DNA of 64,000 nucleotides from positions 1 to 64,000 of the forward strand of contig JANWJS010000029.1 of assembly GCA_025451845.1 (NCBI GenBank), read 5' to 3'. The position numbers were made by a program, and so were the translations under genes. The notes under the pieces were generated by a model. The model was given only the letters and a program-made list of their open reading frames with translations. It made no database searches and was not told the DNA's origin. Source of the DNA: Steroidobacteraceae bacterium. Lineage in GTDB: Bacteria > Pseudomonadota > Gammaproteobacteria > Steroidobacterales > Steroidobacteraceae. Position 1 is the stretch's first letter. The number at the start of each line of letters is the position of its first letter. Positions 1 through 64,000 of this stretch are shown piece after piece.

Positions 1-29
1 GCGCCAATGCGTGCGCCAATGCGTGCGCC
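1..29. repeat. Two copies of a 12-bp direct repeat at the window edge
   Basis: GCGCCAATGCGT occurs twice in tandem, followed by a 5-base partial copy. The array is cut by the left edge, so its real copy number is unknown. No coding sequence was recognised in positions 1-63. Confidence 0.5.
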
Positions 30-63
30 TGTCAATAGATCCTAATGGCCCGGCTACCGCCGT

Positions 64-88
64 CCAAAATCGGCCCCAGCCGATTTGG
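64..88 (-). terminator. Rho-independent terminator of the trmJ-iscS-iscA operon
   Basis: Read leftward, AAATCGGC (86-79), a 4-base loop and GCCGATTT (74-67) form a perfect 8-bp stem that runs into TTTT. It begins about 10 bases after the stop codon of the IscA-type gene, which is where an intrinsic terminator for this leftward operon would be expected. Confidence 0.7.
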
Positions 89-96
89 TGGGCCAA

Positions 97-420
97 TTAC
101 ACACTGAAGCTCTCTCCGCAACCGCATTCCCCCTTGACGTTGGGGTTGCGGAAGCGGAACGCCTCGTTGAGGCCTTGTTTGACGAAATCCACGGTGGTGC
201 CGTCGATCAGGGTCAGGCTCTCCGGATCGACGCAAACCTTCACACCGCGGTCCTCGAAGACCACATCGCCGGTGTGGATCTCATCGGCATAGTTCACGAC
301 GTACGCGAAGCCGGAGCAGCCGGTCTTGCGCACCCCCAGACGCAGCCCGACGCCGTGCCCGCGGGCGGCGAGGAATGTCCTGATGCGATCGGCAGCGGAT
401 TCGGTCAGCAAGATGGCCAT
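97..420 (-). CDS. iscA: IscA/ErpA-type iron-sulfur cluster assembly protein
   Basis: The protein has 107 residues, the usual length for A-type Fe-S carriers. It acts in the cytoplasm, accepting clusters from the scaffold and passing them to apo-proteins. The three family cysteines are present: one in TGCSGFAY near residue 35 and the pair in the C-terminal [10 protein letters not shown] chose the ATG at 420 because it starts [13 protein letters not shown], the normal beginning of the family; an upstream in-frame start would add 18 unrelated residues. It follows the cysteine desulfurase gene by 10 bases and is the last gene before the terminator, so it is probably co-transcribed with it. IscA, SufA and ErpA cannot be separated safely by eye. 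Confidence in the family is high. Confidence 0.93.
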
Positions 421-430
421 GAGCGTGATT

Positions 431-1915
431 TTACCCCTGCTCGGGCCAGTGCCGGGCACAGTCCGCGAGCGCATCTTCGACCACCAGCAGGCGGCCGAGT
501 TTCTCGACCGGGACAGTCAGAGCCTGGGCCCACTCGGCCGGGGTCCCCGGCGCGAGGTCGGCGCGGCCCCGGCCGCGCAGCCGCTCGGCGACCCAGGCGG
601 CAACCGCTAGAGTATGGGGACAGCCGTATGCCTTGAACAGTGCGCCATTCACGACGCCCTCCCGCACGTGAAGCGTGAACCGGACCCAAGCCTCCTGTCC
701 CGGCCCGCCAGCCTCCCCGGTGACCCCGTCCGGCGCCCTTCTGGCAGGCTCTGCCGCTGGCGAGAGCGCGCGCAGACGCGTGACCTCCCGGCGTATTGCA
801 TCCACCGCCAAATCGATGTGCTGCGGCAGGGTAAAGCGCCCGAAGCTCAACCGCAGCGAGCTCTGGGCCAATTGCGTGTCCCGGCCGAGGGCACGAAGGA
901 CGTAGGAAGGCTCTGCCGACGCCGAATTGCACGCCGATCCGGTGGAGACGGCAAGCTCGCGCAGTCCTGTCACCAGACTCTCGCCCTCGACACCCTCGAA
1001 CGATACGTTGAGGATTCCGGGCACGCAGGCCGCCCCCTCCCCGTTCGCGTGCACGCCGTCGAGGGTCGCAAGACCTCGCCACAGCCGCTCCCGCAAACCG
1101 GCGAGCCGCGCATCCTCCGCCGCCAGGCTGTGGTGCGCGAGATCGCACGCCACTGCGAAGCCGACGATCTGGTGGGTGGGTAGGGTCCCCGGCCGCAGCC
1201 CTCCTTCCTGGCCGCCGCCGAAGACGATCGGTTGCAGGTGTGCTCGCGCTTCGCCCCGAACATAGAGCGCGCCGATACCCTTGGGGCCGTAGAGCTTGTG
1301 CGCCGTGATGGATGCGAAATCAAGTGGCGCGGCGTGCACGTCCAGAGGGATCTTACCGGCCGCCTGCGCGGCGTCGCTGTGGAAGAGCACGCCGCGGGCA
1401 CGGCAGAGCGCGCCGATCGTGGCGACATCCTGGATCACGCCGATCTCGTTGTTGACGAGCATGATCGACACCAGCACCGTGTCCGGGCGTAGGGCCGCGG
1501 CCACCGCGGCGGGATCGATTCGTCCGCGACGGTCCGGTGAGAGCAAAGCAACGGCGAATCCTTCCTTCTGCAGCCGCTGGAGCGGATCGAGCACTGCCTT
1601 GTGCTCGATCCGCGAGCTCACGATATGCCGCCCGCGATATGCATTGGCGCGCGCGGCACCAAGGACTGCCATGTTGTTGGATTCCGTGGCACCGGACGTG
1701 AAGACGATCTCCTCCGGGGCGGCGCCGATGAGCGCCGCGATCGCGGCGCGCGAGCGCTCGATCCGTTCAGCCGCGCGGCGGCCAAAGACGTGCGTGACGG
1801 AAGAGGCATTGCCGACACCGTCAGGCTCGGCGAGAGAACGGCCCATCACTTCGGCGACGGCCGGGTCCACCGGTGTCGTGGCGGCATAGTCCAGATAGAC
1901 CGCCTCGGGCGTCAC
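431..1915 (-). CDS. iscS: Cysteine desulfurase (IscS/NifS type) fused to a degenerate IscU/NifU_N-like domain
   Basis: Residues 1-380 are a class V aminotransferase-fold, PLP-dependent cysteine desulfurase, which takes sulfur from cysteine for Fe-S clusters and thiolated tRNA. Visible motifs are LDYAATTP at the N terminus, TSGATESNN, the PLP lysine in HKLYGPKG (K207) and the catalytic loop cysteine in [12 protein letters not shown] (C329). Unlike an ordinary IscS of about 390-405 residues, the protein continues through a linker (about 386-403) into roughly 90 residues resembling the scaffold IscU/NifU_N: the fold signature [10 protein letters not shown] aligns with the second IscU cysteine. 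The positions of the first cysteine and of the third His-Cys pair (KIHC in IscU, KLGR here) have lost their ligands. The start is GTG at 1915; it overlaps the trmJ stop by 4 bases, which suggests translational coupling. The fused domain might be structural or regulatory rather than a working scaffold. Confidence 0.9.
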
Positions 1916-2661
1916 TCCCGCTCCGTACCGTCGCCGGCCCGCCGCCGGCGGCTCTGTATCGCCGTCAGAATGCCGCGCAGGATGTTGACTTCGTTGCGAT
2001 CGAGCGCCGCGCGTTGGAACAGCCGGCGCAGCCGCCCCATGAGATGGGTGCCGCCCTGAGTGCGGTCGCGGAAGTCGATCTCCTCCAACACCTGCGCGAG
2101 GTGCTCGAACAGCCGCTCCATTTCCACCGGATCGGCGAGCGGACCGGCAGCCGGCGCCGTGTCGATCTGCACGCCGCCGCGGGCGCGAAAGAGCTCGTAC
2201 GCCACGATCTGTACCGCCATGGCCAGGTTGAGCGACTGATAAGCCTCGCTCGCCGGAATCTGGATCAGGAGGTGCGCGGCCTCGAGCTGCTCATTCGATA
2301 GACCCGCCCGCTCCGAGCCGAAGAGCACCGCCGCCGGGGCCCGCCGCGCCTCCTGCAGCACGCGCTCCGCCGCATCCCGCACATCTGCCACGCGGAAATA
2401 CTGATCGCGCGGGCGCGAGGTCGTCGCCACGATGAAACCACAGCCGGCGAGGGCTTCCTGGACCGTCGCGACGACACGAGCGCTCGCCAGCACGTCGTCC
2501 GCGCCGGAAGCGCGCGCGGTCGCCTCACTGTGCGGGAACTGCCGCGGATTGACGAGCACCAGCCGCTCGAGCCCCATGTTCTTCATGGCTCGGGCCACGG
2601 CTCCGATGTTGCCGGGGTGCGAGGGCTCGACGAGAACGATGCGGATGTCGGAGGTGTCCAT
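1912..2661 (-). CDS. trmJ: tRNA (cytidine/uridine-2'-O-)-methyltransferase TrmJ
   Basis: This is a 249-residue SPOUT-class methyltransferase. TrmJ methylates the 2'-OH of nucleotide 32 in the anticodon loop of several tRNAs using S-adenosylmethionine. The N terminus IRIVLVEPSHPGNIGAVAR is the family signature, and FGSERAGLSN and IPASEAYQSLNLAMAVQ are the conserved C-terminal motifs that form the trefoil-knot SAM site. The gene starts with ATG at 2661 and is divergent from suhB, with 76 bases between the two starts. It heads the leftward operon with the cysteine desulfurase (4-base overlap) and iscA. The length agrees with the family. Confidence 0.95.
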   Translation of the reverse strand: MDTSDIRIVLVEPSHPGNIGAVARAMKNMGLERLVLVNPRQFPHSEATARASGADDVLASARVVATVQEALAGCGFIVATTSRPRDQYFRVADVRDAAERVLQEARRAPAAVLFGSERAGLSNEQLEAAHLLIQIPASEAYQSLNLAMAVQIVAYELFRARGGVQIDTAPAAGPLADPVEMERLFEHLAQVLEEIDFRDRTQGGTHLMGRLRRLFQRAALDRNEVNILRGILTAIQSRRRRAGDGTERE

Positions 2662-2737
2662 GGCGATCTGCGAGTCTATGTTACGCTAGGACGCATCTGC
2701 GGTGGCCGCAAGAGCCCCGCCCTTCACGCGAGCTTCC

Positions 2738-3538
2738 GTGCACCCGCTTCTCAATATCGCAATCCGCGCCGCGCGCCGCGCTGGCGAAGTCATCGTCCGC
2801 AGCCTGAACCGGCTGGAGTCGCTCACCATCACCTCCAAGGGCCGCAACGACTTCGTGAGCGAGGTCGACCGCAACGCGGAGCAGGAGATCATCGGCATCA
2901 TCCGCCGCCACTATCCGGACCACGCGATCCTCGCGGAGGAGAGCGGCCGCAGCGGCGAGCACGATTCCGTCTGGATCATCGATCCGCTCGACGGCACGAC
3001 CAACTTCCTGCATGGCTTTCCGACCTTCGCCGTGTCGATCGCCTGCCAGCAGAAGGGCCGGCTCGAGATCGCGGTCGTCTACGATCCCATGCGCCAGGAG
3101 CTCTTCACCGCGACGCGCGGCAGCGGCGCGCACCTCGAAAACCATCGTATTCGCGCCAGCAAGCAGCGCACGCTGGAGGGCGCTCTCATCGGCACTGGCT
3201 TTCCGTTCCGCGCTAACACCCGCTATATCGACGCGTATCTCGAGATGCTGAAAGCGGCCATGCAGAGTACGGCGGGCGTGCGCCGCCCTGGCGCCGCGGC
3301 ACTCGACCTGGCTTATGTCGCAGCCGGCAGGATCGACGGGTTCTGGGAGATCGGGCTCGCGCCCTGGGACACGGCGGCTGGAACGCTTCTCATCCAGGAG
3401 GCGGGTGGGCGCATCGGCACACTCACCGGCGCCGAGTACTGCCTGGGCGGGGACGTGCTCGCCGGCACGCCCAAGGTGTACGAGGCGCTCCTCGAGCTCT
3501 TCGCGCCGTACGTACCGGAAGTGCTGCGAACGGCATAG
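2738..3538 (+). CDS. suhB: Inositol-1-monophosphatase SuhB
   Basis: A 266-residue Mg2+-dependent phosphatase of the inositol monophosphatase superfamily; in E. coli SuhB also works as an rRNA antitermination and ribosome-maturation factor. Visible motifs: LAEESGRSGEHD (metal-binding Glu), the metal-site signature IIDPLDGTTNF, VVYDPMRQELF, and the C-terminal GLAPWDTAAGTLLIQEAGG (second metal signature WD.AAG). I chose the GTG at 2738, giving VHPLLNIAIRAARRAGE, because E. coli SuhB starts MHPMLNIAVRAARKAG; an upstream GTG at 2702 would add 12 residues with no match to the family. The gene is divergent from trmJ. Confidence 0.95.
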   Translation: MHPLLNIAIRAARRAGEVIVRSLNRLESLTITSKGRNDFVSEVDRNAEQEIIGIIRRHYPDHAILAEESGRSGEHDSVWIIDPLDGTTNFLHGFPTFAVSIACQQKGRLEIAVVYDPMRQELFTATRGSGAHLENHRIRASKQRTLEGALIGTGFPFRANTRYIDAYLEMLKAAMQSTAGVRRPGAAALDLAYVAAGRIDGFWEIGLAPWDTAAGTLLIQEAGGRIGTLTGAEYCLGGDVLAGTPKVYEALLELFAPYVPEVLRTA

Positions 3539-3628
3539 GCAACTGATTTGCGGGCCGGGCGCCGGAGCGTGTCCGCCGCGCAGCGGCTTGCTGGCTTTGC
3601 CGCAGTCGCTTGTGTACAGTCCGCGCGC

Positions 3629-5119
3629 ATGCCAAGCCAACTCTTTGCCACCAAGTCGATCGCCGACATCAAGGAAGCCGACGCGCAGGGGCAGCAACTG
3701 CACCGCACGCTCTCGGCCACGGCGCTCACCCTTCTCGGTATCGGCGGGATCATCGGCACCGGGATTTTCGTTCTGACGGGCACTGCCGCCGCCAACCACG
3801 CAGGACCCGCGCTAGCGCTGTCATTCATCGTCGCTGGTCTCGGCTCAGCGTTCGCAGGGCTTTGCTACGCCGAATTCTCTGCGATGATCCCGGTGACGGG
3901 CAGTGCGTATTCGTATTCCTACGCGACGCTCGGCGAGGGCATCGCCTGGTTCATCGGGTGGAATCTCATCCTCGAGTATCTCTTTGCAGTCGCGACCGTT
4001 TCCGTCGGATGGTCCGGCTATGTCCTCAGCTTTCTCGATCAGTTCGGGATCCACCTGCCCTACGCGCTCTCGCATGCGCCCTTCGCCCAGGGTGGCATGG
4101 GTGGGGAGAGTTTCTCGGTCGTGCGCACGGGGGCGATTCTCAACGTCCCGGCGGTGGCGATCGTGGCGGCGCTCGGCACCATCTGCTACGTCGGCATCAA
4201 GCAGTCCTCAGCCTTCAACTCGGTCATCGTGGCCATCAAGGTCACCGTGGTGCTGTTGTTCGTATTCCTCGGCGTCGGCTACATGCAACATGCCAACTGG
4301 CACCCGTTCGTCCCGCCGAACGCCGGCAGGTCCGGCGTCTTCGGCTGGAGTGGCGTGCTCGCCGCCTCCGGGGTGATTTTCTTCGCCTACATCGGGTTCG
4401 ATGCCCTCTCCACCTGTGCGCAGGAGACGAAGAACCCGCAGCGCGACATGCCGATCGGCATTCTGGCCAGCCTGATCGTCTGCACCATTCTGTACGTCGC
4501 CGTCTCCCTGGTGCTCACGGGCATGGTCAGCTACACGAAGCTCAACGTCTCCGCGCCGCTCGCCGTTGCGCTCGATGCGTATCCCGCGTTGCGCTGGATG
4601 GGCATACCGATCAAGCTCGGCGCCATTGCCGGAATGACCTCGGTCATGCTGGTGATGACCATCGCCCAGGCGCGCATCTTCCTCTCCATGGCGCAGGACG
4701 GCCTGATGCCGAAGGTATTCGGTCGCGTGCATCCGAAGTTCCGCACGCCTTCGACGGGTACCGTGGTCACCGCCACTTGTGCCGCCATTGTCGGTGGCTT
4801 GTTCCCGGTGGGTATCCTGGGTGAGTTGGTGTCGATCGGCACCCTGCTGGCATTCGTGACGGTGTGTATCGGCGTGCTGGTCCTACGCTACACGCGTCCG
4901 GAGCTGCCGCGCCCCTTCAGAGCACCCTGGCCCTGGTTCACCTGTCTCGCCGGCGCCGCCATCTGCCTCCTGATGATGTATTCCCTGCCCCTCAGCACCT
5001 GGATACGCCTCGCGGTGTGGACGTTCATCGGCGTGCTGGTGTACGCGTTCTACGGCTACCACCACAGCAAGGCGCGAACGAAGATGGCCGTCCAGCCGGT
5101 CCGACCCGCCACGGGCTAG
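3629..5119 (+). CDS. APC-family amino-acid permease (cationic amino-acid transporter type)
   Basis: A 496-residue inner-membrane protein with about 12 hydrophobic segments. The first helix carries the APC signature GIGGIIGTGIFVLTG, where substrate main-chain groups bind; later segments include GFDALSTCAQETKNPQRDMP, typical of the YfnA/CAT (cationic amino-acid transporter) subgroup. It probably imports amino acids, but the substrate cannot be read from sequence. The ATG at 3629 gives MPSQLFATKSI; an upstream in-frame start at 3548 would add 27 residues without hydrophobic character. The gene follows suhB by 90 bases and faces secF across 84 bases that hold no clear terminator. Confidence 0.9.
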   Translation: MPSQLFATKSIADIKEADAQGQQLHRTLSATALTLLGIGGIIGTGIFVLTGTAAANHAGPALALSFIVAGLGSAFAGLCYAEFSAMIPVTGSAYSYSYATLGEGIAWFIGWNLILEYLFAVATVSVGWSGYVLSFLDQFGIHLPYALSHAPFAQGGMGGESFSVVRTGAILNVPAVAIVAALGTICYVGIKQSSAFNSVIVAIKVTVVLLFVFLGVGYMQHANWHPFVPPNAGRSGVFGWSGVLAASGVIFFAYIGFDALSTCAQETKNPQRDMPIGILASLIVCTILYVAVSLVLTGMVSYTKLNVSAPLAVALDAYPALRWMGIPIKLGAIAGMTSVMLVMTIAQARIFLSMAQDGLMPKVFGRVHPKFRTPSTGTVVTATCAAIVGGLFPVGILGELVSIGTLLAFVTVCIGVLVLRYTRPELPRPFRAPWPWFTCLAGAAICLLMMYSLPLSTWIRLAVWTFIGVLVYAFYGYHHSKARTKMAVQPVRPATG

Positions 5120-5203
5120 CGCTGCTCAAAGCAAATAAGCGAGCGCCCGGGCTGCCCCTGGGCCGCGAGAGGGCTCGAGGGCTGGCCGCGCAAATCCCAT
5201 CAA

Positions 5204-6139
5204 CTAAGGCTGGCTGTCCAACGCGGTCTTCTTGACCGTCGGGAAGATGTGCTCGGCCGTCAGACCGCACTCCAGCGCGACCGCGCTCGAGATGTAGATC
5301 GACGAGTACGTGCCGGCCAGGATGCCGATGAGGAGCGCTTCCGAGAAGCCCTTGAGAACGGGGCCGCCCAGGACCAGCAGCGCCACCACCACGATAGCCG
5401 TCACGAACTTCGTCATGATGGTTCGCGATAGCGTCTGGTTGATCGACTGATCGAGCACGGTGTTCGGTGCCAGCCGGCGGTTGCTCTCGAAACGCTCGCG
5501 AATCCGGTCGAACACCACCACCGTGTCGTTCAGCGAGTAGCCGATGACGGCGAGGATGGCTGCGACCACCGACAGATCGAAGGACGTCTGCGACGCCGCG
5601 AACCAGCCGAGGACCAGGATCGGGTCGTGCAGCACGGCAAGAATCGCTCCGAACGACAGCCGCCACGTATGAAAGCGCAGGGCGATGTAGCCGAAGATCA
5701 GGAGCAGAGTGAAAAACAGCGACCACGCGGCGCTGACCTCGAGCTCGCTGCCTACCTGCGGGCCGACTACGGCGAGCTGCTGTACCGCGGCCCCGGGATT
5801 GACCGCTCGCAGGGCGCTCTCCACGCGGTCATGGATGACTTGGCCGCTGACCTTCGGCTCGGGCGGCAGGCGGATCGCGACGACGCGCGAGGAGCCGACG
5901 TTCTGCACCTGCGGATCGTGGAAGCCGGCGGCTGCGAGTTGGGAGCGTACCGCGCCCAAATCCACGGTGGCCGGGAAGCTGGCTTGGGCGCTCACCCCGC
6001 CCGTGAAGTCGATGGCGAGATTGAGGCCGCGGGTGAAGAGCATCACGACGGAGGCGATCATGAGGATCGCGGACAGGCCATACCACACATGCCGTGTGGC
6101 CATGAACTTGAAATCGGTTTGGTGACTGAAAAATTCCAC
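5204..6139 (-). CDS. secF: Protein translocase subunit SecF
   Basis: A 311-residue inner-membrane protein with six predicted transmembrane segments. With SecD it forms the proton-driven accessory complex that pulls proteins out of SecYEG on the periplasmic side. The N-terminal membrane segment is followed by GLNLAIDFTGG, the SecF signature, a periplasmic domain, and the RND-type membrane block with YSLNDTVVVFDRIRE, typical of SecF. It lies 42 bases downstream of secD and ends the queA-tgt-yajC-secD-secF operon. The C terminus FPTVKKTALDSQP is slightly shorter than in E. coli, which is normal outside Enterobacteria. Confidence 0.97.
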   Translation of the reverse strand: MEFFSHQTDFKFMATRHVWYGLSAILMIASVVMLFTRGLNLAIDFTGGVSAQASFPATVDLGAVRSQLAAAGFHDPQVQNVGSSRVVAIRLPPEPKVSGQVIHDRVESALRAVNPGAAVQQLAVVGPQVGSELEVSAAWSLFFTLLLIFGYIALRFHTWRLSFGAILAVLHDPILVLGWFAASQTSFDLSVVAAILAVIGYSLNDTVVVFDRIRERFESNRRLAPNTVLDQSINQTLSRTIMTKFVTAIVVVALLVLGGPVLKGFSEALLIGILAGTYSSIYISSAVALECGLTAEHIFPTVKKTALDSQP

Positions 6140-6181
6140 GAGAGAGTCCTGGCGACCGGCCCGGGCCGGCCCGATGTTTAG

Positions 6182-8062
6182 TTATATCGGCAGCCGGGCG
6201 ACTTTGCGCTTGCGGCCGTACATGAGGGTGACGAGCGCGCGGCTGCCCATGAGAGAGGTGAACATGGAGGTGGCGATGCCGAGCGTCAGCACCACGGCGA
6301 ACCCGCGGATCGCTCCCGTGCCGAACACCCAGAGCACGATGCCTGCGAAGAACGTCGTGACGTTGGAATCGGCGATGGCGGAGAAGGCCTTCTCGAAGCC
6401 CGCGCGGATCGCCGCCTGCGGTGTGACCCCCTTGCGCAGCTCCTCGCGGATGCGCTCGTAGATCAGCACGTTGGCATCCACCGCGATACCCACGGTGAGG
6501 ATGATGCCCGCGATGCCGGGCAGCGACAGCGACGCGCCCATCATGGAAAGGAGCGCCGTGAGCAGGATCACGTTCGCCACCAGCACGAGGTCCGCCACGA
6601 GGCCGAACACCTTGTAGTAGATCAACATGAAGCCGAGCACGCCCGCCATGCCGATGATGAGGGCGTCGATGCCCATCCTGATGTTTTCCTTGCCGAGACT
6701 GGGGCCGATCACCTGCTCGTTGACCAGGAAGATCGACGCCGGCAGCGACCCGGAGCGCAGAAGAATGGACAGGTCCTGGGCCTCTCCCGAGCTCAGGCCC
6801 GTGATCTCGAAGCGATCGCCGAAGACGCCCTGGATCGTGGCGTCATTGACGACGCGCTGGGTGGTGACCTCGTGCACGACCTTCTTGCCGTTGCGGGTCG
6901 AGGTCTCCTGATGCTTTTCGATCAGGACGACGGCCATGCGCTTGCCGACGTTCTGCCGCGTGGTACGCATCATGTTGTCGCCGGCCTTGCTGTTGAGCGT
7001 CACATCGACGGCCGGGCCTTGTTGGCCCTGGCCGACGGTCGCGTTGGTGAGCTGATCGCCCGTGGCGATCACCTCGCGCTTGAGCAGCACCGGCCCGCCC
7101 ATGGCGGTATTCGTGTAGAGCTTGTCGCCCAACGGAACATCGCCCGTCTGCGCCGCCTGGATCGCGTTGGCCGTCTCGTCGTTCAGGCGGAACTCGAGCT
7201 GCGCGATCTGCCCCAGGAGATTCTTCACCTCGGCGGCGTTCTGCACGCCCGGCAGCTGCACGTCGATCCGGTCCACGCCCTGGCGCTGCACCTTGGGCTC
7301 GGAGACGCCGAGCTGGTTGACACGGTTCCTCAGGGTGGTGACGCTCTGCTCGATCGCGTAGTCCTCACGCTGCTTGACCTGCGCAGGCGACATCGCGGCG
7401 ATGAGCAGCTGGCTGCCATCCGCGCCGCTCTGCTTCGTGATCGTCAGGCCTTGCAGAGGCGAAATGAGCGCCTGTTGCGCGCCAGCCAGGTCGATACCCG
7501 GAGCAAATGCGATCTGAATCGCATTCTGCAGCTGGCTGTCGCCCGTCGTAGTAAACCTGATGTTACGCACGGGGATCTTGGCGGCCGCGAGCGCCCGCGC
7601 GGAGTCCTGCAGATAGTTCTGCAGCATCTGCGCGACCGAGCTGTTGGTATCCACCTGGTAGAGGAGATCGAGCCCGCCGCGCAAATCGAGGCCGAGCGGC
7701 ATCGGCTTGAGGCCGAGGGCCCGGAAGAACGCCGGCGCGCGCGACACGAGAGACAGGGCGGAGATGTAAGTGCCCTGGTATTTGGCGTTGGCGATATCGT
7801 TCGCCTTGAACTGGTCCGAACTGTCAGCGAACTCCACCATCAGACGGCCGCTGCCATCGACGTAAGCGCGCGTGAGACTCACCCGCTGCGCCCGCAAATA
7901 GTCCGCGATCGCAGCAGCCTCCGCAGACGTGACCGGCGAATGGTCCCGGTGGGCAAGCTGCAGCGCGGGCGCCAAGCCGAATATGTTCGGCAGCGCGAAG
8001 ATCATCGCCACCAGCAGCACGGCGACGATGAGGATGTATTTCCAGCGAGCGTACTCGAGCAT
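6182..8062 (-). CDS. secD: Protein translocase subunit SecD
   Basis: A 626-residue inner-membrane protein. One N-terminal membrane helix (residues about 9-28) is followed by the large periplasmic P1 domain and the RND-like six-helix block. Signatures: MPLGLDLRGGLDLLYQVD (D1 motif), the repeated SEPKVQRQGVDRIDVQLPG, and GIAVDANVLIYERIREELRKG in the membrane domain, which carries the conserved Asp used in proton coupling. It starts with ATG, 3 bases after the yajC stop, and is followed by secF. Length and order match the proteobacterial Sec operon. Confidence 0.97.
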   Translation of the reverse strand: MLEYARWKYILIVAVLLVAMIFALPNIFGLAPALQLAHRDHSPVTSAEAAAIADYLRAQRVSLTRAYVDGSGRLMVEFADSSDQFKANDIANAKYQGTYISALSLVSRAPAFFRALGLKPMPLGLDLRGGLDLLYQVDTNSSVAQMLQNYLQDSARALAAAKIPVRNIRFTTTGDSQLQNAIQIAFAPGIDLAGAQQALISPLQGLTITKQSGADGSQLLIAAMSPAQVKQREDYAIEQSVTTLRNRVNQLGVSEPKVQRQGVDRIDVQLPGVQNAAEVKNLLGQIAQLEFRLNDETANAIQAAQTGDVPLGDKLYTNTAMGGPVLLKREVIATGDQLTNATVGQGQQGPAVDVTLNSKAGDNMMRTTRQNVGKRMAVVLIEKHQETSTRNGKKVVHEVTTQRVVNDATIQGVFGDRFEITGLSSGEAQDLSILLRSGSLPASIFLVNEQVIGPSLGKENIRMGIDALIIGMAGVLGFMLIYYKVFGLVADLVLVANVILLTALLSMMGASLSLPGIAGIILTVGIAVDANVLIYERIREELRKGVTPQAAIRAGFEKAFSAIADSNVTTFFAGIVLWVFGTGAIRGFAVVLTLGIATSMFTSLMGSRALVTLMYGRKRKVARLPI

Positions 8063-8065
8063 GAG

Positions 8066-8398
8066 TCAGGCGCTCTTCAGGGTGCCCTTCGGCATGAGGG
8101 CGCTCACCTGGAATTTCTGCACCTTGATGCGCACGCCATCGGCGACCTCCAGGGTGACGAAGCTCTCGCCGACCTCGGTGATCTTCCCGAGCATTCCCCC
8201 GTTGGTCACCACTTCATCGCCCACGGACAGCTTGGAGACGAGCTGCTGATGCTCCTTGGATTTCTTCTGCTGCGGGCGCATCAGCAGGAAGTAGAAGATG
8301 ACGATGAAGACCACCATCACCAGGAGCGGCGCGAACTGGCCGCTGCTCGAAGCCGCCTGCGCGCCCTGCGCCCAGGCTGGAGGAATCAATGAATTCAT
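8066..8398 (-). CDS. yajC: Preprotein translocase accessory subunit YajC
   Basis: A 110-residue single-span membrane protein associated with SecDF. The N terminus MNSLIPPAWAQGAQAAS is followed by the membrane helix (FAPLLVMVVFIVIFYFLLM) and the family motif RPQQKKSKEHQ, then a small soluble domain with LSVGDEVVTNGGMLGKI. It lies between tgt (60 bases upstream) and secD (3 bases downstream), as in most Proteobacteria. Confidence 0.96.
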   Translation of the reverse strand: MNSLIPPAWAQGAQAASSSGQFAPLLVMVVFIVIFYFLLMRPQQKKSKEHQQLVSKLSVGDEVVTNGGMLGKITEVGESFVTLEVADGVRIKVQKFQVSALMPKGTLKSA

Positions 8399-8458
8399 GC
8401 GCTCACCAGTAGGGAAGTTACGCTCGGGCCACCGTGGGCCGGGAGCGAAAAGCGCGCA

Positions 8459-10689
<2,231 letters not shown>

Positions 10690-10731
10690 GCCCGCATGGT
10701 ACTGGCCTTGCCGCCGCCGCCGCCATGCGGG

Positions 10732-11850
10732 TTACAGCGGCCGGCTGTCGTTTCGCAGGGAGATCACTGGGCCGGGCCCCGACAGAGATCCCTTCTGAAT
10801 CATGAGTGCCCCGGGCCCCATCGGAGGCTCGGCCGGCGCGGTCGTGGCCACGCTGATCTTGCGGTGCAGCCGCAGCACTTCCAGCGTGACTTTCTCCCCG
10901 GAATCATAGGAGGCGAGGATCCTGATCACGTGCGAGCCGTCGATGGGCTTGCGGCCGCCGATCGACAGAATGACATCTCCATCCCGCAGGCCCAGCGTCC
11001 CGTCAGGCGGCGCTCGCACTACCAGCACGCCGGCATCCGTTCCAAAGTAGCGGCCCAGTTCCGGCGTGAGCCGGGCGAGCTCCATGTCCGCTACGGGGCC
11101 GCCGATGATCATCGGACCGCCGCCCCAGCGGGTAAACGCCTTCATTCGGGGAAGCGGCGGCAGCTCCGGGACTCGTGGCGCGATGAAGAAGCCATCTCCG
11201 ACCGGACGCGCGGTCACGGGAAGGTCGCGCGTCTTGCCGTTCCGCGATACTTTCAAATTCACCTTGTCGCCCGGCTTGACGTCATGGAGCAATGCGACAA
11301 CCCGCGCCGCAGGCTCTCGGCCGCGCACGCTCGTCCCGTTCACCCCCACGATCAGATCGCCGGGGCGGATGCCCGCCTGCTCCGCCGATCCTCCGGGACT
11401 GACTTCGCGAACACGCGCCCCCGAACTACCGCTGGCATCATCGAGCTGGACGCCAACGAGGACGCGCGACGGTCCCGACAAGGCCTCGACCCGCTGCATC
11501 ATCGGTCCATACATTTGCGCGGAGAGCGCCGCTAGCTGCTGCGCTGCAACCTCGAGGCGCCGGCGTGCCGCGTCCATCTGAGCACGCAACGCATCTTCAC
11601 GCTGTCGAGCCGCGTCTTCGCGCTCTCGAGCCGCTTCTTCGCCGCGGTGCGCCGCATCCCTGCTCGCCTGCAGGGCAGACTCACCGTCGCTTGCAGGGTT
11701 TGGAGCTGCGCTCGTCATCGGCCCCTCCGGCGGTGCTGCAGGGACCGCCGGGGCGGGAGGTACCGCAGGCCCATCCGCCGACGCGGCAGTCGCGGCGAAG
11801 GCGAGGCAAAGTGCCACAAGGGTCGCTCGGGGTCTCACATGCATTCTCAT
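10732..11850 (-). CDS. Periplasmic PDZ-domain protein in a sigma/anti-sigma operon
   Basis: A 372-residue protein with a signal peptide (ATLVALCLAFAATAASA), a Pro/Ala-rich linker, a charged Ala/Arg/Glu coiled-coil stretch (residues about 60-115) and two PDZ-like domains. The first (about 130-215) has the carboxylate-binding-type core SPGGSAEQAGIRPGDLIVGV; the second (about 255-340) is more divergent, with LRDGDVILSIGGRKP. There is no protease domain. It lies 18 bases after the anti-sigma-like gene and starts at an ATG preceded by GGAG, so it is the third gene of the sigma operon. Its second PDZ domain is closely similar to the protein at 14684-15349. By analogy with PDZ control of the sigma-E pathway it may sense envelope peptides; that is inference. 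Confidence 0.8.
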   Translation of the reverse strand: MRMHVRPRATLVALCLAFAATAASADGPAVPPAPAVPAAPPEGPMTSAAPNPASDGESALQASRDAAHRGEEAAREREDAARQREDALRAQMDAARRRLEVAAQQLAALSAQMYGPMMQRVEALSGPSRVLVGVQLDDASGSSGARVREVSPGGSAEQAGIRPGDLIVGVNGTSVRGREPAARVVALLHDVKPGDKVNLKVSRNGKTRDLPVTARPVGDGFFIAPRVPELPPLPRMKAFTRWGGGPMIIGGPVADMELARLTPELGRYFGTDAGVLVVRAPPDGTLGLRDGDVILSIGGRKPIDGSHVIRILASYDSGEKVTLEVLRLHRKISVATTAPAEPPMGPGALMIQKGSLSGPGPVISLRNDSRPL

Positions 11851-11868
11851 TTGGGCTCTCTCCGCCGA

Positions 11869-12405
11869 TCACGGCGTCGCTGACGCCAACATTTCCGCGT
11901 ATTGCACCTGGGCGAGCGAGCTGACGAGCTGCGCCCGCTGCCGCTCGAGCGCATCCAACCTGACCGGCTGCGCACCTGACACTCGCTCGGCGCTCATTAG
12001 ATCGTCCAGGGCGGCAATCTGGTCCTGAAGGCTGCTCACCGCCGCATGGGTGCCCACGCGCACGATCGCATGATCGCGGGGCAAACCCGCGAGCCAACCT
12101 TCGATGGCCCGCGTGCGCGCCTGTTCCTGCCGATCGCTTGCATTCGTACGAACCGTGGCGTCCGGCAGTGCGACCGGCGGTGCATGCTCACGAGTCGCAT
12201 GGACGAATGGGAGTGCAGTGACCAGCAGGGCAGCCAGGACAGATGCAGCGATGGCTACCGGACGGTTGCGCTCGATGGCGCGCGTGAGTGCTGAGCGATG
12301 GGCTCTGCGCTGAAACTCAGCCCAGTCGTACGGCGCCTCACTCGACTCATCCGCAGCCGTGCGCAGACGACCAGCGATGTTTTTGTCGTCTAGATCTGTG
12401 TGCAT
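11869..12405 (-). CDS. Single-span membrane protein, probable anti-sigma factor
   Basis: A 178-residue protein with a short cytoplasmic N terminus of about 47 residues, one membrane helix (AIAASVLAALLVTALPFV, about 51-68) and a periplasmic part rich in Gln, Leu and Ala that looks coiled-coil. There is no HxxxCxxC zinc anti-sigma signature and no recognised family. The function is inferred from position and topology: the start lies inside the end of the ECF sigma gene (16-base overlap), the usual arrangement of an anti-sigma factor, and a PDZ protein follows. The ATG at 12405 gives MHTDLDDKNIAGRL; longer reading of the frame upstream would only mirror the sigma gene. Confidence 0.65.
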   Translation of the reverse strand: MHTDLDDKNIAGRLRTAADESSEAPYDWAEFQRRAHRSALTRAIERNRPVAIAASVLAALLVTALPFVHATREHAPPVALPDATVRTNASDRQEQARTRAIEGWLAGLPRDHAIVRVGTHAAVSSLQDQIAALDDLMSAERVSGAQPVRLDALERQRAQLVSSLAQVQYAEMLASATP

Positions 12406-12974
12406 GCCTCTTGATCCTCCTGCGGCGTCAACCCCTGACGCAGGCGCGCGAGCGCGCGCGCTAGCTGTGATTTGGAAAAGCTCACAGAGCGTCCAAAGAG
12501 CTGCGCGATTTCCTCGTGCGAATAACCCTCGACCTCGAACAGCCACACCACTGCACGTCCGACTGGCGTCAGACTCGCCAGTGCACGCTCGACGTCGACC
12601 ACATCCACAGAGGTTGCAGGTGTGGCCGGCAGCATCACGGACCGCAACGAGGAGTCCTCGTCGCCGAACTCCCAGTGCAGCCGCGCCCGATGCCACGGCG
12701 AGCGCAGGTACATGAGGCACCGGGTGACCGCAATTTGCCTCAGCCAGGCGCCTAGCGGCGCCTCGCCGCGGAACTCTCCCAGGCGCTGGAACATCGCCAT
12801 CATGGTGTCCTGGAACAGGTCTTCGGCCACCGCCCGATTCCCCACGAGCCTGCGGATCAGCGCGAATACTGCCGGCCCCATTGCCCGATAGATCGCCGCC
12901 TGCGCCGCCGCATCTGCCTTGCGGGCACACTGGATCAACTCGTCGGGTATCGGTATGTCGGCCAGTCTGCTCAC
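12390..12974 (-). CDS. ECF-type RNA polymerase sigma factor
   Basis: A 194-residue sigma-70 family protein of the extracytoplasmic-function class. Region 2 is seen in VGNRAVAEDLFQDTMMAMFQRLGEFRGEAPLGAWLRQI, with the AEDLFQDT and WLRQIA signatures, and region 4 in LTPVGRAVVWLFEVEGYSHEEIAQLFGRSVSFSKSQLARALARLR, a helix-turn-helix that reads the -35 element. No region 3 is present, as expected for the class. Start is GTG at 12974. It is followed with overlap by the probable anti-sigma gene and then the PDZ protein; ECF genes usually activate their own operon, but I could not identify a promoter motif upstream. Confidence 0.92.
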   Translation of the reverse strand: MSRLADIPIPDELIQCARKADAAAQAAIYRAMGPAVFALIRRLVGNRAVAEDLFQDTMMAMFQRLGEFRGEAPLGAWLRQIAVTRCLMYLRSPWHRARLHWEFGDEDSSLRSVMLPATPATSVDVVDVERALASLTPVGRAVVWLFEVEGYSHEEIAQLFGRSVSFSKSQLARALARLRQGLTPQEDQEACTQI

Positions 12975-13040
12975 GACCTACTTAGATGCGGCAGTGGGAC
13001 AAAAGGTCGCAACCCATATGCTTCCGCCATCCCGACCCCC

Positions 13041-13046
13041 TATACT
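13041..13046 (+). promoter_or_regulatory. Probable -10 element of the tRNA-Leu gene
   Basis: TATACT lies 10 bases upstream of the first nucleotide of the tRNA, a spacing typical of stable-RNA promoters. No good -35 match was seen at 16-18 bases upstream, so the call rests on the -10 hexamer and its position. Confidence 0.45.
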
Positions 13047-13056
13047 TGCCCTTCGT

Positions 13057-13380
13057 GCCCGAGTGGCGGAATTGGTAGACGCAGCGGACTCAGACCATTT
13101 TCAGTTGAGCCCCCGGGGAGAAATCCCCAGGGTGAAGCCCGTCAAAGTCGGTAGAGGCCCTGAAGCGAGCCGCTTCGAGCTAATGCCGAGCCAAGTCCTG
13201 GAGTTTCCGGGGAAGGTGTAGAGAGCAGACGGCGGGCACCTAAGGCTGCAAGGCTACGGTGAAGGCGTGCTCCAGCCCACGAACCCCGCGGGACCACCGT
13301 GCGGGGCGGCGAAAGCCGCAGCGGGATGAAAATCCGCCGCCGTTAAAAGCGTGTCGGTTCGACTCCGACCTCGGGCACCA
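13057..13380 (+). tRNA. tRNA-Leu (anticodon read as CAA) interrupted by a group I intron
   Basis: The exons are 13057-13091 and 13329-13380. Joined, they give an 87-nt class II tRNA with an encoded CCA end. The acceptor stem GCCCGAG pairs perfectly with CTCGGGC; the D arm (GCG/CGC with AATTGGTAGA) and T arm (GTCGG, TTCGACT, CCGAC) are complete; the long variable arm (13338-13352) marks a Leu/Ser-type tRNA, and GGCGGAATTGGTAGAC with discriminator A is typical of Leu. The anticodon stem GCGGA/TCCGC is split: the first exon ends after C32-T33-C34 and the second begins with AAAA, giving loop CTCAAAA and anticodon CAA. The intron sits between positions 34 and 35, the site used in cyanobacterial tRNA-Leu(UAA). 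The gene is intact rather than broken, because the intron has a full ribozyme core. Confidence 0.93.
13092..13328 (+). ncRNA. Group I self-splicing intron (Azoarcus-like, small type) in tRNA-Leu
   Basis: This 237-nt insertion has the paired elements of a group I ribozyme. P3: GCCC-GTC (13137-13143) with GAC-ggc-GGGC (13228-13237). P4: TCGG(T) (13148-13152) with GCCGA (13185-13189). P5: a hairpin, GAAGCG/CGCTTC (13162-13176). P6: CCTGG/CCGGG. P7: GAGCA (13223-13227) with TGCTC (13268-13272). P9: a hairpin capped by a GAAA tetraloop (13306-13319). The strings GCCGAGCCAAG and AAGGTGTAGAGA resemble, from memory, the Azoarcus tRNA-Ile intron, whose P7 is GACUA/UAGUC, so P7 and P3 show compensatory changes. 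The intron ends in G (13328), the required omega-G. It has no endonuclease reading frame. The 5' splice site would follow a C paired with G in P1 instead of the usual U-G pair. Confidence 0.92.
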
Positions 13381-13494
13381 CCCCTTCCTCTGCGATGACG
13401 CTGCGAGTCGCACCCCCCGCTCAAACCCAGATCGTCTTTATGCTGGACGATGGGAGCGGTACCATGACGGCCCTGAGCCCGGAGGGAATTCCCG

Positions 13495-14589
13495 ATGAAG
13501 CTGACTCGCCGTGATTTTGCGCGCCTGGGCGCAGCGACCGCCTTGTCCAAAGCCCTGCCGCTTCGCGCGCAGGCGAAGAGCGAGGGGCGCAAGCTCAGGT
13601 GGTGCATCGTCGGGTTGGGCCGCATCTCCATGGGGCAGTTCATGCCTGGGCTGCCGCTGTCGAAGACAGGGAAGGTCACCGCGCTGGTGAGCGGGCACCG
13701 GGGAAAGGCCGAGCAGCAGGCGACCGTGTACGGCGTGCGCCCGTCCGCGATCTACAGCTACGATGACTTCGATCGGATCCGCCACAACGACGAGATCGAC
13801 GCCGTGTACATCGCGCTGCCGAACTCGATGCACGCGGAATATACGATCCGCGCGGCGCAGGCGGGCAAGCACGTGTTATGCGAGAAGCCGATGGCGACCA
13901 GCCTCGCGGACTGTAAGGCCATGATCGAAGCATGTCGCAAGGCGAACGTGAAGCTGATGATCGCCTATCGGTGCCAGTATCACCCGTCACACCTCAAGGC
14001 GATCGAGCTGATCCGAACCGGTGCGGTGGGGCAGGTACAGGCGATCGACAGTGCTTTCGGATTCAACATCCGTCCGGGCGAGTGGCGGCTCAACAAGAAG
14101 ATGGCGGGCGGCGGACCGTTGGTGGACGTCGGCATCTATTGCCTGAACGCGAGCCGCTATCTGACAGGTGAGAATCCACAAGATCTCAAGGCGTACGCAT
14201 CGGTAATCGACCACGACGGCCGCTTCGCGCAGGTGGAGGAGAGCGACGGCTGGACGATGAAATTTCCATCGGGGATCGTGGCGAGCTGCAGCACGTCATA
14301 TGGCGCAATGATGAATGGCTACTTCCGCGTGCACGCGTCGAAGGGATGGATCTATATGGACGGATTCAACTACAGCGGCATGCACCTGACGGCGCTTCTG
14401 GCCAACGGACAAACGATCGATCAGCCTGATCCGATCGCCGCGCCCCGGCAATTTACCGCCGAGGCTGACTATTTCGCTGACTGCGTGCGGAATAACCGAG
14501 AGCCCAAGACGGACGGTGCGGAGGGACTGCGGGACATGACGGCGATCTCGCGGATCTATGAGAGCGCGGGGCTGCGGCTGGGCGCGTAG
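13495..14589 (+). CDS. Tat-exported Gfo/Idh/MocA-family oxidoreductase
   Basis: A 364-residue NAD(P)-dependent oxidoreductase of the glucose-fructose oxidoreductase family. The N terminus MKLTRRDFARLGAATALSKA is a twin-arginine signal, so it should be exported folded, with its cofactor, to the periplasm. The Rossmann fold begins at KLRWCIVGLGRISMGQFMPGL; the family EKP motif is present as GKHVLCEKPMA, and a conserved region GGGPLVDVGIYCLNASRYL follows. A ribosome-binding site GGAGGG precedes the ATG by about 9 bases. It stands alone between the tRNA gene and an opposing PDZ gene. The substrate is probably a sugar or sugar derivative; it cannot be specified. Confidence 0.88.
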   Translation: MKLTRRDFARLGAATALSKALPLRAQAKSEGRKLRWCIVGLGRISMGQFMPGLPLSKTGKVTALVSGHRGKAEQQATVYGVRPSAIYSYDDFDRIRHNDEIDAVYIALPNSMHAEYTIRAAQAGKHVLCEKPMATSLADCKAMIEACRKANVKLMIAYRCQYHPSHLKAIELIRTGAVGQVQAIDSAFGFNIRPGEWRLNKKMAGGGPLVDVGIYCLNASRYLTGENPQDLKAYASVIDHDGRFAQVEESDGWTMKFPSGIVASCSTSYGAMMNGYFRVHASKGWIYMDGFNYSGMHLTALLANGQTIDQPDPIAAPRQFTAEADYFADCVRNNREPKTDGAEGLRDMTAISRIYESAGLRLGA

Positions 14590-14683
14590 GAACGAACGAG
14601 GCAACTCCGGGCGAGGGACGCACGCCCCAGCTTGAACATGGAGACCCCGCCCGGGCGCACGCCGCGTAAATTGTCGTAGATCG

Positions 14684-15349
14684 TCACGGCCCCGCGGGCG
14701 GCAGCGCCGGCAATGTGCCGCTGATGTCGATCCTGCGATGCTCTCGCAGGACTACCAGCCTGATCTTCTCCCCCGCATCGTAGGAAGTCAGGATCCGCAT
14801 GGCCTGTGAGCTGGTCGCCGGAACGCGGCCGCCGATGGTGAGGATCACGTCCCCATCCCGTAGTTTCAGCACCCCGTGGGCGGGCGCGCGGACCACCAGC
14901 ACGCCGCGGTCGGCGCCGAAGTAACGGCCGAGTTGCGGCGTCAGCGCGGCAAGCTCCATCGTCCCGGGCGGGCTTTGCAGCGGCGCCTGCGTCGCGGCGG
15001 CAACCGGCAACGACAGATCCGCCAGCGCGGCCGCGGTGGCAGCCTGCTGCCCTGCGCCTTCGAGCTGCGCCTGTGTTCCCGCCTGCTCCGCTTTGAGCTG
15101 CGCCTCCAGTCTTCCCTGATTGGCGTCGAGCTGCGCCTGCACTCGAGCTTGGCTCGCGGCGAGCCGCGCCTGGGCTTGCGCCTGCTGAATCATGAGCTGC
15201 GTCTGCGCTCTCTGCTGGGCCGTATCCGGAACGAACGGCAAGGGCAATGGCGGGCCCGCTGCGCCAGCCGGCAGCGAAGCGGTCGCGGCACCCGCCGCGC
15301 ACAGCGCAAGAAACAAGAGCACTTTCGGAGACACATCCATTAGACGCAC
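14684..15349 (-). CDS. Exported coiled-coil plus PDZ-like protein, paralogue of the 10732-11850 gene
   Basis: A 221-residue protein with a signal peptide (VLLFLALCAAGAATASLPAGA), a Gln/Ala-rich coiled-coil segment (QAQAQARLAASQARVQAQL and onward, residues about 45-100) and one PDZ-like domain (about 130-215) with LTPQLGRYFGADRGVLVVRA and LRDGDVILTIGG. This domain matches the second PDZ domain of the protein at 10732-11850 over its whole length, including the phrases GRYFG, GVLVVRAP and GEK. The first PDZ domain of that protein is absent here. The start may be the ATG at 15349 or the internal ATG three codons later. No partner gene is seen in the immediate neighbourhood. Confidence 0.75.
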   Translation of the reverse strand: MRLMDVSPKVLLFLALCAAGAATASLPAGAAGPPLPLPFVPDTAQQRAQTQLMIQQAQAQARLAASQARVQAQLDANQGRLEAQLKAEQAGTQAQLEGAGQQAATAAALADLSLPVAAATQAPLQSPPGTMELAALTPQLGRYFGADRGVLVVRAPAHGVLKLRDGDVILTIGGRVPATSSQAMRILTSYDAGEKIRLVVLREHRRIDISGTLPALPPAGP

Positions 15350-15445
15350 GAAACCCTAAAAAGATCTCACGCTCGCGGTTGTGTCGATTTGCGGCGCGCT
15401 GCTTCGTCTACTCAGTGAAGAGCACCGCCACAGTACACCGCCGTC

Positions 15446-15667
15446 ATGAGCCTCCCAATCGCCAAGATCCTCGCCTGCATCCGTCACGCCGGACCCTATC
15501 TCGCTATCGAGCTCATCCTGCCCGGCGGATCGCTCGTCGCGCTGATTCTCTGGCTGCTGAGGAATCGGCCCGCGGTGCAGCGCTCGCTGGCGAGAGTCCG
15601 TTCGCGCGCCAGGAATGCCGCTCAGTTCGTGACCGTTCTCGATCCGCCGACCGCCTCTACGCTCTGA
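15446..15667 (+). CDS. Small hypothetical membrane protein
   Basis: A 73-residue frame with one strong hydrophobic stretch (YLAIELILPGGSLVALILWLL, residues about 18-38) followed by a basic segment RNRPAVQRSLARVRSRARN, as in a single-span protein with a cytoplasmic C terminus. Its 3' end overlaps the 3' end of the opposing four-helix protein by 46 bases. No family was recognised and the ribosome-binding site is weak. It could be spurious, but composition and topology favour a gene. Confidence 0.45.
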   Translation: MSLPIAKILACIRHAGPYLAIELILPGGSLVALILWLLRNRPAVQRSLARVRSRARNAAQFVTVLDPPTASTL

Positions 15668-16053
15668 GCGGGGGTCGCGCCCGCCTTCAGCACCATGAGC
15701 AGCATCAACAGAACGCCGAGGATGACGGCGATGGCCGCGGGCCCCATGATCGGACCGACCCGATCTTCCGAGGCGGCGTGCCCGTAGATGAGCAGCAAAC
15801 CCGCGAACATGGTCAGGGCGCCGGCCTGGTGCACGATGAACTGCGTGGTGGCCAGCACGCGCGAGGGCGCAGGCAACCACAGGCGGTGGATGACTGCATA
15901 AACGAGTGACGTGACGAAGCCAACCAACATGATGTGGGCGTGAGTGACGAACTGTCCGTGATCGCCCGAGATGCCCATGTAGATGCCGAGCCCCATGCCG
16001 GCGGCGGCATAGCAGAGCGCCCAGATCAGGAACGTGCGGTCGAAGTGTTTCAT
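15622..16053 (-). CDS. Small four-helix membrane protein resembling heme-copper oxidase subunit I segments
   Basis: A 143-residue membrane protein with four predicted helices: LIWALCYAAAGMGLGIYMG, a helix containing THAHIMLVGFVTSLVYAVIH, one starting TTQFIVHQAGALTMFAGLL, and a C-terminal AAIAVILGVLLMLLMVL. Histidines lie inside or at the ends of helices (THAH, VIHRLW, IVHQAG), reminiscent of NorB/CcoN-type subunits, although the protein is far too short to be an oxidase. I chose the ATG at 16053 (MKHFDRTFLIW) because the upstream extension is not hydrophobic or conserved-looking. A gap of 92 bases separates it from the HEAT-repeat gene upstream. The function is unknown; heme binding is a speculation from the histidines. 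Confidence 0.75.
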   Translation of the reverse strand: MKHFDRTFLIWALCYAAAGMGLGIYMGISGDHGQFVTHAHIMLVGFVTSLVYAVIHRLWLPAPSRVLATTQFIVHQAGALTMFAGLLLIYGHAASEDRVGPIMGPAAIAVILGVLLMLLMVLKAGATPAQSVEAVGGSRTVTN

Positions 16054-16145
16054 GGCTGCCCCCGAATATTGTAGTAGTGAGGCAACAGTGTGAGTACCGG
16101 CGGCAGTGGATGTCAATGGCGCGCCCGAGGCCCGCGAAAGCACAC

Positions 16146-16901
16146 TCAATGAAGGGCGGCGGCGCGGCCGATTCTCGTGATCGCATCGCGCGCCGCCTGC
16201 CGGACCTCCGGGCTCGGGTCGTTGAGCGCCTGCTGCAGGTCGGCCAGCGCGCCGCGGGCCGCGAATCCGATCCCGCCGAGCGCGCTGCAGGCACTGCCTC
16301 GCGACTCCGCGTCGTCACTGCGCAGCATGGCGCGAAGACGGGGCACCGCCGTCGCGGCAGCCTCACCGATGTCGCTGATGTCTTGCGAGGCCCATGCCCT
16401 GACTCCGGAATCGGAATCCCCGAGCGCCGCCAGAAGCGCAGGCAGCGCCGGGCGGAGGTCGAGTTTCGAATCGCCGTCCGGGAAGTGCCACCAGCCGCCT
16501 CCGACGACGTCCAACGCCACAGCGACATTGCGCCGCATCTCCGGATCCGGGTCGCGAAGGGCGCGGGCCAGAGCGGGCACGCTCGCCGGCCCGAGCGCAT
16601 GGAGCTCGTCATAGACCTTCTGACGCTTCTCCTCCAGGGCCGGCAGCGGCGCGGGACTCGTCTTCGTGGAGGCGGCTCCCTGCTGAAACGGCCGCAGGGG
16701 CAGCGGCAGCTCGCGCAGCTTCGCGACTACCGCATCCGCTCCAGCGGCGCCAACGTGAGCCGCGCGTGCGTAGGCAGCGAGCGCCTGGGTCGCGACCGTA
16801 CCCACCATGATCGCCGCCGCTAGAGTCCCAAGGCGCACGGCCAGCGCGCATCGAGGGCCACCCCGCAGGAAAGTCTGCTGTCTTTTCGCGTGACCGCTCA
16901 C
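16146..16901 (-). CDS. Exported HEAT-repeat protein
   Basis: A 251-residue protein with an N-terminal hydrophobic segment (LAVRLGTLAAAIMVGTVATQALA, residues about 20-42) that may be a signal or anchor. Residues about 100-245 form four HEAT/PBS-lyase-type repeats, seen in the recurring pattern VPALARALRDPDPEMRRNVA, LPALLAALGDSDSGVRAWA, VPRLRAMLRSDDAESRGSA and LADLQQALNDPSPEVRQAA. Such repeats make a superhelix for protein binding; no enzyme motif is present. It starts 4 bases inside the end of the GAF-GGDEF cyclase gene, so the two are probably co-translated and may act together. Confidence 0.8.
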   Translation of the reverse strand: MSGHAKRQQTFLRGGPRCALAVRLGTLAAAIMVGTVATQALAAYARAAHVGAAGADAVVAKLRELPLPLRPFQQGAASTKTSPAPLPALEEKRQKVYDELHALGPASVPALARALRDPDPEMRRNVAVALDVVGGGWWHFPDGDSKLDLRPALPALLAALGDSDSGVRAWASQDISDIGEAAATAVPRLRAMLRSDDAESRGSACSALGGIGFAARGALADLQQALNDPSPEVRQAARDAITRIGRAAALH

Positions 16902-18265
16902 GCGGTCATTTTAGCACCGGGCCGCGGCTCGGCCTGCGATTCGGCCTTCTCGCGGCTGCGGGGCTCGAACAACACGATGTCCCCCGGCGCATTGGATGCG
17001 GCGATGCAGTTGCGGCCACTGGACTTCGCTCTGTAGAGCGCAGCGTCGGCTTCCGCGATCAAATCCTCCATGCGCTCGCCGTCCTCGGGGTAACAGGCGA
17101 TGCCGAGGGATGCGGTGACGCGCGGCAGTGCAATCCCTCGCGAGAACACGTGCAGCTGCGCGATGGCTTCGCGGATGGCCTCTGCCTTGGCGTACGCATC
17201 GTCCACCGGGCAGGCCGGGAGGACGACCAGGAACTCCTCGCCGCCGTAGCGGCAAGCGACATCCTCCACGCGCGTATGCCGTTTGAGGACGTGAGCGACA
17301 TTTCGCAGTACCTCATCCCCGGCTTCGTGACCGTTGGTATCGTTGAAAGTCTTGAAATGATCCACATCGAGCATGAGGAGGCTCACCGGGAAACCATGAC
17401 GCAGCGCTCGCGCGAGCTCTCGCTGCAGTGAGATCTCCAGGTGCCGGCGGTTGTAGAGATCGGTCAGCGGATCGCGCTCCGAGCCGCTGCGCAATGTCTC
17501 CTGCAGCCGCAGACTCCCGACGGCGAGCGAGAGTTGCTCGGCAAGGGTTGAGGCCAGCCGCTGCACGTCCTCCGAAATGCTCTCGCCGCCGGCACGGCGC
17601 AGGTGCAGCACGGCCAGTGTGTCACCCTGGGATACCAGCGGCACGCACAGGCAGCTCTCCTCGGACTGGCCCACGTGACGGCAGACCGTGGCGGCACTGG
17701 CTGGCTCATAAAGGTGCGGCTGCCCACGCCGCAGAGCCCAGCAGTCCTCGGAGGAGAAGCTCTGTGCCGCGGGCATGGAACCCCAACCGACTTGCAGGTC
17801 CAACACCACGTCATCGCGGCGCGAAACATAGAGCGCGCCGCCAACACCAGGCAGCAGCTTCGGCAGGGCGCCGTGAATCACGATATTCGCCTCTGCCTGG
17901 GAGTGGCAGGTCTGCAGCAGCTCCACCATGGTGCTCATGGCGGAGATTTCCTGTAACAGCCGGCTCTGGCGCCGGAGGGTCCCCTCGAGCACCGCTTCGC
18001 GGCGGCGGCGGGCAACGGTTTGGAGGACGAGCTGCGCGATGAGCAGCACAGAAAGCCCGAAGAGCGCGTTCAGCGCTATGAGGGTCCACCGCAGACCGCG
18101 GTCAGGCCCGGCCGGTCCGCCTCGGCCAGGGTCCAGCGCGAGCACCCCGACGGCCAGGATGGTCAGGGCGGCGCAGGCAGCGAGGAAGCCGAGAAACAGA
18201 GTCCGCCGGGCGCGGCCGGCCGACCGCGCCGGCAGATCGCTCGTATTGAGCCCGGGCACCCGCAT
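16898..18265 (-). CDS. Membrane diguanylate cyclase with GAF sensor domain
   Basis: A 455-residue protein that should make cyclic-di-GMP from two GTP. Two membrane helices (FLGFLAACAALTILAVGVLAL and the one near LNALFGLSVLLIAQLVL) are followed by a GAF-like sensor domain (about 110-265) and a GGDEF domain with the intact active site RYGGEEFLVVLP. The inhibitory I-site RVED lies five residues upstream of GGEEF, so product inhibition is likely. The start is ATG at 18265; a perfect 9-bp dyad lies 13 bases upstream and could be an operator. The HEAT-repeat gene follows with a 4-base overlap. Confidence 0.92.
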   Translation of the reverse strand: MRVPGLNTSDLPARSAGRARRTLFLGFLAACAALTILAVGVLALDPGRGGPAGPDRGLRWTLIALNALFGLSVLLIAQLVLQTVARRRREAVLEGTLRRQSRLLQEISAMSTMVELLQTCHSQAEANIVIHGALPKLLPGVGGALYVSRRDDVVLDLQVGWGSMPAAQSFSSEDCWALRRGQPHLYEPASAATVCRHVGQSEESCLCVPLVSQGDTLAVLHLRRAGGESISEDVQRLASTLAEQLSLAVGSLRLQETLRSGSERDPLTDLYNRRHLEISLQRELARALRHGFPVSLLMLDVDHFKTFNDTNGHEAGDEVLRNVAHVLKRHTRVEDVACRYGGEEFLVVLPACPVDDAYAKAEAIREAIAQLHVFSRGIALPRVTASLGIACYPEDGERMEDLIAEADAALYRAKSSGRNCIAASNAPGDIVLFEPRSREKAESQAEPRPGAKMTA

Positions 18266-18278
18266 GAAACGGCGTCTC

Positions 18279-18298
18279 TTCTGAATATGTATTCAGAA
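18279..18298. promoter_or_regulatory. Perfect dyad upstream of the GAF-GGDEF gene (operator candidate)
   Basis: TTCTGAATATGTATTCAGAA has 9-bp arms TTCTGAATA/TATTCAGAA around a 2-base centre. It is AT-rich in a GC-rich region and lies 13 bases before the cyclase ATG. The core CTG-N10-CAG recalls LexA-type sites, but the fourth base (A, not T) does not fit the E. coli consensus, so the regulator is unknown. The rest of 18266-18429 shows no gene. Confidence 0.5.
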
Positions 18299-18429
18299 AG
18301 CGCTTCGGCCCCGGAAACATTGTCTTGAGGCCAGCGCAGGTGAAGTGTGACGCGCGTTCGCCGCTCGGATCGCCCCGCGTGATGCATTCACGGCACCCGG
18401 CGGTGCTGTCGCCCCGGCGCGACGCTCTA

Positions 18430-19932
18430 TCAGCCGCCAATCGTCCAGAGCACCACGGCATCGAACATCGCGCTGCCCTGCGGGGTCAACTCGTCATAGG
18501 TCGGATTGTCGAGCGGCAACAGCGCGCGCCGTGCCGGCGCAATGAATCCGCCGGCCATCCGCGCATCCTTGGGGTAGCCGAAAATGGCGCACTCCTGGGG
18601 CTCATTCGGCAAAGTCGCGATGACTATGGCATCGGGCAGCGGGCGGGCCCACTTGAGGACGCCGGGGTCGGCGGCGAACTTCACGAGCCCCGGCTTCAGG
18701 CCCGCCGCCATGGGGTTCCACGCCCCGACGATGTCGAGATAGCTCTCCGCCGGATCGTCGCTCTCGCGCTCCTCGCCATGCTCGCCGTAGTCGACATAAC
18801 GGTCGAATCCAGAGAAGTGCATCGTGTCCGACATCAGTCCTTCCAGAGAGATCAGCGGTACCGCGGCATCCGCATACTTGTTGGCCAGCTTCCACTTGGA
18901 GCAGGTGCCGGAAACGATCACCAGGTCCTGGCCGCGCACCCTCTCCGGATCCGACTGGTCGGCCACGGTCACCGTGAACCCGAGGCTGCGCAGATGCGCC
19001 ACCATGTGCTCGTCGGCCTCGGCTCCCTCGCCGGCGTCCATACGCTCCACGAAGAGCACCCTCTTCCCATGCGCCACGTGCCGCAGGGTCGCCTGGAGCG
19101 CGGAGGGGTCGTATGCGGGCATGCGCGGTGGCGCCGAGGCAGCCCAGCGCAACGCGGTATCGAACAGCTGCAGGCCGATGGCCCAGCTGCGCATGTTGGG
19201 GTCGCTCGCGGCGGGCCCATACGTCGCAGTGAGCAGGTGGAAGTCGTCATCGCCCAGGAAGAACGCGACACGGCGCGCGGGAGCAACGCGTCCGTCCTCC
19301 AGGGAGGCTTCGCGCTCGTATGTAAACAGCGCCGCATGATCGGCGATGCCCTTGAAGTCGGCGATGACCGTCCCGCCCGGACCCGGTCGCCCCCAGCCCG
19401 CGGTCTGGGGCTCCAGATAGAGCGTGCCGAAGAGCCGCGGCTTCAAGCCCACGGCCCGGCTGATCTCCGAAGTAATGTTGGCACCGTAGGCGTACAGCAC
19501 GGCGAAACTGTCCGGGTAGTGCTGCACGGGGTCGATCACCTCGAAATCCTGGTGCAGCACCGGGCCGGTGAGGCCGAGGTTGGGGTAGTCGTAGGTGTTC
19601 CACGTGAAGATCGGCACCGGGGTGTCGGCATACTTGTTGCCGAGCACGTGGGCATTGGCGGTCGAAGACAACACGATGAGCGCCGCCCCGTCGGCATCGC
19701 TTGCCGGCGCCGCGGCATCGACTGTGTGCACGACCCATCCTAGCTGCTCGAGATGCCGCGCCACCAGTGCATCGTCGTTGGGCGTCGGGCTGTCCGCTCC
19801 ACCGGTGACGAACAGGACGGTTTTGCCGTGGAGCGCGGACCAAGGCGCCAGGGCCGCATGCGCCGGGAACGCCACGGCTGCCAGGGCTGCACAGAGCGTG
19901 GCTGCACGGACTCGCTTCATGAGGCCGCTCAC
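18430..19932 (-). CDS. Exported protein of unknown function with two tandem homologous domains
   Basis: A 500-residue protein with a signal peptide (ATLCAALAAVAFPAHA). It contains an internal duplication: residues about 36-112 (GKTVLFV, HLEQLGWVVHTVD, LIVLSSTANAHVLGNKYAD) repeat as about 289-364 (GKRVLFV, HLRSLGFTVTVAD, LVIVSGTCSKWKLANKYAD). Each unit looks like an alpha/beta fold of the type found in ThuA or amidotransferase-like proteins, but no catalytic motif was recognised. The GTG at 19932 overlaps the stop of the upstream propeller gene by 4 bases and has a good GGAGG site 6 bases before it; an ATG at 19920 is the alternative start. It is the last gene of a three-gene operon. No function is assigned. 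Confidence 0.8.
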   Translation of the reverse strand: MSGLMKRVRAATLCAALAAVAFPAHAALAPWSALHGKTVLFVTGGADSPTPNDDALVARHLEQLGWVVHTVDAAAPASDADGAALIVLSSTANAHVLGNKYADTPVPIFTWNTYDYPNLGLTGPVLHQDFEVIDPVQHYPDSFAVLYAYGANITSEISRAVGLKPRLFGTLYLEPQTAGWGRPGPGGTVIADFKGIADHAALFTYEREASLEDGRVAPARRVAFFLGDDDFHLLTATYGPAASDPNMRSWAIGLQLFDTALRWAASAPPRMPAYDPSALQATLRHVAHGKRVLFVERMDAGEGAEADEHMVAHLRSLGFTVTVADQSDPERVRGQDLVIVSGTCSKWKLANKYADAAVPLISLEGLMSDTMHFSGFDRYVDYGEHGEERESDDPAESYLDIVGAWNPMAAGLKPGLVKFAADPGVLKWARPLPDAIVIATLPNEPQECAIFGYPKDARMAGGFIAPARRALLPLDNPTYDELTPQGSAMFDAVVLWTIGG

Positions 19933-20963
19933 TGGGCACCTCCACCGGCACTCAGCGCCAGGATCTCGACGTCCGCCCGGTGCGGCGCCAGCGCGATCCA
20001 GAGCTGGCCCCCTGCGGGACTCACCGCCAATGCGGTCGCCGGGCCGGAAAGCGGCATCGAGCCGGCGCTCGTGTAGGAAATAAAGGCATTCATGCGTATT
20101 GCATCCAACACCGGCCCATCGCCGGCGATGAACGCCCCGCCCTTCCAGCCGTTGGGGCCGCCCGGATGAAACGTGAAGACGGTGCGCAGCGGCGCGCCCT
20201 TCTGGATCGGCAGCTGCTCGAACGCGAAGCCCATATCCGTGTCGATGACCAGCGCCGTGCCGTTGCCACAGGCCACGAACAACCGGCGGCCGACCGGATC
20301 GAGGTCGAGTCCGGTAGGCGCATGGCAGTTGGGTGTGGGAATGGCGCCGGTGAATCTCATTTTGTCGGTCGCGATCACATCGATGGTGTCGCCCGCAGGG
20401 TTGGCCACGTACAGAGTGCCGCGGCCGTCGCCTGCCATCTGCGCGAGATCACCCTGCAGGCGCGCCACCCCGATCGTCTTGCCGTCGCCGGAGTCGAGCC
20501 GCGCCACCGAATGCCCGGAGCGGCTTTCGACATAGAGCGCGTGCTCGCCCAGCTCATAGAGAAGCGCGGAGGGAGCTCCGCTGCGAATCGGGTCGTCCGC
20601 GCGGATGCGCAGCGGGTGCAGACTGAGGACCAAGAGGCGCGCTGGCGCGCGTACGGCCGCATAGAGGCTCCCGCCCCCCTCGGAAGAGGTCGCCAGGCCG
20701 ACCAGCTGGCCCCGGGCCTGCACGACTGCCCCGGGCTCGCCGGTGGCAACATCGAAGCTGCGCAGCTCATCGCCGGCTGCCGCATATGCCTGCCTGCCAT
20801 CGGGAGCAAACGCCAACGCGGCGATCGGCGAGCCGCCGGTCACCTCGATACGATGTGTGATCGCAAACGGAAGTGTTCCCGCCGCGGCGGGAAAGCCTGC
20901 CGCCACCGCTGCGGCAGCCGCTGCGAGCGGGCCCGCCAGCGTGAGTCTCGCGGTTCGAATCAT
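19929..20963 (-). CDS. Exported beta-propeller protein (YVTN/YncE-like)
   Basis: A 344-residue protein with a signal peptide (LTLAGPLAAAAAAVAAGFPAAA) and repeats of about 40 residues typical of seven-bladed propellers: IAALAFAPDGRQAYAAAGDELRSFD, GRGTLYVANPAGDTIDVIAT, GLDLDPVGRRLFVACGNGTALVIDTD, ALAVSPAGGQLWIAL. Such proteins are periplasmic or surface-exposed binding platforms; no enzyme site is visible. It is the middle gene of the operon with the PstS-like gene (4-base overlap upstream) and the tandem-domain protein (4-base overlap downstream), so the three products are probably made in fixed ratio. Confidence 0.82.
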   Translation of the reverse strand: MIRTARLTLAGPLAAAAAAVAAGFPAAAGTLPFAITHRIEVTGGSPIAALAFAPDGRQAYAAAGDELRSFDVATGEPGAVVQARGQLVGLATSSEGGGSLYAAVRAPARLLVLSLHPLRIRADDPIRSGAPSALLYELGEHALYVESRSGHSVARLDSGDGKTIGVARLQGDLAQMAGDGRGTLYVANPAGDTIDVIATDKMRFTGAIPTPNCHAPTGLDLDPVGRRLFVACGNGTALVIDTDMGFAFEQLPIQKGAPLRTVFTFHPGGPNGWKGGAFIAGDGPVLDAIRMNAFISYTSAGSMPLSGPATALAVSPAGGQLWIALAPHRADVEILALSAGGGAQ

Positions 20964-22147
20964 GGGTGCGCTCCGCGATCCGTGAGTCCGCCGGTCCTTG
21001 TAGCGTCGACCGCCTGAAATTCACGCAACGGCAAAAAAATGCCTTCCTGGCGCACGGCTTCCTGTCCCTGGCGGCTCAGGATGAAGCGCAGAAACTCCTG
21101 CACCACGGCCGGGAGAGCTCCACCCGGACGCCGGTTCACGTTCGCATAGACGACACGGCTGAGCGGATAGCGCGCGAGCGCCACCTCGGTGTAGGTGGGT
21201 GCCACGGCATTCGCGCCTTCGCCCACGGCCAACACCTTCACCGGCGAGTCAACGAAGGCGAGCCCCGTGTAGCCGATGGCATCCGGATCGGCGGCGACGC
21301 GGCGCGCCAGCGGAAACACCGTCGGATCCAGGTGGATGCCGGTCCGCCACTCGCCGCGCCGGCCGGGCGCGTTCAACACCCGCTGCCGGACGAATTCCTC
21401 GAAGCCGTTCCACGGCTTGATCGCATAGACGTGCACCGGCCTGGAGGCCCACTCACCCCTCGCGCCGAGCTGACCCCAGGTCACCGCGGGGTGATCCCCC
21501 CGCAGGTGCGAGCTGGAGAAGACCGCGTCGAGCTGCTCGAGACTCAACTGCCGCACGGGGTTGGCGGGGTTGACCATGAACGCGACCGCATCGAGAAACC
21601 CGTATTGCCGCCAGGAGCCGCCGCTCACCGGAACACTGGTGGGCGGGTATGCATACTTCGTCTGGAATGAAGTGACGTCAGTCGGCTTCAACTCCCGTGA
21701 TACGAAGGCGATGTCAATGCTGCCCGCGGTCAGAGCCTTCGCCGCATCGCTACCCTCGAACGGCGGCCCGAATACCACGTGCACGCCCGGATAACGGTGC
21801 GTGAAGCCTCGCGCCCACGAGCGCACCAGCCCCGGCAACACGTCCGAGGCCATGAGCCGCAGCGTACCGCTGAAATCGGCGCCGTGGCGCGGCCTGAATT
21901 CCGGCAGAGCCGGATCCAGCGACGGCTGCAGCAGCTCCCGCGGCGGCAGCGGCCTGCCGTGCTCCATACCCTGGGCATCCTGTGCCTTGGTCTGCGGCGG
22001 GTGAGTCAGCTCGACCGGCAGCTGCCATGTGGCCGCCGCAGGCACGGCCTGCTGCGCAATGGCGCCGCGCGGTGTCAAAGCAAGTCCGCCGGCGATCCAG
22101 GCTGCACCGCACACAGCCCGCAGGGAAGCGGCTCGTGATGACATCAT
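20960..22147 (-). CDS. PstS-like periplasmic substrate-binding protein
   Basis: A 395-residue exported protein (signal peptide near AWIAGGLALTPRGAIAQ) of the phosphate-binding PstS/PBP superfamily: GTLRLMASDVLPGLVRSWARGF, VVFGPPFEGSDAAKALTAGSIDIAFVSRELKPTD (the binding-loop region), later DAVAFMVNPANPVRQLSLEQLDAVFS and PDAIGYTGLAFVD. These are the phrases of the PBP-like domain that normally binds phosphate or a similar oxyanion. No permease or ATPase genes are nearby, so this is an orphan binding protein. It begins with two ATG codons at 22147/22144 and is the first gene of the leftward operon with the propeller and tandem-domain genes. Confidence 0.82.
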   Translation of the reverse strand: MMSSRAASLRAVCGAAWIAGGLALTPRGAIAQQAVPAAATWQLPVELTHPPQTKAQDAQGMEHGRPLPPRELLQPSLDPALPEFRPRHGADFSGTLRLMASDVLPGLVRSWARGFTHRYPGVHVVFGPPFEGSDAAKALTAGSIDIAFVSRELKPTDVTSFQTKYAYPPTSVPVSGGSWRQYGFLDAVAFMVNPANPVRQLSLEQLDAVFSSSHLRGDHPAVTWGQLGARGEWASRPVHVYAIKPWNGFEEFVRQRVLNAPGRRGEWRTGIHLDPTVFPLARRVAADPDAIGYTGLAFVDSPVKVLAVGEGANAVAPTYTEVALARYPLSRVVYANVNRRPGGALPAVVQEFLRFILSRQGQEAVRQEGIFLPLREFQAVDATRTGGLTDRGAHP

Positions 22148-22223
22148 TGCGCGTACGCTCTCGTCAGCCTATGGGCTGCGGCCAGGGTAGGCTTGAACCA
22201 TAGCCGCCCTTTCTGTACGGAGG

Positions 22224-23987
22224 CTAAACCGAGAGTGAATAATTCTTTAGGGAAAAGGAATCGTCAACGGCGGGAGTGCCGCGCAGGAAGCGCTCCTCCA
22301 GCTCCACCGCAGTGAGGGGCTTGGCGAGCAGGAATCCCTGCGCCTCGTCGCAGCCGCGCGTCCGCAGCCACTCCAGCTGGCTCGGACGCTCGATCCCCTC
22401 GGCGGTCACGACGAGACCCAGCGTCTTGGCGAGCGAGAGAATGGCGTTAGCGATCGCAGCGTCGCTCGCGGAACGATCCACGTTCCGCACGAATGCCTTG
22501 TCGATCTTGAGGCGGTCGGGCGGAAAGCGAGTGATGTAGGCGAGAGAGGAATAGCCGGTACCGAAGTCATCGAGGGCGATGCGGCATCCGAGCTGCCGCA
22601 GTCTCTCGAGCGCCTGGCGCACTTTGGCGGAGTCGTGCACGAGGACCGACTCCGTGATCTCAATCTCGATGAGGGAAGTCGGGACGCCGGCCGCCATGGC
22701 TTCCAGTTCCACCACGCGGGCGGGGTCGCCGTGCAAGAGCTCCTTACCGGATACATTGATGGCCACCGGAATGCGGTATCCCGCATCGAGCCACTTGCGC
22801 AACTGCCGGCACGCGGCCCGCACGACCCAGCTGCCCATCTCCAGGATGAGCCCACTGTCCTCGGCGATCTCGATGAAACGGGTGGGCGAGATCTCGCCGT
22901 GCTCGCTGTCGTACCAGCGCAGCAGCGCCTCCACTCCGGACAGGCGCTGGTCCTTCAGGTTGAACTTGGGCTGGTAACGCAAGTGCACACGGTCTTCCTG
23001 GACGGCCCGGCGCAACCGCGCCTCCAGCTCGAGCCAATCGCGCAGGCGGCTGCTCATCGCCGGCACATAAGCCGCGATCGGCGCGGCGTTGCCGGTCTTG
23101 GCCTGATACATCGCGGTATCGGCATGCTTGAGCACCGTGGCAACGTCCGACCCGTCCTGGGGATAGAGGGCAACCCCGATGCTCGGCGTCGAGTAGAATT
23201 CGAGGCCTTCATGGACGATGGGCTCTTTGAACCCCGCGCTGCATCTCTCGGCAAGCCGCAGGGCGAGAGATCCGGCCTCGCCATGGCGGAGCAGGATCAC
23301 GAACTCGTCGCCGCCAAAGCGCGCGAGCGACACGTGCGCAGGCTTGCCGTCCGGGCCGGCAATCGAGCCGGTGAGCCTGTCGGCGACGGTGCGCAACACC
23401 GCATCGCCCGCCGAGTGACCGAAGGTATCGTTGATCCGCTTGAAGCTATTGAGGTCGAGGTAAACGACCGCAACCGTCTCCCCGGTGCGCGCAGCCTCCG
23501 CAAACTGCCGCTCCGCCGTGTCGAGACAGCGTTGCCGGTTAGGCAGCTCGGTGAGGGGATCGAAGTAGGCCAACCGCTCGATCCGCTCCGCCGCGGCCGC
23601 ATTGCGCAGGATGTACTCGAGGCGCCGCGGCAGCAGTGCCCAGTTGACCGGTTTGGACACGAAATCGGTGGCGCCCGCATCGAAGGCGAGTGTGATTGCG
23701 GCCGAATCCTCATGGCCGGTCACCATCACGATCGGCGTAGTCGTGAAGCGCGGATCGCTGCGCAACCGCCGGCAAACGGCGTAGCCGTCCATGCCCGGCA
23801 TCTCGACATCCAGGAGCACTACCGCCGCACCGTACGAGAGGGCCGCTTCCAGCGCATCCGTACCGTTGTCGAACAGGAGGGGAGTCAGGCCCACCTGCTC
23901 GACGGCATCGGCGAGGAGGAGCCGACCGGTTTCCTCATCGTCGGCGATGATCGCCAGGGGCTCCGCCGCTGTCGTTGTCATCTTCAT
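22224..23987 (-). CDS. Response regulator with GGDEF and EAL domains (REC-GGDEF-EAL)
   Basis: A 587-residue cytoplasmic protein. The receiver domain (residues about 12-130) has the acidic pocket IIADDEE and the phosphoryl-accepting Asp in [13 protein letters not shown]. The GGDEF domain (about 165-320) has an intact [10 protein letters not shown] but no RxxD inhibitory site at the usual place. The EAL domain (about 335-580) has GVEALLRW and the metal site DDFGTGYSS, so phosphodiesterase activity is expected. The ATG at 23987 overlaps the hybrid-kinase stop by 4 bases and has a GGGAG site 6 bases upstream; I preferred it to an upstream frame extension of 36 residues. Its likely partner is the hybrid kinase, whose phosphotransfer domain ends just before this gene. 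Confidence 0.94.
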
Positions 23988-26900
23988 GCGCTCTCCCTGC
24001 ACTCGAGGCTCGTCAGCTCGCTGAGGAGAGCCGGATGGGCCGCGCGCAGGCGCTCGCAGGCGCTCCAGGCCGCAGCCGCATCGCCACCTGCACAAAGCTG
24101 CTCGAGCCGGCGAACGTCCTCCGAGAACACCATCGCACCGACGTTCGCAGCGCTGGACTTCAACTTGTGACAGGTTGCGCGGGCGGCGGCCATCTCGCCA
24201 CTGCGAATGGCCGCCTGCAGCTCGCCGAGAGCGCTGGTAGAGCCCACGCGAAAGAGCTCGACCAGCCGGGCGTAAAGATCCGTCCGGCCCGGAGCCCCGG
24301 AGCCCCGGAGCCGCACGACGGTTGCCTGGTCGACTTTCGCGAGATCTTCGGCTGGCGGAATCGCTCGCAATTCTTTCCGGTTGCCCGATCTCTCCTGGGG
24401 TTCCGCTTTCGTCTCGCTGCTGGAGGAAACGCCATGGTCCGCCCGTGCGGCAGGCCGCGGCGCTCGATCCCGCGGTATCCAGTGCCGGAGCAGTTTTTCG
24501 CAGTCCTCCGGCGTATAGGGCTTGCTCAGGACGTCGTCGATGCCGGCTGCTTCGCAGCGCTCGCGAACCTGCGAGGGGGTATGCGCGGTCAGCGCAATGA
24601 TGGGTACGCGGCGCCCCGCTCCGGCTCGCTCGCGGATCAGCCGCGCGGTCTGATAGCCGTCGAAGGCAGGCATGTTGATGTCCATCAGGATCAGATCAAA
24701 TCGCTCGGTCGCGCTGCGTGCGAGAGCCTCAGCCCCATCCTTGGTCCATACGGACGTACAGCCGAGCGCTGCGAGATAACCCTGAGCGACTGCCGCATTC
24801 ACCGGCTCGTCCTCCACGAGCAGAACGTGGGCGCCGATCGCTCCGGTCGCGGCCCTTTCCAGATCCTTCCTCGTCTCGCCAGACACCGCTGCCGATACCG
24901 GCTGCGCGACGCTCATGTCGAGGGGAAGGAACACACGGAAGGTCGAGCCCACGCCCGGCGTGCTCTCGACCGTGATCCGTCCACCCATCAACTCCGCCAG
25001 CTCGCGGCAGATCGCGAGCCCGAGGCCGCTGCCGCCGAATCGCCGGCTGGTCGACTCGTCGGCCTGGGTGAAGGGCTGAAAGATCTTCTCCACGGTCGCA
25101 GCATCCATGCCGATGCCTGAGTCGGCGACCGCGATCTGAACGGTCGCCCGGTCGGCGTGCGCTATTTCGAGATCGGCCTGCACCTGGACCGCGCCATGCT
25201 CGGTGAACTTGACCGCGTTGCCGACGAGATTCATTACGATCTGGCGGATCCGGAACGGATCGCCGACGAGAGAGCGGCCTTCGGGTGCCCGATGACCCGA
25301 CGCAGGCGCCCGGACATCGAGGCGGATCCCCTTCGCCTGGGTCGTGGCGCTGAAGAGATTGGCGCATTCGTCCAGGATGCGATCCAGATCGATGGGCAGC
25401 TTCTCGAGCGTGATCTTGCGCGCCTGGACGCGGGAGAGGTCGAGCAGATCGTTGACGATCCGCAGGAGGACCTGTGCGGAGGAACGGATCGTCTGCGTGA
25501 GCCGTACCTGAGTGGCCGACTGCGGCGTGCGCGCCAGTAACTCGGTCATGCCTACCACACCGTTCATGGGCGTGCGCAGCTCATGGCTCATGCGATCGAG
25601 GAAGTCGCTCTTCGCCCGCGCGGCGTCGGCCAGTTGGCGGTTACTTTCGGAGAGCTCGCGTGTGCGCGCGGCGACTTCCGCTTCGAGCCGCTCACGCTCG
25701 CGCGCCTGGTGTTGGCGCTCGAGCTGCAGCTTGCGCAGCCGGTGAGCGACGAAGCCGAGGATCGCGAGGGCATACAACGCATAGGCCCAGGGCGACGCCC
25801 ACGGCGCCGGGTCCCGGTGCAGCGTGATCTTCAATGGCGCGCTCCAGACGGAGTCGGAGTTGGCGCCGCGAACCTCGAGGACGTGGTTCCCCGGCTCGAG
25901 GTTGGTGAGCGTGATGCGATGCTGTGTGCCGAGATCGATCCAACGATCGGTCAGCCCGGCCATCCGGTAAGCGATGCGATTGTGTCTGGGGGAGGTGAAG
26001 TCGAGCACGCTGACATCGAGCGAGACGATGTTGTCACGATAATTGAGGGGGATGCGGCTGCGCAGCCAGTATGGGATCGAACCGGCCGCCGGCGCGCCGA
26101 GGATCTCGACACCGGTCAGCGCGAGGCGCGGCGGTTGCGCCGGCTCCGTGAGGTGCGCGGGATCGAAGATGTTGAAGCCGCCGGGACCGCCGAAGCAGAG
26201 CCGCCCATCCCGCAGGCGGAAATAGGCTCCGGTGGTGAATTCCTCGCCCGCGGCACCGTCCGCGGCGTGAAAGGTCTTGACCACGCCGCTGTCCGGATCG
26301 AGACGCATGAGGCCGGCATTGCCGCTCAGCCAGACGCTGCCGTGTCCGTCGACCAGCACACCGTTGATGGTGTCACTCGTCAGCCCCTGGCCCAGGGAGA
26401 AGGTACGGAACCGGATCGACTCCGGGGCCGCGGTGGCATCCGCAAGCGCGAGGCCGCCGCCGTTGGTTCCAATCCACACCCGATCGCGCACGTCCACCGC
26501 GAGGTCATAGATCGTATTCGAAGGCAGGCTGGCTGGATCCTTCGGGTCGTGGCGAAAAACTTTGATGACCGTGCCGTCCGGCCGGGCAAGGTCCAGGCCC
26601 CCACCGTCGGTTCCGATCCAGACATCGCCACGCGAATCCTGCGCAAAGGCGTTGGCACTGGCAGCACTGACGGCGCCCGGAGCAATTCCGTACGGCAGCT
26701 GGCGTACCAGGCCCGTGGCCGGATCGATCACGTTGACGCCGCCGCCGTACGTGCCGACCCAGATCTGTCCGTCGCGGGTTTCAAAGAGGGTGATGATTCC
26801 CGCGGCGCTCACGCTATGCGAATCGCCGTGCTTGACGGGAATCCAGCTGAGCTCGTTGTGGGAATCGAGTGTGGCGATGCCCTTGTTCAGGGTTCCGACC

Positions 26901-28204
26901 CAGAGGGTGCCGCGGTGGTCTTCGCGCAACGACATCACCGGCGCATTCTCGAGGAGCGTCGGCCTACCCGTGACGGCCTGAACGTCGACTTTGCGTCCTG
27001 TATCCGGGTCGTACTGGATCAGCCCACCCCCCATGGAGGCGATCCAGACTCGGCCTCCCGGGGCATCGGCAAAGGCGGTAACGAATTTCCCGAGCCATGC
27101 GGGCGCGCGGGCGCCCAGCTCGGCGCTGCGCGGGTCCCAACGGCTGACGCCGCCACCCGTGCCGATCCACACGAGGCCGGCCGTGTCCTGGTAGAGCGAA
27201 AAAACGTTCGAGTTGCTCAGGGAGTTGGGATCTTCCTGCTGGTGGCGATAATGGACGATCGTTCCCGTCGCGCGATCGAGCAGGTCCAGTCCATCCGTCG
27301 TCCCGACCCAGAAGTGTCCCTGCCGGTCCTCGAGGAGCGCCTGTACATCATCGCTGGCGAGCGATCCCGGCCGTTTCGCATCGTGCCGAAAGACCTGCAG
27401 CGCCTGGCCGCTGCGATCCATCCGATCCAGTCCGCCGCCGAACGTCGCGACCCAGATCGAGCCGCTCGAATCCTCGAGCACCTGCCAGACGTCGTTGCTG
27501 CTCAACGTCCGCGGATCACCAGCCGCATGCCGGAAATGGCGGAAAATCGGCTGCCCGGGCTCGAGCTCGTCGAGTCCCTGGTCGGTGCCCACCCACAGGT
27601 TGCCGGCGCGGTCGCGCGTCAGGCTGCTGACATGATTGCTCGCCAGGGATCCAGGCACTGCGGCATCGTGCCGCAAATGCCCGAACCGGCCGGTGCGAGG
27701 GTCGAGCACGTCGAGGCCCGCGTCGCTCGTAGCGATCCAGATCCTTCCCCGCGTGTCGATCGAGACGGCATTCACGTCATCGCTGGCCAGGGAGCTCGGA
27801 TCGTGCGGATCGTGGCGAAAAACGGTGAAATCGTCCCGCGCGCGATTCCAACGGGCGAGCCCGCCATTGATCGCCACCCAGATGTCGTGGTGCGGGCCTT
27901 CGGCGATCTGATTGATGTAAACGCCGGGGAGCGCGCGGTTTTCCTTGCGCGAGTATCCATAACGGACGAGCTCCTGACCGTCGTACCGGACGAGTCCATC
28001 CTCCGTGCCGAACCACATAAACCCTTGGGAGTCTTGCAGGATGGCGTGCACGTCGCCCTCCGGCAAGCCATCTGCAGTAGTCAGGTGCGTAAGAACGAGC
28101 GGCGGAGCATCGGCTGCGGCGGCCAAGGAGGCCGCCGCGAGCAACAATGAGGCTGAACCGATGATCCCGCGCCTGAAAGCGCCGGCGCGTGCAATCTTTG
28201 TCAC
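23984..28204 (-). CDS. Very large hybrid sensor histidine kinase with propeller sensor (HTCS-like)
   Basis: A 1406-residue protein. After a signal peptide ([18 protein letters not shown]) come about 14 two-component-regulator propeller blades with the recurring [30 protein letters not shown] type of sequence (residues about 40-660), then a Y_Y_Y domain (about 710-780), a membrane helix ([18 protein letters not shown]) and the kinase: H-box [20 protein letters not shown]-box [15 protein letters not shown] and G-boxes. A receiver domain follows with Asp in [13 protein letters not shown], and a C-terminal Hpt domain with the His in [13 protein letters not shown]. The architecture resembles the hybrid systems that sense extracellular polymers in Bacteroidota and some Gammaproteobacteria. 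The start is GTG at 28204, 27 bases after the subtilase stop. Confidence 0.93.
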
Positions 28205-28231
28205 GGCATGCTCACGGCGCGGTCCCTCCCA

Positions 28232-30103
28232 CTATTGGTTGGGTACCCACGGCACAATCGGCGCCGGGGCGGTGGGTGCCGGGGCCTGCGAGGCGTTCCA
28301 CCACGGAAGGGTGCGCGCCCAGGCGTAGTTGCGGGCCCAGGCATAGTTTCTCGCCCAGGCGTAGTTCTGCGACCAGATATACGCATGTGTCCATGCGAAC
28401 CCCTGGCTCCACGAGTATCCCTCGCTCCACGCGTACCCTTGCGTTCCGGGGTAGGCGCTCGACCACGACAAGCCGTCCCCCGCGGCGTGAGCATCCGGCG
28501 CCCACGACTGCATGTTCATGATGTAGTAGTTGCCGGCCGCACTGCGATTGGCCGGACCACCGAAGTGCTCCGTACCCGCAAGGTCGGCGCTGACGTTGAG
28601 GCCGATGTTGGCGCAGCCGACCGCGGAGCCATTGACGGCGGCGACGGCGTTAATGAGGCCCGCGCCCTGCTGGAAGACGCTGTAAGCAAGCGTGCCCGAG
28701 GATGTCACGGCCGGCCGGGCTGCCGACATCAGGCGGCACTTCACATTGTCAGGCGTCAGCGTCGAATCCTCCTGCAGCATCAGCGCAACCACACCCGTCG
28801 TCACGGCCGCGGCCTGCGAGGTGCCCGACATCGTGAACATCTGCTCGACGATATCCATCGAGTTCGGATCGATGTTCGCGAGGTAGCTGCCGCTCGCCAT
28901 TGAGGCGACCATGTGGCCGCCGGGAGCGACCACTTCCGGCTTTACGAATCCCTCGTAAGTCGGACCCGTGGAGGAGAAGGAGGCCAGCCGCCAATCGCTC
29001 GTGTCGTAGGGCTGGTAGTTGTCGGTGAGCGCACCCACCGTGACGACGTAGGGGACGTTGCCGGGAACGTCGATTGTCATGGGGCTCGGCCCGTCGTTGC
29101 CCGCCGCCGTGACCACCACGATGCCCGCCTTCCACGCGGCCATCACGGCCTGGTCGAGAGGATCGTCCCAATAGTAGGACTGCGGGCTGGCGCCGAGCGA
29201 CAGGTTGAGGACGCGGATGTTGTATTTTGCGCGGTTCGCAACGATCCAGTTGATGCCCGCGATGATGTCGGAATAGCTTCCCGCGCCATCGGCGTCGAGG
29301 GCCCGCACGATGACGAGGTTCGCCTTCGGGGCGATGCTCAGATACTGGCCGGCGATGTTCTGCGCGCCGCCCGCCGCGATGGAAGTGACGTGTGTGCCGT
29401 GGCCGTACGGGTCACCGGTTACCGGACCCGAGCCGCCATTCGTGACGTCCCTGGTGGCCAGGACCCGCGAACCGTAGTTCTGCAGGACGTCCTCCCACAG
29501 TCCGGAGTCGAGTACCGCGATGGTGACCCCTTTGCCGGTGATTCCCGCCTGCTGCAGCGTGTCCGCGCCGACCAGCATCGGATAGTTCGTCTGATAGGTG
29601 AGAGTGAGAGCGGCCACGCCCACCCCGTCCTGTGTGCCCGTGACGGAGCTGAGCGTCGAGACGAGGGGGGCGGTCACGATACTCGTCACGGGATTCCCGG
29701 TGACCGTCGTCACGAGGGGGATCGCCGTACTCGTGACGGTCGACACCAGAGGATTCGTGGAGAGCGTCTGCTCGAGCGAATTCGTCGTCTTGCTCAGAGT
29801 CCGAGTCAGGCCGCCGAGCAGCGAGGTGATCGCCCGCGCGTGCACGGACCGGTCCGCGAAGATGCGCACGGGCGCAGTGGCCCGCAGATGCGCCAACTGC
29901 TGCGCATCGAGGCGCGCGGCGACCGCATGAATGATCGGCAGCTCTTGCTCGAGTGTCCCGTGCACCCGCAGCACGCTGGCGCGGGCAGCCGCCGCAGTCG
30001 GCGCCTGCACGATGTACACCCTCGCGGCAGCGCTCACGGACGAGGCCGCGGTGCCAAGCGCGAGGACCATGATCGAGATCGGGACGAGGCGGGGAATGCG
30101 CAT
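28232..30103 (-). CDS. Secreted subtilisin-like serine protease (S8) with Trp-rich repeat tail
   Basis: A 623-residue secreted protease. The signal peptide (ISIMVLALGTAASSVSAAA) and an I9-like propeptide region (residues about 28-100) precede a low-complexity Thr/Val/Ser linker (about 110-160). The catalytic triad is visible in the peptidase S8 domain: Asp in AVLDSGLW, His in GHGTHVTSIAAGG and Ser in MSGTSQAAAVTTG. After about residue 500 comes a cysteine pair and then a tail of seven six-residue units, [YF]xW[SAT]xx (557-598), followed by a Pro-rich end. The tail may bind cell wall or act in export. It is the first gene of the operon with the hybrid kinase and the REC-GGDEF-EAL gene; a CRP/Clp-like palindrome lies 97 bases upstream. 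Confidence 0.93.
   Translation of the reverse strand: MRIPRLVPISIMVLALGTAASSVSAAARVYIVQAPTAAAARASVLRVHGTLEQELPIIHAVAARLDAQQLAHLRATAPVRIFADRSVHARAITSLLGGLTRTLSKTTNSLEQTLSTNPLVSTVTSTAIPLVTTVTGNPVTSIVTAPLVSTLSSVTGTQDGVGVAALTLTYQTNYPMLVGADTLQQAGITGKGVTIAVLDSGLWEDVLQNYGSRVLATRDVTNGGSGPVTGDPYGHGTHVTSIAAGGAQNIAGQYLSIAPKANLVIVRALDADGAGSYSDIIAGINWIVANRAKYNIRVLNLSLGASPQSYYWDDPLDQAVMAAWKAGIVVVTAAGNDGPSPMTIDVPGNVPYVVTVGALTDNYQPYDTSDWRLASFSSTGPTYEGFVKPEVVAPGGHMVASMASGSYLANIDPNSMDIVEQMFTMSGTSQAAAVTTGVVALMLQEDSTLTPDNVKCRLMSAARPAVTSSGTLAYSVFQQGAGLINAVAAVNGSAVGCANIGLNVSADLAGTEHFGGPANRSAAGNYYIMNMQSWAPDAHAAGDGLSWSSAYPGTQGYAWSEGYSWSQGFAWTHAYIWSQNYAWARNYAWARNYAWARTLPWWNASQAPAPTAPAPIVPWVPNQ
28310..28435 (-). repeat. 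18-bp tandem repeats encoding a Trp-rich hexapeptide array
   Basis: Seven 18-base units encode YAWSEG, YSWSQG, FAWTHA, YIWSQN, YAWARN, YAWARN and YAWART, ending just before PWWN. The DNA units have diverged at silent and coding positions, so this is selected protein structure rather than a recent slippage array. They occupy the C-terminal part of the subtilase gene. Confidence 0.85.
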
Positions 30104-30199
30104 CAGGGCGTGCTCTGGTATGAGTTTTCAGTGGTACGCATTGTGGTCGGATGTGACGCCGCTCTCAGTCGAGCCGGACGCATCAGCCCGCGCGGCCAA

Positions 30200-30215
30200 C
30201 GTGACGCGCGTCACA
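30200..30215. promoter_or_regulatory. CRP/Clp-like binding site upstream of the subtilase operon
   Basis: CGTGACGCGCGTCACA matches TGTGA-N6-TCACA at 9 of 10 positions, and its inner 14 bases are a perfect palindrome. It lies 97 bases before the subtilase ATG. In xanthomonads the CRP homologue Clp is c-di-GMP responsive and controls secreted proteases; its presence in this organism is inferred, not seen. Confidence 0.55.
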
Positions 30216-30231
30216 TAACCGCTCGGTCAAA

Positions 30232-32004
30232 TCAGGAGGATGTTATGTTCAACTCGCTGTTTTGGTAGAGATCGCCACTGCCGTAGAGGCAGCCGAGCTG
30301 CAGCAGGGCATCCCGGGTTTGCGCATCGTCGACGCCGGTCGCGATGGGGACGAGCCCCAGCGCGGCCGCCATCTCGATCCCGGCCCGGCATACCTTGCGG
30401 GCGATCGGATCGGAGCACAGCGCCGCCACCCAGGCGCGGTCGAGCTGTAAACCCCAGATGGGCGCGCGGGCGAGCGAGTCGAGCGAGCCCATGCCCCGGC
30501 CGACCTCATCGATGACCAGCCGGACACCCAGGCGTTTCAGTGCCTCGGAATGTGAGCGCTCGCGGGTGATGAAGACCTTCTCGGCGATTCTGAGCTCGAG
30601 CCGGTTCGCGGGTACGCCGCCGTCCGCAATGAGGCAGGCCGCGTCATTCACGAACGCCTCGTGCAAAATGTGATGGCGCAGGGCGCCGAAGGAGATGCAG
30701 ACCTCCGGCCCGCAGCGGGCGGCAAGCACGGCATAGTCCCGGCGCAGGTGCGCGAGGACGGCGCGGGAAAGCGAAGCTGCCAGCCCGGTCGCCGCGGCTA
30801 TTCGCAGGAACTCGGCGGGGCGGATCTCGCCGCGCAGCGGGTGTTGCCAACGCAGGTAGCCGACGAGAGCGGCGAGACCCCCGCTCTTCAGATCGTGGCG
30901 CGGCGCATAGCGCAGGCGGACGTCTCCGTTGGCGATCGCATTGCGCAACTCGCGGGTGAGATCGATGCGCGCGAGAGTGCGCAGCTTCATGGTGTCCGTG
31001 AAGAAGCGGACCCCCTGCGCACCGCCTGCCCGGCGGGCCTCCATCGCCGCGCCGCGCGCCTGCTCCAACAGGAGTCTGGGTGTCGCGGCGTCCTGACCGA
31101 GCATCGCGACGCCGGCGTATGGAGTCAGATGAAACTCGGCATCGCCGGCGCGGATAGGGTCGCGCAGGCTGACGCAGACCTGCGCAACGCACGCCTCGAT
31201 CGCTTCCCGCTCGGCGCTTTCGATGACGATCGCGAGCAGGCCCTCGCTCAGCTGCCCGAGATACCACGACGGGCTTGCCCCGGCCGGTCCCGGGCCTTGA
31301 GGCGGCAACGGCAGCCTGTGGATGGCCGCGCTCATGACTTGCTCCGACACCTGGGACGCAAGCACCTGCGCGATGTCCGTGATGCCGTCGATATAGATGA
31401 CCGCGAGCGCGATGGGCGTCTCGCGCAACGCGGCCCAGGACAGCGATTCCTTGAACCGCTGCAGGAACCCGCGCCGATCGAGCTGCGGCGCGGGGCGGGC
31501 GCCGGTGTCCGCGGGATCGTCCAGGACGGGGCTCGCAACCGCGCGCACGATGCAAATCGCGCGGTCCGGGCCCCGGGGCGACACCTGCGCCGTGTACTCG
31601 TTGCCGCCGCTCTCGAAGCGGGCGTCGACAGTCGTGCGCTGCGCGATCGACTTGCGCGTGAGTTGCCGGAGCAACGCGGCTACGGGCGCCGGCCAGGAGG
31701 CTTCCAGCGGCTTGCCGGCGGCTTCGGCCGCGGGCCGCAGGCCTGCCGTATCGCGGCCGCCGCCCTGGGCGACTACGACACCATCCCGCCCGATGAGCAG
31801 CGCCAGATCCGGCAGCGCCTCGACCAACACGTCAGCGCCGTGCGGTGTCCCCCGTCGCGCAGGCGCATGGGCTTCGGGCGGCGCGTCGGCGCGAAGAGGC
31901 GCGTTGTAACGCTTTGCAGGAATGAGATCGCTCCCAGGATTACGTACAAGCTCGCGCGAGCGGCCGCAGGGCCCTTCAAGCCCGCAGAAGAGTAGCCGGT
32001 ACAC
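30232..32004 (-). CDS. Catalytically degenerate GGDEF-EAL protein
   Basis: About 590 residues with a short PAS-like N-terminal part (VLVEALPDLALLIGRDGVVVAQ), then a GGDEF-like and an EAL-like domain that both lack catalytic residues. The GGDEF loop reads LGQLSEGLLAIVIES instead of GGDEF. The EAL site reads LAALVGYLRWQHP where active enzymes have GxEALLRW, and the metal site reads VIDEVGRGMGSLD instead of DDFGTGYSS. It probably works as a c-di-GMP or protein-binding receptor rather than an enzyme. The start is uncertain: I give the GTG at 32004; an ATG at 32109 would place a CRP-like site inside the coding region. The gene is divergent from the TPR-GGDEF cyclase. Confidence 0.8.
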   Translation of the reverse strand: MYRLLFCGLEGPCGRSRELVRNPGSDLIPAKRYNAPLRADAPPEAHAPARRGTPHGADVLVEALPDLALLIGRDGVVVAQGGGRDTAGLRPAAEAAGKPLEASWPAPVAALLRQLTRKSIAQRTTVDARFESGGNEYTAQVSPRGPDRAICIVRAVASPVLDDPADTGARPAPQLDRRGFLQRFKESLSWAALRETPIALAVIYIDGITDIAQVLASQVSEQVMSAAIHRLPLPPQGPGPAGASPSWYLGQLSEGLLAIVIESAEREAIEACVAQVCVSLRDPIRAGDAEFHLTPYAGVAMLGQDAATPRLLLEQARGAAMEARRAGGAQGVRFFTDTMKLRTLARIDLTRELRNAIANGDVRLRYAPRHDLKSGGLAALVGYLRWQHPLRGEIRPAEFLRIAAATGLAASLSRAVLAHLRRDYAVLAARCGPEVCISFGALRHHILHEAFVNDAACLIADGGVPANRLELRIAEKVFITRERSHSEALKRLGVRLVIDEVGRGMGSLDSLARAPIWGLQLDRAWVAALCSDPIARKVCRAGIEMAAALGLVPIATGVDDAQTRDALLQLGCLYGSGDLYQNSELNITSS

Positions 32005-32090
32005 TCGGATCGAGTCCGGGATGCAGCTCGCGGTTGCCGTCGGCAGCGGCCCGCCTGTTATGTCGGAGTGGACCGCCGTGTGCTGCGGAA

Positions 32091-32106
32091 TGTGAGCGCC
32101 GTCACG
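32091..32106. promoter_or_regulatory. CRP/Clp-like site between two divergent GGDEF-family genes
   Basis: TGTGAGCGCCGTCACG matches TGTGA-N6-TCACA at 9 of 10 positions. It lies between the degenerate GGDEF-EAL gene and the TPR-GGDEF gene, about 150 bases before the latter. It is the second such match within 2 kb. Confidence 0.5.
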
Positions 32107-32254
32107 CATCGCGCTGGCCCGCCTATTCTTGCCGCTCGCCACCGCGGACCGAAGCCGGGGCGGCGGCGCGGAAGCGGCTAGACGCGCGCGATGCGGCGGA
32201 AGCGTGAAGTCCGATGACGCCCGCCGTGGCGCAAGCACGTAACGTTGTGTGTTC

Positions 32255-34231
32255 ATGCGCGGGTCCGTATTCAGCCCCAGAAAGCCAGGCGGAGCGGCGG
32301 CAGCCCTTGGGCGGGCCGCCTTGCTCGTCCTCGTGCTGTGCCTCGCGGGCACCACCCAGGCTCGCGCCGATTGCTTCCCCATCGTCGATGCCGCCTATGT
32401 GACGCTCGACCCCCTCGTGGACAAGAACGCTGCCGAGGCGCTCAACGAAGTCGCAGCACGACTGTCCACGCTCTACCGCGCCGGCGCGGCCGGCGAACCA
32501 CGGCAGCTGGCCGCGCTCTATGCCGTTCAGGCGGATGCCTACAGCATCCTGGAGCTCGATCACGAGGCGCGCTTGGCGGCTGCGAAGGGACTTGCACTCG
32601 TGAGCGCTCCGACGGACCCATTGCGGCTCGAGCTGCTCTCGACGGCTGCCCTCAACGTCTACACCCAGGACGGCATCCGGGAGGCGCTCGACACGATCGA
32701 GTCGGCCCGGGCGAGCCAACCGCAAGGCTCACCGTCCGGCCTCTGCCTGCAGATCACCCTCGGCAGCCTCGAGAGCCGCGCCGGCGACAACGCGCTGGCC
32801 ACCCGGACCGAGGCCGGGGCCTACCACGACAGCGAGGCCCCGGATCGCGCGCAGGCGCATGCCGCGGCGGCGGCCGAGCTCTCCTCGGCGCTGCGCGCCA
32901 CCGGCGATTTTCAGGAAGCGCTCACGCTCGTGCGCGAGAAGATCCGGTGGGACGCGGGGCACGGCAACTCGCTGGCGCTCTCAGTTTCCACCTTCCTGGA
33001 AGGAGAGATCCTCGCCGCGATCCGCGAATTCCATGCCGCGATCCTCATCTTCCAGCGCGCCCGGAGCATCAGCCTCTCGCTCGGGGACCGTCAGGGCATC
33101 GCCTTTGCGGACATGCGCGTGTGCCAGTCCCTCATCGAGTTGGGTCAATATGGGGCGGCGCGCATGCGGTGCGACAGCGCCGCGCAGGTATTCACCGCCA
33201 CCCAATCGACCGATGTGCTGAAGGAAACGCAGACATTTCTTGCCGACATCGATCTGCAGCAGGGGCACGCGCAGCAGGCGCTCGCCATCCTCAATCGGGT
33301 ACTGGAGCGCCGCGGCACCGACATGGCGCCCTCGCGAGTGGCGGTGGCCTACCGAACACGCGCGCGTGCCTATGCCGGCGTGCATGATTACGCGCGGGCG
33401 TATTCCGATCTCGAGGAATATCTGCGGCGCTACCGGGCGGAGAATCTTGCGCGCCGCATGCGGCTGCAGGAGACCGTCAAGGAGCGCTCCCTGGTGCAGC
33501 GGGAAGTCGCGCGCAACGCGGTGCTGCAGCACCAGCTCGACTTGACACGCGAGCGCGCCACGCGCCAGAGCGAGAAGCTGCGCTGGATCGCCGTGGCCAA
33601 CACGGCGGGCGTGCTCGTGATCGCCCTCCTCTCCTACATCCTCATCACTTACCTGCGTCATCGGCGCCAGCTCATGCGCCTCGCCACGGAGGATAACCTC
33701 ACCGGAATGCCGAACCGCGGGCGCACCGTGGAGCTGGCGACAGCCGCTCTCGACTCCGCGGCTGCGCAGCGGCGGCCGCTGACGGTCGCGATCCTGGACC
33801 TCGATCACTTCAAGACCATCAACGATCGTTGTGGTCACGCGGCCGGCGACCACGTACTCCAGGAGTTCGCGCGTGTCGGCCGCGGGTCGTTGCGCGCCAC
33901 CGATATTCTCGGGCGCTGGGGCGGCGAGGAGTTTCTGCTCGTCCTGCCCGATACGACGCTGGACGCTGCGCTGGCCAGCGTCGAGCGCCTGCGGGTGCTG
34001 GCCCTCGCGATCCAGGTGCCCTCATCCACCTCCGAGGATCCCGTACGCGTCACTTTCAGCGCCGGACTCGCCACGACCGCGGAGGGGCCCCGCTCGCTGG
34101 ATGAGATCATCGCCCGCGCGGACGCCGCCTTGTACGAAGCCAAGCACGAAGGGCGCGATCTGGTGCGCATCGACCGTGAGAGCTACCAGACCGCCTCCAC
34201 GGGCGTGCGCCGCGCCCTGCATCTGCGGTAG
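32255..34231 (+). CDS. Exported/membrane TPR-GGDEF diguanylate cyclase
   Basis: A protein of about 658 residues. A signal peptide (AALLVLVLCLAGTTQARA) leads into a periplasmic helical region of TPR-like repeats (about 60-400), then a coiled-coil stretch (ERATRQSEKLRW), a membrane helix (VANTAGVLVIALLSYILITYL) and a cytoplasmic GGDEF domain. The active site WGGEEFLLVLP is intact and the inhibitory RxxD site (RATD) lies five residues before it. The ATG at 32255 was chosen; an in-frame GTG two codons earlier is the alternative. This is the usual plan of cyclases that sense periplasmic signals through TPRs. It is divergent from the degenerate GGDEF-EAL gene. Confidence 0.9.
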   Translation: MRGSVFSPRKPGGAAAALGRAALLVLVLCLAGTTQARADCFPIVDAAYVTLDPLVDKNAAEALNEVAARLSTLYRAGAAGEPRQLAALYAVQADAYSILELDHEARLAAAKGLALVSAPTDPLRLELLSTAALNVYTQDGIREALDTIESARASQPQGSPSGLCLQITLGSLESRAGDNALATRTEAGAYHDSEAPDRAQAHAAAAAELSSALRATGDFQEALTLVREKIRWDAGHGNSLALSVSTFLEGEILAAIREFHAAILIFQRARSISLSLGDRQGIAFADMRVCQSLIELGQYGAARMRCDSAAQVFTATQSTDVLKETQTFLADIDLQQGHAQQALAILNRVLERRGTDMAPSRVAVAYRTRARAYAGVHDYARAYSDLEEYLRRYRAENLARRMRLQETVKERSLVQREVARNAVLQHQLDLTRERATRQSEKLRWIAVANTAGVLVIALLSYILITYLRHRRQLMRLATEDNLTGMPNRGRTVELATAALDSAAAQRRPLTVAILDLDHFKTINDRCGHAAGDHVLQEFARVGRGSLRATDILGRWGGEEFLLVLPDTTLDAALASVERLRVLALAIQVPSSTSEDPVRVTFSAGLATTAEGPRSLDEIIARADAALYEAKHEGRDLVRIDRESYQTASTGVRRALHLR

Positions 34232-34358
34232 TTGGAAAACTGCTGCATCCCGGGCTTCCTGCCCGGCTGGTGCCGCCCGCTGCGGCGGGACGCCTCCTTG
34301 TGCCTCGAATGCCAGGCATCGACAAGCCTCGGGCTGGCTCGTATCCTCCCCGCACACC

Positions 34359-34901
34359 ATGAATTTCTGCCCCCAGTGCGGCGCCCGGCTGGATTTTCGC
34401 GTGCCGTCGGGCGATCACCTCGCCCGCCATGTCTGCGATGCCTGCGGCACCATTCACTATCAGAACCCGAGGCTGGTAGTCGGCTGCGTCCCCGAGCACG
34501 ACGGCCGCATTCTTCTGTGCCGCCGTGCGATCGAGCCGCGGCGTGGCTACTGGACGGTGCCGGCGGGCTTCATGGAGAACGGCGAGACGCTGCAGCAGGC
34601 GGCGGCGCGGGAGTCACACGAGGAAGCCTTGGCCGTGGTGGAGATCCGCTCCCTCCTCAGCGTCGTACACGTGCTGCACGCGCAGCAGGTGCACGTATTC
34701 TTCCGCGCAACGCTGCCGCGGGCGGAGTTCGGTGCCGGGCCGGAAAGCCTGGAAGTCCAGCTGGTGCGCCCGGAGGAGATCCCCTGGCCGCAGCTCGCTT
34801 TCCCGAGCACGGAATTCAGCCTGCACCGCTACCTGGAGGATCGCGCCGCCGGAGTGGAGCCGCACCATTTCACCTCCCTCGATCGGCGACTCAGACTATG
34901 A
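34359..34901 (+). CDS. Nudix hydrolase with N-terminal zinc ribbon
   Basis: A 180-residue protein. The N terminus has a four-cysteine zinc ribbon (NFCPQCGARL ... HVCDACGTIHYQNP), like NudC/NADH pyrophosphatase-type proteins. The Nudix box is GFMENGETLQQAAARESHEE, which fits GX5EX7REUXEE; the following G is replaced by L. It probably hydrolyses a nucleoside diphosphate derivative such as NADH or ADP-ribose; the NudC SQPWPFPxS specificity motif is absent, so the substrate is open. The ATG at 34359 starts MNFCPQCG, typical of the group; longer reading upstream has no family match. It stands between the TPR-GGDEF gene and fdxA on the same strand. Confidence 0.88.
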   Translation: MNFCPQCGARLDFRVPSGDHLARHVCDACGTIHYQNPRLVVGCVPEHDGRILLCRRAIEPRRGYWTVPAGFMENGETLQQAAARESHEEALAVVEIRSLLSVVHVLHAQQVHVFFRATLPRAEFGAGPESLEVQLVRPEEIPWPQLAFPSTEFSLHRYLEDRAAGVEPHHFTSLDRRLRL

Positions 34902-34914
34902 GGTCTTACCTCAT
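34898..34914 (+). terminator. Hairpin at the Nudix gene stop codon
   Basis: ATGAGGT-CTT-ACCTCAT is a perfect 7-bp stem with a 3-base loop that includes the stop codon. There is no U-tract, so it is a weak candidate for a terminator or a 3'-end stabiliser. Confidence 0.3.
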
Positions 34915-35060
34915 GCCCGGGACGACTTTGCGACCCGCCCCGCGGGCATGGCAAAATCACGCTTTTACCGCGCTCCCCCCGCGCAGCGCACACACTCTTA
35001 ACGTCTTCTCCGCCCTGAGGGACGGAGATTTCCGCCCATGAGAAACAGAGACACCCATAA

Positions 35061-35079
35061 TACTGTGTTTTTGTACAGT
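35061..35079. promoter_or_regulatory. LexA-box-like palindrome upstream of fdxA
   Basis: TACTGTGTTTTTGTACAGT fits CTGT-N8-ACAG, the E. coli-type SOS box, with the outer TA and T also matching. It lies 63 bases before the fdxA start codon. Read leftward, a promoter-like TTGACT also overlaps it. No DNA-repair gene is adjacent, so the regulator is uncertain. The interval 34915-35141 shows no gene. Confidence 0.45.
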
Positions 35080-35141
35080 CAAGAGAAGGAGCGGCGCCTC
35101 CTCCCGGGCACCAAGTCCCGAGTTTCCGCGCCGGAGATGCG

Positions 35142-35465
35142 ATGACTTTTGTCGTTACTGAAAACTGCATCAAGTGCAAGTACATGGACTGCGTGGAAGT
35201 CTGCCCCGTGGACTGCTTTCACGAGGGACCGAACTTTCTCGCTATCGACCCGGATGAGTGCATCGACTGCACCCTGTGCGAGCCTGAGTGCCCCGCCGAG
35301 GCCATCTTTTCCGAAGAGGAGCTGCCGCCCGGTCAGGAGCAGTTCAAGAAGCTCAACGCGGACCTCGCCAAGACTTGGCCCGTGATCACGGAGAAAAAGG
35401 ACGCCCCGGCCGACGCCAAGGAATGGGACGGGAAAGCTGACAAGCTGAAACTGCTGGAGAAGTAG
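35142..35465 (+). CDS. fdxA: 7Fe ferredoxin FdxA
   Basis: A 107-residue bacterial ferredoxin with one [3Fe-4S] and one [4Fe-4S] cluster. The cysteine pattern is [20 protein letters not shown] (with the middle residues typical of the 3Fe site) and [12 protein letters not shown]. It starts [20 protein letters not shown], the standard family beginning, with a GGAG ribosome site a few bases before the ATG. FdxA passes electrons in the cytoplasm; the partner is unknown. It faces xerD across 129 bases that hold a hairpin. Confidence 0.96.
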
Positions 35466-35548
35466 GTGCGATTGAAGAGGGCCGTGCCACTGACCATCCT
35501 GGTGGCAGGGCCCCCGACCCGGCCTGTCCCGGCCGGGCGTTGGGGCGG

Positions 35549-35575
35549 ATCGACGACACGTTGAGTGTCGTCGAT
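35549..35575. terminator. Hairpin between convergent fdxA and xerD
   Basis: ATCGACGACAC and GTGTCGTCGAT form a perfect 11-bp stem around a 5-base loop, located between two convergent genes. No U-tract follows on either strand, so it may end transcription by another route or protect 3' ends. Confidence 0.45.
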
Positions 35576-35594
35576 GAAGGTACCCCGCGCACGC

Positions 35595-36500
35595 TTACCC
35601 GCGCGGATGGTGCTGCGAATGCAGCTCCTTCATCCTCTCGCGCGCCACGTGCGTATAAATCTGCGTCGTGGATAGATCGCTGTGTCCCAACAGCATCTGC
35701 ACCACCCTCAGGTCCGCCCCGTGATTGAGCAGGTGCGTCGCGAAGGCGTGGCGCAGCGTATGCGGCGAGAGCTCCTTGGAGATCCCCGCCTTGCGCGCGT
35801 AGCGCTTGATGATGTGCCAGAACGCCTGGCGCGTCATGCGGTCACCGCGGCGGGTCGGGAAGAGAAAATCGGTCTGCCGCTCGAGCAGGATTTCCCCGCG
35901 CGGCCCGTGCCCGAAGTCGGTCAGCCAGCGCACCGCCTCCTCCCCGAGGGGAATCAGCCGCTCGCGGTTGCCCTTGCCGAGGATGCGGATGACGCCCTGG
36001 TTGAGATTGACCTGGCCGTGCCGCAGGTTCACCAGCTCCGAGACGCGCAGTCCCGTGGCATAGAGCACCTCGAGCATGGTGCGGTCGCGGTTGCCGAGCG
36101 GATCGTTCACCACCGGAGCGCCGAGCAGCGACTCGACCTCCTCCTCCGTGAGCGACTTCGGCAGCGAGCGCCCGATCTTCGGCATGGCGATCTGTGCGGT
36201 CGGATCCTCTCGGATGCCGCCGTCGCGCATGAGGTAGCGGAAGAAGCGGCGGAAACTCGAGAGCTGGCGTGCGGTGGAGCGGGGTCGCGCGCCCTGAAGT
36301 ACCCGCCAGGCGATGAAGTCCTGCAGGTCGGCGCGCGAGGTCTTGACGATGGGCACCTGGCGCTCTGTCAACCAGCGCGCCAACGCGGTGAGGTCGGCAC
36401 GGTAGGCGGCCAGAGTGTTGGCCGACAGCCCACGCTCCAACCAGACCGCATCCAGAAAGCGGGCCACCGCCGGATCCGTGGAGTCGGCGTGAGGCGTCAT
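35595..36500 (-). CDS. xerD: Site-specific tyrosine recombinase XerD
   Basis: A 301-residue tyrosine recombinase that resolves chromosome dimers at dif with XerC. The catalytic residues are visible: the first Arg in EVLYATGLRVSELVNL, Lys in ILGKGNRERLIPLG, the H-R box ELSPHTLRHAFATHLLNHGADLRVVQMLLGHSDLSTTQIYTHV, where the nucleophilic Tyr is in QIYTHV. The N-terminal core-binding part FLDAVWLERGLSANTLAAYRADL matches XerD better than XerC. The ATG at 36500 is preferred over a TTG 9 codons upstream. The gene is divergent from the acyltransferase gene. Confidence 0.96.
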   Translation of the reverse strand: MTPHADSTDPAVARFLDAVWLERGLSANTLAAYRADLTALARWLTERQVPIVKTSRADLQDFIAWRVLQGARPRSTARQLSSFRRFFRYLMRDGGIREDPTAQIAMPKIGRSLPKSLTEEEVESLLGAPVVNDPLGNRDRTMLEVLYATGLRVSELVNLRHGQVNLNQGVIRILGKGNRERLIPLGEEAVRWLTDFGHGPRGEILLERQTDFLFPTRRGDRMTRQAFWHIIKRYARKAGISKELSPHTLRHAFATHLLNHGADLRVVQMLLGHSDLSTTQIYTHVARERMKELHSQHHPRG

Positions 36501-36650
36501 GGCAATTGCGGCAGAATGGTTCGACAATTCCGTCTCGGCCCGCAGGTCGCGGTCAAGGTAGCGATCGCAGTATGGAGCACCGCCGAGTGACCGACGTGAT
36601 GACCTTCACATCTGAGTCCGAGCATTAACATAAAGAGAACCGGATCACAT

Positions 36651-37448
36651 TTGCGGACGCTCGCCTGGGCGCCCGTGCGGGCCGTGTACGCGCTTTACGC
36701 GGTGATCACATTTCTCGTCCTGGGACTCACGGCGCTCGCTGCCACGTTGATCCTCCCAGGGGTATACCGGCGGCGCGGGGCGGCGCGCGCCATTTCGCGC
36801 GCCTTCCTATGGGCAGCCGGCATGCCGCTCACCGTGCGCGGCATGGAGCGGCTCGCGCCGGGACAATGCATCGTGGTCTCCAATCACGCGAGCTACCTGG
36901 ACGGGCTGGTGTTCACGGCGGCCCTACCCGCGCGCTTCGGCTTCGTCATCAAGCGGGAGATGTCGGCAGTGCCGTTGGCAGGTCTCTTCCTGCGTCGTAT
37001 CGGCTCGGAATTCGTCGAGCGATTCGACCGCAACCGCGGTGCCGCGGATGCCCGGCGCGTGCTGCGCAGTGCCGCGAGCGGCCACTCGCTGGTCTTCTTT
37101 CCCGAAGGCACCTTCACCCGCACCCCCGGGCTGTTGAAGTTCCATACCGGCGCGTTCGTCACCGCCGCGCGCGCCGGCTGTCCCGTCATTCCGGCGGTGG
37201 TCCGCGGCACGCGTACCGCGCTGTCCCCGACAGGCAGGGTGCCGCGACCCGGCCGCATCGAGATCGACTTCCTGCCACCCATCCAAGCGCAGACGCAGGC
37301 GGGAGAAGCCGCGTCCGCTACGCTGAGGGACCGCGCGCGCCAGGCTATCCTGCTCGCGCTCGGCGAGCCGGACCTCACATGTTCCGGCGATAGCGCCCGC
37401 CCACCTCATACAGCGCCTGCGAGATCTGCCCGAGCGAGCAGGTCTTGA
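36651..37448 (+). CDS. 1-acyl-sn-glycerol-3-phosphate acyltransferase (PlsC family)
   Basis: A 265-residue membrane-associated acyltransferase. An N-terminal membrane helix (AVYALYAVITFLVLGLTALAATLIL) precedes the PlsC domain with the catalytic NHASYLDG (HX4D box), GSEFVERFDRNRG and VFFPEGTFTR. It probably acylates lysophosphatidate or another lysophospholipid. The start at 36651 is TTG; no better start lies near it. The last 74 bases overlap the end of icmF on the opposite strand, and the C-terminal tail is disordered-looking, so the true end could be functional only up to about residue 240. Confidence 0.85.
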   Translation: MRTLAWAPVRAVYALYAVITFLVLGLTALAATLILPGVYRRRGAARAISRAFLWAAGMPLTVRGMERLAPGQCIVVSNHASYLDGLVFTAALPARFGFVIKREMSAVPLAGLFLRRIGSEFVERFDRNRGAADARRVLRSAASGHSLVFFPEGTFTRTPGLLKFHTGAFVTAARAGCPVIPAVVRGTRTALSPTGRVPRPGRIEIDFLPPIQAQTQAGEAASATLRDRARQAILLALGEPDLTCSGDSARPPHTAPARSARASRS

Positions 37449-40400
37449 CGGACTCCATCAGCTGCGCGAACACGTTCGCAGCCCCGCACGCGACCTGCTT
37501 CAGCTGCCCGAGGGCGGCCGGAGCGCACGCCTCGTTGCGCGCCTGGAAAGCACGCACCGCCGCGACCTGATCCTGCTTCTCCTCCTCCGTGGAGCGGATG
37601 AGCGCCGCGCGCGCATGCTCCTCGACGCCATCGGGCTTGGAGAGGAAGGTGTTGACTCCAATGATGGGCAGGCTGCCATCGTGCTTCTTCGTCTCGTAAT
37701 AGAGTGACTCCTCCTGGATCTTGCCGCGCTGGTACATGGTCTCCATGGCGCCGAGCACGCCGCCGCGCTCGGAGAGGGCTTCGAATTCCCGGTACACGGC
37801 CTCCTCGACGAGGTCCGTCAGATACTCGAGCGCGAACGACCCCTGCCACGGGTTCTGCGTCTTGTTGAGCCCGAGCTCGCGGTTGATGATGAGCTGAATG
37901 GCGACCGCGCGGCGCACGCTCTCCTCCGTGGGGGTCGTCAGCGCTTCGTCATAGGCGTTGGTATGCAGGCTGTTGCAGCTGTCGAAGAGCGCGTAGAGCG
38001 CCTGTAGCGTCGTACGGATGTCGTTGAATGAGATCTCGCGCGCGTGCAGGCTGCGCCCGGAGGTCTGCACGTGATACTTCAGCATCTGACTGCGCGGCCC
38101 CGCGCGATAGAGGTCGCGCATCGCGCGGGCCCAAATGCGGCGCGCAACTCTGCCGATGACGGCATATTCCGGATCCATGCCGTTCGAGAAGAAGAACGAC
38201 AGGTTGGGCGCGAAGTCATCGATCGCCATGCCGCGCGCGAGGTAGTACTCGACGATGGTGAAGCCGTTGGCGAGCGTGAAGGCGAGCTGCGAGATGGGAT
38301 TCGCGCCGGCCTCGGCGATGTGATAGCCCGAGACCGACACGGAGTAGAAATTGCGCACTCCCCGGTCGATGAAGTACTGCTGCACGTCGCCCATCATGCG
38401 CAGCGCGAATTCCGTCGAAAAGATGCAGGTGTTCTGCGCCTGATCCTCCTTCAGGATGTCGGCCTGCACCGTGCCACGAACCGCCTGCAGCGTCTGCGAC
38501 TTGATGCGCTCGTAGACTTCGGCGTCCACGAGCTGATCGCCGCTGACACCGAGGAGCGCCAGCCCGGAGCCGTCATGACCCGCAGGACGCTCGCCCTTAT
38601 ACGCCGGCGGTGCAATGCCGCGCTCACCGGCGGCCCGATGCAGCTGCGCGATGCGTCGCTCCGCCTCGCTCCAGCGCCCCTCGCTGCGCAGGTAGCGCTC
38701 CACCCGCTGATCGATGGCGGTGTTCATGAACATCGCGAGGACCATGGGCGCGGGCCCATTGATGGTCATCGACACCGAGGTCGACGGCAACGTCAGGTCG
38801 AAGCCCGAGTAGAGCTTCTTCATGTCATCGAGCGTCGCCACCGACACGCCGGAGTTGCCTGTGCGCCCGTAGATGTCCGGCCGGGTGTCGGGATCCTCCC
38901 CATAGAGCGTCGTCGAGTCGAAAGCCGTGGAGAGTCGGACCGCGTTGCCGCCCCGGGCGAGGTAATGGAAGCGCCGGTTGGTCCGCTCCGGCGGGCCCTC
39001 GCCCGCGAACATCCGCGTCGGGTCCTCCTCCTCACGGCGATAGGGATACACGCCCCCCGTATACGGATAGAAGCCGGGCAGGTTCTCCGCCCGGATGAAG
39101 CGCAACTGCTCGCCCCAGTCGGCGAAGCGCGGCACGGCGATCTTCGGAACGCGCTGGTGCGACAGCGTCTCGGTGTAGTTCTCGCCCGTGACTGCTCTGT
39201 TGCGGACCTGGTAGGAATAGGTCTCCGCCCGGGCCGCGTGCGCGCGCGCCGGCCATGACTTGAGGTCCGCGATTCCTTCCGCGCCAATCTCCTCCAGCGC
39301 CCGGTTGTAGGCGGCCCGCAGGTCCCGCCGGGTCGCGTCGGCGGCGGGGTCGGCCAGGAGCGCCTCGCCATAACGCTCGAGCGGCGCCGGCAGCGCGGCA
39401 TCCTCGAGCGCCTGTAACGACTGATAGAGGCCGAAGGCGCGGGACGCCGCGGCCGCCTGCTGCTCCGTCGCCTCACGGATGCGGCGGCCGCCCTGGGCGA
39501 TTTCGGCCAGATAACGCACCCGAGCACCGGGGATCAAGGGCTCGCGTGGCGTCAGCTCCACGGGACCGGGATCGGAGACTTGCCAGGCGGCAGCGCCGAC
39601 TCCCTTCGCGGCCAGGCTCGCGCACAGCGCGGCGAAGAGCCGGTTGACGCCCGGATCGTTGAAGCGGCTCGCAATCGTCGGGAATACGGGCAGCTCCGTG
39701 TCAGCGAGGCGCGCCTGCGCCGGGTGATTGCGCCGCCACTGCTTGCGCACGTCACGCAGGCTGTCGCGGGCGCCGCGCTTGTCGCTTTTGTTGAGGACGA
39801 CCAGGTCGGCGAAGTCGAGCATGTCGATCTTCTCCAACTGGCTCGCAGCCCCGTACTCGCCGGTCATCACGTAGAGCGGCACATCGACGAGATCCACGAC
39901 CTCCGTATCCGCCTGACCCGTACCCGCGGTCTCGACGATGATGAGATCGAACCCGGCGGCCTGATAGAGCTGGATGACGTCCTTCAGCACCGCCGAGGTC
40001 GCAAGATGCGCCCGCCGTGTCGCCAGCGAGCGCATGAAGATGGCATCGGAGGCGAGGCTGTTCATCCGGATGCGGTCGCCGAGCAGGGCGCCGCCGCTCC
40101 TGCGGCGGGTCGGGTCCATGGCGACCACGGCGATCTGCCGGTCGGGAAAGTGCCGGATCAGGCGCGCGAGCAGCTCATCGGTGAGGCTCGACTTGCCGGC
40201 CCCGCCGCTGCCCGTGATCCCGATGACCGGAACGCGCGTGCGTGAGCGGGCCAGGAGCCGTCGGATCTGCTCCGCATCGGTGCCGCCGGGCGCGGCATCC
40301 TCCAGCAGCGTGATGGCGCGGGCGATCTGGGCATGATCGCGGGGGTTGAGCGGCCGGGCCTCGTAGGCCGGCTTGGCCGCGGCGCGCACGCGCGCGAATA

Positions 40401-40854
40401 CATCGTCGACCATGCCGTCGAGGCCAAGCTTGCGGCCATCTTCGGGGGTGTAAATGCGCTCGACGCCGTAGCGCTCCAGCGCCTCGATCTCGTGCGGCGC
40501 GATCGTCCCGCCGCCGCCCACGATGACGCGAATGTGCTCGCAGCCGCGCTCGCGCAGCATGTCCACCATATAGGCGAAGTACTCGTTGTGGCCGCCCTGA
40601 TAGGAGCTTGCAGCGATCGCGTCTGCGTCCTCCTGGATAGCGGCCCTGACGATCTCCGCAACGCTGCGGTTGTGCCCGAGGTGCACGACCTCGGCGCCAT
40701 GGGACTGCAAAAGCCGGCGGATCATGTTGATCGCCGCGTCGTGACCGTCGAAGAGTGAGGCCGCGGAGACGAATCGAAGCGGCGGCCCCGTGCCGGCGGA
40801 TTCGGTCCGGGGAGGGACGGCAGTCTGCGCGCCGATGCTGGATTTGGGTGCCAT
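37375..40854 (-). CDS. icmF: Fused isobutyryl-CoA mutase IcmF
   Basis: A 1159-residue B12 enzyme that interconverts isobutyryl-CoA and butyryl-CoA, joining branched-chain to straight-chain acyl-CoA metabolism. The N-terminal cobalamin-binding domain has SLFDGHDAAINMI with the cobalt-ligating His. A MeaB-like G-protein chaperone follows with Walker A GSGGAGKSSL, then the mutase barrel, DPTRMFAGEG to the C terminus. Two active-site positions separate it from methylmalonyl-CoA mutase: Phe (in TRMFAG) where that enzyme has Tyr, and Gln (in DQAQNTC) where it has Arg; both fit IcmF. It is divergent from a tetR gene, with a probable operator between them. Confidence 0.95.
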   Translation of the reverse strand: MAPKSSIGAQTAVPPRTESAGTGPPLRFVSAASLFDGHDAAINMIRRLLQSHGAEVVHLGHNRSVAEIVRAAIQEDADAIAASSYQGGHNEYFAYMVDMLRERGCEHIRVIVGGGGTIAPHEIEALERYGVERIYTPEDGRKLGLDGMVDDVFARVRAAAKPAYEARPLNPRDHAQIARAITLLEDAAPGGTDAEQIRRLLARSRTRVPVIGITGSGGAGKSSLTDELLARLIRHFPDRQIAVVAMDPTRRRSGGALLGDRIRMNSLASDAIFMRSLATRRAHLATSAVLKDVIQLYQAAGFDLIIVETAGTGQADTEVVDLVDVPLYVMTGEYGAASQLEKIDMLDFADLVVLNKSDKRGARDSLRDVRKQWRRNHPAQARLADTELPVFPTIASRFNDPGVNRLFAALCASLAAKGVGAAAWQVSDPGPVELTPREPLIPGARVRYLAEIAQGGRRIREATEQQAAAASRAFGLYQSLQALEDAALPAPLERYGEALLADPAADATRRDLRAAYNRALEEIGAEGIADLKSWPARAHAARAETYSYQVRNRAVTGENYTETLSHQRVPKIAVPRFADWGEQLRFIRAENLPGFYPYTGGVYPYRREEEDPTRMFAGEGPPERTNRRFHYLARGGNAVRLSTAFDSTTLYGEDPDTRPDIYGRTGNSGVSVATLDDMKKLYSGFDLTLPSTSVSMTINGPAPMVLAMFMNTAIDQRVERYLRSEGRWSEAERRIAQLHRAAGERGIAPPAYKGERPAGHDGSGLALLGVSGDQLVDAEVYERIKSQTLQAVRGTVQADILKEDQAQNTCIFSTEFALRMMGDVQQYFIDRGVRNFYSVSVSGYHIAEAGANPISQLAFTLANGFTIVEYYLARGMAIDDFAPNLSFFFSNGMDPEYAVIGRVARRIWARAMRDLYRAGPRSQMLKYHVQTSGRSLHAREISFNDIRTTLQALYALFDSCNSLHTNAYDEALTTPTEESVRRAVAIQLIINRELGLNKTQNPWQGSFALEYLTDLVEEAVYREFEALSERGGVLGAMETMYQRGKIQEESLYYETKKHDGSLPIIGVNTFLSKPDGVEEHARAALIRSTEEEKQDQVAAVRAFQARNEACAPAALGQLKQVACGAANVFAQLMESVKTCSLGQISQALYEVGGRYRRNM

Positions 40855-40907
40855 GGGAAAGTGCTCGCTTGCAAGCTCGCGGCGGGGAGGGAATACTGAC
40901 CTTTACG

Positions 40908-40930
40908 CGCCGGTAGAATGGCTACCGGCG
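40908..40930. promoter_or_regulatory. Probable TetR operator between icmF and tetR
   Basis: CGCCGGTAG and CTACCGGCG are perfect 9-bp arms separated by 5 bases, in the 149-base gap between the divergent icmF and tetR genes. Position and form fit a TetR-family operator acting on both. TATACT at 40979-40984 could be the -10 box of tetR. Confidence 0.55.
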
Positions 40931-41003
40931 AGTATGGTCCACGCCTCCCCCGCGGTCAACGACGGCACGCGGGTCCGGTATACTGGCCAGCGAACCCATC
41001 CGC

Positions 41004-41792
41004 GTGAGCACGATGCCGAGCAACCGCCCCAAAACCGGCTCGCCGCAGGCGCCTTCGCTGCCGACGCGCGACGACGCCACTGCCTCGCCCTGGCGGGCCA
41101 GCCGCGAGCGGCTGCGCGACCGCGAGATCAAACGCGATGCGGTGATCCGCGCCGCCGCGCGCGCCTTCAACCGCAAGGGCTACCACAACACCTCGCTCGA
41201 CGATATCGCCGCGGCACTCGAGGTGACCAAGCCCACCGTCTATTACTATGTCAGCAACAAGGAGCAGCTCCTCTTCGAGTGCTTCATCGCCGGCATCGAG
41301 CCGATCCGCGCCGCGTTCCGCGAGGCCCGCTCGCTGGCGAGGCCGGCGCGTGAGCGGCTGCAGGCGGTGCTGCGCCACTACGGCGAGGCTGTCGCCTCAG
41401 AGTTCGGCTGGTGCATGGTGCGGGCGGAGGATCAGGACCTGTCGCCCGACATGAGCGCCCACATCAAGGCGATGAAGTCCGAGATCGACCAGGGGATCCG
41501 GCGGCTGTTGCGAGAGGGCGTCCAGGACGGCTCGATTCATCCGTGCGACCCCAAGATGACCGCCTTCGCGCTGGCCGGGGCGCTCAACTGGATCGCCCAT
41601 TGGTACCGGGAGAGCCAGTCGATGACCGGCGCCGAGATCGCCGAAGCCTTCATCGCGGTGTTCGAGAGCGGCCTGAAGCCCCGGCCCGAGATTTCCAACG
41701 AGGATGATCCAACATGTCGCAAACCGAAGTCGTCATCGTCTCGGCCCGGCGTACCCCGATCGGCGCGTTCCAGGGCGCGCTTGCGCCGCTGA
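41004..41792 (+). CDS. TetR-family transcriptional regulator
   Basis: About 262 residues. The N-terminal DNA-binding domain (residues about 38-95) is clear: AVIRAAARAFNRKGYHNTSLDDIAAALEVTKPTVYYYVSNKEQLL, the TetR helix-turn-helix. The ligand-binding part follows and is typical up to about residue 235 (ESGLKPRPE). The last 25 codons run into the thiolase gene in another frame, a 79-base overlap, and give a Ser/Arg-rich tail of doubtful function. Start GTG 41004, with an ATG at 41013 as alternative. It sits at the head of the thiolase-SDR-ETF-QO-AACS genes and opposite icmF, so it probably controls acyl-CoA catabolism. Confidence 0.88.
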   Translation: MSTMPSNRPKTGSPQAPSLPTRDDATASPWRASRERLRDREIKRDAVIRAAARAFNRKGYHNTSLDDIAAALEVTKPTVYYYVSNKEQLLFECFIAGIEPIRAAFREARSLARPARERLQAVLRHYGEAVASEFGWCMVRAEDQDLSPDMSAHIKAMKSEIDQGIRRLLREGVQDGSIHPCDPKMTAFALAGALNWIAHWYRESQSMTGAEIAEAFIAVFESGLKPRPEISNEDDPTCRKPKSSSSRPGVPRSARSRARLRR

Positions 41793-42898
41793 CCGCGCCG
41801 CAGCTCGGCGCCGCCGCGGCCCGGGGCGCCATCCAGGCCGCCGGCATCGACGCGGCCGACGTGCAGGAGGTCATTCTCGGGTGCGTGCTGTCGGCCGGCC
41901 TCGGCCAGGCGCCCGCCCGCCAGGCGGCGATCGGCGCCGGGATTGCGCTCGCCACGCCCGCGACCACCATCAACAAAATGTGCGGCTCGGGACTGAAGGC
42001 GGTCATGATGGCCGCCGATCAGATCCGCGCCGGCAATGCCGAGGTCGTGCTGGCCGGCGGCCTCGAGTCGATGACGCACGCGCCTTATTTGTTGCCCAAG
42101 GCGCGCAGCGGCTATCGCCTGGGGCACGGCGAGGTGCTCGACCACATGTTCTATGATGGTCTCCAGAGCCCATTCGACGGCAAGCTCATGGGCTGCTTCG
42201 CCGACGCGACGGCGGCCAAATACCGCTTCAGCCGCGAGGACCAGGACGCCTTTGCAACGGAGTCAGTGCGTCGCGCGCTGCGGGCTGTGGACTCGGGCGA
42301 GTTCGACGCCGAGATCACCCCCGTTAGCGTGAAAAGCAGAAAGGGTGAGACGGTAGTCGCACGGGATGAGACGCCGGGCACCTGCGACGTCAGCCGGATC
42401 GCGACCCTGAAGCCCGCTTTCGGCAAGGACGGGACCGTGACTGCAGCCAGCTCCTCGTCGATCTCCGACGGCGCGGCGGCGCTGATCATTGCAAGCGCCG
42501 AGGCGGCGGCAGCTCGCGGACTGAAGCCGGTGGCCCGCCTTCTCGCCCAAGCGAGCCACGCCCAGGAGCCAGAGTGGTTCACGACCGCGCCCGTGGGCGC
42601 CCTCCGCAAGGTGCTGACCCGGCTCGGCTGGAAGCCGCACGATGCCGATCTCTACGAGATCAACGAGGCTTTCGCGGCTGTCACCATGGCCGCCATGCGC
42701 GAGATCGACATCGACCCTGCGCGCGTCAATGTTCAGGGCGGCGCCTGCGCGCTCGGCCACCCCATCGGGGCCACCGGCGCGCGCATCCTCACGACGCTGT
42801 TGCACGCACTGCGCCGCCGGGGCGGCAGGCGAGGAATCGCGTCGCTGTGCATCGGCGGGGGCGAGGCAGTGGCGGTCGCCGTCGAGCTGATCGGGTAG
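41714..42898 (+). CDS. Acetyl-CoA acetyltransferase (thiolase)
   Basis: A 394-residue thiolase that cleaves or forms acetoacetyl-CoA. The nucleophilic Cys90 is in TTINKMCGSGLK, the His in GGACALGHPIGATGAR and the second Cys in CIGGGEA near the end, so the catalytic triad is complete. Length is typical of the degradative/biosynthetic type. It overlaps the tetR frame by 79 bases and is followed after 63 bases by an SDR gene. With the acetoacetyl-CoA synthetase downstream it can take acetoacetate to acetyl-CoA. Confidence 0.94.
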   Translation: MSQTEVVIVSARRTPIGAFQGALAPLTAPQLGAAAARGAIQAAGIDAADVQEVILGCVLSAGLGQAPARQAAIGAGIALATPATTINKMCGSGLKAVMMAADQIRAGNAEVVLAGGLESMTHAPYLLPKARSGYRLGHGEVLDHMFYDGLQSPFDGKLMGCFADATAAKYRFSREDQDAFATESVRRALRAVDSGEFDAEITPVSVKSRKGETVVARDETPGTCDVSRIATLKPAFGKDGTVTAASSSSISDGAAALIIASAEAAAARGLKPVARLLAQASHAQEPEWFTTAPVGALRKVLTRLGWKPHDADLYEINEAFAAVTMAAMREIDIDPARVNVQGGACALGHPIGATGARILTTLLHALRRRGGRRGIASLCIGGGEAVAVAVELIG

Positions 42899-42961
42899 TA
42901 TGACGCGCCACCCGCGGCGGCGGGGCATATCCGTGTGCCTGAGTTACTTTCGGGGGACTCT

Positions 42962-43729
42962 ATGAAGATTCAAGACGCCCGCGCCGTCGTCACCGGCGGC
43001 GCCTCGGGACTCGGTCACGCGGTCGCACGCCATCTCGTCTCACTCGGAGGCAAGGTGGTCATGCTCGACGTTCAGGACGGACCGGGGCGCGCTGCCGCGG
43101 CCGGTCTCGGACCCGGCGCTGCCTTCGTCCGCTGCGACGTCACTTCCGAGGCCGAGGTCACCTCCGCGATGGAAGCCGCGCAGGCCCAGATGGGCGGCAT
43201 CAATCTGCTCGTCAATTGCGCCGGCGTGATCGGTGCCGGCCGCGTGTTGGGCAAGAACGGCCCGATGGCAGGCGATTTCTTCACCAAGGTGGTGCACATC
43301 AACCTGATCGGCACCTTCCTCTGCGACAAGGCCGCCGCCGCGCTGATGCAGCACAACACGCCTGGCGAGGACGGCGAGCGGGGTCTTCTGGTGCACACAT
43401 CCTCCGTCGCTGCCTTCGAGGGTCAGATCGGCCAGGCGGCGTATTCCGCGACGAAGGCGGGGCTCGCCGGCATGACTCTGCCCATCGCGCGCGAGCTGGC
43501 AAGATTCGGGATCCGCTGCATCTCCGTCGCCCCCGGCATCTTCCACACTCCGATGGTGGACGGAATGAGCGCGGAAATTCAGGCCTCTCTCGCCAGCCAG
43601 ATCCCTTTTCCCAAACGCCTCGGCAAGCCCGAGGAATTCGCGCGCCTGGTCGTCGCCGCCTTTGAGATTCCAATGCTGAACGGCGAGACCATCCGCCTGG
43701 ACGGCGCCGTACGCATGCAGGCGCAGTAA
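42962..43729 (+). CDS. Short-chain dehydrogenase (3-hydroxyacyl-CoA dehydrogenase type II-like)
   Basis: A 255-residue SDR. The cofactor motif VVTGGASGLGHAV (TGxxxGxG), the NAG-type LVNCAGVIGAG and the catalytic YSATK (Tyr-x3-Lys) are present. The central phrase HTSSVAAFEGQIGQAAYSATKAG recalls the mammalian HSD17B10 / 3-hydroxy-2-methylbutyryl-CoA dehydrogenase group, which works in isoleucine and branched fatty-acid breakdown. The ATG at 42962 gives MKIQDARAVVTGG. It sits between thiolase and ETF-QO and its stop overlaps the next ATG by one base. Substrate assignment is inference from the neighbours. Confidence 0.88.
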   Translation: MKIQDARAVVTGGASGLGHAVARHLVSLGGKVVMLDVQDGPGRAAAAGLGPGAAFVRCDVTSEAEVTSAMEAAQAQMGGINLLVNCAGVIGAGRVLGKNGPMAGDFFTKVVHINLIGTFLCDKAAAALMQHNTPGEDGERGLLVHTSSVAAFEGQIGQAAYSATKAGLAGMTLPIARELARFGIRCISVAPGIFHTPMVDGMSAEIQASLASQIPFPKRLGKPEEFARLVVAAFEIPMLNGETIRLDGAVRMQAQ

Positions 43730-45351
43730 TGACTGAAGCACAAGGCAACGTCCAACGTGACGTCATGGAATATGACGTCGTCATCGTAGGCGCCGGCCCG
43801 GCAGGGCTCTCGTGCGCCATCCGCCTCAAGCAACTCAAGCCGGAGCTGAACGTCTGCCTGCTGGAGAAGGCGGCCGCCGTGGGCGCGCACGCGCTCTCGG
43901 GGGCGGTGATCGAGCCGGGGCCGCTCGATGCGCTGGCGCCGGAGTGGCGCGAGTCGCCCCCCGGTATCTGCGTGCCTGCCGTCCGGGACGAATTCCGGCT
44001 GCTCACCCGCAAGGGGAGCCTGCGCCTGCCGCTGCCGCCGCAGCTGCACAATCGCGGTAACTTCATCCTCTCCCTCGGGCTCCTCACGCCCTGGCTCGCC
44101 CGGAAGGCCGAGTCCCTCGGGGTAGATGTCTTCCCCGGCTTTGCGGCGGCGGCAGCGCTCGTCACGGCGGACGGAGTCATCGCTGGCGTGCAGTTGGGTG
44201 ATATGGGGCTCGACAAGAGCGGCAAGCCCGGCCCGAGCTACACTCCCGGAGCGGAGGTGCGTGCGCGCACCACGGTCGTCGCGGAGGGTGCGCGCGGAAG
44301 CCTGGCGAAGCAGCTCATTCGGCGGTTCGGCCTGGATGCCCGCTCGGGCCCGCAGTCATACGGACTCGGGATGAAGGAGCTGTGGCAGCTGCCGGAGGGC
44401 CGGGTGCAGCCCGGCCTCATCCAGCACACACTCGGCTGGCCTCTCGATGCGCGCACCTACGGCGGCAGCTTCATCTATCACCTCGACCAGAATCGGGTCT
44501 ATGTCGGCTTCGTGGTCGGGCTCGATTACGAGGACCCGCGCCTGATGCCCTTCGAGGCGTTTCAACAGTTCAAGAATCACCCGCGGATCAAGCCTCTCCT
44601 CGAAGGCGGGGAAATCCTGGCCGCGGGCGCGCGCACCATCGCCGCAGGCGGCTGGCAGTCCATCCCGCGGCTGGAAATGCCGGGCGCCATGCTGATCGGA
44701 GACTCGGGCGGGGGCGTCAACGTGCCGAAGATCAAGGGCGTGCATCAGGCCATCCGCTCCGGGATGTTGGCCGCCGAGCACCTGGCGGCAACCGGCAGTC
44801 CCGCGGGATTCGATGCCCGCTGGCGCACCTCCGCGGGCGGCCGCGAGCTGCGCGCGGTACGCAACTTCAAGCCGGGATTCAAACGCGGCCTCTGGGTGGG
44901 CATCGCCAACGCGGGCCTGGAAGCGCTAACTGGCGGCCGCATGCCGTGGACGCTCGCCGGCCGCACCCCCGATCATGCGCGGCTCAAAGTCCTCGACGGA
45001 TACGAGAGTCCCGACCGCGGATGGGTGGAACGGACCCTGCCGCCGCGGGACCGGCTCGCATCGGTGTTCTTCGCCTCGACCAGCCACGATGAGAGTCAGC
45101 CGGCGCACTTGAAGGTGCTCGACACCAGCATCTGCATCGACCAGTGCGCGCGCGAATTCGGCAATCCGTGTCAGCGCTTCTGCCCCGCGAACGTCTACGA
45201 GATGGTCGAGGAGCCGTCAGGCGGCAAGCGCCTGCAGATCAACGCCGCCAACTGCGTGCATTGCAAGGCGTGCGACATCAAGGATCCCTACGAGATCATC
45301 AACTGGACGCCGCCAGAGGGCGGCTCCGGACCCAACTACCAATCCTTGTGA
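43729..45351 (+). CDS. Electron-transfer flavoprotein-ubiquinone oxidoreductase (ETF-QO)
   Basis: A 540-residue inner-membrane-bound flavo-iron-sulfur protein that moves electrons from ETF, and so from acyl-CoA dehydrogenases, to ubiquinone. The FAD motif [14 protein letters not shown] is at the N terminus. The C-terminal ferredoxin-like domain carries the 4Fe-4S ligands in [19 protein letters not shown] and [12 protein letters not shown], ending in the usual [12 protein letters not shown]. The length is typical. The etfAB genes are not in the window. It is translationally linked to the SDR gene and followed by the acetoacetyl-CoA synthetase gene after 2 bases. Confidence 0.94.
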
Positions 45352-45353
45352 TC

Positions 45354-47312
45354 ATGACCGAGATCTGGCGCCCATCGGCGGACCGCATCGCCGATTCCAA
45401 CCTGACACGGTTCACCGCCTGCCTCAATGCCCGCAAGGGCCTCGAGCTCGATCGTTACGAGCAGCTATACGCCTGGTCCGTATCGCACCCGGAGGAGTTC
45501 TGGACCGAGCTCGCGCGATTCGCCGACATTCGCGCCGACTGGGGCACGGGTCCGGTGCTCGGGCAGCGCGAGCGCATGCCCGGCGCGCGCTTCTTTCCCA
45601 GCGCGCGGCTCAACTTCGCGGAGAATCTCCTGCGGCGCAACGAGAGCGAAGCAGCCATCGTATTCGTCAATGAGCGCGGCACGCGCCGCCAGCTCTCCCA
45701 TCGGGAGCTGCGCAAGGAAGTCGCGCGCGTCGCGGCGGGGCTGCGCGCCGCCGGTGTCGCCCCGGGGGATTGCGTCGCAGGCTTCCTGCCGAATCTGCCC
45801 GAGGCCACGATCGCCATGTTGGCGGCGGCGAGCCTCGGGGCGACCTGGTCGTCCTGCTCGCCCGACTTCGGCGTGCATGGGGTGCTCGACCGGTTTGGAC
45901 AGATTGCGCCCAAGGTGCTCTTCACCGCGGACGGCTATTTCTACGCCGGCAAGACCCTCGACTCTCTGGCCCCAATGGCCGAGGTGGCCGCGAAGCTGCC
46001 GAGCGTCGCGCTCATAGTCGTGATTCCCTACGTGGAATCGGAACCGAGCCTCGGCCGCCTGGGGGCAGCGGCATCGCGGGCGAGTCACTGGGGCGCGCTC
46101 GGCGAGCACGGTGCACCGCTGTACTTCGCGTCGGTCCCGTTCAACCACCCGCTCTATATCCTGTACTCCTCCGGTACGACAGGCGTCCCGAAGTGCATCG
46201 TCCACGGCGCGGGTGGAACGCTGCTGCAGCACCAGAAGGAGCACTTGCTGCACACGGATTTGCGGCGCGGCGACCGGGTCTTCTACTTCACGACCTGCGG
46301 TTGGATGATGTGGAACTGGCTGATGAGCGCGCTCGCGACCGGCGCGACCCTCGTTCTCTACGACGGCAGCCCGTTCCATCCCGACCCCGGAGTGCTCTGG
46401 CGACTGGCGCAACAGGAGCGGTTGACGGTCTTCGGTACCAGCGCCAAGTATCTCTCCGCGCTGGAGAAGAATGGTTACCGGCCTGCTGACAGCGTCGATC
46501 TCACTGCGCTCCGGACTCTGCTCTCAACCGGCTCACCGCTGCTCCCGGAAAGTTTCGACTTCGTCTACGGCGCGATCAAGGCGGACCTGCACCTCGCCTC
46601 CATCTCCGGCGGGACCGACATCGTTTCCTGCTTCGCCCTCGGATGCCCGACACTGCCCGTGCATCGCGGCGAGATCCAATGCCGCGGGCTCGGCATGGCC
46701 GTCGAGATCTTCGACGACGACGGCAAGCCGGTGCGCGGCGACCGTGGCGAGCTGGTCTGCACGGCTCCATTCCCCTCGATGCCGGTCGCCTTCTGGAACG
46801 ATCCGGAGGGTGCACGGTACCGGGCAGCCTACTTCGAGCGCTTCCCGGGGGTTTGGCACCACGGCGACTACGCCGCACTCACTGAGCACGGCGGCATCGT
46901 GATCTATGGACGTTCCGACGCCGTGTTGAACCCCGGTGGCGTACGCATCGGGACCGCCGAGATCTACTCCGCGGTGGAGAGCCTCGAGCAGGTGGTCGAA
47001 GCCATCGCGGTGGGGCAGGACTGGCGCGACGATGTGCGCGTGGTTCTCTTCGTGCATCTACAGCCCGGAACCGAGCTCGACGAGCCCTTGCGGAAAAAGA
47101 TCTGCACGGCGATCCGTGCACACACCACGCCGCGGCACGTGCCCGCCAAGATCGTGGCGGTTGCCGACATTCCGCGCACCCTTTCGGGCAAGCTCACCGA
47201 GCTCGCCGTGCGCAACGTGATCCACGGCCGGCCGGTCAAGAACCTCGACGCGCTCGCCAACCCGCAGGCATTGGAGCACTTCCGTAATCTGCCCGAGCTC
47301 GCCACGGACTGA
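45354..47312 (+). CDS. Acetoacetyl-CoA synthetase
   Basis: A 652-residue AMP-forming acyl-CoA synthetase. The ANL signatures are [18 protein letters not shown] (P-loop-like A3 motif), the acetoacetyl-specific N terminus [18 protein letters not shown], YYxGDYA-like [14 protein letters not shown] and the C-terminal catalytic Lys in RTLSGKLTE. It activates acetoacetate, the ketone body from leucine and aromatic amino-acid breakdown; the homogentisate pathway fed by the HPPD gene in this window also yields acetoacetate. The ATG at 45354 gives MTEIWRPS. It is followed by zapE after 6 bases. Confidence 0.94.
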
Positions 47313-47318
47313 CCGCGG

Positions 47319-48440
47319 ATGAACGATGCGGCCGCGAGGACGCTGCGTGAGATCTACGAGCGTCAGATTGCCGAGCGCGGCTTTCGCGCCGATCCGGCGC
47401 AGCTCGCTGTCGTCAGCCAGCTGGAAGCCCTGCGCTCCCGGCTGATCGCGGCTCAGCACTCACGTGCCTCACTCGGCGGACGGCTGTTGCGCGCCATCGG
47501 CCGTCGAAGCGCGCCGGCGGCGGCCGAACGGGGGCTCTACCTGTGGGGGCCGGTAGGCCGTGGCAAGACCTGGCTCATGGATCTCTTCTGCCAGAGTCTG
47601 CCGTTCCCCGAGCGCCGCCGCCGCCACTTCCACCGCTTCATGCACGACGTTCATGCGCAGCTCAAGACCCTGAGAGAGGTCGAGGCGCCGCTCGAGACCG
47701 TGGCCGAGCGCCTCGCGGCCGAGGTGCGGGTGCTGTGCTTCGATGAGCTCTTCGTGAGCGACATTGCCGATGCGATGATCCTGGGAGGGCTCTTCGGCGG
47801 CCTCTTCCGCCGCGGCGTGACCCTGGTGGCAACCTCCAACGTGCCGCCAGGCGATCTCTACCGTGACGGCCTGCAGCGCCAGCGGTTCCTGCCGGCCATC
47901 GAGCTCATCGAGCGGCACGTGGAGGTCGTCACGGCCGGTGGAGACCGGGACTACCGGCTGCGCCAACTCACGCAGGCAGGCACATACCTGCCCTCCGGGG
48001 ATTCCAACGCCGGCGCCAGGCTGCGCGCCCTGTTCGCCGAGCTCTCGGATCACGACGACGCCTCCGATGGCGCGGTGGAGGTCGAAGGGCGGCCGATTCC
48101 CGTCGTGCGCCAGAGCGAGCGCGCGGTGTGGTTCGATTTCGAGGCCCTCTGCGCCGGCCCGCGCAGTCAGGACGATTACATCGAGATCGGACGCAACTAT
48201 CAGTCGGTCGTGGTCTCCAACGTCCCCGTGATGGACACCCTGCGCGAGGACGCAGCACGCCGTTTCATTGCGCTCGTCGATGAGCTCTACGACCGCTGCG
48301 TCAAACTCGTCATCTCCGCCGCCGCGGCCCCCGCGCAGCTCTACCGCGGCCAGCGCCTGCGGCTCGAATTCCAGCGCACGGCGAGCCGCCTCACGGAGAT
48401 GCAGAGCGAGGAATACCTCGCGCGCCAGCACCGCGGATAG
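47319..48440 (+). CDS. zapE: Cell-division ATPase ZapE (AFG1 family)
   Basis: A 373-residue AAA-type ATPase of the AFG1/ZapE family. Walker A is LWGPVGRGKTWLMDLF and Walker B is VLCFDELFVSDIADAMIL; the later ATSNVPPGDLYRDGLQRQRFLPAI is the sensor region typical of the family. In E. coli ZapE binds FtsZ and modulates the division ring under stress. It follows the acetoacetyl-CoA synthetase by 6 bases, which looks like chance operon membership. Length matches the family. Confidence 0.94.
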   Translation: MNDAAARTLREIYERQIAERGFRADPAQLAVVSQLEALRSRLIAAQHSRASLGGRLLRAIGRRSAPAAAERGLYLWGPVGRGKTWLMDLFCQSLPFPERRRRHFHRFMHDVHAQLKTLREVEAPLETVAERLAAEVRVLCFDELFVSDIADAMILGGLFGGLFRRGVTLVATSNVPPGDLYRDGLQRQRFLPAIELIERHVEVVTAGGDRDYRLRQLTQAGTYLPSGDSNAGARLRALFAELSDHDDASDGAVEVEGRPIPVVRQSERAVWFDFEALCAGPRSQDDYIEIGRNYQSVVVSNVPVMDTLREDAARRFIALVDELYDRCVKLVISAAAAPAQLYRGQRLRLEFQRTASRLTEMQSEEYLARQHRG

Positions 48441-48532
48441 AAGTTGCGGCCGGCCCGCGAACCGCGCCTGTACAGGCTCACGCGGGCGGCGCATCATGAG
48501 CCCCTCCGACCGCCTGGGAAGTGGGTCACAGG

Positions 48533-49654
48533 ATGTCACGCATTCTCGTGGTAGATGACGACGCCGGCTTGCGCGACGTTCTGCGCTCAATCCTATTGCG
48601 GATCGGACACGAGGTCGAAACGGCCGTGGATGGCACGGAGGCGCTGGCCAAGGCTGTCTCGGCGGACTATGACGCCGCGGTGGTCGATTACCAGATACCG
48701 CCCCCCAACGGCCTGGATGTTTTGAACCGACTGCGCGATATGCAGCCCAGGTGCGTACGCCTGTTGATGTCGGGAACGCTGGACCTGCCCGTAGTCGAGG
48801 ATGCAGTGAACCGTGGCGAGATCGCACGAGTCATCCGCAAGCCCTTTGACAGCCAGAGCTTCATCAGCGCACTCGACGGAGCCATCACGGGCCGCGCGAA
48901 ACTTCGCGACGCGTATATCGGCGCGCAGCGCGAGGGCTTCGACCGGCAGCGTCGCGAGCTGGAGGACTGCCTTTCATCCAGCATGCTGACGCTGGCCCTG
49001 CAACCCGTCGTGCGCGCGGGCGACTCAGCCGTCGTGGGGTACGAAGCACTCCTGCGCAGCAGGCATCCCGCTTTCGATACACCCATGGCCCTGATCTGCG
49101 CCGCCGAATCGCATGGAATGTTGGGGCGGCTCGCGGACCGGGTGGCCGAGTGCGCCGCACACATCCTCACCGTGATGCCTGCCGACTCGAGCCTGTTCAT
49201 CAATGCACATCCAGCGGAGCTCGCCGACGAGGCGGAGGTTCGCCGGCGTTTCGGGCGCCTGGCGCCGTGGGCGGGACGGATCGTGATCGAGATCACGGAG
49301 CGTGCCGATGTGCTGCAGATCACGAATTGGCACGATGTCGTGGACTTTCTGACAGGTGCCGGCTTTCGCATCGCTGTCGATGACCTGGGAGCCGGTTACA
49401 ATTCGCTCGCCGTCCTCGCGGAGCTGCACCCTGCATTCGCGAAGGTGGACATGACGATCGTCCGCAATATCGACACCGACATGCGCAAACAACGCCTCGT
49501 TGAGCTCCTCTCGCACGTCGCCCGGGCGACCCAGGCGCAGCTGATCGTCGAGGGCATCGAAACGCAGGCCGAGGCCACCGTGGTGACCCGGCTCGGAGCG
49601 GACTACCTGCAGGGCTTTCTCTTCGGGCATCCGACGGTCGGCCTGTTTGGGTGA
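48533..49654 (+). CDS. Response regulator with EAL phosphodiesterase output (REC-EAL)
   Basis: A 373-residue protein. The receiver domain (residues 1-120) has the acidic pocket ILVVDDDAG and the phosphate-accepting Asp in AAVVDYQIPPPNG. The EAL domain has VGYEALLRSR with the catalytic Glu, VIEITERAD, and VDDLGAGYNSLA as the second metal site (F to L compared with DDFG), then DLxQG-like GADYLQGFLFG. It should hydrolyse c-di-GMP when phosphorylated. The ATG at 48533 is preferred to a GTG 4 codons upstream. The stop overlaps the start of the MASE1 kinase by 4 bases, making a signalling pair. Confidence 0.92.
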   Translation: MSRILVVDDDAGLRDVLRSILLRIGHEVETAVDGTEALAKAVSADYDAAVVDYQIPPPNGLDVLNRLRDMQPRCVRLLMSGTLDLPVVEDAVNRGEIARVIRKPFDSQSFISALDGAITGRAKLRDAYIGAQREGFDRQRRELEDCLSSSMLTLALQPVVRAGDSAVVGYEALLRSRHPAFDTPMALICAAESHGMLGRLADRVAECAAHILTVMPADSSLFINAHPAELADEAEVRRRFGRLAPWAGRIVIEITERADVLQITNWHDVVDFLTGAGFRIAVDDLGAGYNSLAVLAELHPAFAKVDMTIVRNIDTDMRKQRLVELLSHVARATQAQLIVEGIETQAEATVVTRLGADYLQGFLFGHPTVGLFG

Positions 49655-51654
49655 AACGCGGGCGCCGGGCACTCACCGCAAGCGCGAGCCAAGCCATGCC
49701 GCTCAGCGATGAAGCAACCACGAGCGCCGCAACTCCAGCCGGCGCGCCGGCCGTTGTCCTGGAGTTCCTGCGCGCGCTGTTGGTTTTCGCGGCCACCCTG
49801 TCGATCTCGACCACCGGTCTCGAGCCGCCAGGCTGGAGCGGCCACCTCGCGGTCTGGCTGCTGGCCAGCGGGATCGCCCTGGCGGCGGTCATCCGTTGGG
49901 GGTGGATGCAATATCTTCCCATCTACGCTGCGGACGTTGTCGTGGACGTACTCAATCACCGCCCGCCCGCGCTGGCGCTGATCGCCGGACTGGGCCTTCC
50001 CGCGGGCGTGTTCACCACGGTGTCGCTGCTGAGGCGCTACGGCTTCCACGATGACTTCGAGCGCGGCAGCGACATGCCGCTGTTCATCGGCGCGGCGCTC
50101 GCCGGGATGCTCATTCCGGCGGCCGTGGGCGTCGCGGTCTACGCCGCTTGGAACCCGATCGATCCGATGGATAACAGCCCGTGGGACCTGATCGATGTCT
50201 TTCGCTGGTGGCTGAACGATTTCATGGGCGTCCTGATACTCGCTCCGCTGTTGGTCTCGGTGCGGTGGAAGAGCCTGCAGCCGCTCACCGCCCAGCCGGC
50301 CGCCAGCGTCCTGTTTCTTCTCCTGCTGGGCGGGCTCGTGGCGGTCATGGTCGCGGCCCCCGGGATCTGGCCCGCATACCCGTTCGCGCGCTCGCCAATT
50401 CTGCTTGCCTCGACCATCCTCGTCGTCGCGTTCTGCCTTCGTTACGGGCTCGTGCCGGCTGCCGCCGCCGGCCTCATTCTCACCGGCACTGCCGTGGTCT
50501 GCATGGCATTCGACGTCGGCGTGATGCGCGGCATCGGCGACTTTCCCGGACACGTCACGCTATGGACCTACATGTGCGCCATGAGTCTGCCGGTCCTGCT
50601 CCTCACGTGGCTGCTCGCCCAGCAGCGGCGCCTCGAGCGGCGCTACGAGCAACTGTTCGATGCCTGTCCGCAATCGCTATGGGTTCACGACTGCGCGACG
50701 CTGCGCTTTCTCGTGGTCAATGCGGCTTGCAAACGGCAATACGGCTACAGCCGGGACGAGCTGCTCCAATCCACCGTGCAGGCGCTGGCGCCTACGGGTG
50801 AGGAGCACACGCTCGCCGGCTTGACAGCGGATGGCGCGCAACCCCTCGAGTTGCGCCATGAGACGCGTGACGGGACGATCATATTCGTAGAGGTGTGGTC
50901 GCAGCTGATCGATTACGGCGGCCGCCCCGCCTGGTTGGTGTTCGCATTCAACGTGTCGGAGCGCAAGGCTCTGGAGGGCGCACTCGTCACCGCTATCTCG
51001 GGCGAGCAACGCCGCCTCGGCCAGGACCTGCACGATGGGCTTGCGCAGGATCTCACGGTCGCCTCGATGCTTGCGGGCGAGGTAGCGACGCAATTCGCGG
51101 ACCGCAAGCTGCCGCTGGTCCCCGCCATGAGGCAGCTGAGTGAGCGGATTGGTTCGGCGCTCGTCAACGCCCGCAACATTGCGCACGGCCTGTCGCCACT
51201 GACGAGCACGAACGGAGATCTCGCCGCCGCACTGGCCGTGCTCGCAGAATCGAGCACGGTGGGTGAGACGCTCGTTGAGCTGAGCACTCGCATGGAATCC
51301 GATCTGCACCTGACACTCGAGTCGAAGACGCATCTATATCGTATCGCGCAAGAAGCGCTGCAGAACGCGCTGAAGCATGCCGATGCGCGCCGCGTCGAGA
51401 TTCGTCTCACCGTACGTCCCAGCAAGATAGCACTCGACATTATCGACGATGGACGCGGCATACGGCGCGACGAGGCCAGGGGCTCCGGGTTCGGGACCCA
51501 TACCATGCGCTACCGGGCGAGTGCAATCGGCGGCCTGCTGTCGATGCGGTCGCGGGCGGATGGGGGCACGGTCGTCAGTTGCCTCGTTCCGCAGCCGGCA
51601 ACCGGCTGGGCCGGGCACGGCGTGCAGGCGAACCACGAAGCTTCCGTGCGCTGA
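49651..51654 (+). CDS. Membrane histidine kinase with MASE1 sensor and PAS domain
   Basis: A 667-residue kinase. About eight hydrophobic segments (residues about 25-310) form a MASE1-like membrane sensor, followed by a PAS domain (about 330-440: LFDACPQSLWVHDCATLRFL, ETRDGTIIFVEVWSQLIDYGG) and an HPK7/NarX-type kinase core: the phosphorylated His in QRRLGQDLHDGLAQDL, N-box ALQNALKHADARRVEI and GFGTHTMRYRASAIGG. NarX-type kinases usually pair with LuxR-type regulators, but the coupled gene here is a REC-EAL protein. It starts with GTG at 49651, overlapping that gene by 4 bases. Confidence 0.9.
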   Translation: MKRGRRALTASASQAMPLSDEATTSAATPAGAPAVVLEFLRALLVFAATLSISTTGLEPPGWSGHLAVWLLASGIALAAVIRWGWMQYLPIYAADVVVDVLNHRPPALALIAGLGLPAGVFTTVSLLRRYGFHDDFERGSDMPLFIGAALAGMLIPAAVGVAVYAAWNPIDPMDNSPWDLIDVFRWWLNDFMGVLILAPLLVSVRWKSLQPLTAQPAASVLFLLLLGGLVAVMVAAPGIWPAYPFARSPILLASTILVVAFCLRYGLVPAAAAGLILTGTAVVCMAFDVGVMRGIGDFPGHVTLWTYMCAMSLPVLLLTWLLAQQRRLERRYEQLFDACPQSLWVHDCATLRFLVVNAACKRQYGYSRDELLQSTVQALAPTGEEHTLAGLTADGAQPLELRHETRDGTIIFVEVWSQLIDYGGRPAWLVFAFNVSERKALEGALVTAISGEQRRLGQDLHDGLAQDLTVASMLAGEVATQFADRKLPLVPAMRQLSERIGSALVNARNIAHGLSPLTSTNGDLAAALAVLAESSTVGETLVELSTRMESDLHLTLESKTHLYRIAQEALQNALKHADARRVEIRLTVRPSKIALDIIDDGRGIRRDEARGSGFGTHTMRYRASAIGGLLSMRSRADGGTVVSCLVPQPATGWAGHGVQANHEASVR

Positions 51655-51679
51655 GCCTGCCTGCTGCGCGCGAAGGTGC

Positions 51680-54600
51680 TCAGGCGCGGTCGCGCGCCTC
51701 GGCCTGCGCCCGCTCGAGCTGCTCGGCGAGGCGCTGCTGCGAGACTCGCATGGCGGCCTTCAGCTCCTGCGCATACAGCGACACTCGGAACTCCTCGATC
51801 ATCCAGCGCAGCAGCTGCAGTTCCGGGCGCGTATGACCGGGGACACTCTGCAGGCCACGCAGGGCTGCGGCGAACGGGCGAACGCGCGAGGCCAGCTCCT
51901 CGTCGCGCCGGGTTTCCGCCGGCAACCGCCCGAGACGGCGCAGGGTGGCCTTGAGGTAACGCGGCAGATGGCCGAGCCACGGATGCGGCGTCGACTCGAT
52001 GAAATCGCGCGGCAACAATGCGGCCAGCTGGCTGTTGATCTCGCTCACGACGACCGTTGCGGTCGGATTTCGCCCGGCGTCGAGCGCGCCGCGCACGGCG
52101 CGCCATTCCGTGAACACCCCGCGAAGGCTCACGAGCAATCGACCACCCATCTCTTCCAGCCTGGCCCGTCCTTCATCCAACCGCTGGTGAAATGCCTCGC
52201 GGCTGCGCGGCAGGGGAGCATCCGCCGCCGCAAAGCAATCGAGGAAGATGCGCTCGACAACGGCATTGGCCAAGGGCTGGGCGAGCTCGAGCCCGCGGCT
52301 CTGCAGTACGAGCTCCCGGTCCTGCGCGACCCGCTGCTGCCAGTAGCGCGTCTGCTGCGGCAATGCGAGCAGCGCCAGCCGCCTCACCCCCGGCCGCGAC
52401 ACCTCCGCGGCACTGGCCGGTCCGCGTGCCTCCACCAGTGCGACAGCGCCGCGCCGATCCTCGATGGCCGGATACACCGTCAGGTGCAGGCCATTGCGCT
52501 CGATCGCGCGACTGACAGGCAGCTCGCCGAAGTCCCACTGTCGATGTAGCGCCGCGCTCTCCTGCGCGACGCTGCGAGTGCTCGTCGCCGCTCCCAGGAC
52601 GCTTCGCTTCAGGGCCGGCAGATCGCGCCCTTCAGCCAACACTCGATCCTGCGCATCGACGACTCGGATGTTCATCCGCTGCCATTCGGGCAGCGGCAAG
52701 GCCGCAAGGGCCGCCGGCGATACCACCGCGCCAATCCGCTCCGAGACCCACGCGGCGAGTCCCGCGTAAAAACCGGGCAGGGTGCGATTCGCGGGCGAAG
52801 CCAGATCCTCCAGAGCCCGGCGGCCGTGCTCCGGCACCGGCACGAGAAGCTTGCGCTGCGGCTTCGGCAGCTCGCGCAGTACGGCGATCACTTTCTCCAG
52901 GCGCCAGCCCGGCACCAGCCACGCCAGCCGATCCGCCTCGAGCGCATCGAGCAGCAGGTCGGGTACCACCAGGGTCACGCCGTCATCCGCTTCGGAGGGC
53001 TCGAACCGGTACCGCAGCGGCAGCATGTTGCCACCGACCTCGAGGGCATCGGGAAAACGGACCTCGTCGACCTCTTCAGCCTCGCGTTGCATCAGGTCCG
53101 CGCGCGACATGTGCAGCAGCCGCGTGTCGCGTTGCTCGGCCGGCGTGCGCCACTGCTCGAAGTCCCCGACGGAGCTGACTCGCTCGGGGATGCGCATTGC
53201 GTAGAATTCGAGCTCGCGCTCCTCGCCGGCGAGAATATCCCGCCGGCGGATCTTGGTTTCCAGCCGCTCTATCTCCTCGCGCAGCCTGCGATTGGCTGAG
53301 AGGAACTCCCCGCGGACTGCGGCTTGGCCGGATCCGTCGCCGGGAGCGATCAGCGCCTGCCGGATGAAGATCTCCCGTGCCTCCCTTGGGGCCACCGGAC
53401 CGTAGTTGACACGCCGCCGCGTGGCGAGAGGAAGCCCGTAGATCGACACCGATTCGTACGCTGCGACGAAACCGCGATCGGCCACCCAGTGGATCTCGCT
53501 GTAGGTCCGCTTGAGCAGATGCGCGCCCGCCCGCTCGATCCAGGCGGGATTGATCGAGGCCACCATTCGCGCGTAGAGCCGGGTGGTCTCGATCAGACTG
53601 CCCGCGACCAGCCACTTCGGCGGCTTGGCGGCCAGCGGTGAGCCGGGAGCGATCACGAAGCGCATGCCGCGCGGTCCGTCATATTCGCGCTTCTGACGGG
53701 TCGTGCCCACGGAGCCGAGAAACCCGGTGAGGATGGCCTGGTGCAGATCGGCGTAGCTGGCGGCCAGGTGATTGGGCCGCAGGCCGAGCTCCCGGACGCT
53801 TCGAGCGAGCTGCTGATGAAGGTCCAGCCACTCACGCATGCGCAGGAAAGACAGAAAGTGCTCGCGGCACCACTTGCGCAATTGATTGCCGGAGAGCGCC
53901 GCCGACTGCTCGCCGAAGACGCGCCAGAGATTCAGCACCGTGACGAAGTCGGAGCGGCCATCGGCGAACACAGCATGCTTCTCGTCGGCCTGCTGGGACC
54001 TGTCAGCCGGCCGCTCGCGCGGATCCTGCGTCTCGAGAAACGACGCGATGATCAGCATCTGCGCGAGGCATCGCTGACGCGATGCGGCGAGCAGCATGCG
54101 CCCGAGCCGGGGATCGACCGGCAGCGTGGCGATCTGCCGGCCGAGGCGGGTCACTCGCCGCTCGCCGTCCATCGCCTGCAGTTCCTCGAGCAACCGCACA
54201 CCGTCGTTGATGAGCCGTGGGTCGGGGGGATCCAGGAAGGGAAAGCTGCCGGGATCGCCGAGGCCGAGCGTCGCCATCCGCAGGATCACGCTGGCCAGGT
54301 TGGTGCGCAGGACCTCGGGGGGCGTAAACGCCTCGCGGTCGGCGAAATCCTCCGCCGAGTAGAGACGGATGCAGATTCCCTCGGCCTCGCGGCCGCACCG
54401 TCCCTTGCGCTGCTCGGCGCTGGCCTGGGAGATACGCTCCACGTGCAGCCGCTGCACCTTGCCGCGCACGCTGTAACGGCTGATCCGTGCCAACCCCGAG
54501 TCGACGACGTGGCGGATACCCGGCACCGTGAGTGAGGTCTCCGCGACGTTGGTCGCCAGTATCACGCGCCGTTGCGAGTGTCTCTGGAAAATCCTTGCCT

Positions 54601-55471
54601 GATCGGCGGTCGAGAGCCGCGCGTAGAGCGGCAACATCTCCATGCCGGCGAGCCGCGCTTGCGACAACGCCTCGGCCGCTTCACGGATGTGCTTTTCCCC
54701 GGGAAGAAACACCAGGGTATCCGCGCTGACACCGCCCGCGCGCAAATCGAGCTCGCGCACCGCCTCGACGATGCCCTCCGGCAAAGACAACTCCGCGGCG
54801 TCCTCGTCTTCGGCAACCAGTGGGCGGTAACGGACCTCCACGGGGTAGCTGCGGCCGGACACCTCTATCACGGGTGCGCCCGCGAAGAACTCCGACAGCC
54901 GGTCCGGGTCGATTGTCGCTGACGTGACGATCAACCTCAGGTCCGGGCGTTGCGGCAGTAGGCGTTTCAGTATACCCAGCAACAGGTCGATGTTGAGGCT
55001 GCGCTCGTGCGCCTCATCGATGATCAGGGCGTCATAGCGGCGCAGCTGCGGGTCGCTCTCGAGCTCCTGCAGCAGGATGCCATCGGTCATCAGCTTGACG
55101 CGGCCGTGCGGACCGGTGTGGTCCGTGAACCGCACCTGGTAGCCGACGGCGCCGCCGACCGTGGTTCCAAGCTCCTGCGCAAGCCGCGCGGCGAGAGCCC
55201 GCGCCGCGATGCGCCGCGGCTGGGTGTGACCGATCAGACCCGAGGTGCCGCGCCCCGCCTCCAGGCAGAGCTTGGGCAGCTGCGTCGACTTGCCCGAGCC
55301 CGTCGCCCCACAGACGATGATCGCCGGATGGCGCGCCAGGGCCGCAACGATCTCTTCCCGGTGCGCCGTGATCGGCAGCGCCGGGTCGTACTGGAGCCGT
55401 ATTGGAAGCGCGGGCGATCCTTCCTTGGCCGAAAGAGCCCTACGGCCGCTTCGGCGAGCGCGCCTTATCAC
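51680..55471 (-). CDS. hrpA: ATP-dependent RNA helicase HrpA
   Basis: A 1263-residue DEAH-box helicase. Motif I is CGATGSGKSTQLPK, motif II DEAHERSLN, motif III SATID, and motif VI QRKGRCGREAEG; the long C-terminal part with DUF3418 marks HrpA rather than HrpB. HrpA acts on mRNA and stalled ribosomes in E. coli. The start is GTG at 55471, giving MIRRARRSGRRALS. The gene is downstream of hppD on the same strand, 94 bases apart; ACTGGCTGGCCAGT, a small dyad, lies in that gap. Confidence 0.94.
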   Translation of the reverse strand: MIRRARRSGRRALSAKEGSPALPIRLQYDPALPITAHREEIVAALARHPAIIVCGATGSGKSTQLPKLCLEAGRGTSGLIGHTQPRRIAARALAARLAQELGTTVGGAVGYQVRFTDHTGPHGRVKLMTDGILLQELESDPQLRRYDALIIDEAHERSLNIDLLLGILKRLLPQRPDLRLIVTSATIDPDRLSEFFAGAPVIEVSGRSYPVEVRYRPLVAEDEDAAELSLPEGIVEAVRELDLRAGGVSADTLVFLPGEKHIREAAEALSQARLAGMEMLPLYARLSTADQARIFQRHSQRRVILATNVAETSLTVPGIRHVVDSGLARISRYSVRGKVQRLHVERISQASAEQRKGRCGREAEGICIRLYSAEDFADREAFTPPEVLRTNLASVILRMATLGLGDPGSFPFLDPPDPRLINDGVRLLEELQAMDGERRVTRLGRQIATLPVDPRLGRMLLAASRQRCLAQMLIIASFLETQDPRERPADRSQQADEKHAVFADGRSDFVTVLNLWRVFGEQSAALSGNQLRKWCREHFLSFLRMREWLDLHQQLARSVRELGLRPNHLAASYADLHQAILTGFLGSVGTTRQKREYDGPRGMRFVIAPGSPLAAKPPKWLVAGSLIETTRLYARMVASINPAWIERAGAHLLKRTYSEIHWVADRGFVAAYESVSIYGLPLATRRRVNYGPVAPREAREIFIRQALIAPGDGSGQAAVRGEFLSANRRLREEIERLETKIRRRDILAGEERELEFYAMRIPERVSSVGDFEQWRTPAEQRDTRLLHMSRADLMQREAEEVDEVRFPDALEVGGNMLPLRYRFEPSEADDGVTLVVPDLLLDALEADRLAWLVPGWRLEKVIAVLRELPKPQRKLLVPVPEHGRRALEDLASPANRTLPGFYAGLAAWVSERIGAVVSPAALAALPLPEWQRMNIRVVDAQDRVLAEGRDLPALKRSVLGAATSTRSVAQESAALHRQWDFGELPVSRAIERNGLHLTVYPAIEDRRGAVALVEARGPASAAEVSRPGVRRLALLALPQQTRYWQQRVAQDRELVLQSRGLELAQPLANAVVERIFLDCFAAADAPLPRSREAFHQRLDEGRARLEEMGGRLLVSLRGVFTEWRAVRGALDAGRNPTATVVVSEINSQLAALLPRDFIESTPHPWLGHLPRYLKATLRRLGRLPAETRRDEELASRVRPFAAALRGLQSVPGHTRPELQLLRWMIEEFRVSLYAQELKAAMRVSQQRLAEQLERAQAEARDRA

Positions 55472-55565
55472 TGCTTTGACCTCGCGGGCACGGGAGCGGC
55501 CCTTGCCCGCTTACTGGCTGGCCAGTCGCCGTTTCCGCATGTCTCTTGACCGCTACAGGAAGCCG

Positions 55566-56615
55566 CTAAATGACGCCGCGGCGGATTTGGTCTTGCTCGA
55601 TCGACTCGAAGAGCGCGCGGAAGTTGCCCTCGCCGAAGCCTTCGTTGCCCTTGCGCTGGATGATCTCGAAGAATATCGGGCCAATCACGTTGCAGGTGAA
55701 AATCTGCAGCAGCAGGCCTTCGCCCCGTTCAGGATTGCCGTCCATCAGGATGCGCCGGCGGCGCAGCTCCTCCAGCGGCTCCCGATGACCCCTGACGCGA
55801 GCGTCGACGCCCTCATAGTACGTGTCCGGCGTGTCCTGGAAGGCGAGCCCGCGGCTGCGCAGTACGTCGACCGTCCGACAGATCTCATCGGTGGCGAGCG
55901 CGATGTGCTGAATGCCCTCGCCGTGATACTCCCGCAGGTACTCCTCAATCTGGCTCTTGTCGTCCTGCGATTCGTTGATGGGAATGCGGATCTTACCGCA
56001 GGGACTGGTCATGGCCCGCGAGACGAGGCCCGTCTGCTTGCCCTCGATATCGAAGTAGCGGATCTCGCGGAAGTTGAACAGCTTCTCGTAGAATCCTTTC
56101 CACACGTCCATGCGGCCACGCTGCACGTTGTGCGTCAGATGGTCTATGCAGGTCAGACCGGCATCGTCGCTGGAGGGCGCCGCGACAGGCCGGAAATCAA
56201 CGTCGTAGATGGATCGGTCGCCGTAGCGGTCGACCAGGTAAACAAGCGAGCCGCCGATACCTTCGATGCAGGGGATATTGAGCTCCATCGGACCCGCGCT
56301 CTGTGGACCGGGCTTGGCTCCGAGCTCGAGCGCGCGGCGATAGGCATACGCAGCATCCTGGACGCGGAAGGCCATCGCGCAGGCGGACGGCCCGTGCTGG
56401 CGGGCAAACCGTTGCGCGAACGACTCTGGCTCGGCATTGATGATGAAGTTGATACCTCCCTGGCCATGGAGCGTAACGTTCTTGGATCGATGCTGCGCCT
56501 TCACCGGGAAGCCCATACGCTCGAAGAGCGTGCGCAGGAGCTGCGGGTCGGGCGCGGTGTATTCGACGAACTCAAAGCCGTCGGTCCCCATCGGGTTCTC
56601 ACGGGACTGGCTCAT
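55566..56615 (-). CDS. hppD: 4-hydroxyphenylpyruvate dioxygenase
   Basis: A 349-residue Fe(II) enzyme of tyrosine breakdown that turns 4-hydroxyphenylpyruvate into homogentisate. The C-terminal half holds the iron triad: His in CIDHLTHNV, His in IQHIALATDEI and Glu in IFFEIIQRKG; GFGEGNF near the end is the substrate-helix signature. The ATG at 56615 (MSQSRENPMG) has a GGAG site 6 bases upstream; an ATG six codons earlier is the alternative. A good -10 box lies 37 bases before it. Length matches bacterial HPPD. No other homogentisate-pathway gene is in the window. Confidence 0.95.
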   Translation of the reverse strand: MSQSRENPMGTDGFEFVEYTAPDPQLLRTLFERMGFPVKAQHRSKNVTLHGQGGINFIINAEPESFAQRFARQHGPSACAMAFRVQDAAYAYRRALELGAKPGPQSAGPMELNIPCIEGIGGSLVYLVDRYGDRSIYDVDFRPVAAPSSDDAGLTCIDHLTHNVQRGRMDVWKGFYEKLFNFREIRYFDIEGKQTGLVSRAMTSPCGKIRIPINESQDDKSQIEEYLREYHGEGIQHIALATDEICRTVDVLRSRGLAFQDTPDTYYEGVDARVRGHREPLEELRRRRILMDGNPERGEGLLLQIFTCNVIGPIFFEIIQRKGNEGFGEGNFRALFESIEQDQIRRGVI

Positions 56616-56651
56616 CTGTATCTCCGCCACCATCTGGTTGCGCCTGCAACT

Positions 56652-56680
56652 ATTATACCCCGCAGAGCCGCCCCTGCCCA
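56652..56680 (-). promoter_or_regulatory. hppD: Probable sigma-70 promoter of hppD
   Basis: Leftward, TGGGCA (56680-56675) and TATAAT (56657-56652) are 17 bases apart. The -10 hexamer is perfect and the -35 matches 4 of 6. The start codon follows 36 bases later. Confidence 0.5.
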
Positions 56681-56741
56681 TCCACGTGCTGCCGGCGAGG
56701 CCGCCCTGGACGGGTGCGGCCGGCAAGGCCGCCGTGACGTA

Positions 56742-56747
56742 TATAAT
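56742..56747 (+). promoter_or_regulatory. Perfect -10 box 11 bases before the NAD-GDH start codon
   Basis: TATAAT ends 11 bases before the ATG, so a transcript started from it would have only about 5 leader bases. No convincing -35 element is present. Alternatively it is a chance match and the real promoter is elsewhere. Confidence 0.35.
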
Positions 56748-56758
56748 CGCGCCCCATC

Positions 56759-59700
56759 ATGCATGAACCCATTTCCTCGGCAGACGACAACCGTCTGCTC
56801 CGCAGCATTCCTCCCGCCCGCCTCGCGCTGATAGAACGTATCGTTCGCGCACGTATCGCCCCTCGGAGGGGCCCGTCCGCGGCTTCGGACGCGAGTCTCT
56901 ACCGCGGGATACAGCAGGGATTCCTCAGGGCATATTTCCGGGGTGTAGGAGAGGAAGACTTGGCAGAGCGCACGCCCGCGGCACTCGCCGGTGCGGCCCG
57001 CGCTCACCTGGAGCTCGGCTGGCGGCGCGCGTCCGGGCAGTCCGTCGTCCGGATCTTCAATCCCGATCCCGAGCGCGATGGCTTCGAATCACCCCATACG
57101 TTGGTGCAGATCGTCACGGAGGACAAGCCGTTCCTGGTCGACTCCATCGGTATCGCATTCGCCCGCGCCGGCCTCGCGATGCATCTCATCGTGCACCCCG
57201 TGCTCGAGGTCCGCCGGGATGGCCGCGGGCGGCTCGCCGGCTTGGGCGCGAATGGCGACGAGCCGCATCGGACGGAATCCTGGGAGCTGTACGAGATCGA
57301 CCGCCAGACCGAGCCGGCGGCGCTGGAGCGGCTGCGGCGCGACATCGAATCGACGCTGACCGATGTCGGCCTCGCAGTCAACGATTGGCCCGCGATGCGT
57401 GAGCGGGTGCGTTCCCTGATCGGGGATCTCGAGCGCGACCCGCCTCCTCTGCCGCCGGAGGATATCGCCGAGGCTCGTCAACTCCTCGAATGGATGGAGG
57501 AGCGTCATTTCGTTTTCCTCGGCTATCGTCATTACCGGCTCGAGCGCCAGGATCGCGAGGATCGGCTGATTCCCGACGCGCGCAGCGGCCTCGGGATCCT
57601 GCGGGCGCGCGGCACCGGCAGCAAGCCAGCGGCGACGGTGCTGACAGGCGACATCCGCGCCCGCGCCCGCGACCGGGAGGTCCTCGTCCTCACCAAGGCC
57701 AACTCCGTCTCGACCGTCCATCGAGCGGAGTATCTCGACTACGCCGGCGTGAAGACTTTCGATGCCCGCGGCCGGGTCACCGGCGAGCATCGGTTCCTGG
57801 GCCTGTGGACTTCAACCGCGTATCACCGCAGCCCGCGCGACATTCCCGTGCTGCGGCGCAAGGTCGACCGCGTCATCCTGTATTTCGGGCTCAACCCGCA
57901 TGGTCATGACGGCAAGGCCGTCCTCAACGTGTTGGAGACGTATCCGCGGGATGAGCTTTTCCAGGCGAGCGTCGAGGATTTGATCCGCATCGTCCGCGGC
58001 GTCGTCAATCTGTATGAGCGACGCACAGTGCGCCTGCTGGCGCGACGCGATCCCTATCACCGCTTCTACTCCTGTCTGGTGTACGTGCCGCGCGATCGCT
58101 ACAACACGGAGGTTCGCCAGCGCATCGAGCAGATCGTGCTCGACGGATTCTGCGGCCGTTCGGTGGAGAGCCAGGTGCAGATCTCCGGCTCGAGCCACGC
58201 GCGCGTGCACGTGGTCGTGCGCACGGAGCCGCCGGGAGCGCGCAAAGTGGACATCGCCGCCATCGAGGGGCGCATCGCCGAAGCGGCGCTCACCTGGACG
58301 GATCGGCTGCGGGAAGTGCTGGTGGCGCGCGAGGGAGAGGCCGCCGGCATCGCGCTCGCGACGCGCTATCGGCGCGTCTTTCCGCTCGCCTACGAGGAGG
58401 ATGTGACACCGGCCGACGCCCTGGCCGACATCGCCGATCTCGAGCAGTTGCGCAGCGCTTGCGAGGCCCGGCGACTCAGTCTGCATCGTCCGCAGCAGCA
58501 GAAGCCCGCGCGGATGCATCTCAAGATCGTGCGGCTCGGGGATCCCGTGCCGATCTCGGATCTGCTGCCGATTCTCGAGAATTTCGGTCTGCGCGTCATC
58601 GCGGAGCGGCCGTACGAGCTCGCCTGGCCCGAGGGAGGCGCGGCCTGGATCCAGGACTTCGAGCTCGAGCACCGTGACGGCGTGGCCATAGACATCGGTC
58701 GCATCGAAGCACGCTTCAAGGAAGCGCTCACGGCGACATGGAGCGGCGACACCGAGAATGACGGATTCAACCGCTTGCTGCTCGGCGCCGATCTGACTGC
58801 ACGCGAGATCACGGTGTTGCGTGCGTATTGCCGTTATCTGCTGCAGACGGGCGTACCCTTCAGTCAGGCCTACATGGAGCGCGCGCTCACCGCCAATCCG
58901 GCGATTGCGGCGGGCCTGGTGCGCCTCTTCGAGGCACGGCTGGACCCCGCATCGCAGCCGGCGGCGACTCGCCGCCGCCGCTCACGCAAGGAGCGTCCCG
59001 ACGGCAGCGGCAACTCCTCGGAGCAGATTGCCGCCCAGATCCGCGCCAGCCTGGATTCGGTCGCAAGTCTCGACGAGGACCGGATCCTGCGCGCCTATCT
59101 CGGCCTCGTGCAGGCGACGCTGCGAACCAACTTCTACCGCCGGGGCTCCGACGGCGGGCCACTCCCTTATCTCTCGCTCAAGCTCGATCCCGCCGCCATC
59201 GCCGACCTGCCGCTGCCGCGCCCGAAGTTCGAGATCTTCGTCTACAGCCCGCGCGTGGAGGGGGTGCACCTGCGCATGGGCTACGTCGCGCGCGGCGGTA
59301 TCCGCTGGTCCGACCGCCGCGAGGATTTCCGCACCGAGGTCCTCGGCCTGATGAAGGCCCAGAACGTGAAGAACACGCTCATCGTGCCGGTCGGCGCCAA
59401 GGGCGGGTTCGTCCCCAAGCGTCTGCCCGGCGGCAGCCGCGAGGAAGTGCAGGCCGAGGTGATCGCCTGCTACCGGACTTTCATCCGTGGCCTCCTCGAC
59501 CTGACCGACAACATCGTCGGCAGCCGCCTCGTGCCGCCCCCCCAGGTGGTGCGCCGCGACGGTGATGATGCCTATCTGGTGGTCGCCGCCGATAAGGGCA
59601 CTGCGACTTTCTCCGACATCGCCAACTCCATCTCGGCCGAGTACGGCTTCTGGCTGGGCGATGCATTCGCCTCGGGCGGCTCCGCCGGGTACGACCACAA

Positions 59701-61675
59701 GCGGCTCGGCATCACCGCCCGCGGCGGCTGGGAATGCGTGAAGCGGCATTTCCGCGAGCTCGGCATCGACATCCAGAAGACCGACTTCACGGCCATAGGT
59801 GTGGGCGACATGTCGGGCGATGTCTTCGGCAACGGCATGCTGCTCTCGAGGCACATTCGCCTGCAGGCCGCGTTCGATCACCGCCACATATTTCTCGACC
59901 CCACCCCCGATCCGGCAGCGAGCTTCGCGGAGCGGCAGCGCCTGTTCGATCTGCCGCGCTCGAGCTGGGAAGACTACGAGCGCTCACGCATCTCCAAGGG
60001 CGGAGGCGTGTTTGCGCGCAGCGCCAAGTCGATCACCCTTCTACCGGAGGCGCGCGCTCTCCTCGGCCTGGAAGCCGCCGACCACGCGCCTTTCGAAATC
60101 ATGCGCGCCATCCTGCGCATGCCGGTGGACCTGCTGTGGAACGGCGGGATCGGCACCTACGTCAAGGCGAGCCGGGAATCGAATGCCGAGGTCGGCGATC
60201 GGGCCAATGACGGCCTGCGGATCAACGGCCGCGAGCTGAAGGCCAGGGTGGTCGGCGAGGGCGGCAACCTGGGCTTCACGCAGCGCGGGCGCATCGAGTA
60301 CGCCCTCGCCGGCGGCCGACTCAACACAGATTTCATCGACAACTCCGCCGGTGTCAACACCTCCGACGTCGAGGTCAATCTCAAGATCCTGATGAATCCG
60401 ATCGTGCAGGCGGGCGGGCTCACGTTGGGCGAGCGCAATCGTCTCCTCGCCAGCATGTCGGGCGAGGTGTGCTCGCTGGTACTGCGCAACAATTACCTGC
60501 AGAGCCAGGCGATCAGCACGCTCGAGCTGCAGGCCCGCGCGCGCATGTCGGAATTCCAGCACCTGATCCGCTCACTCGAGCGCTCGGGCGAGCTCAACCG
60601 CGCGCTCGAGTTCCTGCCCACGGACGATGAGCTCACCGAGCGGCGCAAGGCCGGCGCGGGCCTCACCCGCCCGGAGCTCGCGATCCTGCTGGCCTACAGC
60701 AAGATCTGGCTCAACAACCATCTCCTCGACTCGGACGTGCCGGAGGATCCCTATCTCTCCACGGAGCTCGAGCGTTACTTCCCCGCCCCGGTGCGCCGGC
60801 GCTTCGCGCGTGCGATCCCCCGCCATCGTTTGCGCCGGGAAATCATCGCGACCGCGACCACCAACAGTCTGATCAACCGGATGGGCCCCACGTTCGTGCC
60901 GCGCGCGCAGGAGGACACGGGGGTGGAGGCTGCGCAGATCGCGCGTGCCTACACCGCGGCGCGCGAGATCTTCGAGATGCGCACGGTATGGACGCGCATC
61001 GAGGAGCTCGACAACCGGGTGCCGGCGAAAGTGCAGTACGCGGCGGCGTTCGAGACCAGCCGGCTCTTGCGCCATGCCACCTACTGGCTGCTCGCCCGCC
61101 GACGCGCCCTCAAGGTGGATGCGGCGGTCGCGGAATTTCGGGCCGGCGTGCACGAGCTCGAGTCGCGCATCGGGCAGGTGCTCTGCGGCTCCTGGCGCGA
61201 GCAGTTCGAGCAGGTGCGCGCACAGCACATCGAGGCCAGCCTGCCGCCCGACCTCGCCGCCCGCGTGGCGAGTCTCGAGGCGCACAACGCCTCGCTCGAT
61301 ATCGTTGAGCTCGCTGCCTCGCAGCGCATCGGTGTCACCGAGGCCGCCCGCCTGTACTTCGAGACCGGAGCCCGCACGGGCCTCGATTGGCTGAGGCAAC
61401 AGATCGATCGACTGCCGGTCGAGGGGCCTTGGCAGGCGACCGCGCGCACGGGCTTGCGCGATGCGGCCCTGCGCCTGCACCGCAGGCTGGCGGAGCGCGT
61501 GTTGGACCGCACCCGCGGCGGCAGCGCCGAGGAGCGTGTGGCAGCGTGGCAGGAGTCGGCAGGCAAGGAGCTGGCCCACTGGCAGCGCACCCTCGCCGAC
61601 ATGCGCGCGGCCGGTGCCACAGATTTTGCGACGCTCACCGTCGGTGTCGAGTCATTGCGTAAACTCGCGGAATAG
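56759..61675 (+). CDS. NAD-specific glutamate dehydrogenase (180-kDa class)
   Basis: A 1638-residue protein, the length of the large bacterial NAD-GDH (GdhB/GDH2) family, which deaminates glutamate to 2-oxoglutarate for catabolism. The N-terminal third ([25 protein letters not shown]) is the family-specific region with ACT-like folds. The catalytic part is near residues 830-1260: [17 protein letters not shown]-like [27 protein letters not shown] with the catalytic Lys, and the Rossmann region [17 protein letters not shown]. The ATG at 56759 lies only 11 bases after a perfect -10 box. It is followed after 2 bases by gpmA on the same strand. Confidence 0.95.
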
Positions 61676-61677
61676 CT

Positions 61678-62433
61678 ATGAGCACCACTGGAAAACTGAT
61701 TTTAGTCCGCCACGGCCAGAGCCTCTGGAATCTGGAGAATCTCTTCACGGGCTGGACGGATATCGACCTGGCGGACCAAGGCCGCGAGGAAGCCGCGCGC
61801 GCGGGGCGGCAGCTTCTCGAGGAGAAGCTCATGGTGGACATTGCATTCACCTCCGTGCTGAAGCGGGCGATCCGCACGCTCTGGATCATGCTCGATGAGA
61901 TGAACCGCATGTGGATTCCGATCGAGCGGTCCTGGCGTCTCAACGAGCGACACTACGGGGCGCTGCAGGGCCTGGACAAGGCGCAAACGGTCGAGCGTCA
62001 CGGTGAAGCGCAGGTGAAGATCTGGCGCCGCAGCTACGACATCCCGCCGCCGCGGCTGGCCGCCGATGACGAGCGTCACCCGCGCTTCGATCCGCGCTAT
62101 GCAGACGTGCCGGCGGCCGAGTTGCCGGCCGCCGAGTCGCTGCAGGACACACTCGCGCGCGTGCTGCCCTTCTGGCACAGCCGCATCGCGCCGGAGCTGC
62201 GCCGCGGACGCAACGTGCTCGTGGCCGCGCACGGCAACAGCCTGCGCGCCATGGTGAAAATGTTGGATGCCGTGTCGGAGAGCGAGATCGTCGAGCTCAA
62301 CATCCCGACGGGCGTGCCCCTGCTCTACGAGCTCGATGCGCAGCTCAAGCCGCTCGCGCGCCGCTACCTCGGCGACCCGGCCGCCATCGCCGCAGCCGCA
62401 GAAGCGGTACGCCGTCAGACGGAAAAGCGTTGA
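61678..62433 (+). CDS. gpmA: 2,3-bisphosphoglycerate-dependent phosphoglycerate mutase
   Basis: A 251-residue glycolytic enzyme that interconverts 3- and 2-phosphoglycerate. The phosphohistidine loop [10 protein letters not shown] is at the N terminus, and [13 protein letters not shown], the Glu region, and [10 protein letters not shown] with the second His follow. The length fits dPGM. It starts 2 bases after the NAD-GDH stop codon, so co-transcription is likely, and it is convergent with the RraB-like gene (7-base gap). Confidence 0.97.
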
Positions 62434-62440
62434 TCGGCAC

Positions 62441-62845
62441 TTACGCCGCCCACCCGTCGTAGCGGCCCTGGTGCTCCGCGGCGATGATGCTCATTTTCTG
62501 ACTGAGCTCGACCATGTCGGGCAGGAGCAGGCGCATCGTCTTCGTCGCGTGCAGGCTCAACGGCAGGGTAACCTCGTTTTCGATCGGCCTGACGTCAACG
62601 CCGAACCCGTCCGGTTCCAGACGCGCACGTACCGCGCTGCAGGCAGCCTCGTCCGGCAATGCCAGGAAGAAGTCCACCGGATACTCATTGAAGGGAGCGT
62701 ATCCCTGGGAACGGAGGCGCTCGATCATCTTTTCATCCCAGCTCTCATGATGCGCGGGACGAAATTTGCGCACGGTGAAATAGAGGCGTGCCACGACAAT
62801 CGCGCCGATCACGGCGCAGGCAATTATCAGCCAGAGGACGTGAAT
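62441..62845 (-). CDS. Membrane-anchored RraB-like protein (possible ATT start)
   Basis: The C-terminal 100 residues match the RraB domain (inhibitor of RNase E): LRSQGYAPFNEYPVDFFLALPDEAA and the end HQGRYDGWAA, as in E. coli RraB, which ends near YDGWG. A GTG at 62812 would start the protein inside a hydrophobic stretch. Reading on upstream in frame gives IHVLWLIIACA before it, which completes a membrane helix of about 20 residues with LWLIIACAVIGAIVVARLYF. The codon before is ATT (62845), preceded by GGGAG with 8 bases of spacing, so ATT may be the start, as in infC. The protein would then be 134 residues and anchored in the membrane. The start is the uncertain part. Confidence 0.7.
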   Translation of the reverse strand: MHVLWLIIACAVIGAIVVARLYFTVRKFRPAHHESWDEKMIERLRSQGYAPFNEYPVDFFLALPDEAACSAVRARLEPDGFGVDVRPIENEVTLPLSLHATKTMRLLLPDMVELSQKMSIIAAEHQGRYDGWAA

Positions 62846-62861
62846 GGGGGCGGCTCCCGCT

Positions 62862-63179
62862 CTACTCGTCCGGAGCGATCGTGACGCGCAGCCCGGAGAG
62901 CTCCGCGGTGAATTCCACCTGACAGGACAGGCGCGAGTTGTCCTGAGTGTGAGCGAGCTCCGTCAGCAACTCCCGCTCGTCCGACATCGGCGCCGGCAGC
63001 CGGGCCTGCCACTCGGGATCGACGTAAACGTGGCAGGTGGCGCACGAGCACATTCCGCCGCAGATGGCCGCCACCCCGTACTCGAGCTCCCGCAAGGTCT
63101 CCATGACCTTCAGACCCGCCTTCGCCTCGACCTCATGCTCCTCACCGTCGCGATCGATCACCCGCAGCAACGCCATCAC
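62862..63179 (-). CDS. 2Fe-2S ferredoxin
   Basis: A 105-residue plant-type/adrenodoxin-type ferredoxin. The cluster ligands are in AICGGMCSCATCHVYV and the distal Cys in SRLSCQVEF, and the fold start RVIDRDGEEHEVEAKAGLKVMETLRE is typical. The cluster loop CxxxxCxxC with a fourth Cys about 35 residues later fits the family that serves P450s and dioxygenases. Two starts, 63179 and 63176, are possible. It is upstream of the RraB-like gene by about 16 bases. No redox partner is adjacent. Confidence 0.92.
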   Translation of the reverse strand: MMALLRVIDRDGEEHEVEAKAGLKVMETLRELEYGVAAICGGMCSCATCHVYVDPEWQARLPAPMSDERELLTELAHTQDNSRLSCQVEFTAELSGLRVTIAPDE

Positions 63180-63265
63180 CTACCTCTGTTTTGCACCAGG
63201 CGGCCCGCGGCGCCAGCCAAAGGCCAAGCCTTCTAGTTTGCCGATTCGAGGCCTTCCGCGCCAGC

Positions 63266-63535
63266 TTACAGCGGACCCAGCACCTTCAGGACGAACGCTG
63301 CCTTGCCACCCTGGCTCTCCCGGCTTTCGAAAGTGGCGCGCAGCTCCCGGCGAAGGACCTCGAAAACGCGCTCGTACTCGCCGAAGACCTGGGTGCTGAG
63401 GCTGCCGCTCACCACCTTCAGCTCCCCCGTCGCGGTCAGCCGGGCAATGAAATCGTGGATTTCCGGAGCGAAGTGTTCCGCCAGCGGGTACAGACTGATT
63501 TCGACGCCGATCTCCATGGGAGCATTGTAGTTCAT
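63266..63535 (-). CDS. YkoF/MTH1187-like small ferredoxin-fold protein
   Basis: An 89-residue protein (or 83 if started at the ATG at 63517). It begins MEIGVEISLYPLAEHFAP, the pattern of the YkoF/MTH1187 group, followed by IHDFIARL and the middle VVSGSLSTQVFGEYERVFEVLRREL. The Bacillus YkoF protein binds thiamin or hydroxymethylpyrimidine, and that is the only functional hint. No thiamin gene is adjacent. Residues 63180-63265 hold no other gene. Confidence 0.65.
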   Translation of the reverse strand: MNYNAPMEIGVEISLYPLAEHFAPEIHDFIARLTATGELKVVSGSLSTQVFGEYERVFEVLRRELRATFESRESQGGKAAFVLKVLGPL

Positions 63536-63581
63536 GGGCTAGAATGACCGCTCGGCGCCGCCGGGACGGGGAACGGGAGCG

Positions 63582-64000
63582 ATGACCAAGAAAATCCAGG
63601 TGCATCAGGTGGATGCCTTCACGGTGGAGCGCTTCACCGGAAATCCCGCCGGTGTCGTCCTCAACGCGGACGGATTGACCGACGCGCAGATGCTTGCCAT
63701 TGCGCGGGAGCTCAACAACGCCGATACCGCCTTCATTCTCGCGCCCGAGGGGGACGGTCACGATCTGCGGGCGCGATTCTTCACGCCCCGCACCGAGGCC
63801 GGCTTCGTGGGCCATGCGACCATCGCCGCGCACTACGTGCTCTCCCGCAGGCACAACGCGCCGCGGCAGTTGCGCCAAAAATCCAAGGCAGGGATCGTCG
63901 ACGTCGAGATCCGCGGCAGTGGCGAGGACCGCAAGATCGCGGTTCGCCAGAGCGCGCCGCCCCTCGGACGGGAGCTGAACGATCGCGAGCGGCTCGCGGT
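63582..64000 (+). CDS. PhzF-family isomerase-like protein (partial, runs off the window)
   Basis: The first 139 codons, cut by the right edge. It begins TKKIQVHQVDAFTVERFTGN and continues NPAGVVLNADGL, the PhzF-family start, with RARFFTPRTEAGFVGHAT, which carries the conserved GH pair. In the catalytic motif, where PhzF has a Glu in SETxF, this protein has Asp (NNADTAF). The ATG at 63582 has a GGGAG site 2 bases upstream. The substrate is unknown; most family members are uncharacterised. Confidence 0.85.
   Translation, partial: MTKKIQVHQVDAFTVERFTGNPAGVVLNADGLTDAQMLAIARELNNADTAFILAPEGDGHDLRARFFTPRTEAGFVGHATIAAHYVLSRRHNAPRQLRQKSKAGIVDVEIRGSGEDRKIAVRQSAPPLGRELNDRERLA

Follow-up and report, generated by a model that had tools for sequence, protein, structure and literature searches.

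A tRNA-Leu(CAA) gene interrupted by a 237-nt insert occupies positions 13057-13380 on the forward strand of the window (the whole 64-kb stretch of DNA analysed), where ARAGORN, run with introns allowed, places the intron from tRNA position 36. A sequence-only reading of this DNA had described a tRNA-Leu gene with an insert of this length at 13092-13328, and these borders are borne out by ARAGORN and by the empty sites of congeners. Joining 13057-13091 to 13329-13380 gives the complete 87-nt tRNA, CCA included, that had been claimed, and the insert does end in G (13328). The leucine type likewise holds, with the anticodon (CAA) and the C-G pair at the 5' splice site as additions to that reading. 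Its expectation that default gene finders miss the gene proved correct, as ARAGORN run without introns returns no tRNA anywhere in the 64-kb window and the interrupted gene is not among the 40 tRNAs that RF00005 finds in the window's own genome. With introns allowed, ARAGORN produces false calls (tRNA-His in L013, tRNA-Trp in L026) and was therefore not relied on alone. We regard the presence of a group I intron in this gene as near certain. The features of the locus are the following (R2 is a covariance model introduced below; introns of tRNA-Leu(CAA) and tRNA-Leu(UAA) are termed CAA and UAA introns):

13041-13046, + strand: TATACT, a -10-like element 10 nt upstream of the tRNA (sequence reading)
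13057-13091, + strand: 5' exon of tRNA-Leu(CAA), last base C34 (ARAGORN; empty site in eight congeners)
13089-13091, + strand: P1 exon strand CUC, C13091 (C34) predicted to pair with G13107 (exon CTC and guide TTGAG in 81 of 81 CAA introns)
13092-13328, + strand: group I intron, 237 nt, between C34 and A35 (RF00028, ARAGORN, R2; empty sites)
13105-13109, + strand: internal guide sequence UUGAG (all 81 distinct CAA introns)
13112-13132, + strand: predicted P2 hairpin, 13112-13119 with 13124-13132 (minimum-energy fold alone)
13137-13143, + strand: P3 5' strand, partner 13231-13237 (96.6% of cells paired, three pairs changed on both sides)
13148-13189, + strand: P4 (13148-13153 with 13184-13189) and P5 (13156-13165 with 13173-13181) (90.2% paired, eight pairs changed on both sides)
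13190-13217, + strand: P6 (13190-13192 with 13215-13217) and P6a (13196-13200 with 13208-13212) (98.6% and 87.0% paired)
13223-13227, + strand: P7 5' strand GAGCA, partner UGCUC at 13268-13272; guanosine-binding helix, pseudoknot with P3 (100% paired)
13238-13260, + strand: P8 hairpin (three helices, 100%, 90.7% and 75.6% paired)
13284-13319, + strand: predicted P9-like hairpin (13284-13305) and GAAA hairpin (13306-13319) (minimum-energy fold alone)
13328, + strand: terminal (omega) G (last base G in 98 of 98 introns of the first set)
13329-13380, + strand: 3' exon of tRNA-Leu(CAA), CCA encoded (ARAGORN; intron-less alleles)

A consensus scan at the gene found neither a full promoter nor a terminator; of 27 congeneric loci, some with and some without the intron, 22 have TATACT or TATAAT 8-23 nt before the tRNA. 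The motif GCAGCGG, which repeats exon letters and precedes the final four bases of the intron, was considered as a structural element and rejected for want of conservation. Upstream of the tRNA, on the minus strand (5204-10689), lies a queA-tgt-yajC-secD-secF cluster, four of its five genes being named from Pfam and secF from position and translation alone.

Group I core and covarying pairings

The Rfam group I model RF00028, named by the sequence-only reading as the check on the insert, does align over the full model to 13082-13275, but at 22.8 bits (E 0.0012 in a 551-base scan) against a gathering score of 50, and at the gathering score it finds nothing in the window. As Rfam alone thus left the matter undecided, we built two covariance models, R1 from 96 cores of CAA and UAA introns including the window intron, and R2 from 41 UAA and Arg(CCU) introns, which include the UAA intron of the window's own genome and no CAA intron. 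The sole match of R2 in the 64-kb window is at 13135-13275 (112.3 bits, E 4.2e-27), inside the insert, and in controls this model matched all eight intron-bearing loci and none of ten intron-less loci (from eight genomes). The P3 to P8 and P4-P6 domains of a group I core are present in the window intron, in line with the core that had been read from the sequence.

Across 93 distinct cores 93.1% of 3,807 cells pair, compared to a shuffled mean of 82.4% and at most 43.5% for slid structures, with wider variation in P5, P6a and P8. Changes on both sides were found in 25 of the 41 core pairs, including three of the five in P7; the changed cells are not independent and represent few events, since many of them mirror one split between two families (18 versus 75 rows). 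The count of further pair types was not above that of shuffles (reached by 99 of 500). Paired changes in P3 and P7 had been claimed relative to the Azoarcus tRNA-Ile intron; they are found relative to the UAA and Arg introns, the comparison made here in place of the Azoarcus intron itself.

Intron-bearing and intron-less genes

A search of 60 related genomes, of which 37 belong to the genus (own genome included), recovered a full intron-bearing gene in 23 of the 37, own genome included, with the same insertion base in all 23. Eight congeners (G002, G003, G005, G010, G014, G018, G022 and G035) carry the gene without the intron, and neither form was found in G009, G011, G013, G017, G021 and G030 in this search. 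At the insertion site the intron-less gene has the sequence CTCAAAAT, which is the product expected from excision of 13092-13328, and 83-86 of its 87 exon letters are identical to those of the window gene; four of the eight stop short of an encoded CCA, which explains three of their letter differences. At this tRNA, CCA is encoded in the window and some congeners and absent from L006, L007, L011, L029, L030, L031 and L043. An assembly chimera might be suspected in a draft genome of 58 contigs, but it is scarcely conceivable given that the full gene is interrupted at the same base in 23 genomes of the genus and also in the isolates Cupriavidus basilensis KF708 and Acidovorax soli DSM 25157.

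In a SecD tree of 24 near-complete genes from 30 genomes, 23 of them with a known state (17 with and six without the intron), intron presence needs four changes, and well-supported branches force three for the intron-less group; the own genome (intron-bearing) and G035 (intron-less) are sisters with support of 99/98. secD and the intron-less gene lie on one contig in seven of the eight genomes (exception G022), which supports a syntenic position of the empty sites. An ECF sigma gene adjoins two of eight intron-less, four of eight own-genus intron-bearing and none of six other-order genes, while the other three neighbour proteins tested gave zero matches in these 22 loci, most of which have at most 1.5 kb of flank.

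The intron-less G022 (L025 1-141) and the intron-bearing G023 (L012) are identical over the 141 bases that end at the splice site and diverge downstream, a pattern that could reflect a recent gain, a loss, an island event or an assembly effect. In G012 a further fragment, made up of intron and 3' exon, lies at a contig end (G012:C547:4767-4927), in addition to a whole gene. Downstream of the intron-less gene of G005 lie three repeats of the segment that runs from its anticodon stem to CCA (L046 1513, 6211, 12190 and 18018), resembling the traces that stacked genomic islands would leave; genes between the repeats include, by Pfam, a TOTE-type primase-helicase, a Fic protein and a subtilase, and no integrase was detected among seven ORFs scanned. 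The intron would split the putative attachment core repeated in G005. Among the long repeats listed, two of eight intron-less and none of 23 intron-bearing genomes are represented (p 0.06).

The CAA intron recurs in Burkholderiales, Lysobacterales and Steroidobacterales. A pattern scan of genome contigs, in which TTGAGC was required, yielded 101 stretches, of which 80 were examined; ARAGORN identified tRNA-Leu(CAA) with an intron in 74 of these, several belonging to the own genus. A further three (L125, L142 and L156) show the start of the intron in a stretch cut at its end, and L133, L179 and L183 were set aside as apparent chance pattern matches. Hosts include Bordetella, Burkholderia, Caballeronia, Cupriavidus, Mycetohabitans, Pusillimonas, Acidovorax, Comamonas, Polaromonas and Variovorax, as well as Rhodanobacter, Pseudoxanthomonas and the endosymbionts Ca. 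Vallotia. One 4.8-kb contig labelled Mycobacterium (L140) has tRNA-Leu(CAA) with the intron and exons matching Rhodanobacter genes, and is probably misbinned.

Group I introns in gammaproteobacterial tRNA genes had been described as rarely reported, a view at odds with the R1 matches in 133 of 296 genomes sampled from the own order (tRNA-Leu(UAA) and tRNA-Ile2 introns included) and with the occurrence of the CAA intron in several orders. Of these order matches, 30 were made into loci, comprising 14 CAA introns, all from the own genus and scoring at least 135.7 bits, two own-genus UAA introns and 14 introns from outside the genus, all of them UAA; among the matches listed, none outside the genus exceeds 110.8 bits. 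The 14 usable loci from weaker matches include 11 tRNA-Ile2 genes with an intron after CAU and one tRNA-Leu(UAA) gene (L353), and RF00028 finds nothing in L342 and L352. In an even sample of the phylum, R1 matches were obtained in 45 of 397 genomes, with CAA introns recognised in the own genome, G413, G062 and G431; most other places opened are UAA, Arg(CCU) and CAU genes, some being without a gene or ill-named by ARAGORN, in a tally that leaves out four listed places (G321, G445, G207 and G351). UAA introns of the genus include two long examples of 703 nt (L120 1622-2411, G005:C65) and 334 nt (L121, G016:C109), the 18 others being 229-286 nt.

The base pair at the 5' splice site

Each of the 81 distinct CAA introns follows an exon ending in CUC, with C34 facing G as a Watson-Crick pair, whereas all 48 distinct UAA introns follow an exon ending in CUU, with U34 facing G as U.G. 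The UAA introns have the guide TTGAG in 46 of 48 cases, the other two having TCGAG and GTGAG. The pattern requiring TTGAGC supplied 55 of the 81 CAA introns, and the 26 that were unselected for this motif (23 own-genus introns found by DNA similarity and three found by R1) have it without exception. The U.G pair, a near-universal trait of group I introns at the 5' splice site, is therefore absent from the window intron, and a C-G pair at this site in CAA introns is very likely. A change in J4/5 was considered as an adaptation to the C-G pair and rejected, as the 23 own-genus introns are divided between AGA (13) and GAA (10), and GAA also predominates in CAA introns outside the genus, giving no clear link.

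The C-G pair would disappear if the true splice site lay one base away from C34. A cut after A35 gives an identical product sequence, but it would leave A as the last intron base in place of the G found in 98 of 98 introns, while a cut after U33 would put the anticodon GAA on a leucine tRNA. Since the UAA relatives obtain both U.G and the terminal G when cut after position 34, we consider a displaced site very unlikely.

To our knowledge, wobble geometry at the 5' splice site is held to be essential for site choice. Two group I introns with C.G at this site, reportedly mitochondrial, were described by Hur and Waring in 1995, to go by the title of their paper; these share the C-G pair but are two introns, while here it is the rule for an 81-sequence bacterial clade. 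According to the accessible part of PMC11915505, the last exon base U pairs with G as a rule, and 15 exceptions among tmRNA introns pair C with A. Those tmRNA introns resemble the present ones as bacterial structural-RNA introns with C before the splice site, the difference being that the exceptions form a wobble of C with A and the CAA introns pair C with G. A standing C-G 5' splice site in a bacterial clade was not encountered in the literature surveyed, including the portion of PMC11915505 available.

The window intron resembles the tRNA-Leu(UAA) introns analysed in its insertion between positions 34 and 35, its guide UUGAG (as in 46 of 48 UAA introns), its shared core and its terminal G, and differs from them in the host anticodon CAA and in having C-G in place of U.G; its P7 (GAGCA/UGCUC) is common only to a subset of UAA introns. 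A gammaproteobacterial tRNA-Leu(UAA) intron is said to have been reported by Vepritskiy et al. in 2002, and the Azoarcus tRNA-Ile2(CAU) gene carries a group I intron. Introns of tRNA-Ile2(CAU) are likewise group I introns in the anticodon loop of a bacterial tRNA that tRNA finders miss, but they sit after the CAU anticodon with U at the exon end, whereas the window intron sits after C34 of CAA. The available excerpts record group I introns of tRNA-Leu(UAA) in cyanobacteria and plastids (PMC4476775) and tRNA-Ile2(CAU) introns in Acidovorax and Burkholderia (tRNAscan-SE 2.0, PMC8450103). A group I intron in a bacterial tRNA-Leu(CAA) is unreported in the partly accessible literature surveyed (including PMC8450103, PMC3984707, PMC6125680, PMC4033280, PMC11782384, PMC11915505 and PMC6468297), which is weak evidence of novelty as subscription papers fall mostly outside it.

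With the present intron, tRNA-Leu(CAA) joins the few host genes known for bacterial tRNA introns. The CAA intron is widespread in the well-studied Burkholderiales, yet it is missed by ARAGORN without introns and by RF00005, and the window copy falls below the Rfam gathering score. The 81 putative ribozymes break the U.G rule in one way beside UAA relatives that keep it, so that the role of the wobble can be tested by comparison.

Likely origin of the intron and probable dependence on splicing

A phylogenetic tree was inferred from 133 introns, after exclusion of two UAA rows whose introns are longer than 300 nt, a row whose tRNA was unclear and 16 others that were long or ill-named, the GAGCA-type UAA intron L236 being one of these 16. 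The 81 CAA introns form one clade (99/95), nested in a clade supported at 100/100 together with six UAA introns of P7 GAGCA, and a separate clade (100/100) unites 29 UAA introns of P7 GACUU, none of which comes from outside the own order. A quick tree of 149 rows that includes the 16 again recovered the CAA introns as one clade (93). The idea that the UAA intron of the genus itself gave rise to the CAA intron was rejected, as P3 and P7 differ and the tree separates the two, with the caveat that a clade of CAA and GACUU-type UAA introns is rejected at the border only (AU p 0.0505). A one-clade test of the own-genus CAA introns was ill posed, the other rows being congeners under other names.

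UAA introns branch first within the GAGCA clade (support 94/54 and 96/73), which favours movement from UAA to CAA, and one jump from tRNA-Leu(UAA) into tRNA-Leu(CAA) is the likely course of events, in a direction that is favoured rather than proven. The converse, an ancestral CAA intron that moved to tRNA-Leu(UAA), or separate gains of both from a third gene, is compatible with a test in which holding the GAGCA-type UAA introns together was not rejected (AU p 0.108). However, the clade is surrounded by UAA introns of other core types, its earliest branches (moderately supported) are UAA introns as well, and U.G is the usual state; we therefore consider these alternatives unlikely, though of appreciable weight. 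For the favoured jump from tRNA-Leu(UAA), G413 and G431 each hold both CAA and UAA introns of the GAGCA type, so that one genome can contain donor and target together. The guide UUGAG complements CUCAA exactly and CUUAA with a wobble, thereby offering a simple reverse-splicing route. An intron has here likely moved from one tRNA gene to another, the two anticodon loops being distinguished by a single base at the site.

Exons of the window gene share 83-87 of 87 letters with own-genus genes, 71-77 with those of Burkholderiales and 78 with most of those of Lysobacterales. This far better match within the genus suggests that the intron probably arrived without an accompanying tRNA gene. A Pseudoxanthomonas gene (L192, Lysobacterales) shares 83 and L199 shares 84 of 87 exon letters with the own gene, and transfer of a whole tRNA gene from a source like one of these would be a less probable alternative.

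We propose that the transcript folds so that the guide UUGAG (13105-13109) pairs with C32-U33-C34, and that an external guanosine bound in P7 would attack after C34. C34 would in turn attack after the terminal G13328, joining CUC to AAAAU, and ligation would restore the anticodon loop CUCAAAA, the guide being the exact complement of the joined exon CUCAA. A UAA intron may have entered tRNA-Leu(CAA) once by reverse splicing with its guide unchanged, and because the guide stayed the same the splice-site pair would have become C34-G. The CAA intron would then have spread, being gained or lost repeatedly, through Burkholderiales, Lysobacterales and the own genus.

In the own genome, every tRNA found for UUA, UUG or AUA contains an intron. 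The leucine tRNAs among the 40 RF00005 finds read UAG, GAG and CAG, and the sole tRNA-Leu(UAA) found carries a 262-nt group I intron of P7 GACUU (G000:C44:6-354; L088, L119). The third R1 match in this genome is a group I intron of about 280 nt after CAU in tRNA-Ile2(CAU) (G000:C20:196257-196540; L276 2234-2587; RF00028 55.3 bits), a gene that ARAGORN misnames tRNA-Gln and whose exons were identified by eye; the two other CAU genes are presumably the initiator and elongator methionine tRNAs, judging from their usual sequence. The UAA and Ile2 introns lie outside the window and were beyond the reach of the sequence-only reading. Given the lack of intron-less tRNAs for these three codons, it is very likely that splicing is required, and the genome is 97.08% complete by its record, making an overlooked intron-less copy unlikely.

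In vivo excision of the tRNA-Leu(CAA) intron is accordingly to be regarded as very likely on sequence grounds. Decay of the intron, with the tRNA gene a pseudogene, would accord with the below-gathering RF00028 score, and a tRNA reading UAA could in principle decode UUG by wobble. Such decay is nevertheless highly improbable, as the core and P7 pairing are intact and covarying, the exons of intron-bearing congeners are as conserved as those of intron-less ones (83-87 versus 83-86 of 87), the tRNA-Leu(UAA) gene is itself intron-bearing, and window ORFs use UUG for 134 of their 15,443 codons. Our explanation as a whole, a working group I ribozyme in the sole tRNA-Leu(CAA) found, derived from a UAA intron and later spread, is held with high confidence. 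Evenly balanced, in our judgement, is the bolder proposal that the clade fixed C-G as its site signal after a reverse-splicing jump from the UUA- to the UUG-reading tRNA, and that this genome can decode UUA, UUG and AUA only by virtue of three separate self-splicing introns; if true, the ribozyme must pick its site without wobble geometry. The three intron-bearing tRNAs decode uncommon codons, with UUA, UUG and AUA at 0.6, 8.7 and 2.3 per thousand in 27 window ORFs, which were chosen by base composition alone and of which a few are perhaps not genes. The reduced endosymbionts Ca. Vallotia (L161, L189 and L200) retain the CAA intron.
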